IMG/VR virus record: IMGVR_UViG_3300023297_000059
Coordinates: 1-30,733 of that record
Length of the DNA stretch: 30,733 bases
Strand: one strand, 5' to 3'
Source: a virus
A program made the translations under genes and the position numbers. Shown here piece after piece: positions 1 through 30,733 of the stretch (positions are counted from its first letter, which is position 1; each line of letters begins with the position of its first letter). Below the pieces are notes generated by a model, which saw only the letters and a list, made by a program, of their open reading frames with translations, searched no databases and was not told the origin of the DNA.

Positions 1-818
1 CCGACGGTATCAATATTATAGGCGTAGGTACTGGCGAGGGAGCTACTACCGTAAATATTGCCACAGGGGCAACGGCTGCAAAAGTAGTCCATATTGCCGA
101 TGGTGCGGTTGCTAACCTAGTTACGATCGGTTCAGCTTCGGGAGCTGCTGCTCTTACAATGTACGCTGGTACTGGAAACTATACCTTGGATGGTGCTGCA
201 ACTACTACATATACCATAGGTGCGACTACAACAAGTGGTACTATCACAATAGGTGGAACAGCTCAAACTGGTACAATGACTCTTGGAGACTCTTCAGGAA
301 TAAATATTATAGGCGTAGGTACTGGCGAGGGAGCTACTACCGTAAATATTGCCACAGGAGCAACAGCAGCGAAAGTAGTGCATATTGCCGACGGAGCAGT
401 AGCCAATACTGTTACAATCGGTACAACTAACACAACAAGCACGACGACTATAAATAGCGGAAGCGGAGGTATTGTTCATGTTGGTAAAGCGATCTTTACA
501 CCTGATGCGATTACAGCAGTTAGTGGTGGTGGTACTGCAGCTTCGCTTCTTACTGTAGTTACAGAGATTACAACAAACGGAGATGTTGACTTGGATGTGG
601 TAACTTTAGCAAATGGCGTAGACGGTCAAATTAAGATCTTTGCGGTCGTTGCCGTTGGTAATGGTGGAGATTCTGTTAAGATTACTCCTGCTAGTATGAT
701 TGGTGGAACTCAGATAACGTTTAGTGCCAACCCTTTAGGTCTTGGTTGTCAGATGTATTATGATGCTGGTGTTGCGGGCTGGATCGTGACAGGGAATAAC
801 GGAGGAACTGTGGCTTAA
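1..818 (+). CDS. Repetitive beta-rich tail fibre protein, 5' end cut by window
   Basis: The frame is open from the left edge (first whole codon at 3) to TAA at 816-818, so the start lies outside the window. The visible 271 residues are Gly/Thr/Ala-rich with short strand-turn repeats of the type TVTIG and TTTINSG, typical of fibrous beta-helical or trimeric phage tail-fibre shafts. A 42-residue module occurs twice (nt 6-131 and 297-422). The last 110 residues, from about nt 490, are non-repetitive (LTVVTEITTNGDVDLDVVTL onward) and probably form a globular tip. It sits next to other tail genes. The structural role is inferred from composition; receptor and partners are unknown. Confidence 0.75.
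   Translation, partial: DGINIIGVGTGEGATTVNIATGATAAKVVHIADGAVANLVTIGSASGAAALTMYAGTGNYTLDGAATTTYTIGATTTSGTITIGGTAQTGTMTLGDSSGINIIGVGTGEGATTVNIATGATAAKVVHIADGAVANTVTIGTTNTTSTTTINSGSGGIVHVGKAIFTPDAITAVSGGGTAASLLTVVTEITTNGDVDLDVVTLANGVDGQIKIFAVVAVGNGGDSVKITPASMIGGTQITFSANPLGLGCQMYYDAGVAGWIVTGNNGGTVA
6..422 (+). repeat. Two copies of a 126-nt coding repeat, 291 nt apart
   Basis: Copy 1 is at 6-131 and copy 2 at 297-422. Positions 12-67 and 303-358 are identical over 56 nt. From 68 onward the copies differ at about ten third-codon positions, yet the protein is unchanged until one Leu/Thr difference at codon 117. The stretch between them is also repetitive at protein level. Confidence 0.85.
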
Positions 819-861
819 GGATTTACGTAATGTAAAACAGCTGTACTTTTAAAATAAAACG

Positions 862-891
862 CCGCTGGCAAGAGATCATCTTAGCCAGCGG
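862..891. terminator. Bidirectional rho-independent terminator
   Basis: CCGCTGGC (862-869) pairs with GCCAGCGG (884-891), and AAGA/TCTT can extend the stem inward. On minus the stem is followed by CGTTTTATTTT, a good U-tract for the gene at 916-1233. On plus it is followed by TTATCCATTTT, a weaker tract for the fibre gene ending at 818. It lies exactly between two converging genes. Confidence 0.8.
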
Positions 892-915
892 TTATCCATT
901 TTAACGAGAAATTAT

Positions 916-1233
916 TTATTCTGGTTCTGGTTCTGGTTCGGTAACTGCAACCACAGGTTCTTCTTTCGTTTCTTCTACACGTTTTTGCATAACTGCTACT
1001 TTTTCAGCTTGTTCTTCTTGTAGTGTTATCAATGCTGACAATTTAGATAAAGCTTTGTGTGCTAAATCAAAAGGAGCATTATTAGGCACTAAAAATATAA
1101 ATTTCATACCTTCTAAGTATATTGATAGTTCAACAAGATTAGATATACTTTTTTGTGGTGGAATTAATTGTTTAAGAGTCTCAATATTTTCTTGTAATTT
1201 TTCAATTTCTGTTTTTTCAGTTTCTTCTACCAT
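916..1233 (-). CDS. Small acidic coiled-coil protein on the opposite strand of the tail module
   Basis: 105 residues. The first 25 residues are charged and helical (EETEKTEIEKLQENIETLKQ), the centre contains a hydrophobic stretch (EGMKFIFLVPNNAPFD), and the C-terminus is a PEPEPE tail. AGGAG lies 6 nt before the ATG at 1233, a good ribosome site. The gene runs against its tail-fibre neighbours, has a sigma70-like promoter at 1279-1307 and ends in a terminator, so it is a self-contained unit like a moron. No family is recognised. It might be a lysogenic-conversion gene or a small structural or chaperone protein; the sequence does not decide. Confidence 0.7.
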   Translation of the reverse strand: MVEETEKTEIEKLQENIETLKQLIPPQKSISNLVELSIYLEGMKFIFLVPNNAPFDLAHKALSKLSALITLQEEQAEKVAVMQKRVEETKEEPVVAVTEPEPEPE

Positions 1234-1271
1234 AATATCTCCTAAATATATAGGTTGATTTTCAAATTGTT

Positions 1272-1300
1272 TTATTACATGATACGATTGAAGCTATAAT
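1272..1300 (+). promoter_or_regulatory. Possible plus-strand promoter before the tail genes
   Basis: A perfect TATAAT at 1295-1300 has only a weak -35 (TTATTA at 1272-1277, 17-nt spacer). It lies 23 nt before the start at 1324. A late phage activator could compensate for the poor -35. Confidence 0.35.
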
Positions 1301-1307
1301 TAATCAA
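1279..1307 (-). promoter_or_regulatory. Sigma70-like promoter for the 916-1233 gene
   Basis: Read on minus: TTGATT (1307-1302), 17-nt spacer, TATCAT (1284-1279). It stands about 45 nt upstream of the ATG. It overlaps the putative plus -10 at 1295-1300, so the two directions may compete. Confidence 0.55.
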
Positions 1308-1323
1308 TAGAGATGAGGGTGTT

Positions 1324-1878
1324 ATGTCTAATTTTAGACCAATTCAGTTAGTAGATCCTATGGGTAATATTATTCCCCATACTTCTAATGATGATAAAAT
1401 GATCGCTAATAAGTTTGGAACAGCAAATATTAAGATACTTTCTTATGCTATACCTGATGCTGCTCAAAATGAACCAAAATGGAAAATAATATATTTTGAC
1501 TATGATGCTGCAGGAAATCCTGTAGCTACTACTTTTGCAAATTCTAAAAAAGATTATATTCATACAAGAGATACTGCTGCTGGTACTGCAATAACAGGTG
1601 CTTCGGTAGCTGCTATATGTGTTGTAACTAGTGTTGGGCATGATCTTGTTACTGGCGATTTTATAGAAATAGATTCTATGGCAGTTGGTGGTATGGTAGA
1701 GCTTAATGATGATGGTTATGGTTCTGCAACATTTCATGTAACAAAATTAAATGCCAACACATTCTCATTACAAGAAGCTAACGTTACTACAACTGATATT
1801 GATAGCACTGGTTATGCTGCTTACACTACTGGCGGTAAATATTACAAAAGAGAATTTTTAAATTATCCTCATGTTTAA
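1324..1878 (+). CDS. Tail-associated protein with FCCH-like beta domain
   Basis: 184 residues. Residues 97-171 show the pattern GHDLVTGDFIEID, GGMVELND, NANTFSLQ and STGYAAYTTGG. This matches the small beta-barrel called ubiquitin-activating E1 FCCH-like, which recurs in phage tail proteins. The same pattern is in the capsid-adjacent protein at 25556-26209. The N-terminal 80 residues are unassigned. GAGGG precedes the start, and the stop is 11 nt from the large fibre gene, whose ribosome site AAGGAG overlaps the stop. It is probably a virion protein that works with the fibre; the exact role is inferred. Confidence 0.65.
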   Translation: MSNFRPIQLVDPMGNIIPHTSNDDKMIANKFGTANIKILSYAIPDAAQNEPKWKIIYFDYDAAGNPVATTFANSKKDYIHTRDTAAGTAITGASVAAICVVTSVGHDLVTGDFIEIDSMAVGGMVELNDDGYGSATFHVTKLNANTFSLQEANVTTTDIDSTGYAAYTTGGKYYKREFLNYPHV

Positions 1879-1889
1879 GGAGTTATTAG

Positions 1890-4800
1890 ATGCCACAGCA
1901 TGACGTTGATGTTTACCAAAATATACTAACAACAATTGGAATAAAAACACATTATGAGACAAGAGATCCTACTGCTGCTGATGTAGGTTTTAGAATACCT
2001 ACATTATGGATAAATACAGTTTCTAATACAGGATTTTTACTTATTGCGAATAGTGGTGGAGCTGCTACATGGTTAGATCTTGGTGATGCAAATTCACCAA
2101 CTCATGTTGATGATTTTTATGCTGCTGACACTGCACCACCTGGTGCGCCTGTTGCTGGTGACTCTTATATTCTCGATGAGAGTTTACCAGTAGATGCAGG
2201 GTGGACGGCAGTTAGTGCCACTAATGATGATATTGTAGTATATGGTGCTTGTGGTTGGGTTATATATACTCCTGTTCAGGGTAAAATTGTTTACGATAAT
2301 GCTGCAAGTGATTTTTATATTTATGATGGTACTGCTTGGGGTCTTCTTTCAAGTGTTATTAATGGAGTAACATATATAACCTTGGCACGACCACCTAGAA
2401 CAACAGATAATACATATACAGTGCCTACGGTCTGCGTTGATTCGGTAGCTGGTGAAACTTGGATGTTGAGTGATATTACTGGTGGCGTAGCTACATGGGT
2501 AAAAATTGGAGCTAATCATCTAGGTGATGGACAAGACAGTGTACTTTCAAGAACTGATGGCAACCTTGTTCCTCCTACAGAAGTACTAGGAAATAGATAT
2601 ATTATTTATGATGCTGGTGGAGGTGTTGTACATGCCGATTGGGATGGTGCAGCTTTTAATTCTATATGTGAGTTTGATGGTGCAACCTGGGTTGCTAGGG
2701 CAGCAGATGAAGGCATGTTTACTGAGGTTGAAGATGAGGATACTGTTTACATTTTTATTGCAGCGTGGGAAAAACTATTTAAAACCACAGGTGCAACTTT
2801 TATTACTGATTCTGGTAATGCTGTACCTGATGAGTCAGGTCTTCTAAATGTTGTTGGTGGAAATAGTATTGCTACTAGTGGTGCTGCTTCGTCAGTAACC
2901 GTTAAAAACTTAGCGGATGATACCAAATATGTTGTTGATTCGGTAGCAGGGGAAACTGGGTATACTACAATACAGAGTGCTATTAATGCAGCTAATGCAG
3001 CGGGTGGAAGTGCAGTAGTGTATGTAAGACCTGGGGCTTACACTGAGAATTTAACTCTTTATACTACTGTTAAAATAAAAGGTGGAGATAGTAGACAGGT
3101 TGTTATAACAGGTACTCATATACCACCAGCAGCAGGAACGGTTACGGTTAAGAACGTAACATTATTAAGTACTACTCATGCGTTTAGCTCTGCTGTAGCA
3201 GGAACAGCAACAATCGTCTTAAAAGATATTATATCAATCTGCACAAACGGCTATACGCTAAACCTTCCTAACTGGGGAAGTGGTGATGTATATACTGAAA
3301 ATGTTCATTGTTCAGGTACAAACGATGGTTTCTTGAATAACACAGGAGATATCAGTCTCATAGCTGAAAATTCTACTTTAGGTATTGGCTCAGGAAATAC
3401 AATGATTGTAGCAGGGGAGATTGAAGCTACAGATGCAACTTTCGTTTGCCCAATAACATTAAGCGGTTCTAGCACACATAAATTTAAAGTATGCGAATTT
3501 AATAATAACTTAGAATTTACTGTGGGTGCAGCAGGATATATTGAAAGTAGCTATTTCAATACTGGTGCTAATATACCATTATCTTACAACACCACAGCAG
3601 ATTTATATTTAACAAGAATAACTTTTAATACTACTAATACTACAGCAATCGACGGTACAGGTGCAGGAACAGTGTATATGGGAGTATTAGACTTCTTAAA
3701 AGGTAGTTCTATTACAGGAACTTTTGACTATGACAATTCCGATTCTTTGGGTACAAGTATTCATGGTTGGAACGGTTCTTTCATAGAATTGGCAGATATT
3801 ACAGTAGCAGAGGCTGGTGGTGTTATAACTGCTTCTGTAGAGAAAGACGGTGGCGGTAACTTAACGCTCATAACAGGAAGGGGATACTGGCATTACGATA
3901 CAACTCCTGCTGATACGGTAACTTTGACGGCAGGAACAGACGAAGTGCCTGTCTTAAATTACGTTTATTTATTGGGAAGCAATAAGACATTAACTTCTAG
4001 TATAGTTGGCTTTCCTGCTACTGGTCATTCACCTATCGCAACAATATTATGTCAGAGTGCTGCTTCACTAGGTACAGATGCGGCATATAAGCTACATTCT
4101 CGCCAAAACCATATTGCAGCACATGAAAATGTCGGTCATATAGGACATATAAATAACTGGATACGAGGTCAACATGCAACATGGCAATCAGGTGTAGCCC
4201 CTACATTTTCAGGTACAGGCACAGGAACAATTGGCTTTTCTAATACAGCAGGTCAAGTCTTACAGCTTCATGAGCATGTATTTCCTCTTATTGCAGATCC
4301 CTCAGTAATATATTGTGTTAACGATCCTGATACAAAATATAGAAGGATAACTAACATTGCAGACTTATTGAAAGATTCTGCAGGAGTAGTCTTAAAAGAT
4401 AAGGCATATGCTATTGTTTTCTGGGGATGCGTTAGTGAAGATACTGGTGACTGTAAAATATATTGTAACTTGCCTAGTGGTTCTGAAAAAGATTATAATA
4501 AAGCTAGAGAAGATAAGAAGAAATATATCAACTACAGTATTCCAGAAGTCTTTAAGGGAACAGGATTTCTTATCTATCGCTTAGTCATAGAAAATGATAA
4601 CGATACTACATGGGATTTAGATGTAGGTGGAACAAGTGATGATATTCGTGGTCAGTTTCCTAATACGGTAGCAGGATCATCAACAGCAATAGGAACAGAA
4701 TTTCCAGATAGTACATTTATAATATATGATGATGGTGATGATACTAAAGAGATAGCTTTCCAAGCTTCAGGGATTACTACTGCTAATACAAGAACTATTA

Positions 4801-6080
4801 CCATGGCAGATGCCGATATAGATCTGACTCCTACTACAGGATCATATCAAGCCTCTGATGCAGGGTTAACAGATATATCAGCACTAGCCGTAACAGATAG
4901 TAATTTTATTGTTGGTGATGGAGTTAACTGGGTTGCTGAAACTGGTGCTACTGCAAGAACGTCTTTAGGTCTTGGAACTATTGCTACTCAAGATGCAGAT
5001 AGTGTTAACATAGATGGTGGTGCTATAGATGGTACTATCATTGGCGGAACAACTCCTGCTGCTGCTACAGCTACTACACTAAGTGCTATAGCTTTTGACG
5101 GTGCTTTTGCTGTGGGTGTTATTGGTGGCTGGGTCTCTAACCTTGGTATTACATATACTGGTAGTGTCTTATCTGTAACAGGAGCAGACGGAACGGCTTT
5201 AAGTGCTGCAAATCCTGGTTATGTAATAATGCAAGATAAGTCATCTCCTGGACAGCTTAAAAAGTATACTATTACAGCAGACCAGGGGTTTATTGATGAT
5301 ACTGGTGCTAGTGAAATTATTTCAAACCTCTTTGGCTTAACAACTTCTATATCACATGCTGATGCAATCCCATTTTTTATTTATGCTGTAACAAATGATG
5401 CTGAAACTGCAATTGCTTTTATGATTGGAAGAGTGCCATCTCTAAAAGTATCTCCTGCTGCTGCATATATAGGTGCGCCAGATGATGCCGTTGCAGATGT
5501 TGAATATTCTTTATTTAGCTTTGATAATTTAACAGAAGCAGATTATGAATCTAACCCATGTGTTGTTGTTGGTTCTTTTAGAATGACGATGAGTGCCTCA
5601 GATGACTGGACAGTATCAGCATTAGATAGTCAAGATGGAATAGGTCAATTTCAACAGTTTAGATATTTTATTGTTAGTGTAAGTCAGTTTACTGCTGCTA
5701 CTGGGAAATATTGGAGGGATAATGCTGGTACAGCTCCCGCTTTTACAAGTAATTATCCAAGATATACAATTGATCCTTTTAATGGTGAATATACTCTTAA
5801 ATATTACTTTGACGATTGCAGTACTGCGGGAGTAGGAGCTGTTACGGCTGAGATGGCTATACCATTTAGAGGAAATAGTCCAGTAGGTCCATTCTATGAA
5901 CCATGCGGTCACTATACGGATAATAGTGCGGGTGATGCAACTAGTTTAATACTCGTATATCCTTTATTAGAAAATAGGATGAGAATTTGGCAGAATACTA
6001 ATGTCGGTCCTATACAAAATGGTGTTCTTGAATTAGGTGATTCTGTTTCAATATTTATTTCATCGCAATTTAATGTATAA
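1890..6080 (+). CDS. Large tail fibre / tailspike protein with beta-helix
   Basis: 1396 residues. The N-terminal 300 residues hold alternating modules: a short one ending ATWLDLG (about 24-65) and ATWVKIG (about 165-207), and a DUF2793-like one (GDSYIL...GWVIYTP, about 90-155, and GNRYII...ATWVAR, about 230-270). Around residue 358, YTTIQSAINAANAAGG begins a pectate-lyase-type right-handed beta-helix, with VYVRPGAYTENLTLY following. Residues about 985-1065 form a stalk (TARTSLGLGTIATQDADS). The last 250 residues look globular. Such proteins bind, and may cleave, surface polysaccharide; no catalytic residues can be assigned here. AAGGAG precedes the ATG. It is the largest gene in the window and follows the FCCH protein directly. 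Confidence 0.8.
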   Translation: MPQHDVDVYQNILTTIGIKTHYETRDPTAADVGFRIPTLWINTVSNTGFLLIANSGGAATWLDLGDANSPTHVDDFYAADTAPPGAPVAGDSYILDESLPVDAGWTAVSATNDDIVVYGACGWVIYTPVQGKIVYDNAASDFYIYDGTAWGLLSSVINGVTYITLARPPRTTDNTYTVPTVCVDSVAGETWMLSDITGGVATWVKIGANHLGDGQDSVLSRTDGNLVPPTEVLGNRYIIYDAGGGVVHADWDGAAFNSICEFDGATWVARAADEGMFTEVEDEDTVYIFIAAWEKLFKTTGATFITDSGNAVPDESGLLNVVGGNSIATSGAASSVTVKNLADDTKYVVDSVAGETGYTTIQSAINAANAAGGSAVVYVRPGAYTENLTLYTTVKIKGGDSRQVVITGTHIPPAAGTVTVKNVTLLSTTHAFSSAVAGTATIVLKDIISICTNGYTLNLPNWGSGDVYTENVHCSGTNDGFLNNTGDISLIAENSTLGIGSGNTMIVAGEIEATDATFVCPITLSGSSTHKFKVCEFNNNLEFTVGAAGYIESSYFNTGANIPLSYNTTADLYLTRITFNTTNTTAIDGTGAGTVYMGVLDFLKGSSITGTFDYDNSDSLGTSIHGWNGSFIELADITVAEAGGVITASVEKDGGGNLTLITGRGYWHYDTTPADTVTLTAGTDEVPVLNYVYLLGSNKTLTSSIVGFPATGHSPIATILCQSAASLGTDAAYKLHSRQNHIAAHENVGHIGHINNWIRGQHATWQSGVAPTFSGTGTGTIGFSNTAGQVLQLHEHVFPLIADPSVIYCVNDPDTKYRRITNIADLLKDSAGVVLKDKAYAIVFWGCVSEDTGDCKIYCNLPSGSEKDYNKAREDKKKYINYSIPEVFKGTGFLIYRLVIENDNDTTWDLDVGGTSDDIRGQFPNTVAGSSTAIGTEFPDSTFIIYDDGDDTKEIAFQASGITTANTRTITMADADIDLTPTTGSYQASDAGLTDISALAVTDSNFIVGDGVNWVAETGATARTSLGLGTIATQDADSVNIDGGAIDGTIIGGTTPAAATATTLSAIAFDGAFAVGVIGGWVSNLGITYTGSVLSVTGADGTALSAANPGYVIMQDKSSPGQLKKYTITADQGFIDDTGASEIISNLFGLTTSISHADAIPFFIYAVTNDAETAIAFMIGRVPSLKVSPAAAYIGAPDDAVADVEYSLFSFDNLTEADYESNPCVVVGSFRMTMSASDDWTVSALDSQDGIGQFQQFRYFIVSVSQFTAATGKYWRDNAGTAPAFTSNYPRYTIDPFNGEYTLKYYFDDCSTAGVGAVTAEMAIPFRGNSPVGPFYEPCGHYTDNSAGDATSLILVYPLLENRMRIWQNTNVGPIQNGVLELGDSVSIFISSQFNV

Positions 6081-6093
6081 GGAGAGCTAAGTC

Positions 6094-6420
6094 ATGGATA
6101 AAAAAGAAATTATAGAAAATTTAGAGTCAAACTTTCATATAATGAACATGTTTGATCAAGTTGATTTATTGGAAGTTCTTTTGTTAAATGATCTTGATGA
6201 ATTAAATAGGATGAGGGAATTTTATAATTCGCAAAAAATAAAATTATCTGAGATAAAAAATACTATTAAAAACTCTGTCGATGACAATGAAATCATTGAA
6301 ATAGTAGGGAAGTTTAGGCGTGATATTTACAATGAAGGTAGAGAGCCTAAAGCATACGTTGTTAAAGAAGGCGTGGTAAAAAAGATAGTTCACAGTATAA
6401 AAAGGCGAGGTAAGAAATGA
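6094..6420 (+). CDS. Small charged helical protein after the tail fibre
   Basis: 108 residues, mostly charged helix, with a strongly basic C-terminus (KKIVHSIKRRGKK). AAGGAGA lies before the ATG, 14 nt after the fibre stop. The stop overlaps the next start (ATGA at 6417-6420), so the two genes are probably translationally coupled. No transmembrane segment is present, so it is not an obvious i-spanin or holin. No family is recognised; by position it could be a fibre chaperone. Confidence 0.65.
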   Translation: MDKKEIIENLESNFHIMNMFDQVDLLEVLLLNDLDELNRMREFYNSQKIKLSEIKNTIKNSVDDNEIIEIVGKFRRDIYNEGREPKAYVVKEGVVKKIVHSIKRRGKK

Positions 6421-6617
6421 GAACACTTAGCTTGTTATTGTTTTTAGTGCTATTAGCTGGTTGTGCTCAAATGAGAACACTTACAAAAGCATATCAAGCA
6501 CTACCAGCTGATAATGTTGCAGAAGAATTTATTGAAGGTATAATCGAAGTTAGTGTTGAAGCTTCAACAGGGCAGAATGTTCATATAGATATTAGTGGAG
6601 ATTCTCCTGAGAAGTAA
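6417..6617 (+). CDS. Small lipoprotein
   Basis: 66 residues. It begins MRT followed by a leucine-rich signal, with lipobox LLAGC giving lipidation at Cys16. The mature part of about 50 residues is acidic. It starts in an ATGA overlap with the previous gene. An o-spanin (Rz1) would have this layout, but the mature part is not proline-rich and the upstream gene lacks a membrane anchor, so a spanin role is weak. A superinfection-exclusion lipoprotein is an alternative. The 3' end overlaps the converging gene at 6592 by 26 nt. Confidence 0.7.
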   Translation: MRTLSLLLFLVLLAGCAQMRTLTKAYQALPADNVAEEFIEGIIEVSVEASTGQNVHIDISGDSPEK

Positions 6618-6834
6618 CCTTTGCTTTAATGCTATCGTAATATTGCGGTAGATATTTCTTTGCAAACTCCACAACTTCCTCATTACTCATAAAAACTGTA
6701 TCAAAGAACGCTGTTTTTTCTATAAGCAACGATATTTTAAGAATCGGCTTATGATTTTCGTCAGGTAAAGTGTCAAATACGTTCATAAAGTTCTCGTTCA
6801 TAAAGTTCTCGTTAAAAGTGTCAAATCCTTGCAT
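6592..6834 (-). CDS. Hypothetical protein with tandem NENFM repeat
   Basis: 80 residues with AGGAG 7-8 nt before the ATG (6834). Residues 8-17 are NENFM twice, caused by a perfect 15-bp tandem repeat at 6781-6810. The rest is hydrophilic with a possible helical C-terminus (NEEVVEFAKKYLPQYYDSIK). It follows recT on the same strand after a hairpin (6863-6893), so it may be the distal gene of the leftward recombination operon. No family is recognised. Confidence 0.6.
   Translation of the reverse strand: MQGFDTFNENFMNENFMNVFDTLPDENHKPILKISLLIEKTAFFDTVFMSNEEVVEFAKKYLPQYYDSIKAKVTSQENLH
6781..6810. repeat. Perfect 15-bp tandem duplication
   Basis: GTTCATAAAGTTCTC is present at 6781-6795 and again at 6796-6810. 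It is in frame and adds five codons, which fits replication slippage. Confidence 0.9.
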
Positions 6835-6862
6835 ATAGTTCTCCTATAAAGTGACAAATAGC

Positions 6863-6893
6863 GTGGTGAACATTACCGTTTAACATTCACCAC
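6863..6893 (-). terminator. Hairpin downstream of recT, possible attenuator
   Basis: GTGGTGAA (6863-6870) pairs perfectly with TTCACCAC (6886-6893) around a 15-nt loop that carries AACATT as a near-direct repeat. The minus side lacks a U-tract, so it may be a partial terminator, an mRNA-stabilising hairpin or a protein site. Confidence 0.45.
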
Positions 6894-6899
6894 TACATA

Positions 6900-7724
6900 T
6901 TATTTCTTCTTATTGAGTACTTCTTCTTCTAAAGTCATACTATGCTCTTTAAGTATAGTCTTTTCGATGAAACGCTCAAGGTTTGTTTGAAAATTAACAC
7001 TGTCACGAGAACATTGCTTGATGGTTAGGTCTCTATCTTGATTAAGACTACTTTCGATACTAGCAATAAAGCGTGAACCATCACTATTTATGTCTGATAG
7101 ATTAAAATCATCGATAAATTTTTGTGTTTCTTTATCTATTTTCTCAGGTTCTTTTTTAACCATCTCAAAATCAGCATCTTCGATAATTTCACCCTCGACA
7201 TATGCTGATCCTATGCAGTCAGAAAAGAGATCTTTTGCTAGGTTTGATAAACAACGATTAAAAAGCATCCTGGCAGGATACTTTTCCCAAATCCCACCTG
7301 CTTTCACTAATCCAGCTTTTTTTGCATGTTGTATTGTAAATATTGATTCAGCAGTATCACTGTTGTCTTTTCGTTTTCCACGTAATTGGCATACTTCATC
7401 ACTATGTACTATTTTTTGAATGCTATGACCTGCTTTTCTTATAAGCATCGACATACAGGAGGCAGCGAGCATGATTTTTCCTTGAACAAAATATACATTT
7501 CCATTCAACGCGCTCATAATTGGAATTCCTAATTCTCTGGCTGTTAACCAGATAGAAACAATTGCAGCCTCTCCGCCCATATTTTTGTAGTAAGGTGATG
7601 TAGCTACATACTTAGCCCATTGGCTGAGCATCTTTGCCTCCTCACCCATTGGTAAATAACTACCCGTTCCTAGTGTAGGTAATTTTTCTTCTCTAACTAT
7701 AATTTCTTTGCTTTCTTCACTCAT
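6900..7724 (-). CDS. recT: RecT-family single-strand annealing protein
   Basis: 274 residues, the usual RecT size. Residues about 43-90 show the family core: SPYYKNMGGEAAIVSIWLTA, then RELGIPIMSALNGNVYFVQG. It continues with the AKKAGL...WEKYPARMLFNR segment and LAKDLFSDCIG. RecT proteins anneal complementary single strands at resected ends and work with a 5'-3' exonuclease. The likely partner here is the PD-(D/E)XK protein two genes upstream, and the adjacent DUF1351-like gene is a common companion. The gene starts 26 nt after that gene stops, with AAAGGAG before the ATG. Identity rests on pattern recognition by eye. Confidence 0.8.
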   Translation of the reverse strand: MSEESKEIIVREEKLPTLGTGSYLPMGEEAKMLSQWAKYVATSPYYKNMGGEAAIVSIWLTARELGIPIMSALNGNVYFVQGKIMLAASCMSMLIRKAGHSIQKIVHSDEVCQLRGKRKDNSDTAESIFTIQHAKKAGLVKAGGIWEKYPARMLFNRCLSNLAKDLFSDCIGSAYVEGEIIEDADFEMVKKEPEKIDKETQKFIDDFNLSDINSDGSRFIASIESSLNQDRDLTIKQCSRDSVNFQTNLERFIEKTILKEHSMTLEEEVLNKKK

Positions 7725-7749
7725 TGTTTTTCTCCTTTAATTTAATTAA

Positions 7750-8670
7750 CTATTTTACCCTAAATCTCTCTTTACGTTCTTCATAAATTTTTACTCCGGG
7801 GATAATTCTTACTCCGGCTTTGACAGCTTCTTTAATGGCCTTCTCGTTAACTTGCATATATTCTAGTGGGATAATTTTATTATCTTCTATAGCATAAACC
7901 CATTCAACTATAGTAACCATTGAACCATCTTCGGTAGAAATCTTTTTAGGTGGTGTCACAAACACCTCTTTTTCAGGGATCACTACCTCTTTTATTTCTT
8001 CTACTTCTTTGTTATTTTTAATAGCTTCTACCTTTTTCAATGCATTCTCTTTAGCTATTCTTTCATTTTCTTTTGCTACTCTTTCTCTCTCAAGTTTTTG
8101 TTTAGCTTCAAATTCTTTTCTTAGAATATCTTCTTTAATTTTGTTATGTGTTCCTATCTTTTTTGTAATAGAAGTCTCAATATCCTTAAGACATTTTGTA
8201 AATTCGTCAGCGTACTGCTTAACAGCTTTTTGAAACGATATGTGAGGGGCAACAATAGCTTTTCTAGCCTTTTCAATAGAATTGCCCATCTTGCGTGACT
8301 GCATTGCGATACTTGTACCGTAATTGGCATCTTCGTCGGTTTCGATAATAAACGCTTCAGCCTTGGCAACAAGCTCGCCAACATTATCGCCATCGAGCTT
8401 TGACTTAGCGAGAGTAAGATTAAATACATCGGGTTTTACAGCAATAATTATGCCGTTATCTTTTATTGGTGCTAATTCTTTTAATGCTTGTTTTTGTTTT
8501 TCGTCGTATTCCATACCTTCATAAAAAGAGCGTACTGCTGCTTTTTGTTCTAGCACTTCTTCTAACGTATTTTTGGTTGGTTCATGTTTTTCAATTACCT
8601 CACCTGTATCTTTATCACAATTTGCTTCTGCAACATCCATTTTATCAAAAATATAATCATAATCTATCAT
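7750..8670 (-). CDS. DUF1351-like coiled-coil protein of the recombination operon
   Basis: 306 residues. The middle (about 130-215) is a long charged coiled coil (FEAKQKLERERVAKENERIA), and the C-terminus ends in an IIPGVKIYEERK segment typical of DUF1351-like phage proteins encoded beside recT. The function in these modules is not established; a scaffold between nuclease and annealing protein is a reasonable guess. The ATG (8670) overlaps the stop of the tiny membrane gene in ATGA, and AGAGGA lies just upstream inside that gene. Confidence 0.7.
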   Translation of the reverse strand: MIDYDYIFDKMDVAEANCDKDTGEVIEKHEPTKNTLEEVLEQKAAVRSFYEGMEYDEKQKQALKELAPIKDNGIIIAVKPDVFNLTLAKSKLDGDNVGELVAKAEAFIIETDEDANYGTSIAMQSRKMGNSIEKARKAIVAPHISFQKAVKQYADEFTKCLKDIETSITKKIGTHNKIKEDILRKEFEAKQKLERERVAKENERIAKENALKKVEAIKNNKEVEEIKEVVIPEKEVFVTPPKKISTEDGSMVTIVEWVYAIEDNKIIPLEYMQVNEKAIKEAVKAGVRIIPGVKIYEERKERFRVK

Positions 8671-8768
8671 ATATACATTCCTCTCATGTTAATAATATTT
8701 AAAAAAAAACATGCTACTACCGTTAGAATTACTAAAAATTCCCACGTCCATAATAAAAAGTTAAACAT
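8667..8768 (-). CDS. 33-residue single-pass membrane protein
   Basis: This small gene starts at ATG 8768-8766, overlapping the stop of the zinc-finger gene, with AAAGGAGG just before it. It ends in TGA at 8669-8667, overlapping the next start (ATGA). The product begins MFNFLLWTWEFLVILTVVAC and continues FFLNIINMRGMYI, i.e. one hydrophobic helix over residues 3-26. Both overlaps, the strong ribosome site and the absence of any other use for the 98-nt gap support a real gene. The role is unknown; a membrane anchor, a holin-like or an exclusion peptide are possible. Confidence 0.7.
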   Translation of the reverse strand: MFNFLLWTWEFLVILTVVACFFLNIINMRGMYI

Positions 8769-8979
8769 CTTCTTCCTCCTTTCTCGCCTGTATACCTTCT
8801 GTCAAATCTCCAATACATTTTTTTGAACAAAAGTTTTTATTCTTATCTAAGTAACTACCCCATAATTCATCATCATGAAAATTTTTTCCGCATTGGTCAC
8901 ACTTTATAGTCTTTGGACTATTAATATCATCGTGCAATCTATCCGTATAGCGTTCGTATTGCTCATCTATATTACGCAT
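8761..8979 (-). CDS. Small zinc-finger protein
   Basis: 72 residues. Cys27-x2-Cys30 (CDQCGKNF) and Cys51-x3-Cys55 (CSKKC) form a likely treble-clef zinc site; the flanks are charged and helical. It overlaps the nuclease gene upstream by 8 nt (8972-8979) and the tiny membrane gene downstream. This position in the recombination operon suggests a DNA- or protein-binding accessory, but that is inference. Confidence 0.7.
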   Translation of the reverse strand: MRNIDEQYERYTDRLHDDINSPKTIKCDQCGKNFHDDELWGSYLDKNKNFCSKKCIGDLTEGIQARKEEEDV

Positions 8980-9526
8980 TGAAAAACCTATGTGCTTTGA
9001 GAATTCCTAAATATAAATCCAAGTCATTATCGCTAGTATACTCGCATACTTTCGGTGGTTTTCCATCCTTTTTCAGCATGAGAGCTATTCTTCTTTCGGC
9101 AGCAATGGCAGTGCTTTTATCATGGTTATATAGATATTTGTAAGCGGCTAATTGCAACCTAAATGTCTTGCTTTCTGTTGCTGGTGTTTTTATATCAATG
9201 ATAACAGGGGTAGTTGATCCACGAATCGCACATACTATGTCAATCGCTCCTGTTAGCATTAGCTCGTCATTATATATTCGTTGCTCTGTGCTTATCAATT
9301 TATCTACCATTTTATCGTACCAGCCACGAAAACTGTTTAGGTAGCCTAATAGGCTTTCGTCAGGCTCGGGGAAGTATTCGTCTAGCATATGTAACTCACA
9401 CAGTAAATGCACTCTTGTACCTCTCTCGCATGCGTTATGTAGTGTCACAGGGTTTATGTGATCGAAGCTAACGTATGGAGAAAATATACTTGTAACTCTG
9501 GTAAACTGTTCTCTTATGCTTTCCAT
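8972..9526 (-). CDS. PD-(D/E)XK nuclease (RecB/Cas4-like), probable RecT partner
   Basis: 184 residues. The RecB-like motifs are in order: RGTRVH (His40), LTGAIDIV (Asp96), VIIDIKTP (Asp111-x-Lys113) and QLAAYKYL (Gln125, Tyr129). All expected catalytic residues are present. Such enzymes in recT operons resect 5' ends to expose single strands for annealing. It is the first gene of the leftward operon and is divergent from the Cro-like regulator. AGGA precedes the ATG at 9526. It could also have a more general nuclease role. Confidence 0.8.
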   Translation of the reverse strand: MESIREQFTRVTSIFSPYVSFDHINPVTLHNACERGTRVHLLCELHMLDEYFPEPDESLLGYLNSFRGWYDKMVDKLISTEQRIYNDELMLTGAIDIVCAIRGSTTPVIIDIKTPATESKTFRLQLAAYKYLYNHDKSTAIAAERRIALMLKKDGKPPKVCEYTSDNDLDLYLGILKAHRFFNA

Positions 9527-9559
9527 TTGTATATCCTGGTTATTCTTTATGAAAACAAC

Positions 9560-9588
9560 TTTACATTAATGACTAATTTTAGCACAAT
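9560..9588 (+). promoter_or_regulatory. Control region between leftward and rightward early operons
   Basis: The 93-bp gap between the nuclease and cro-like starts must hold both early promoters. The best plus candidate is TTTACA (9560-9565), 17-nt spacer, CACAAT (9583-9588). Small palindromes CATTAATG (9564-9571) and CTAA-tt-TTAG (9573-9582) lie inside the spacer, where an operator would be expected. The minus promoter is not clear. Confidence 0.4.
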
Positions 9589-9619
9589 ACATTTTTAATA
9601 ATTTTTAAGGAGGCTTTTT

Positions 9620-9862
9620 ATGGAAGTTGAAGAATATTTAAAGTTTTACGGTATCTCAAAGCAACGTTTTGGAGAGTTTTGCGGAGTAACCAGAATGACT
9701 ATAAATAATATTTCCTCAAAACGTAAGCTAACAAGCATACCGTTAGCTCTTAGGATAGAGGAAGTGACTAATGGTGAGGTAAAAGCTATTAATCTAGTAG
9801 CCGATTCTTGCCTTGACAGATTAAAACTAGTAGAAGCATATAATAAAAAGGTGCAAGCATGA
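9620..9862 (+). CDS. Cro/CI-type helix-turn-helix regulator
   Basis: 80 residues. Residues about 11-35 (ISKQRFGEFCGVTRMTINNI) are a helix-turn-helix, followed by RIEEVTNGEVKAINLV, which resembles Cro-like proteins. A full AAGGAGG precedes the ATG. It heads the rightward operon and is divergent from the recombination operon, the position of cro in lambdoid phages, so it probably represses one or both promoters at 9527-9619. Its stop overlaps the next start (ATGA). A CI-type repressor gene is not visible in the window. Confidence 0.7.
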   Translation: MEVEEYLKFYGISKQRFGEFCGVTRMTINNISSKRKLTSIPLALRIEEVTNGEVKAINLVADSCLDRLKLVEAYNKKVQA

Positions 9863-10083
9863 GAAGGCCTTTTAAAAATCGAAAACAATTAGTAGTATCA
9901 GTAGAACAGAAATATTTCGATTTTCTTATCCATAAGTGTATCGAACTATCGGAAGCAGAAGGATACCCGATATCTGTATCTGAAATTACCAGGCGAGCAT
10001 TAGAGCATTACTTTCCGCTACCTGGCACAATGGATATGCTAGGCGAGGTTAATAACAGTAATAACAAGTATCAAAAGAGGTAA
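9859..10083 (+). CDS. Small basic protein, possibly ribbon-helix-helix
   Basis: 74 residues. The basic N-terminus RRPFKNRKQLVVSVEQKYFD could form the DNA-contacting strand. It is followed by two helices, the second being SVSEITRRALEHYF, which is reminiscent of RHH/MetJ-Arc proteins. It starts in ATGA overlap with the Cro-like gene, which fits a second early regulator. The family call is tentative. Confidence 0.55.
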   Translation: MRRPFKNRKQLVVSVEQKYFDFLIHKCIELSEAEGYPISVSEITRRALEHYFPLPGTMDMLGEVNNSNNKYQKR

Positions 10084-10085
10084 GT

Positions 10086-10448
10086 ATGAATTTAGATTTT
10101 GAGCTAGTTGATTTTTACCCAGAGTATAGTAGCAAACATGCCACTCAGGGGACATTGCATATCTATATAAAGAGCATAGGATTAGATATTAGAGGAATTA
10201 AATATATAAGAAAGAACTCAAGCTCTTATGTATTTTTCCCCGATAAAAGAGGTTGGGATTGTGACGATAAGAAGTTTATTAGGTATTCTGTAATATCTTT
10301 TACAGACAAAGAAACATACAGCGGATTGATAACGGAGATTAGATTATTAATGGATGACTACTTTAAAACATGGGTAAAACCTGAAAATTTACCGACAACA
10401 AAAAAAGAAGCTTATGCTTTGTGGGTAAAAAACAACGATGTAAAATAA
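10086..10448 (+). CDS. SpoVG-like fold protein (tentative)
   Basis: 120 residues. Residues about 18-95 run LHIYIKSIGLDIRGIKYIRK, then YVFFPDKRGWD, then YSVISFTDKETYSGLI. This is strand-rich with a helical end, like the short SpoVG-like proteins common in phages. The C-terminal 25 residues are a polar tail. It starts 3 nt after the previous stop. SpoVG relatives bind nucleic acid, but whether this one does is unknown. A second SpoVG-like protein is at 15953-16231. Confidence 0.55.
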   Translation: MNLDFELVDFYPEYSSKHATQGTLHIYIKSIGLDIRGIKYIRKNSSSYVFFPDKRGWDCDDKKFIRYSVISFTDKETYSGLITEIRLLMDDYFKTWVKPENLPTTKKEAYALWVKNNDVK

Positions 10449-10465
10449 TATTGGGTTAAGAATAT

Positions 10466-10960
10466 ATGAAAATTCCAAAAAATTATAAAGATATTACTGG
10501 TAATAGATATGGAAACTTAGTTGTAGAAAAATTTTCTCATACTCAAGCAGTTAAAGGTCAAAAAAAAAGAAGCCATTGGATTTGCAAATGTGATTGTGGC
10601 AATAGAATTATATTAAGTAGGAAAATTCTTTCAGAGAGAAGGGATAAAGAAAACCTTTCGTGTGGGTGTATTCCTAGAAACAGTACAAGTCCTAATTGCT
10701 GCAAGAGAGATTTACAAGAAGCTAAGGAAAGATGTTATTTAAATATATTGAATAAAGTAAAGCCAAACGGCGAATGTTTAGAGTGGGAGGGCTATTGTGA
10801 AAAAGGGATTACTCCAATGATTTCTTTTTTATCTAAAAAAATGTCTGTAAGAAGGTTTTTATGGATATATAGCGGTAAAGAAATAACAGATGAATCGAAA
10901 ATATCGCATTCTTGTGGAAACAATAAGTGCGTTAACATTAAACACTTAAAGGGATTATAA
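10466..10960 (+). CDS. HNH homing-type endonuclease with N-terminal zinc ribbon
   Basis: 164 residues. The N-terminus has the motif TGNRYGNLVV, then CKCDCG (Cys40, 42, 44) and SCGC (Cys66, 68), a zinc-binding DNA-recognition module frequent in phage homing endonucleases. The C-terminus carries the HNH core: ISHSCGNNKCVNIKHL with His148, Cys150, Asn153, Cys155 and His160. It is much more AT-rich than the gene before it and has a weak ribosome site, signs of insertion as a free-standing selfish gene. It stops 2 nt before the ParB-like gene. Confidence 0.8.
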   Translation: MKIPKNYKDITGNRYGNLVVEKFSHTQAVKGQKKRSHWICKCDCGNRIILSRKILSERRDKENLSCGCIPRNSTSPNCCKRDLQEAKERCYLNILNKVKPNGECLEWEGYCEKGITPMISFLSKKMSVRRFLWIYSGKEITDESKISHSCGNNKCVNIKHLKGL

Positions 10961-10961
10961 C

Positions 10962-11708
10962 ATGGAATATTTAGAGAAAACAACAGATTATAATAAATTT
11001 AGTTTGATAGAAGGAAATAGAAAAATAAATAAAAACCATCTTCAAGCACTAAAAAAATCTATTACAGATAAAAATCTTTTACATTTAAACCCTATTTTAA
11101 TTGATAGAGATTTTTTAGTATTGGATGGTCAACATAGGTTAGAAGCTTGTAAAAATCTTGACATACCAGTTTTTTATAGAATTATAGAAGATACAGAGCT
11201 AAGGGCGGTTTGGCAATTAAACACAAATAGGAAAAATTGGAAGACAGAAGATTATTTAAATTTCTATATTGAATGTATCAAGGATAAAAATTATATAGCA
11301 TTGAAGGAGTTTATAGATAAACATTCACTTACACTAATTAAAACTTTTATTTTTTTAGGATTCAAATATAGAGCTAAAAAATATAAAGATACATTTATGC
11401 AGGGTGATTTTTGTTTTGATTTTGATATAGAAAATGTTGAAGATAGAATTTATAAATATAAAAATTTTATTGAATTCTGTGATAGTAGAGATTTAGATGG
11501 TTTTTCTTCTTTTTTGTTAGATACTTTTATTTTAGCCTTTTTAGATTTTATTGGTAGTAAAAAGATTCAATGGAATAAATTTTATAAACAAATAAAAGAA
11601 CACCCTACTTTGTTAGTTAGGTGTTACAATAGATTTCAGTTTTTAGAAATGTTGCTTAAATTATATAACAAAAATAGTTCGTATAAAATAGAAATATCTG
11701 ATTTATAA
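10962..11708 (+). CDS. ParB/sulfiredoxin-fold domain protein
   Basis: 248 residues. The N-terminal ParB-like domain (about 11-80) has the core FLVLDGQHRLEACKNLDIPV (GQHR at 56-59). The remaining 165 residues are helical and very Lys/Phe/Ile-rich, without a recognised domain; a ParB helix-turn-helix is not obvious. It is strongly AT-biased like the HNH gene before it, so the pair may have arrived together. Phage ParB-like proteins range from CTP-binding partition factors to nucleases and modification-linked enzymes; the role here is open. Confidence 0.7.
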   Translation: MEYLEKTTDYNKFSLIEGNRKINKNHLQALKKSITDKNLLHLNPILIDRDFLVLDGQHRLEACKNLDIPVFYRIIEDTELRAVWQLNTNRKNWKTEDYLNFYIECIKDKNYIALKEFIDKHSLTLIKTFIFLGFKYRAKKYKDTFMQGDFCFDFDIENVEDRIYKYKNFIEFCDSRDLDGFSSFLLDTFILAFLDFIGSKKIQWNKFYKQIKEHPTLLVRCYNRFQFLEMLLKLYNKNSSYKIEISDL

Positions 11709-11729
11709 AGGAAAACAAAGAGGTGTAAA

Positions 11730-11993
11730 ATGGAAATAGACAGACGAGCTTCAGTAGCAAAATTAAGAGAAGATATAATAAATGTGCTGAACGACAGTGG
11801 CGTAACACCTGAAGAGGCAGCGTTTGCCTTTGGGCTTATTTTAGGCACTACCTGTAAGCCTTACGGTGAAGCGGTGAATTTATCTACTCGTGATGGTAGA
11901 AAAGCCCTAGAAGGCTTTGTGTCGGACGGTATGAAGAAGGTACTTGAAGAGATCAAAAGACAAGAATTTAAAACAAAAAACGTAGAGGGTTAG
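11730..11993 (+). CDS. Hypothetical helical protein
   Basis: 87 residues with GAGGTG before the ATG. Helices separated by a turn are likely (SVAKLREDIINVLNDSG, then TPEEAAFAFGLILGTTC). It is not membrane-bound. Its GC is higher than that of the ParB gene, so it marks the return to phage-like composition. It stops 2 nt before the next gene. No family is recognised. Confidence 0.65.
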   Translation: MEIDRRASVAKLREDIINVLNDSGVTPEEAAFAFGLILGTTCKPYGEAVNLSTRDGRKALEGFVSDGMKKVLEEIKRQEFKTKNVEG

Positions 11994-11995
11994 TA

Positions 11996-12241
11996 ATGGA
12001 TAAACAAAGTAAACTTTTAGATAAAATGGGAATTAGTATAATAAATTTAATCGACGATGAAGAGCTTAATAAATATGCATCTAAATTTGATATTATTTAT
12101 ACTTTAATTGGTGCTTTAGCTAGCTGTTCCGTTAGTAATAGAATAAGAACACCTATCTTGCATGGGATGATAGATCAAATAGTTCCTAGCGTAGAAAAAA
12201 TAGCATGTCAGACAAGAAATAAAGAGGTAGACGATGAGTGA
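11996..12241 (+). CDS. Hypothetical protein
   Basis: 81 residues with GAGGG before the ATG. It is soluble and mostly helical, with a conserved-looking core FDIIYTLIGALASCSVSNR. The stop overlaps the start of the DUF551-like gene by 8 nt. In size and arrangement it resembles the preceding gene, but no sequence repeat is evident. Function unknown. Confidence 0.6.
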   Translation: MDKQSKLLDKMGISIINLIDDEELNKYASKFDIIYTLIGALASCSVSNRIRTPILHGMIDQIVPSVEKIACQTRNKEVDDE

Positions 12242-12452
12242 GTGGATATCAGTAGAAGATCAGTTGCCAAAAAAAGGTGAACTAGTATTGGTTTTTTTAA
12301 ATACTAAAAAGTACGTAATGAGTGAGTATTGTTCATCGTGGAATAGGGGATGCGGTGCGATGTTTGTAAGCAGTAAAACATTTATAGGGTGTGATGATGA
12401 AGCAACCTATTGGAGACCATTACCCACGCCACCAGAGGTTGACGATGAGTGA
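12234..12452 (+). CDS. DUF551-like protein
   Basis: 72 residues with the family's end motifs: WISVEDQLPKKGELVLVF at the N-terminus and ATYWRPLPTPPE at the C-terminus. DUF551 proteins are common small cargo in phages and prophages of Gram-negative bacteria; their function is unknown. It overlaps both neighbours (8 nt upstream, 8 nt downstream). Confidence 0.8.
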   Translation: MSEWISVEDQLPKKGELVLVFLNTKKYVMSEYCSSWNRGCGAMFVSSKTFIGCDDEATYWRPLPTPPEVDDE

Positions 12453-12606
12453 GGATTTTATAAACTTTAAGAAAGTTCCTAGACAAGATCGCCCTAAAAT
12501 ATTAGAGGAAATGTGTAAATTGGCTCTAAGTGATGACGAGACAGATAATGATACTAAAAACGATGCAAATTTTCTTTTAAAGATTATGGGAGTAAAAAAT
12601 GGCTAG
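12445..12606 (+). CDS. Small hypothetical protein
   Basis: 53 residues starting at ATG 12445, which overlaps the end of the DUF551-like gene in the same way as its neighbours do. A longer in-frame start at 12391 would lie deep inside that gene and lacks a ribosome site. The product is hydrophilic and acidic (LALSDDETDNDTKNDANFL). GGGAG near its 3' end serves as the ribosome site of the next gene, whose ATG at 12599 overlaps it. Confidence 0.55.
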   Translation: MSEDFINFKKVPRQDRPKILEEMCKLALSDDETDNDTKNDANFLLKIMGVKNG

Positions 12607-13138
12607 TACAACAGTACCAAGAGTTTTTACGTTTGATGATGTAGACTGTAAAAGAGCGGAAATACCGATACCACCAGCTTCATGAATATTTATTGCTGAT
12701 GATGATTTTATGAGAATTAGAGAGCTTGCGTTAATAATTAACAAAAAGTATCCGAAAATGATCATCGACACATCGAGACAAAACAGCGTAATACCATTTT
12801 ATACTGGTGAGCAAGTAATGGATTATCTACCAGCGCATCAAGATGATTACATGTGTGCTTTTATCAATTATAACATGTTATTTAAGAGTGGTGTTGAAAT
12901 ATTTGAAGCTTGCCGAGAGTTTAATAAAACAAAGTCATTACGTGTATTACCAACCATCGGCTTTAGCACATTAGCAAAAGATAAAGATGCATGCATTAAA
13001 GCTGGCATGGCTGATTTTATTACGTTGCCTTTTATTGATCAAAAGGTATGCCAAGTCATGCGTAACATCGAGTTATTGCAATGGGCTTTCCAGGGCAAGG
13101 GTTCATTAAAAACAACTGAATCATGTGCGGTAATGTAA
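12599..13138 (+). pseudogene. Receiver-domain-like gene interrupted by in-frame TGA
   Basis: ATG 12599 has a good ribosome site (GGGAG) and overlaps the previous gene. After 28 codons (ending PIPPAS) a TGA occurs at 12683-12685. The same frame then continues as IFIADDDF, the first strand and acidic pocket of a CheY-like receiver, up to 13138. The next ATG, 12710, lacks a ribosome site and would delete that strand. The receiver signature is clear in CREFNKTKSLRVLP and CIKAGMADFITLPF. The phosphoacceptor Asp is replaced by Asn (FINYNM, where MDINM is usual) and the switch Lys by Leu (TLP for TKP), so it should not be phosphorylated. It may be a pseudogene, a read-through gene, or carry a sequencing error. 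Confidence 0.6.
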
Positions 13139-13149
13139 GGAGGTATAAG

Positions 13150-13386
13150 ATGGCTACAGTAGCAGCTAGATATTTAAGAAATGGATCTATAACATGGCGA
13201 GTGCAATTTAGAAGAGTAGGGTGCCCTTGGTTTTCTAAGTCTTTTACGTCTAAAAAGGAAGCAAGAGAATATGCCATAATGCACGAAGCTTCTTTCATTG
13301 AAAATCCAGAAAAATATATTAGAGATCAAAACTTTTTAGAGGATATGCGAAAAAGAGAGTTTAAAAGAAAGCCTAGAGGTCTTTAA
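13150..13386 (+). CDS. Orphan integrase arm-type DNA-binding domain
   Basis: 78 residues from ATG 13150, chosen because AAGGAGG lies 6 nt upstream; an earlier in-frame ATG at 13123 has none. The pattern NGSITWRVQFRR, then WFSKSFTSKKEAREYA, matches the three-stranded arm-binding N-terminal domain of tyrosine integrases. No core-binding or catalytic domain follows: after EDMRKREFKRKPRGL the gene stops. It may be an integrase remnant or an independent DNA-binding protein, such as a Xis-like factor. It sits just before a gene-free region full of inverted repeats, which could be its target. Confidence 0.55.
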   Translation: MATVAARYLRNGSITWRVQFRRVGCPWFSKSFTSKKEAREYAIMHEASFIENPEKYIRDQNFLEDMRKREFKRKPRGL

Positions 13387-13396
13387 TCTAGGCTTT
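13368..13396 (+). terminator. Hairpin around the stop codon of the orphan arm-domain gene
   Basis: AAAGCCTAGA (13368-13377) pairs perfectly with TCTAGGCTTT (13387-13396), and the TAA stop lies in the 9-nt loop. The 3' arm ends in only three T, so termination may be partial. Confidence 0.5.
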
Positions 13397-13500
13397 CAAC
13401 TATATCGTATGGGATCCGTATGAGATCAAATTTATCTTGCTGTATCAAGCTTTTGATGGCAAGCAGCTTTTATGAAATTAAGTAGTTGTTAAAATGAAGA

Positions 13501-13541
13501 AGCCCCTAAAGAGCTGGTCTCTAGGGGCTATGTATTTTTTT
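13501..13541 (+). terminator. Rho-independent terminator
   Basis: AGCCCCTA (13501-13508) pairs with TAGGGGCT (13522-13529); a few nucleotides later comes a run of seven T. It would end the rightward transcript that began at the Cro-like gene, before the replication initiator. Confidence 0.85.
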
Positions 13542-13613
13542 GCTATTTCAATCCAAGTATTACTTGAACCAAATAACTTATCAAGTCTATGCTCAATACC
13601 AACAAAAAACAAC

Positions 13614-13704
13614 AATCAAAGATAGACTAACATATCTGTGTAATCAGCACAATATGTTATTTGAAAAACTAAATGAAGTCTCAGACTTTAGCCTATCTTT
13701 GATT
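13614..13704 (+). ncRNA. Candidate structured RNA or DNA element with three-way junction
   Basis: A perfect 12-bp closing stem, AATCAAAGATAG (13614-13625) with CTATCTTTGATT (13693-13704), encloses two hairpins. The first is AACATAT-c-TGTG with CACA-ATATGTT (13629-13658, 7-nt loop). The second is TGAAGTC-tca-GACTTTA (13674-13690, one G-U pair). No promoter or U-tract was identified, so it could be part of the leader of the replication gene or act as DNA. Confidence 0.45.
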
Positions 13705-13721
13705 TTCCTTCAACAAAAAAC

Positions 13722-13741
13722 GTAGTTAAAATATTAACTAC
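13722..13741. promoter_or_regulatory. Palindromic operator candidate before the replication gene
   Basis: GTAGTTAA-aata-TTAACTAC is perfectly symmetric and ends 24 nt before the ATG at 13766. A related half-site, GTAGTTgTTAAAAT, occurs near 13482-13495. A dimeric regulator such as the Cro-like protein could bind, but the 9527-9619 region has no obvious copy. Confidence 0.45.
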
Positions 13742-13765
13742 TAGCATTATAAAGGAAAGTTTACT

Positions 13766-14821
13766 ATGACATCATATCAATTAACTTCTGAAGTTACTGC
13801 AATAGGAGAAATCAGTGTGACAGGAAATGTAATTCCCTCTCATTGGTTGCAAGCTATAACATTCGATAACGGTAAGCCATATTTTGTAGCAGTAATGTTA
13901 TTAAGTGAGATTAGATATTGGTATACACCAACTGAAATAGAAGATGAAGAGACAGGACTTGTAGTCAAAGTAAAAAACAAATTTAAGGCAGATTTTCTTC
14001 AAAGGTCTACAAAAAAATTAGCTGAAAAATTTGGTTTTTCAGAAAAACAAGTAAAGGATGCGTTACGCTTTTTAGAGAAAAAAGGGTTCATAAAACGACA
14101 TTTTCGTACTATTTCATATGGTGATGGAATCGTAGCCTCTAACGTTCAGTTCATTGAGATTATTCCAGAATCAATAAGGAACATTCAAAAAATCCCTACC
14201 TATGGACGTGCAAGTCCTAGCGCCAGGACGTGCAAGTCCGAGGGGGAGGACACCCAGGGGGGGACGTATACAAAGAATACTACATCTATTACTACAAATA
14301 TTTATAAAGTCAATGAAGAGGCAAAGCCTCAGTCAATGCCCTCACAGAAAAAGAAGATTAAGAATCCAATAGACTTTCTTGAAACATCAGAAGAAAAAAA
14401 ATACTATCGTACTCTTATCAAGCTTGTTCCAGAGGAAGGGAAAAGTCTTGATCCTTCATCCGTGTCAGCATGGATAAAAGAGTTTGGAGTCTCTCGAGTA
14501 AAAGAATCAGTTATTGTGTACTGGGAACAAGTAGCTAAGTCTAAAAACGATGTAAAAGTACCAATTCCTAGAGAAGCAGGGGGTTATATTCGCAATATAT
14601 TAAATAATCTTACGATAAAGCCTGAAAATGATAACACTAGAATGAATAAAGAATATGCTAAAGAGCTATCTAAAAATAACTTACATGTAAAAGCGTTGGA
14701 TAAGTACGCTAAAATAGAAGCTGGCTCTTTCATTGATGAGATTTATTATAACGCACCACCAGAAGCCTTCAAAAAGTGGTTGAATGATAAGATTGAAGCA
14801 TCAAAAGAATATGCTGCTTGA
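13766..14821 (+). CDS. Replication initiator, lambda O-like organisation
   Basis: 351 residues with AAAGGAAAG before the ATG. The N-terminal region (about 20-135) contains a winged helix: STKKLAEKFGFSEKQVKDAL, then RFLEKKGFIKRHF. A polar linker follows at about 141-172, and its DNA holds regularly spaced GGAC boxes (14204-14265). The C-terminal part (from about 205) is a soluble helical domain, FLETSEEKKYYRTLIKLVPE onward. This order, an origin-binding domain, a linker encoding the origin and a C-terminal helicase-recruiting domain, matches lambda O-type initiators. No helicase or loader gene follows, so host helicase is probably used. Confidence 0.65.
   Translation: MTSYQLTSEVTAIGEISVTGNVIPSHWLQAITFDNGKPYFVAVMLLSEIRYWYTPTEIEDEETGLVVKVKNKFKADFLQRSTKKLAEKFGFSEKQVKDALRFLEKKGFIKRHFRTISYGDGIVASNVQFIEIIPESIRNIQKIPTYGRASPSARTCKSEGEDTQGGTYTKNTTSITTNIYKVNEEAKPQSMPSQKKKIKNPIDFLETSEEKKYYRTLIKLVPEEGKSLDPSSVSAWIKEFGVSRVKESVIVYWEQVAKSKNDVKVPIPREAGGYIRNILNNLTIKPENDNTRMNKEYAKELSKNNLHVKALDKYAKIEAGSFIDEIYYNAPPEAFKKWLNDKIEASKEYAA
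14204..14330. other. Putative replication origin inside the initiator gene
   Basis: GGACGTGCAAGTCC occurs at 14204-14217 and 14226-14239. Each copy is a near-palindrome (GGAC-n-TGCA-n-GTCC). A degenerate GGAC box follows at 14248, making a 22-bp period, and another GGACGT at 14262. The G-rich iteron block is unlike the surrounding AT-rich gene. It is followed by about 60 bp of very AT-rich sequence (CTACAAATATTTATAAAG), suited to strand opening. Confidence 0.65.
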
Positions 14822-14831
14822 TTAAAAAGCA

Positions 14832-14860
14832 TTGACGTATATATAGCCTTAATGTAACAT
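14832..14860 (+). promoter_or_regulatory. Sigma70-like promoter before the Hc1-like gene
   Basis: TTGACG (14832-14837), 17-nt spacer, TAACAT (14855-14860). It begins 10 nt after the initiator gene ends and lies about 34 nt before the ATG at 14894. TAACAT and ATGTTA form a small inverted repeat across the start-site region. Confidence 0.6.
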
Positions 14861-14893
14861 GTATTGCATTAATGTTAACGAGAGGATAAACAA

Positions 14894-15112
14894 ATGATTA
14901 AGAAAGAATACACTAGAGAAGATAAATTTGTAGATTTAGTAAACGATATTATCATTTTACTTGCCGATATCAGGAAAAATATACATAAGTCCATGAGTGG
15001 AAATAAAGCAGCAGCTAGGAAGGCAAGAGTCTTGCTTGTAAAGCTTGCAAAGAAAGGCAAATATTACCGAAGTCTTTCAATTATACATGTTCCAACGATC
15101 ACGAAAGGATAA
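14894..15112 (+). CDS. Hc1-like histone H1-family protein
   Basis: 72 residues with AGAGGA before the ATG. The core, residues about 13-60, resembles the N-terminal domain of chlamydial histone H1-like Hc1: FVDLVNDIIILLADIRKNI, then SGNKAAARKARVLLVKLAKK, then YYRSLSI. The family signature GNKAAA-x-R is followed by a basic helix; the long Lys/Ala tail of chlamydial Hc1 is absent. Hc1-type proteins bind and compact DNA. A separate promoter and position next to the origin suggest a role in phage DNA organisation, host nucleoid control or replication timing. The fold call rests on pattern recognition by eye. Confidence 0.65.
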   Translation: MIKKEYTREDKFVDLVNDIIILLADIRKNIHKSMSGNKAAARKARVLLVKLAKKGKYYRSLSIIHVPTITKG

Positions 15113-15117
15113 TAACC

Positions 15118-15207
15118 ATGCTGTTTTGTCTCCTAGGCGGCTTCCTTTACGTTGTCTTTGTCTGGGGGATATGTTTATTTGTTTCGCAACAATTGTTTAA
15201 AGATTGA
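15118..15207 (+). CDS. 29-residue single-pass membrane protein
   Basis: ATG 15118 is 5 nt after the Hc1-like stop, with AAAGGAT-A upstream. The product begins MLFCLLGGFLYVVFVWGICL and ends FVSQQLFKD. It is one hydrophobic helix with a short polar tail. Codon use and the ribosome site are acceptable, and there is no competing frame. A membrane peptide beside early genes could modulate host division, exclusion or lysis; the function is unknown. Confidence 0.5.
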   Translation: MLFCLLGGFLYVVFVWGICLFVSQQLFKD

Positions 15208-15355
15208 TGTTATTCAAAAGGGGGAAGGAAGGCTAATTAAATCCTCAAATTTGAAAGATAACGCCTAATCCATGAAAGTACATGGGTAATAATTAAAGCC
15301 TCAAAATAAGGCAGCAAACAGCCATTACGGCTATTTTAAAACAGGAGCAAAAACA
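15208..15355 (+). promoter_or_regulatory. Structured leader before the GTG-start gene
   Basis: 148 bp without a gene. It contains TCAAA/TTTGA, CCATG-aaagta-CATGG, GCCT...AGGC and AGCC-attac-GGCT followed by ATTTT. A second GCCT further upstream could compete for the same AGGC. A weak terminator or an mRNA leader structure is plausible; no known riboswitch was recognised. Confidence 0.3.
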
Positions 15356-15727
15356 GTGGAAAAACAGTGGAAAGATTCTAAGGAAGTAAGAGAAGCTAGT
15401 AAATGCATTAAAGAAGTAAGAACTTTTCTTTTAGGTGAAGGTAATTATAGGTTTAATTCAATTATATCAGCTTTAATAACATTGCTAGTTGAAGGACTAG
15501 ATAAAGTTAATATCGAAAAAGAAAGACAGTATCTATATTCTACTATCATAAAGAGTTTACTTGATAAAATGGAAAATGATGATTTGACCTATGATCCTAA
15601 AACGGCTAGTGAATTTTTTACAAGTACCATTTGTATCAATAACGTTGACGATGACGTTGATGACAGAGAGAAAAAAGTTAAAAAAGCACTAGAAGCTTTG
15701 CTAAATATTTTTAAAACAGTTGAGTAA
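15356..15727 (+). CDS. Hypothetical helical protein, GTG start
   Basis: 123 residues. GTG at 15356 is preceded by AGGAG at the right distance, which decides the start. The protein is soluble, charged and helical, with an acidic segment near residue 97 (NNVDDDVDDREKKVKKALEA). It is preceded by a structured leader and followed after 2 nt by the zinc-ribbon gene. No family is recognised. Confidence 0.6.
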   Translation: MEKQWKDSKEVREASKCIKEVRTFLLGEGNYRFNSIISALITLLVEGLDKVNIEKERQYLYSTIIKSLLDKMENDDLTYDPKTASEFFTSTICINNVDDDVDDREKKVKKALEALLNIFKTVE

Positions 15728-15729
15728 AC

Positions 15730-15951
15730 ATGCAAGAAGAAGAAGACGAAGAGAAGATATTTCATTTCGAACACGATGGCGAAGCAAGTGGTACGCTTAT
15801 ACCTTTTTGCCCTCACTGCTACAGGTATTGTCGTGCAGGTTATGACGATGGATCTATTACGTTAGGCAATAACGAAATAGATTGCGAGCATTGCGGTAAA
15901 AAATTCTGGTGTGAAGCCGATATTTCGTATTATTCACGGAGAGAGGAATAA
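15730..15951 (+). CDS. Small zinc-ribbon protein
   Basis: 73 residues. CPHC (Cys27, Cys30) and CEHC (Cys52, Cys55), with extra Cys34 and Cys61, form a two-knuckle zinc ribbon. The N-terminus is very acidic (MQEEEDEEKIFHFEHD). Such proteins bind nucleic acid or modulate RNA polymerase, but no specific role can be assigned. It lies immediately before the SpoVG-like gene. Confidence 0.7.
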   Translation: MQEEEDEEKIFHFEHDGEASGTLIPFCPHCYRYCRAGYDDGSITLGNNEIDCEHCGKKFWCEADISYYSRREE

Positions 15952-15952
15952 C

Positions 15953-16231
15953 ATGAAAATTACGTATTATCACAAAAACGACGATGGAGGGGCTAGGATT
16001 GCCTCCTTTGGCATATACATCCCGCAATGGCATATGACCATAAACAATCTCTCTGTCATCAAAGGGAAGTCTTCAGGCTGGTTTGTTACCTTGCCCTCGT
16101 TTAAAGATAAAGATACTCAAGAATGGTGCAAAACTGTTGAATTTGATAAAGATGACGGAGAAAGATTTATGAAAGCCGTTTGTGATGCCCTAGAACTATA
16201 TGCTAAAGTTCCAGGGGTAACTATTGTCTAA
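15953..16231 (+). CDS. SpoVG-like protein
   Basis: 92 residues from ATG 15953 (AGAGAGG upstream; an earlier in-frame ATG at 15911 lies inside the zinc-ribbon gene). The pattern ARIASFGIYIPQWHMTINNL, then SVIKGKSSGWFVTLPSFKDK, matches the SpoVG fold, where a strand pair carries the conserved V-x-GK and LPS elements. SpoVG relatives bind DNA or RNA; small phage versions are widespread but poorly understood. The stop overlaps the next start (TAATG). Confidence 0.65.
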   Translation: MKITYYHKNDDGGARIASFGIYIPQWHMTINNLSVIKGKSSGWFVTLPSFKDKDTQEWCKTVEFDKDDGERFMKAVCDALELYAKVPGVTIV

Positions 16232-16575
16232 TGAGATTTCAAAAGTTTAAAAAGTTTAAAAAGTTTGGCACGGCTACTACCAAATTCAAGAACGTGCCTA
16301 TTGTCATCGATGGTTTTCGCTTTGATTCAAAGCTTGAAGGTCGTTACTATCAACAGCTTAAGATTAGACAGAAAGCTAATGACATAAAGTACTTTTTACG
16401 CCAAGTCAGCATTCATCTTACTGGAAACATACGCTATGTTGTTGATTTCGTTATATTTGAGAATGATAATTCTGTAAGGTATATCGATTGCAAAGGCTTT
16501 GAAACCCCTGTTTTTTTGCTGAAGAAAAAACTTGTTGAAGCTGAGTACCCTATTCATATCGAGGTAGTAAAATGA
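16231..16575 (+). CDS. DUF1064 family nuclease, possible junction resolvase
   Basis: 114 residues. The very basic N-terminus (FQKFKKFKKFG) is followed by FDSKLEGRYYQQL (Glu36), a strand ending YVVDFVIF (Asp72) and YIDCKGFET (Asp86-x-Lys88), the PD-(D/E)XK core. The close YPIHIEVV is also typical of DUF1064, which is related to T7 endonuclease I. It probably cleaves branched DNA arising during replication and recombination. It is coupled to both neighbours by TAATG and ATGA overlaps. Confidence 0.75.
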   Translation: MRFQKFKKFKKFGTATTKFKNVPIVIDGFRFDSKLEGRYYQQLKIRQKANDIKYFLRQVSIHLTGNIRYVVDFVIFENDNSVRYIDCKGFETPVFLLKKKLVEAEYPIHIEVVK

Positions 16576-17039
16576 AAGCTTTTCCAAATATAGCATTCGA
16601 TTGGTTTAGGTCGTTAGATGGACGTATTACTAGTTTAGCTTACGAACACGCTCGTAACTCAACAACTTTGTGTATTGGTATCAGAATAGAAAAATATCGT
16701 AGCGTAGAGCGATATATCGATATTGTTGGCTATGTAGAAATTACACATAATAGCGAGATCCTAAACGTTGCCATACCTGCTACCATCGAAGCTTACGACA
16801 GACAGCAAACAAAGCATACCAAAGCAAAAAAACCTATCCATAAAAAAACAACAACAGACTACCCAGACAGCTTTAACGAAAGATCAAAATTTAAACCTTT
16901 TGAGCTTATTGGCTCGCTTTGGATGAAAGATCCTAACAATGTCGGTGTAAAAAAACCATATCGACTTCTTCATGTACAAAAAAATAATTGGAAGACTTGG
17001 CTGCTAGTAGATGATCCGTTACAACACAAAGGAAATTAA
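16572..17039 (+). CDS. Hypothetical protein
   Basis: 155 residues, two parts. Residues 1-80 are strand-rich (IDIVGYVEITHNSEILNVAI). After a Lys/Thr-rich linker (KHTKAKKPIHKKTTTDY), residues about 110-155 contain VKKPYRLLHVQKNNWKTWLL. It starts in ATGA overlap with the nuclease gene. The basic linker suggests nucleic-acid contact, but no family is recognised. Confidence 0.6.
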   Translation: MKAFPNIAFDWFRSLDGRITSLAYEHARNSTTLCIGIRIEKYRSVERYIDIVGYVEITHNSEILNVAIPATIEAYDRQQTKHTKAKKPIHKKTTTDYPDSFNERSKFKPFELIGSLWMKDPNNVGVKKPYRLLHVQKNNWKTWLLVDDPLQHKGN

Positions 17040-17042
17040 ACA

Positions 17043-17327
17043 ATGGCTAAATTCGGAACATTTGAAAAAGTGGATAGTTCCAATATGGAACATACCAAAG
17101 AATATGAACCCTGTTATTATCTTGAAGATAATAAGCTAACTACCCATGAAAGAGCTTTAGTAGAAAGTGGTCGTTTAATTGGTAGCAAAATGACTGATAC
17201 TACTATGAGACTTTGTATTGAATCTATTATTGAAAGTATTAAACTTGAAAAAAAAGAAGGAATTGAACCCTCAGAAATATTAAACAACCTAGAGCATACG
17301 CTAGTAAATTATATCTCCAAGGGTTAA
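17043..17327 (+). CDS. Hypothetical protein closing the rightward early operon
   Basis: 94 residues with AAAGGA before the ATG. It is soluble, with a helical second half (TTMRLCIESIIESIKLEKKE). It is the last rightward gene before a leftward cassette; its stop lies 4 nt from the end of the converging small gene at 17332. No family is recognised. Confidence 0.6.
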   Translation: MAKFGTFEKVDSSNMEHTKEYEPCYYLEDNKLTTHERALVESGRLIGSKMTDTTMRLCIESIIESIKLEKKEGIEPSEILNNLEHTLVNYISKG

Positions 17328-17331
17328 TTGT

Positions 17332-17436
17332 TTATCTATGTGAGTGCTTTTGCCTCAGCTCCATTGCTTTGAAATAAAAATAGCCGAGTAAAAAACCACT
17401 TGCCGTAAATCCGACATATATAAAAAAGTCTAACAT
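17332..17436 (-). CDS. 34-residue single-pass membrane protein
   Basis: The start at 17436 has AAAGGAG 7 nt upstream. The product begins MLDFFIYVGFTASGFLLGYF and ends in a positively charged tail (MELRQKHSHR), so an N-out/C-in single helix is likely. It follows the leftward 17539-17718 gene after a strong hairpin. The function is unknown. Confidence 0.55.
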   Translation of the reverse strand: MLDFFIYVGFTASGFLLGYFYFKAMELRQKHSHR

Positions 17437-17502
17437 ACTTATACTCCTTTTGTGGAAAGGTACACATACACCTTTTCACTATACTTTTTTCATTGTTTTT
17501 TT

Positions 17503-17534
17503 AGGGCGATTGATGTCTATAACTCAATCGCCCT
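17503..17534. terminator. Perfect 11-bp hairpin between small leftward genes
   Basis: AGGGCGATTGA pairs with TCAATCGCCCT around a 10-nt loop. On plus it is followed by CTTTCT, giving a moderate terminator for the rightward operon ending at 17327. On minus it is followed by an A-run, so leftward transcription may pass. Confidence 0.6.
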
Positions 17535-17538
17535 CTTT

Positions 17539-17718
17539 CTAAAGTGTTGTTACGCTTGGCACTACTTCTATCTCGTAACCTAACATTTTAATTAGCTCTA
17601 GTGTCTCTAGTGTTAACGTTATTTTGTTGGATATAGAGGCAAATATTTTCGCCTGCTCGCATACTGGGTAATACCAATCATTACCATATACGTTCTTGTG
17701 TTGTATTTGTATTTTCAT
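17539..17718 (-). CDS. Small hypothetical protein
   Basis: 59 residues; GAGGAGATATAAG stands directly before ATG 17718, and this ribosome site overlaps the stop of the upstream gene. The product is soluble, with YPVCEQAKIFASISNK in the middle and LELIKMLGYEIEVV near the end. Similar short proteins occur in phage accessory regions, but no family name can be given. It stops at TAG 17541-17539, just before the hairpin. Confidence 0.6.
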   Translation of the reverse strand: MKIQIQHKNVYGNDWYYPVCEQAKIFASISNKITLTLETLELIKMLGYEIEVVPSVTTL

Positions 17719-17719
17719 C

Positions 17720-18178
17720 TTATATCTCCTCTATGAGTAGCTCTGTTAAACCCCATTTATCAGCGTTTAACGAGTTTTCACCATTGAGGTTTGGATATTG
17801 AAAACACCATCGTTTACCAAACTTTTCAAACATCTTATCCCTCGTTTCGTTACAAGTTCCATGTATCTTAACATAATTTTTGTTGTATGGAATATGATCA
17901 ACCCCAAACGAAAAATACCAATTTTTGCTCTCTTCTTTATTAGTTTTAACTATTTCCACGCAATTATCTATAATTTCCCACGTTATACCATTATCATAAT
18001 CGTGTGATCCTTTCATGAGTTCTAATACCTCAATGCATTCATCTTTTGTTAAATCTTCGTATTCTTCTAAAATATCGCTTAGATACCACTTTATTTCCAT
18101 ATAAGGGTTTTCTGTATTTCTATCTCTAATTCCGTCCATTATTTTTACTCCTTTATTGGTTATATTTTCTGTTTTCAT
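17720..18178 (-). CDS. Hypothetical protein of the leftward cassette
   Basis: 152 residues from ATG 18178, chosen because AAAAGGAG lies 8 nt upstream. A further in-frame ATG at 18139 also has AAAGGAG, so two forms are possible. A start at 18220 is excluded because it would fall in the promoter -10. The acidic first half is helical (WYLSDILEEYEDLTKDECIE). The second half has a recognisable phage-type motif, KMFEKFGKRWCFQYPN. Its function is unknown; it heads a separate leftward transcript. Confidence 0.65.
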   Translation of the reverse strand: MKTENITNKGVKIMDGIRDRNTENPYMEIKWYLSDILEEYEDLTKDECIEVLELMKGSHDYDNGITWEIIDNCVEIVKTNKEESKNWYFSFGVDHIPYNKNYVKIHGTCNETRDKMFEKFGKRWCFQYPNLNGENSLNADKWGLTELLIEEI

Positions 18179-18218
18179 CTTAATAACTCCTTTTGCTGAG
18201 TATTTATTTATGATTATC

Positions 18219-18248
18219 ATTGTATAACAGGTTTACGTATTAAGTCAA
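18219..18248 (-). promoter_or_regulatory. Sigma70-like promoter of the leftward cassette
   Basis: Read on minus: TTGACT (18248-18243), 18-nt spacer, TACAAT (18224-18219). Transcription would start near 18212, 34 nt before the chosen ATG. Confidence 0.65.
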
Positions 18249-18272
18249 CAAGTTTACAAAATAAATTAATAA

Positions 18273-18301
18273 TTGACTCTACAAACCACAACGTGTTAAA
18301 A
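18273..18301 (+). promoter_or_regulatory. Possible promoter of the packaging operon
   Basis: TTGACT (18273-18278) is the mirror image of the minus -35. The -10 (TTAAAA, 17-nt spacer) is poor, so activation by a late regulator may be needed. The small terminase starts at 18337 with AAAGGGG upstream. Confidence 0.35.
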
Positions 18302-18336
18302 ACAAGGTATTACTAACCATATATAAAGGGGATATT

Positions 18337-18804
18337 ATGGCTAAGACTAAGCCTGCACCTAAAACTAAGGTAAAAAAAGTCATTGGAAGACCTGTTATTT
18401 ACACGAAAGATAAAATTGAGGAGCTAGCCAAGGATCTTATACAATGGTCAAACTTAGATGATAGTCTTGTATTGCGGGAATGGTGTTGCAATCACAATCG
18501 AGGGGATGACCTTTTCTATGAACTAAGAGAAAAAGAAAAACTATATAAAATAAGTACTTTTTCGCGTGCCGTTAATTATGCACGCACCAAGATAGGTAGT
18601 AGAAGAGAGAAGCTAGCAGGTGCAGAAGGGGGTCTAGATGCTGGTATTATTAGATCAACCCTCGCAAACTATGATAGAGAACACTTTAATAACATAAAAG
18701 AAATGAAAGCAGCAGGCGAAAAACAACAACAAGAACCTGTCATTGTTAAAGTCGTTAATTATAGTGATTCAAAAATAAAAAGTAAATCTAGCGGGGAAGA
18801 TTGA
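18337..18804 (+). CDS. terS: Terminase small subunit (probable)
   Basis: 155 residues. A basic N-terminus (KTKPAPKTKVKKVIGRPVIY) leads into a helical domain with KDKIEELAKDLIQW, EWCCNHNRG and the FSRAVNYARTKIGSRREKL segment. This follows the pattern of phage small terminases that recognise the packaging site. The C-terminus is Lys/Gln-rich. It is the first gene of the plus-strand packaging module; only a homing endonuclease separates it from the large terminase. Identity is supported by position plus pattern. Confidence 0.65.
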   Translation: MAKTKPAPKTKVKKVIGRPVIYTKDKIEELAKDLIQWSNLDDSLVLREWCCNHNRGDDLFYELREKEKLYKISTFSRAVNYARTKIGSRREKLAGAEGGLDAGIIRSTLANYDREHFNNIKEMKAAGEKQQQEPVIVKVVNYSDSKIKSKSSGED

Positions 18805-18859
18805 TCGTCTTTGGTGTGCCTTATCACGCACCCGCTTTTAATCTATAAGGAGATTAAGT

Positions 18860-19537
18860 ATGGGAAATTTAATTGATCTGACAGGTAAAAGATTTAATCG
18901 GTTATTGGTGCTAAAAAGAGCCCCTAATCGCGGTAGGTCTACAATGTGGTTCTGCCGATGTGATTGTGGAACAGAAAAGATGGTAGGTTCTAATGTGTTA
19001 ATCTTAGGAAGAACACAGAGTTGTGGATGTCTATGTCTTGAAATTAATTCTAAAAGAATGAAAGAAAATAATATTGGTCGTAAAACTCACGGACTAACCA
19101 ATCATCCTTTACGAGCTATTCGCAAGGCAATGATTGATCGGTGTTATAATAAAAACAATAAATTCTATCGCTGTTATGGTGGTAGGGATATTTTTGTTTG
19201 TGACGATTGGCGCAATTCTTTAGAATCTTTTTACAAATGGTCGATTGATTCAGGATGGAAAAAGGGATTGTCTATAGATCGTATCAATAATGATGGTGTT
19301 TATTGCCCTCAAAACTGCCAATGGATAACAGTTGGCGAAAACAGTAGAAAGCCAAGGACAATGCATAAAGGTAAACTTAAAGAGGGAATAACTGATTTTT
19401 CTATTAAAAATAAATTGCAACACAAAGTGGCTAGAAAATTACTTGATGGTGATTTTACAAGTTGTCAAATAAAAGAATATATCTCTTTAGATAGAACAGG
19501 TCGTAGGTTTTTTTGGAGGAAATTTGAAAGAAATTAA
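18860..19537 (+). CDS. Homing-type HNH endonuclease between terminase genes
   Basis: 225 residues with AAGGAG before the ATG. The N-terminal module LTGKRFNRLLVLKRA, CRCDCG (Cys32, 34, 36) and SCGC (Cys55, 57) is shared with the HNH protein at 10466. The central part YGGRDIFVCDDW, then GLSIDRINNDGVYCPQNCQW, is the typical phage homing-nuclease core. The insertion splits terS from terL, a frequent site for such genes. Its last codons contain the GGAGG used by terL. Confidence 0.85.
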   Translation: MGNLIDLTGKRFNRLLVLKRAPNRGRSTMWFCRCDCGTEKMVGSNVLILGRTQSCGCLCLEINSKRMKENNIGRKTHGLTNHPLRAIRKAMIDRCYNKNNKFYRCYGGRDIFVCDDWRNSLESFYKWSIDSGWKKGLSIDRINNDGVYCPQNCQWITVGENSRKPRTMHKGKLKEGITDFSIKNKLQHKVARKLLDGDFTSCQIKEYISLDRTGRRFFWRKFERN

Positions 19538-20876
19538 ACTTCCTGTATTTACTCCTCGTTGGTATCAAATTCCTCCAATGGAAGCATTGGATAGTGGTAT
19601 AAGGAATGTATTGTTAATTTTTGGTCGAAGGTCTGGTAAGGATGTCTTTGCAATAAATTATATGGCAAAAGAAATGGCACGTCATGTTGGCGTTTATTTT
19701 TATATTTTACCTTCATATGCACAAGGGAAAAAAGTCATTTGGGATTCTATAACAAATGACGGTTTTAAGATGCTCGATTATATTCCCCCTGAATTAAGAG
19801 CACATACTAATTCCCAGGAAATGAAAATAATATTGAGAAATGGTTCTGTATTTCAAATTATAGGTTCTCAGAATTATGACAGCCTAATGGGAACCAATCC
19901 TAGGATGGTCGTCTTTTCAGAATTTGCATTACAGGAAAAGAAGGCGTATGAGTATATTCAGCCTATACTTGCAGCCAACCCTAAAGCAGTGCAAATTATT
20001 GTTAGTACTCCTAGAGGGCACAATCATTTTTACGAACTCTACATGTACGCTAAAACTAGTAAATTATGGTATTGTGATCTTAAAACAAGCATTGAAACCG
20101 GTGTAGTTAGTGAAGAGTTTATTGAGCGTGAAAAGGAACGTGGGGTAGAAATAGACCATATTCGGCAAGAATATTATTGTGATTTTTCTCGCGGAATTTC
20201 AGGATCGTACTATGGTAGAGAGATAGACAAACTCGAGCTTGAAGAACGCATTATGTTTGTACCTTATGAACAAGATATGCCAGTACACGTAACCTTTGAC
20301 TTAGGTATGAATGATTTTACAGCTATAATATTTTGGCAAGTGTGCGGTCGTGAGATCCGTTATATAGACTACTACCAGAATCACAATCGAGGCTTAGAGT
20401 ACTATGCTCTAAAGATGAGAGACAAGCCCTATATATACGGTGACATATGGTTCCCTCATGACGGCAAGGTAAGAGAGCTAGGCAGTGGTATAAGTCGAGC
20501 AAAGAGATTTGAAGATCTCATGGGTATGACGGTTAATATAGTGCCCGATGTAGGACTACTTACAGGTATAGAATACGGTCGTAAACTATTCCATCGTCTA
20601 TTCATCGATGAGCAACATTGTGCCAAACCAAAAGACAAGGTAAACGGCATCGAGAAGGATTGCTTGCTTGATTGCCTAAGGAACTATCAAAAAGAGTGGG
20701 ACGACAAGCGGGAAGAATATAAAGACTTCCCCCGCAAAAGCAAGTGGAATCATGGGGCTGATACACATAGATATGTAGCGATAGTAGTAGAAAAGGATCT
20801 AATGACATCAAACAATGATAGTAGTGTATCGGAGATAGTAGAACTTAATAGGTTGCACCGTAAACGTAATATTTGA
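19524..20876 (+). CDS. terL: Terminase large subunit
   Basis: 450 residues, family length. Walker A is FGRRSGKDV (34-41). Walker B is MVVFSEF (128-134), with Ser where Asp is usual, a known variant, and the catalytic Glu present. The coupling motif is VSTPRG (159-164). The nuclease domain starts HVTFDLGMNDFTAIIFW (Asp258). It uses ATP to package DNA into the prohead and cuts the concatemer. The start is TTG 19524, with GGAGG upstream inside the endonuclease gene; no better start exists before the conserved PRWYQ segment. Confidence 0.92.
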   Translation: MKEIKLPVFTPRWYQIPPMEALDSGIRNVLLIFGRRSGKDVFAINYMAKEMARHVGVYFYILPSYAQGKKVIWDSITNDGFKMLDYIPPELRAHTNSQEMKIILRNGSVFQIIGSQNYDSLMGTNPRMVVFSEFALQEKKAYEYIQPILAANPKAVQIIVSTPRGHNHFYELYMYAKTSKLWYCDLKTSIETGVVSEEFIEREKERGVEIDHIRQEYYCDFSRGISGSYYGREIDKLELEERIMFVPYEQDMPVHVTFDLGMNDFTAIIFWQVCGREIRYIDYYQNHNRGLEYYALKMRDKPYIYGDIWFPHDGKVRELGSGISRAKRFEDLMGMTVNIVPDVGLLTGIEYGRKLFHRLFIDEQHCAKPKDKVNGIEKDCLLDCLRNYQKEWDDKREEYKDFPRKSKWNHGADTHRYVAIVVEKDLMTSNNDSSVSEIVELNRLHRKRNI

Positions 20877-20916
20877 TATCAGTAAAGATAAAGTTTGAAT
20901 TTAACAAGGGGTTGTA

Positions 20917-22998
20917 ATGCCTACAAGCTTAGATCTACAGAGAGACTATAACGACTACTATACTTATGGGATCAACAGTTGGCAGCCGTGCCATACTGAG
21001 ATGAACACAGACATCGAATATTATCTTGGCAGGCAATTTACCGATAGCGAGCTATCCGACCTATCTGAAGAGGGAAGGCAGGCATACATCTATAACTATT
21101 GTCAGCGCAACGTGCATCTGATGTTAGGCCATCAAATGATGAACCGCAAAGGTTTAGGGGTTCAGGCAGTAGAAGGCAGTGACGAGCAGACAGCAGATAT
21201 TTTTGACAAGCTCATGTCTTCAGCAGCTACTAACGGCAGCTTTTATAATGTATTCACGGATTGCTTTGAAGATGAACTCATTACAGGTTTTGGCTTGTGT
21301 TCAATGTGGATAGATTACAAAGATGATATTGTCAATGGCGATGCAAGAATACGATGTGATCCCTTTCAAACCATAATGATAGATCCAAAATTTACGCAAA
21401 TAAACCTTGAGGATTGCGGTTTTATACTTAGGCGTAACTTTGTTAACGAGGAAGAGCTTAAAGGATTACAGCCAAGCATAAAGGTCAAAGAGTTTAAGTC
21501 AGGCGTACCAGACCAGAAATTTAATTATATGAGCTTGTCGCGTAATAACTCAGGGCAAAAGATATATGCTTATGATGAAATGTGGACACGCTCAACCAAG
21601 AAGGCATCAATAGTAATTGATAGAGTCAATGGCGATGCTAAACGATGGTTAGGCAGTGATGAGGATTTACAGCGTAAACTAGCCTCTAACATGTTTTTAA
21701 TGGAAACAAAAGTCAACATGCCTAGCGTTAAGTATACCTCTTTTGTAGGCATGGAGCAAGTATATTATGGCGATGAGCTTAGCGGTATTGACGATTATCC
21801 TTTCGTACCTTTCTTGGGTGTATACAAGCCTCAATATGAGAACTTCAAATACAAACTTCATGGCATTATAAGACCTACTAGAGACCCCCAAGACAACTAC
21901 AATAAGGTACGTAGCAAACAAGATGATATCTTAAGATCAATGCTATACTCATCATGGCTAGTTGAAGAAGGGGCATTAAAGAACGCCGAGGATGCCTTTA
22001 AAGCTGGTACTGGTCAAGTATTAGTACTTAAAAAGGGTGCTAGTATTAACTCTGTGCATCAGATACCGCACAGAGACCTACCCCAGGGTTTGCCATATAT
22101 GACCGAGCAGCTAGGAAAGGATATCTTACAGCTACCTGGCTTAAACGAAGAATCACTAGGAGTCGCTGAAGGTGGTAACACAGATATTAGTGCAAAGCTA
22201 GGACAGCAACGAGCTTCTAGCGGAGCAATAACAACACAAAAGTATTATAATAACCTTGATATCTCAATGACTTTAGTAGGTCGTAAATTGCTTAGGATGT
22301 TTCAGGTTAATTATGATGCCGAAAAGATAAAGCGTATTACAGATATGGATCCTACCGAGGAGTTTTTTGATAGGGATTTTGGCAAGTATGATGCAGTAGT
22401 CAAGCGACAAGATCTAACAGATACTCAAAGAGAGCATACATTTAGCCAAGCACTACAGATGAAGCAAATAATCGGCGAAGAGTTCCCCACAAGTGTAGTT
22501 ATAGATACGATGCCGATATCAGGTATAACAAATGTAAGGGAGGCGTATGAGCAGCAAGCACAGCAAAAAGCAGAGCAAGCCAAAGGAGTACAAGAGCAAG
22601 AAGAAATTAATAAGAGACTTATTAATGCCGAGATCGTTCACAAACTTTCCCTGGCAGAGCAACAGCGTGAGACTGCGGTATCTCGTCAGGCGTTGGCTAT
22701 CCAACATCTTGCGAACAGTGAAGCGGATCATGCTAAAGCTACGTTAGATAACATCAAATCGGTAAAAGAAATCGAGAACATGAAGCAAGACCAGTTGATC
22801 AAGGTAATGGACTTCATCATGACATTGCAAGAACAATCAAGGATGAACGCTAAACTAGACGTCAAAGAGACTAGCAAGCAGAGCGAGGAAGATATGATGG
22901 CAACTAACCAGATGAACAAGCAAGGGCAAGATCCCGCAGAACAGGCACAACAAATGGGGCAGCTATCAAGTTTAGCACAGCCTAACCAAGGACAATGA
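20917..22998 (+). CDS. Portal protein, P22-like
   Basis: 693 residues, the size of P22-type portals. Characteristic segments include YNYCQRNVHLMLGHQMMNRK near the N-terminus, IRCDPFQTIMIDPKF and PTRDPQDNYNKVRSKQDDIL in the middle, and a long Gln/Glu-rich C-terminal coiled coil (EQQAQQKAEQAKGVQEQEEI) that may form the barrel. It makes the dodecameric channel for DNA entry and exit. It follows terL directly. Confidence 0.88.
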   Translation: MPTSLDLQRDYNDYYTYGINSWQPCHTEMNTDIEYYLGRQFTDSELSDLSEEGRQAYIYNYCQRNVHLMLGHQMMNRKGLGVQAVEGSDEQTADIFDKLMSSAATNGSFYNVFTDCFEDELITGFGLCSMWIDYKDDIVNGDARIRCDPFQTIMIDPKFTQINLEDCGFILRRNFVNEEELKGLQPSIKVKEFKSGVPDQKFNYMSLSRNNSGQKIYAYDEMWTRSTKKASIVIDRVNGDAKRWLGSDEDLQRKLASNMFLMETKVNMPSVKYTSFVGMEQVYYGDELSGIDDYPFVPFLGVYKPQYENFKYKLHGIIRPTRDPQDNYNKVRSKQDDILRSMLYSSWLVEEGALKNAEDAFKAGTGQVLVLKKGASINSVHQIPHRDLPQGLPYMTEQLGKDILQLPGLNEESLGVAEGGNTDISAKLGQQRASSGAITTQKYYNNLDISMTLVGRKLLRMFQVNYDAEKIKRITDMDPTEEFFDRDFGKYDAVVKRQDLTDTQREHTFSQALQMKQIIGEEFPTSVVIDTMPISGITNVREAYEQQAQQKAEQAKGVQEQEEINKRLINAEIVHKLSLAEQQRETAVSRQALAIQHLANSEADHAKATLDNIKSVKEIENMKQDQLIKVMDFIMTLQEQSRMNAKLDVKETSKQSEEDMMATNQMNKQGQDPAEQAQQMGQLSSLAQPNQGQ

Positions 22999-23000
22999 TA

Positions 23001-23297
23001 ATGAGCGAAGAGACCAAGAGAATAGAATCAGATGAGATAGTTGAATTTATGTCGGAACTGCTCCACGAAGAATGGGTACGTTGGGCAGAGCATTTAATGG
23101 AACATGAGAACCTGAGCGAAGAACGCATTGACAAATGGCAAGAATTTTTATGTGACTACGATTTATTATCTGAAGGAGCAAAGAACATAGACAGGGAACA
23201 CGCACAGAGCATGTTTATAATGATTGTTAACAAGTTCCCCGAGTTGGTAAATGCGTTAGTGCTTAAAGACAAAGAAGAGGATGTAAAGGATGCCTGA
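23001..23297 (+). CDS. Hypothetical phage protein after the portal
   Basis: 98 residues from ATG 23001, where AAGGA is 8 nt upstream; an ATG at 22995 is only 2 nt from it. The pattern HEEWVRWAEHLMEHENLSEE, DKWQEFLCDYDLL and NIDREHAQSMF is common in small phage proteins of unknown role encoded among structural genes. It is acidic and helical. Its 3' end overlaps the tiny membrane gene by 8 nt. Confidence 0.65.
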   Translation: MSEETKRIESDEIVEFMSELLHEEWVRWAEHLMEHENLSEERIDKWQEFLCDYDLLSEGAKNIDREHAQSMFIMIVNKFPELVNALVLKDKEEDVKDA

Positions 23298-23361
23298 GGC
23301 TATTCTTATTTTTGCATGTTTAGGATTATTAGTATGGGCTTTATGTAAGGCAGTTAAATAA
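23290..23361 (+). CDS. 23-residue membrane peptide in the head module
   Basis: ATG 23290 overlaps the upstream gene by 8 nt, with GTAAAGGA just before it, and the TAA overlaps the next ATG (TAATG at 23359-23363). The product begins MPEAILIFACLGLLVWALCK and ends AVK. It is a single hydrophobic helix. The double overlap is strong support for expression. The function is unknown; placement between portal and scaffold genes is unusual. Confidence 0.6.
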   Translation: MPEAILIFACLGLLVWALCKAVK

Positions 23362-23780
23362 TGGTTGGAATATTAATACAGAAGGGTTCATCGGCAGAGA
23401 AAGAAGTAGAAGAGCTTTCAAGAATAGAAGCCGAGAAGATGGCTAAAGATGGTGTTGAGAAGATTGCGGAAATGTACTGGAAGAAATTTAGTATCAATGA
23501 ATTTTGGGTAGCGTTCTACGGTAAGCAGGATAGGATTAGCAATAAGATAAACATAGCAACACGCATGTACACAGCAAAGACCAAGCCTAAAACCAGAATG
23601 ATGGGTTGCCAACTATGGCATTTTATCATGTCAGCAGGCGTTAAAGAACTAGAGTGGATACTACCCCTAGAGGATAGAGACCAGACAAAGAGTTACACAA
23701 AAGGAAATTCGCTAATACGAAGATCCTTGTATGAGACAGAGAAGTTACTAGGTATGCCAATAACAAGCAGACCTAGGTAA
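23361..23780 (+). CDS. Hypothetical protein of the head module
   Basis: 139 residues starting in TAATG overlap with the membrane peptide. The N-terminus is a charged helix (KEVEELSRIEAEKMAKDGVE). The middle, FWVAFYGKQDRISNKINIAT, then RMMGCQLWHFIMSAG, is aromatic and compact. No family is recognised; head-gene context suggests an assembly or internal virion protein. Confidence 0.65.
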   Translation: MVGILIQKGSSAEKEVEELSRIEAEKMAKDGVEKIAEMYWKKFSINEFWVAFYGKQDRISNKINIATRMYTAKTKPKTRMMGCQLWHFIMSAGVKELEWILPLEDRDQTKSYTKGNSLIRRSLYETEKLLGMPITSRPR

Positions 23781-23861
23781 GTAATTAATTATTAGGAGTC
23801 GCTCCCTTATATACCTTGACTATTCAAGTGTATGAAACGCGTTACAAATAGGAGTCATGAA

Positions 23862-24536
23862 ATGACAGGTGAAACAGGTGAAGGCGTTACAGTAGAGCCA
23901 GTCGCTACGGTTCAAGAAGATAACAGTAACATAAGCCAGGAAGAGAACAGCGAAAAGAGTTCTACAGAAATCAACTTAGGTCGTATGCGTGAGAAATACG
24001 AAGGGGAAATTGCAGCTAAGAATCAGCAGTTAGCAAATCAACAGATACAGTTGAACACGATTTATAGCCAACAGAACACCCAGCCCAAGGTTGAAGAGAA
24101 GAATTTTTTCACTGGTAAAGACGGTGCTGACGTACCTACTTATGACGATCTAAAAGAATTTGAGGCAGACATTGAAAAAGGTTATGCCAAACATAATGAT
24201 CAGATTAGGAAAGATTCGCTATCTTTAAAGTATCCTAATTATGTTGCTATAGTTGAAAAATATGAGAACGAAGTACCCACGGCAATAGTTAACGCAATAA
24301 AGAAGTCAGGAGACCTAGAGGCAGCAGTACAGGCTTGCATGGCAACACCAGGCTATATTAATGATAAGGCAAATAAGACTATGCATCCTAACGCTCAAAA
24401 GGCATTAGATAACATTAATAAGCCAAAGTCGCCATCCTCATTATCATCTAGTGGTTTAGTTAGTAAAAACTCTAAATTCATGAATATGAGCAGGTCAGAC
24501 CGTGCTACATTGCGAGAGAAGTTTTGTCGAGGGTAA
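23862..24536 (+). CDS. Capsid scaffold-like protein
   Basis: 224 residues from ATG 23862 (AGGAG upstream; the in-frame ATG at 23832 lacks a site). The N-terminus is acidic and disordered (QEENSEKSSTEINLG). A coiled coil follows (MREKYEGEIAAKNQQLANQQ), then a helical middle, and a Ser-rich, basic C-terminus ending LREKFCRG. Composition, length and position immediately before the major capsid gene fit an internal scaffolding protein that is lost on maturation. The assignment is by context. Confidence 0.65.
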   Translation: MTGETGEGVTVEPVATVQEDNSNISQEENSEKSSTEINLGRMREKYEGEIAAKNQQLANQQIQLNTIYSQQNTQPKVEEKNFFTGKDGADVPTYDDLKEFEADIEKGYAKHNDQIRKDSLSLKYPNYVAIVEKYENEVPTAIVNAIKKSGDLEAAVQACMATPGYINDKANKTMHPNAQKALDNINKPKSPSSLSSSGLVSKNSKFMNMSRSDRATLREKFCRG

Positions 24537-24555
24537 AACCAAAAAGAGGTTTTAA

Positions 24556-25542
24556 ATGGGAAATATTACAAGTACCGGTGAAGTTGCTGATGCAATAGGC
24601 GTATGGTATTCACCATCGCTTTTAGATGTAGCAGTATCTAAGTTGATACATATGCAATTCGGCATGAAGAAAAGTCTACCACAAGGGCATGGCTTTAAGA
24701 TACGTTTTGGACGTTTTGAGGAATTAGACGAAGCTACAGCAGCTTTATCAGAGACCACAGATCCAGACGGGCAAACAATGGTTGTGACACGTATGGATGC
24801 TATACTTGAAGAGTATGGTGACGTTGTTATAATTACTGATGCGGTTAAAATGACTGTTAGCGATCCTGTTTTGAATCAAACAAACAAGCGTTTGGGTGAG
24901 CAAATGGGTAGAACTCTCGATACTCTAACCTTAGATGCTTTAGTTGCGACAGGTTCCGTTTACCAATGTCAATACGGTGGAAACGGTAATGCAATCACAG
25001 AATACACCCAAGAAGACGGTGACGAAATTATTGATACCTTACTTAATGTTGATGCAGAGATGTTCACACCAGTAGTTGAAGGTACAAATAAATTTGGAAC
25101 AAGTCCTTTAGATGAAAGTTATTGTACAATGGCACACACTAAGTTGTACAAAGACTTAAAAAAAGTATCTTCATGGGTACCAAAGAATCAGTATCCTAAC
25201 CAGTCAAAATTCTATATTGGCGAGCGTGGATATACTGATAACAACAGATGGTGTCTTACCTCCAAAGGTTCAGTTGATACAAGTGGTGGATATGATATCT
25301 ATGACTTTATCACTACTGGTGTAGATGCATACGGTGTTGTTGACATGGAAGGGGAAGGATTTAACGAGCAAGGTATGGACGGAAACGGAAACATCATGCC
25401 AGCCCAAACAATCTATACAGCCCCAGGCGGTGCAAGCGATAGACTAAACAGAAAGCATAGTCTAGGATGGAAAGCTTACCATGCATGTAGAATCCTTAAT
25501 GACAATTGGCTCCTTCGTGGTCGTTGTTCATTAGCAGCATAA
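24556..25542 (+). CDS. Major capsid protein, N4-gp56-like
   Basis: 328 residues. Features of the N4-gp56 type are visible: an early GHGFKIRFGRFEELDEAT, then MDAILEEYGDVVIITDAVKM, then LGEQMGRTLDTLTLDALV. It ends with RKHSLGWKAYHACRILND. This protein forms the HK97-fold shell. It follows the scaffold-like gene and precedes a second abundant-looking structural gene with a strong AAGGAGG site. Confidence 0.82.
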   Translation: MGNITSTGEVADAIGVWYSPSLLDVAVSKLIHMQFGMKKSLPQGHGFKIRFGRFEELDEATAALSETTDPDGQTMVVTRMDAILEEYGDVVIITDAVKMTVSDPVLNQTNKRLGEQMGRTLDTLTLDALVATGSVYQCQYGGNGNAITEYTQEDGDEIIDTLLNVDAEMFTPVVEGTNKFGTSPLDESYCTMAHTKLYKDLKKVSSWVPKNQYPNQSKFYIGERGYTDNNRWCLTSKGSVDTSGGYDIYDFITTGVDAYGVVDMEGEGFNEQGMDGNGNIMPAQTIYTAPGGASDRLNRKHSLGWKAYHACRILNDNWLLRGRCSLAA

Positions 25543-25555
25543 GGAGGTAATTATT

Positions 25556-26209
25556 ATGCAGAAGATACAATTTATGGTGGAATCGGCAGGAACAGCCGAG
25601 AACTTTGAGTTTGGCTATGAAGCGACTCATATTAAGGTAACAAACCTTACACAATACGCAACAGATACTAAGATTGTTGCGAGTGAATTTTGGAGAGGTC
25701 AGACTGATGATTACTCTTACAACACCTTAGGTGCTGTAGCAGCGATCAACAAATCTATCTCGACAAGCTCTGGTTTTAAAAGAGTAGCCTACGATCAAGA
25801 TAATATTACTGGTGCTCCTACAACTATCAATGATGTCACCGATGCTAGCCCTGCGGTTGCTACTACTACAGCAGCTCATGGTTATACAACAGGCGATAAA
25901 GTTCGTATACGTAGTGTAGTTGGTGATATGGGTACAACTCTACTTAATGATAATGTTTATGTTATTACAGTTTTAACATCGACAACATTCTCATTACAAG
26001 CCCCTCGTGGCGGTGCTAACATAGATACAACAGGTTTGGTTTATACTTCAGGTGGTCAAGCATATAATATTACTGAAGCAGTCGACAATACCAATAAGAT
26101 TAAATACACTTTTGGTACTAATGTCATGGGTGCAAACAGCGATATTCTTATGATTGAAGCGGAAGTTTGTGACGTTTGGGATAACCTAGGCGATGCAGCA
26201 GATTTCTAA
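25556..26209 (+). CDS. Virion protein with FCCH-like domain, after the capsid gene
   Basis: 217 residues with a full AAGGAGG. Residues about 98-167 show AAHGYTTGDKVRIRSVVGDM, STTFSLQ and TTGLVYTSGG, the same FCCH-like beta domain as in the protein at 1324-1878. The flanks are beta-rich. Position and strong ribosome site suggest an abundant capsid decoration or auxiliary protein. The hairpin at 26222-26245 follows. Confidence 0.7.
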   Translation: MQKIQFMVESAGTAENFEFGYEATHIKVTNLTQYATDTKIVASEFWRGQTDDYSYNTLGAVAAINKSISTSSGFKRVAYDQDNITGAPTTINDVTDASPAVATTTAAHGYTTGDKVRIRSVVGDMGTTLLNDNVYVITVLTSTTFSLQAPRGGANIDTTGLVYTSGGQAYNITEAVDNTNKIKYTFGTNVMGANSDILMIEAEVCDVWDNLGDAADF

Positions 26210-26221
26210 TAATAGATTTAT

Positions 26222-26245
26222 AGGGAGTAGCGAAAGCTATTCCCT
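26222..26245 (+). terminator. GNRA-loop hairpin after the capsid pair
   Basis: AGGGAGTAGC and GCTATTCCCT form ten pairs (one G-U) around GAAA. Only TATTAAC follows, so it is probably a partial terminator or 3'-end protector separating highly expressed capsid genes from connectors. Confidence 0.6.
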
Positions 26246-26265
26246 TATTAACAAAAGGATATATT

Positions 26266-26658
26266 ATGGCAGTAGAAAAGCCAAGGATAGCAGGAAAGAA
26301 AATTGAAGTAGGACAAGCTTTAGCCTCTAAGAGAGCTAAACGAAGAGAAGGATACGTAAAAGAAAACGATCCTCATTACTTACCTGAAGGTTGGGAAGAT
26401 GATTTAATTGAGGCTACATTTCGTTTCCCAGAGTGCGAAGGCGGTTTATATACAGCAACACCATTAGGATACTTATTAAATATAAGAGACGGTGACACTG
26501 TTCAAGTTCCTAGAGTAATTGTTAAACTCATTAATGCTGAGTGTAAAATATGGAAGCGTGACAGGGTTCAAAAAGATCCTGCACAACCTTCAAGATGGGC
26601 GAAGAGCAAAAGTAAATTTAAGCGTAGATGTTATTTTGAGATACTAGGAGCTATCTAA
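26266..26658 (+). CDS. Hypothetical structural-module protein
   Basis: 130 residues with AAAAGGA upstream. It is basic at both ends (KKIEVGQALASKRAKRREGY; KSKSKFKRRCYF). The middle, SVQ-type strands around TPLGYLLNIRDGDTVQVPRV, suggests a small beta fold. The stop overlaps the connector gene (TAATG). By position it may be a head-completion protein; no family is recognised. Confidence 0.6.
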   Translation: MAVEKPRIAGKKIEVGQALASKRAKRREGYVKENDPHYLPEGWEDDLIEATFRFPECEGGLYTATPLGYLLNIRDGDTVQVPRVIVKLINAECKIWKRDRVQKDPAQPSRWAKSKSKFKRRCYFEILGAI

Positions 26659-27293
26659 TGGCACTTGGTTTATGGACACTAGGCTATATAAGGGATGCAA
26701 CAAGGCGTTATGCCAAGTTAAAAGATTCGGTAGCTTTTACAGATGCTAATCTTGACAGAGCTATCAATCAATTTTACATGTTACGTTTTGTTCTTGATGT
26801 GAAGCCTATGGAGTTGCAAGACACATGGACATTTTCAACGGTTGCTGCAACTGATACAGAAACTATTGATGATGATACTATAGTTAGCATAAAAGATTAT
26901 GGTACTGTAGATGGATATGATCTTAAGATATTCTTTGATTACAAGGTATGGCAAGAGATATGGACACCTACAGCAACAGTAGCAAATAACAGACCATATC
27001 AGGCTTTATTTTATGGTGGTGAGCTTATAATGAGGCCAACACCTGATGCGGTATATAGCGTTATTATCCCTGCATGGGTAAGACCACTAGAGTTAGTTAA
27101 TGTTGATGATACTCCAAGCCGTGAAGAATGGGGCGAGGCGATAGCCTGTGGAACAGCTAGAAATCTTGCGGGTCAATTTGGTGATGAGAAGCGTTATGCT
27201 TTTTTAACTGGAATCTACGAAGACCAAATAGCTAAGATACAGGGCAAGGCATTAGAACAACATGCTGTTAAGAGAATAACGCCTAGATGGTAA
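26658..27293 (+). CDS. Head-tail connector / adaptor protein
   Basis: 211 residues. The N-terminal helices FTDANLDRAINQFYMLRFVL precede a beta-rich middle and a helical end (GEAIACGTARNLAGQFGDEK, then YEDQIAKIQGKALEQHA). This arrangement is typical of ring-forming adaptors that bind the portal (P22 gp4 and gp6-like). It lies downstream of capsid genes as expected. The family call is by pattern and context. Confidence 0.65.
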   Translation: MALGLWTLGYIRDATRRYAKLKDSVAFTDANLDRAINQFYMLRFVLDVKPMELQDTWTFSTVAATDTETIDDDTIVSIKDYGTVDGYDLKIFFDYKVWQEIWTPTATVANNRPYQALFYGGELIMRPTPDAVYSVIIPAWVRPLELVNVDDTPSREEWGEAIACGTARNLAGQFGDEKRYAFLTGIYEDQIAKIQGKALEQHAVKRITPRW

Positions 27294-27318
27294 ATATAAA
27301 TAACTAAGGAGTAGTGAT

Positions 27319-27828
27319 ATGGCATGGGTGGCTGCACAGCCAGCAGGAAGTACAACACTTCCCAATGGTGCTGAATATATTAGAAATAACAACTCTGCTG
27401 TACAGGTTGTTTTAACTGCTGCGAGATTGGCAGCAGGTACGGTTATACCTAGTATTTTCGTTACTGGTGGAGTAGTTAAGTCATGGTTTTATAGTGCCAC
27501 AGCCCCTACTAATTGGACGGAAGTTGCATTATTAGGAGACACATTACTAGCTATAAAAGGTGGAACTACTTACACGACAGGTGGTGCTACAGCAGGAACA
27601 TGGACACAGCCAGACCATAAGCTGCTAACTGCTGAAATGCCTAAGCATGCACATGAGTACGGAGCATATACAGACATGACAGCAGGGTCAGGAAGTCGTA
27701 TATCTTTATCATTAGTAGGAGTATTAACAGCTAGAAAGTCTACGGAGGTGGGAGCTGATGGGAATCATCACCACGGCGACACGTATCGTCCAGCAGCGAG
27801 AGTTGGTTTAGTCTGTTCATTAAACTAG
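27319..27828 (+). CDS. Tail collar-domain fibre protein
   Basis: 169 residues with AAGGAG before the ATG. The C-terminal half is a phage tail-collar type head: EMPKHAHEYG (His110, His112), NHHHGDTYRPAARVGLVCSL (His150-152) at the end. Histidine pairs of this type bind metal ions in T4 gp12-like tips. The N-terminal part is short, so the fibre is stubby or attaches to another protein. It is separated from the other fibre genes, lying among connector genes. Confidence 0.75.
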   Translation: MAWVAAQPAGSTTLPNGAEYIRNNNSAVQVVLTAARLAAGTVIPSIFVTGGVVKSWFYSATAPTNWTEVALLGDTLLAIKGGTTYTTGGATAGTWTQPDHKLLTAEMPKHAHEYGAYTDMTAGSGSRISLSLVGVLTARKSTEVGADGNHHHGDTYRPAARVGLVCSLN

Positions 27829-27835
27829 GTATAAT

Positions 27836-28069
27836 ATGAAAAGCAAAGAAGAAATACGAACCGAAGAGATAGAGAATAGATATTCCGTTTTATGCAAGAC
27901 ATGTAAATATTGTAGGGATAGGGAAAGACCTGGCCTGGTATCAAAGGAAGAGCCTTATAGATATAAGATATGTTGTAAGCTACCTCCTAGTGTAGACGGT
28001 TTTCCAGTCGTTGCCGAAGATGATTACTGCGGTGAACATAAGTTCTGGGAGGAATCATTAAATGAGTAA
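27836..28069 (+). CDS. Cys-rich small protein 1
   Basis: 77 residues. It has CKTCKYC near residue 20, then ICCKLPP and DDYCGEHKFWEE. The spacing C-x2-C ... C-C-x-x-P-P ... Y/W-C-G is shared with the next protein, so the two are probably paralogues that bind zinc. The ribosome site is weak (AGGT); the 3' end overlaps the next gene by 8 nt. Function unknown. Confidence 0.65.
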   Translation: MKSKEEIRTEEIENRYSVLCKTCKYCRDRERPGLVSKEEPYRYKICCKLPPSVDGFPVVAEDDYCGEHKFWEESLNE

Positions 28070-28376
28070 ATTACAGGATGATGAAACTATGAAAAAAAAG
28101 AATAAAGAACTTGATAAGATGACTAGTGATGTGTCGGTAGAAGCTACTATTGATGTAGGCATAGACAAAGTAGAGGCAGTTACAATTATGCACATGGACG
28201 ATATGAAACTAGTAAAGTCAACAACACCTCAACAATGTAGAACTTGTCGCTTTTATAAAGATCCTTCATGTTGTCTTAATCCTCCAGTATGGCGAGATTA
28301 TAACAAGCGTTATGACTTTGTAAAGACAGTCCCCCATCAATGGTGTGGTCAATGGGAAGTAAGGAATGTTAAGTAA
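28062..28376 (+). CDS. Cys-rich small protein 2
   Basis: 104 residues with GGAGG upstream. A charged N-terminal 65 residues precedes QQCRTCRFYKDPSCCLNPPV and HQWCGQWEV, the same Cys pattern as protein 1. It shares one base with the next gene (TAATG at 28374-28378). It is probably a zinc-binding accessory of the virion module; no enzymatic motif is visible. Confidence 0.65.
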   Translation: MSKLQDDETMKKKNKELDKMTSDVSVEATIDVGIDKVEAVTIMHMDDMKLVKSTTPQQCRTCRFYKDPSCCLNPPVWRDYNKRYDFVKTVPHQWCGQWEVRNVK

Positions 28377-28759
28377 TGGAAGATGTTAAGAGTACCTGTT
28401 TGAAAGAAGATTGCCCACTTTGGAAAGAGTATGGCGAAAAGTGCCCTAACTATATAGAAACTGTATGGATAAATGAAAACAATAGTCAGCCGAAAGTTTT
28501 AGAAGATTGTGCAGTCAAAAGAACGGTAACTATCCTAATGGAGATACATAATCAGATTGCAGGAATAAAGCAATACGCTTCACAGACTAGAACGGTATTG
28601 GATAAACTATCAGAATCTAGCAATGAGTTTATGATCATACAGAGTAGAGAGCAAGAGTCGATAGATAAGAGAACAAGAAACATCGAAGTAGTAACAAAGA
28701 AGTTAGTTAAAAACCTTATTGAAGCTAAAGACTTAGTAAAAAAGGTAGAGGTTAAATAA
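28376..28759 (+). CDS. Cys-motif protein 3 with coiled coil
   Basis: 127 residues. The N-terminus CLKEDCPLWKEYGEKCPNY and LEDCAVKRT provide four to five Cys. The rest is a coiled coil (IHNQIAGIKQYASQTRTVLD onward). The Cys spacing differs from proteins 1 and 2, yet all three are in one coupled row. It overlaps the next gene by one base (TAATG). A role in tail or connector assembly is inferred from position only. Confidence 0.65.
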   Translation: MEDVKSTCLKEDCPLWKEYGEKCPNYIETVWINENNSQPKVLEDCAVKRTVTILMEIHNQIAGIKQYASQTRTVLDKLSESSNEFMIIQSREQESIDKRTRNIEVVTKKLVKNLIEAKDLVKKVEVK

Positions 28760-30699
28760 TGACATACGAAGCGTTTGGGGTATTTGATTTTAGAACTGGT
28801 ATTGATTTATCTATGGAGCCTTGGAAGATACCATCTGAAGCTTACACAGATATTAATAATGGATATCTTAGGCGTGGTGTATTAAGTAAACGTTTAGGTC
28901 AAAGTGTATTTGGTCAGCTTGGCAAGTTTTCTACAGGGCAATCAAAAGCAAGTCCTTCGCCAATTCACCAAACAGGAAATTCATTATTTAAACCAGTAAT
29001 ACCAAGGTCGTTAAGTTTTAAAACAGGAGCAAAAGTTGCTCGCGATGATGGTGAAGGTAATATAACTGGTGACGTAGCAGCAGTTGGCGGTGCTGTAGTC
29101 AATACTATAGATTATGTAACAGGTGCTTATAACTTTGACTTTGATGCAGCTCCAGGGGCGGTAATTACTACAATAGCTTATCACTATGAAGTTGACGAAG
29201 ATACTAGAGGTATCTTTAATTTTAAGCGTTATACTGGAAGCGATTTACTTGTAGGAGTACAAAAGAAAAGAATTAGTGTTTGGAATCCTACCTATGAATA
29301 TTTTGCTAACATACCTGATGCTGCTGGTGCGTATGATCATTTTAATAGCACTGAGCTAGCTTCATCGCATTCTTTTAATGATATCTTATGGATAACTACA
29401 AACGAAGCCTCCGACAATATATGGACATATAACGGCACTATAATGATAGATCAAACTACGGCAGGAAACCTAAAACTTGATACAGCAGGAACAGAGAATA
29501 TATTTACAGCGTTGCATGTTTTTTCATGGAAAGAACGAATATGTTTATTGAACACAGTTGATGGAGCAGGAGCAGGGACAAGGCATGGCAATAGGGTTAT
29601 ATGGTCATGGGCTGCTGCTGATCCGTTAAGTGGCACAGGCTTTCAATGGGATATACCAGGACACGGAAACTACAACGATGCGTGGACTAGTGAAAACATT
29701 ATTGATTTTGCTTTCTTAGGAAACCAACCAATCATAGGTTTTGAAAATAGTATATGGACATTAGACTATACCAGTGATCCAAACTTACCGTTTGCATGGA
29801 GACAGTTACCGTCAGTCATGCAAGTATCATCAACACACGGTAGACTTACATATGACAACTTAATAACGTTTGTTGGTGGAAAGGGTATCGTAGCATGTAA
29901 CGGAAACTCAACAACCATAGCCAATGCTAAAATACCTGATTGGGCATATAGCGTAGATCAAACGGATATAAGTTTATGTTATTCAATACGCGATGATAAT
30001 TTAGACCAGGGATTAACAGCATATCCATCAATAGACACTTTATTTCCTAATAATCAAATATTAGTCTACAACTACGAGGAAAAGTCATATTGCTACTACA
30101 CGATGAATGCAAAATGTTTTGGTTATTGGCAAACAAATAATGATCCTACTTTCGATGGTTTTTCAGGGGTTGCTTTTGATGATTTATCATCTATGAATTG
30201 GGGACATTCGTCATTACAAGCAGGATTCCCAATGATTCTTAGTGGTTGGGAGAAAGGTTATGTATATCAAATTAATGACTATCGCATAAATCGAGATGAA
30301 AATAATTGGTTAGAGAAATTAGAATTAAGCGGTCATTCACCTCAACCATATGCTTTTAATTGGGAGACAGGGCGTTTAAATCCTTTTATAAACAAAGGGT
30401 TGAAAGCAGTATTAGGAAGAATAGATATATTATTATCTGCTAATGATGCTGCTGAGTTTTCAATAGAGTTCTATTCTGATATGTATGTCAATTCATATAT
30501 GAGAAAGACTGTTAACTGCTCTACGGATGAAGGATTAAAAAAGGTATGGAAGTCAATACTAGTAGATAACGAGGCTAACTTCCATCGTCTTAAATATTAT
30601 TTATCAAAATCTCAATTGTTAGATCCTATAAAGAGTAATCAGCAAATTAAGATACATGGCGTTATATATTGGATGAAACCAGGCGGTGAAATAGTATGA
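28759..30699 (+). CDS. Large virion structural protein, beta-rich
   Basis: 646 residues. It begins EAFGVFDFRTGIDLSMEPWK, then NNGYLRRGVLSKRLGQ, a pattern seen at the start of phage tail or neck proteins ('N-terminal GGLN..., RxG'). The rest contains repeated strand-turn segments with Trp (NDILWITTNEASDNIWTYNG; NQPIIGFENSIWTLDY), suggesting a beta-propeller. It follows the connector and collar genes and is likely part of the podovirus tail tube or a tail-associated ring. ATGA joins it to the next gene. Confidence 0.65.
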   Translation: MTYEAFGVFDFRTGIDLSMEPWKIPSEAYTDINNGYLRRGVLSKRLGQSVFGQLGKFSTGQSKASPSPIHQTGNSLFKPVIPRSLSFKTGAKVARDDGEGNITGDVAAVGGAVVNTIDYVTGAYNFDFDAAPGAVITTIAYHYEVDEDTRGIFNFKRYTGSDLLVGVQKKRISVWNPTYEYFANIPDAAGAYDHFNSTELASSHSFNDILWITTNEASDNIWTYNGTIMIDQTTAGNLKLDTAGTENIFTALHVFSWKERICLLNTVDGAGAGTRHGNRVIWSWAAADPLSGTGFQWDIPGHGNYNDAWTSENIIDFAFLGNQPIIGFENSIWTLDYTSDPNLPFAWRQLPSVMQVSSTHGRLTYDNLITFVGGKGIVACNGNSTTIANAKIPDWAYSVDQTDISLCYSIRDDNLDQGLTAYPSIDTLFPNNQILVYNYEEKSYCYYTMNAKCFGYWQTNNDPTFDGFSGVAFDDLSSMNWGHSSLQAGFPMILSGWEKGYVYQINDYRINRDENNWLEKLELSGHSPQPYAFNWETGRLNPFINKGLKAVLGRIDILLSANDAAEFSIEFYSDMYVNSYMRKTVNCSTDEGLKKVWKSILVDNEANFHRLKYYLSKSQLLDPIKSNQQIKIHGVIYWMKPGGEIV

Positions 30700-30733
30700 G
30701 TACTCTTCCAAATGATTTATCGTTACCTGATGA
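30696..30733 (+). CDS. Start of next gene, cut by window
   Basis: ATG 30696 overlaps the previous stop (ATGA). The 12 codons seen read MSTLPNDLSLPD, followed by window end. Coupling suggests another tail gene. Nothing more can be said. Confidence 0.55.
   Translation, partial: MSTLPNDLSLPD

Follow-up and report, generated by a model that had tools for sequence, protein, structure and literature searches.

A putative phage replication origin with 22-bp-spaced iterons within the linker of the phage's initiator gene

Does the initiator gene of this phage carry, within its own coding sequence, the origin at which its product would act? The question arises from a virus record of 30,733 bases (IMGVR_UViG_3300023297_000059; hereafter the window, meaning the whole stretch of DNA that was analyzed), which has 99.98% identity to IMGVR_UViG_3300005918_000057 across 11,053 bases. 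A first-pass annotation had proposed an origin with 22-bp iterons inside the initiator gene, following the same logic as lambda O.

Lambda O and SPP1 gene 38 are established examples of intragenic iteron origins. Two papers on lambda place the origin inside the O gene, with dyad iterons followed by an AT-rich tract (PMC7466680, PMC5043065), and a paper on SPP1 describes oriL as direct repeats and an AT-rich unwinding element within the gp38 gene, bound by the product of that gene (PMC6316719).

Here we found that 14204–14302 is very probably a phage replication origin within the linker of its own initiator gene, and we refer to it as the putative origin (Table 1). Its position, periodicity, dyads, register, constraint at the DNA level and covariation with the helix-turn-helix were shown computationally. 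The proposal gains its support from the repeats, the dyads and the register that relatives have in common.

Table 1. Coordinates in the window of the initiator gene, its domains and the elements of the putative origin
Feature	Position	Strand	Remarks
Initiator gene	13766..14821	+	351 aa; phrog_270 'replication initiation protein', E 2.8e-15
N-terminal winged-helix domain	13766..14203	+	residues 1-146
Helix 93-105, candidate recognition helix	14042..14080	+	AlphaFold2 helix; within residues 83-107, the stretch whose divergence best tracks that of the iterons
Linker, predicted disordered, carrying the putative origin	14204..14359	+	residues 147-198; pLDDT below 50
Iteron 1, GGACGTGCAAGTCC	14204..14217	+	dyad 6/7; centre -59 from the AT-rich element
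Iteron 2, 14-mer identical to iteron 1	14226..14239	+	dyad 6/7; centre -37
Iteron 3 position, degenerate	14248..14261	+	centre -15, in register; dyad 1/7
8-bp leader GGACGTAT of the AT-rich element	14262..14269	+	corresponds to GACAAAT/GACATAT/GACGTAT of relatives, ahead of ACARAG
Putative DNA unwinding element core	14270..14302	+	TACTACA at 12-bp spacing; wobble constrained in relatives
AT-rich tract	14270..14329	+	28% GC
C-terminal domain	14360..14818	+	match only in L014 among 84 relatives

The initiator and its domains

The match of the initiator to the phrog_270 profile spans residues 7–190, covering the N-terminal domain and the linker, and places the protein in this family. Further PHROG matches were to 'O-like' phrog_391 (E 5.5e-7), phrog_345 (1.5e-5), phrog_678 (1.4e-4) and DnaD-like helicase loaders (phrog_186, E 6.6e-7). 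The N-terminal ~145 residues show 39–49% identity to seven phage initiators (Geobacillus, Acinetobacter, Eggerthella, Bacillus PM1, SpaA1, Exiguobacterium). In the AlphaFold2 model, 10-residue blocks have a pLDDT of 82–98 up to residue 140, and the start of iteron 1 coincides with the end of predicted order. Because codon 147 begins at 14204 and the pLDDT stays low over the whole linker, the boxes fall between the winged-helix and C-terminal domains, where the first-pass annotation had put them.

A search by sequence for solved relatives of the initiator gave a best E of 0.01, and a Foldseek search against the PDB gave no match below E 0.001. Weak fold resemblance was seen to the B. subtilis DnaD N-terminal domain (2v79) and to the plasmid-type initiators 4pql, 4pt7 and 5kbj (Foldseek E 0.036–0.058), and the DnaD_N domain scored 14.8 bits in the window initiator against a cut-off of 27. 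The plasmid-type initiators include staphylococcal RepA. In BFVD, the best match by fold was the initiator of Bacillus phage PM1 (E 5.8e-14). The C-terminal part gave a single 12.5-bit match against Pfam, far under the cut-off, and no DnaB_2; this domain may have a helicase-recruiting role. No helicase match was found among the 20 window proteins scanned against PHROGs (109 open reading frames of at least 50 aa were listed).

Upstream of the initiator gene, the window carries a ParB-like gene (10962–11705; phrog_12305, E 1.4e-24). A 17-nt inverted repeat before the initiator gene (13614–13630 and 13688–13704, 94% complementary, 57 nt apart) is possibly an operator or an RNA element. On the minus strand, 6900–9526 encodes a RecT-like annealing protein and an exonuclease, and a large part of this stretch has a negative GC skew. 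The GC-skew switch suggested at the site of the boxes did not appear: in 500-base windows, the skew is about zero at 13.25–14.0 kb and positive on either side.

Two iterons and a degenerate third position in the linker

GGAC occurs at 14204, 14226, 14248 and 14262, and the first two occurrences begin identical 14-mers spaced by 22 bp, exactly as the first-pass annotation had reported. Its array of four boxes held only in part. Two good iterons remain, and box 3 is in register at the third position but degenerate, having only GGAC in common with iterons 1 and 2. Box 4 was rejected as an iteron, as it lies 14 and not 22 bp past box 3 and represents the leader of the AT-rich element. No further copy of GGACGTGCAAGTCC with up to 3 mismatches was found in the whole 30,733-base record.

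The G-rich block does stand out in a low-GC gene: 14204–14265 has 69% GC, compared with 35% for the whole initiator gene, and only 2 of 30,671 62-bp windows in the record, this one included, are as GC-rich. When the codons of the window gene were shuffled synonymously, an exact 14-mer repeat within 60 bp arose in 66 of 20,000 shuffles. The window alone beats chance only moderately, at about p = 0.003, and the relatives carry the weight.

We considered whether the repeats might act as an RNA or single-strand hairpin, that is, an attenuator or a primosome-type ssDNA signal. In the ssDNA fold of 14195–14275 the two 14-mers do pair with each other, with z −3.2 on the plus strand (0 of 200 shuffles as stable) and z −2.4 on the minus strand (5 of 200). 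However, direct repeats of an imperfect palindrome fold in this way anyway, and a 22-bp phasing fits binding to duplex DNA. Further, no Rfam family reached its gathering score at 13300–14900, and no terminator-like site was found on the plus strand at 13300–15000. We therefore regard a hairpin function as very unlikely.

A period of about 22 bp in the linkers of relatives

Relatives of the N-terminal domain were drawn from the best 80 of 288 viral contigs and the best 80 of 282 species genomes, together with 10 of 40 matched phage records. The resulting 169 genes, with the window included, came to 85 after removal of near-duplicates, and 83 of these had enough linker. The analysis excluded L002 and L013, which come from the window's own virus, as well as L012, from an Acinetobacter phage closely resembling L006. 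A regular expression for the AT-rich element anchored 70 of the 85 genes (the misses include L007 from Eggerthella, L122, L160 and L166), and five more (L072, L088, L100, L136 and L164) were dropped by eye as misanchored, giving 65 genes, 64 of them complete. In L163 (Thermoanaerobacterium butyriciformans), the initiator reading frame is unusually long at 1055 aa, and a 1051-aa stretch of it gave only a weak HTH_36 match against Pfam.

Self-identity within the 83 linkers was found at a shift of 22 in 23 genes, 23 in 18 genes, 24 in 7 genes, 44 in 20 genes and 45 in 8 genes. Synonymous shuffles of the same linkers gave means of 0.3, 0.2, 0.45 and 2.8 genes at shifts 22, 23, 44 and 45, and at these four shifts no gene scored in the 300 nt that precede the linker (83 genes) or in the region after it (71 genes). 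A shift of 12, seen in 28 of the 83 genes (shuffles 6.4), had its source in the AT-rich repeats. Taking shifts 21–25 and 43–47 without the multiples of three, a repeat was present in 49 of 83 genes (shuffles mean 0.9, max 3), compared with 1 of 83 at control shifts. Since 22 leaves a remainder of one when divided by three, successive copies are read in different frames, and a period that is not a multiple of three indicates that the repeats are kept as DNA, not as peptide.

The first-pass annotation had named relatives with the same initiator but no periodic GGAC boxes as evidence against an origin: the 49 genes repeat at about 22 bp, and the other 34, which are below the threshold, count against the reading. 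Among these 34, L081, L138 and L149 have two or three in-register dyads each. The 22-bp boxes of L014 are too short for the repeat threshold, and in the Eggerthella gene L007 no array was seen by eye.

L014 is the closest relative found within this sample. Its boxes, CAGGTCG, CAAGTCG and CAGGTCG, are found at positions 484, 506 and 528 of the gene, with a spacing of exactly 22 bp; they have the core CA(A/G)GTC in common with CAAGTCC of the window and are 3 bp nearer the AT-rich element. That boxes would be conserved while the linker protein drifts was borne out here, with identity at 3 of 20 residues in the linker peptide and at 88 of 146 in the N-terminal part.

These comparisons also bear on the idea that the repeats merely reflect a low-complexity or tandem-repeat peptide linker without DNA function. 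The linker is predicted to be disordered, and a TT-rich peptide recurs in the linkers of relatives, as such an idea would have it. But a period of 22–23 is not a multiple of three and is lost in synonymous shuffles, third codon bases are constrained, and 22-bp boxes occur in the window as well as in L014, whose linker peptides agree at 3 of 20 residues. A repeat at the protein level is contradicted by the synonymous-shuffle controls, and we give a purely peptide origin of the array next to no credence.

Dyads in register with an AT-rich element

We scored 14-bp dyads at positions counted from ACARAG of the AT-rich element and compared the scores with synonymous shuffles. Across the 65 genes, the mean dyad score peaked at −15, −37, −59 and −81, exactly 22 apart, with z of 8.2, 7.7, 4.8 and 4.0, respectively, and the two 14-mers of the window are centred on the family peaks −59 and −37. 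At least one in-register dyad was present in 34 of 65 genes (shuffles mean 12, max 19) and at least two in 12 of 65 (mean 2.0, max 5); 31 of 65 had no dyad of at least 5/7 in exact register. Additional dyad peaks were observed at −26 (z 5.2) and at several positions within the AT-rich repeats, of which +15 was the highest (z 12.0). Relatives share the 22-bp register to the AT-rich element, and it is the family, not the window alone, that settles the question of chance. The same register in repeats and dyads agrees with the earlier suggestion that the G-rich block is kept for a DNA function.

In the window, about 60 bp of AT-rich DNA was said to follow the boxes, which matches the tract in Table 1; within it, 14270–14313 has 20% GC. 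Similar AT-rich elements, typically GACAAAT-ACAGAGAATACTACAGAGATTACTACA, close the linkers of the 70 anchored genes of 85. Relative to each gene's own codon usage, third codon bases deviate at codons −12 to +30 (z 3.1–9.8, 65 genes), and the constraint is gone by +33 (z 0.6). The third base is A at codon +0 in 63 of 65 genes (38% expected), G at codon +3 in 57 (34%), T at codon +6 in all 65 (45%), A at codon +12 in 56 (36%) and T at codon +18 in 59 (41%). The anchoring pattern itself partly dictates the first and second bases close to the anchor, but it leaves third bases free. The AT-rich element is constrained as DNA at its wobble bases over ~11 codons.

Alternatively, the dyads may be an operator through which the initiator or another phage regulator controls transcription through its own gene, with replication starting elsewhere. 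Dyads of this kind do resemble dimer-binding sites, and an initiator-specific site could autoregulate as a roadblock inside the gene. This explanation, however, leaves unaccounted for the fixed distance to an AT-rich element with its wobble-constrained codons, and promoter-like sites at 13300–15000 are at chance level (6 found, 6.0 expected). We consider an operator unlikely.

Distribution of the AT-rich element

A pattern search for the element returned 66 viral loci, with the longest open stretch in the same frame in 65 of them. When 28 clusters of these loci were read by eye, 26 had the initiator N-terminal domain, and the rest were L204 and L226. In L204 (IMGVR_UViG_2855402528_000001), the motif lies at 2679 on the reverse complement, where two iterons and the element are flanked by other genes that look structural, and the only open stretch at the element is 49 aa; the locus may be an extra, free-standing origin of the SPP1 oriR kind, or a scar left by recombination. 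In L226 (IMGVR_UViG_2848317263_000002, 5698), stops interrupt the initiator gene, one of them within the AT-rich element, and one iteron and the element are kept despite them.

A leaderless form of the pattern gave 34 loci, all 34 in one frame, of which 26 match the N-terminal profile (E below 1e-3). In L255, L264 and L268 the open stretches start in the linker. L243, L244, L245, L248 and L272 have the 12-bp TACTACA repeats in the coding frame of initiator-like proteins with a different N-terminal domain; four of these five, tested against a richer profile, reached E values between 3e-4 and 0.02 (set of 7), which makes a remote kinship of their N-terminal domains possible. Scans with a single protein, and with the window's own element, returned only the window's own virus.

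We tentatively propose, as an idea that we would not yet call probable, that the AT-rich element (GAC-A-ATACARAGA plus TACTACA at 12-bp steps) may be a portable, sequence-specific opening module read in single-stranded form by a conserved factor. It would have spread between phages from different bacterial phyla and between initiators of different type, nearly always in one frame, with the upstream iterons and the downstream helicase-binding domains swapped around it; the fixed linker peptide would be a by-product of selection on the DNA.

Covariation with the helix-turn-helix and exchange of C-terminal domains

Dyads that serve as sites for the initiator itself would be expected to change with its recognition helix. 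We slid 15-residue blocks along the N-terminal domain and calculated partial correlations after removing the rest of that domain. The blocks within residues 83–107, which contain part of AlphaFold2 helix 82–89 and helix 93–105, tracked the divergence of iteron 6-mers best (partial r −0.22 to −0.24), and helix 93–105 may be the recognition helix. With 26 representatives of less than 60% identity, the block from residue 92 (r −0.19) was reached in 0 of 1000 permutations that ignore the tree; under the same permutations, blocks from residues 40, 60 and 110 were reached in 224, 662 and 203 of 1000. The AT-rich zone, included as a control, shows correlations as well (residues 88–102, r −0.24; 68–87, about −0.21), so the covariation with the helix-turn-helix is not unique to the iterons. 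At the level of sequence comparison, and with permutations that ignore the tree, the iterons were shown computationally to diverge together with the initiator helix-turn-helix.

A partition (parS-like) or recombination site might be suspected from the ParB-like gene in the window. Yet the array goes with the initiator family, and the iterons covary with the initiator's own helix-turn-helix. Geobacillus phage PT9.1 and Bacillus phage PM1 have clear arrays, and no ParB-like name occurs among 75 PT9.1 features or 85 of the 86 PM1 features, many of which are 'hypothetical'. Such a site is extremely improbable in our view.

Clustering of the 64 complete genes with phmmer (E below 1e-3) put all N-terminal parts into 1 cluster and split the C-terminal parts into 15. 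The 33 members scanned include 7 with DUF6017, 3 with Phg_2220_C and 3 with DnaB_2, and the relative L003 carries DnaB_2. Lying between the domains, the site would remain linked to its protein through recombination events that exchange the helicase-facing domain.

Comparison with known origins

The lambda record annotates four iterons at 39034–39118, with start-to-start distances of 20, 24 and 23 bp. Like the window with its sequence features, lambda has iterons midway within the initiator gene and an AT-rich tract flanking them. By contrast, the iteron sequence, the AT-rich sequence and the spacing differ, lambda has four clear iterons, and the lambda O N-terminal domain has no detectable homology to that of the window (hhalign probability 0.4%, E 0.14). 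The likeness to lambda O drawn in the first-pass annotation, same logic and different sequence, is one of anatomy.

SPP1 likewise has direct repeats and an unwinding element inside its initiator gene, gene 38 (PMC6316719). SPP1 has a second origin, oriR, and none was found in the 30.7-kb window record, which is possibly a fragment: no second copy of the iteron or of the AT-rich element with up to 3 mismatches occurs there beyond the known cluster. At the same tolerance, no second origin was seen in PT9.1 or in the first 50,000 of the 50,861 bases of PM1, and one 3-mismatch match in PT9.1 at 13342 was taken as chance. For Francisella phage vB_FhiM_KIRK, the authors describe four repeats in an AT-rich region at the replication gene ORF43 as 'comparable' with lambda (PMC7924643), and this putative origin resembles that of the window by description.

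Other parallels are homologous. PT9.1 gp41, PM1 ORF9 and gp51 of Acinetobacter phage IME-AB2 have a homologous N-terminal domain, iterons at 22–23 bp and the same AT-rich element, and they differ from the window in iteron sequence and C-terminal cluster. In the stretches of the three records examined, a replication initiation protein is annotated and no origin. Origin papers also exist for the lactococcal phages Tuc2009 and phi31. In the open-access papers surveyed, we found no description of origins in the phrog_270-type initiator family or of the TACTACAGAGA element, nor of a family-wide 22-bp register, a wobble-constrained element or covariation of helix-turn-helix and iterons, although silence in those papers is weak evidence of absence.

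A model for initiation and its implications

How might the putative origin work? Modelled on what the lambda and SPP1 papers describe for initiator–iteron binding, strain-driven melting and helicase recruitment (PMC7466680, PMC5043065, PMC6316719), dimers of the winged-helix N-terminal domain would bind the 22-bp-spaced dyads, two strong and one degenerate that adjoins the AT-rich DNA. All bound dimers would occupy the same face of the DNA. The resulting nucleoprotein complex would then strain the adjacent AT-rich element until it melts, and the C-terminal domain would recruit the helicase. By this analogy we infer binding, melting, helicase recruitment and use of the site as an origin. As a counterpoint, the window has two good iterons only, and it is the degenerate box 3 that lies nearest the AT-rich DNA.

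If the model is true, the replication origin could be placed from sequence alone in many phages and prophages of Firmicutes and Proteobacteria; the phage and prophage records examined have no origin annotated where this was checked. The family would also offer a naturally occurring set of helix-turn-helix variants, each paired with its DNA sites, from which a specificity code might be read. Finally, selection on the DNA would dictate the peptide, and the TNTEITTE-like linker may exist because its codons are the origin element.
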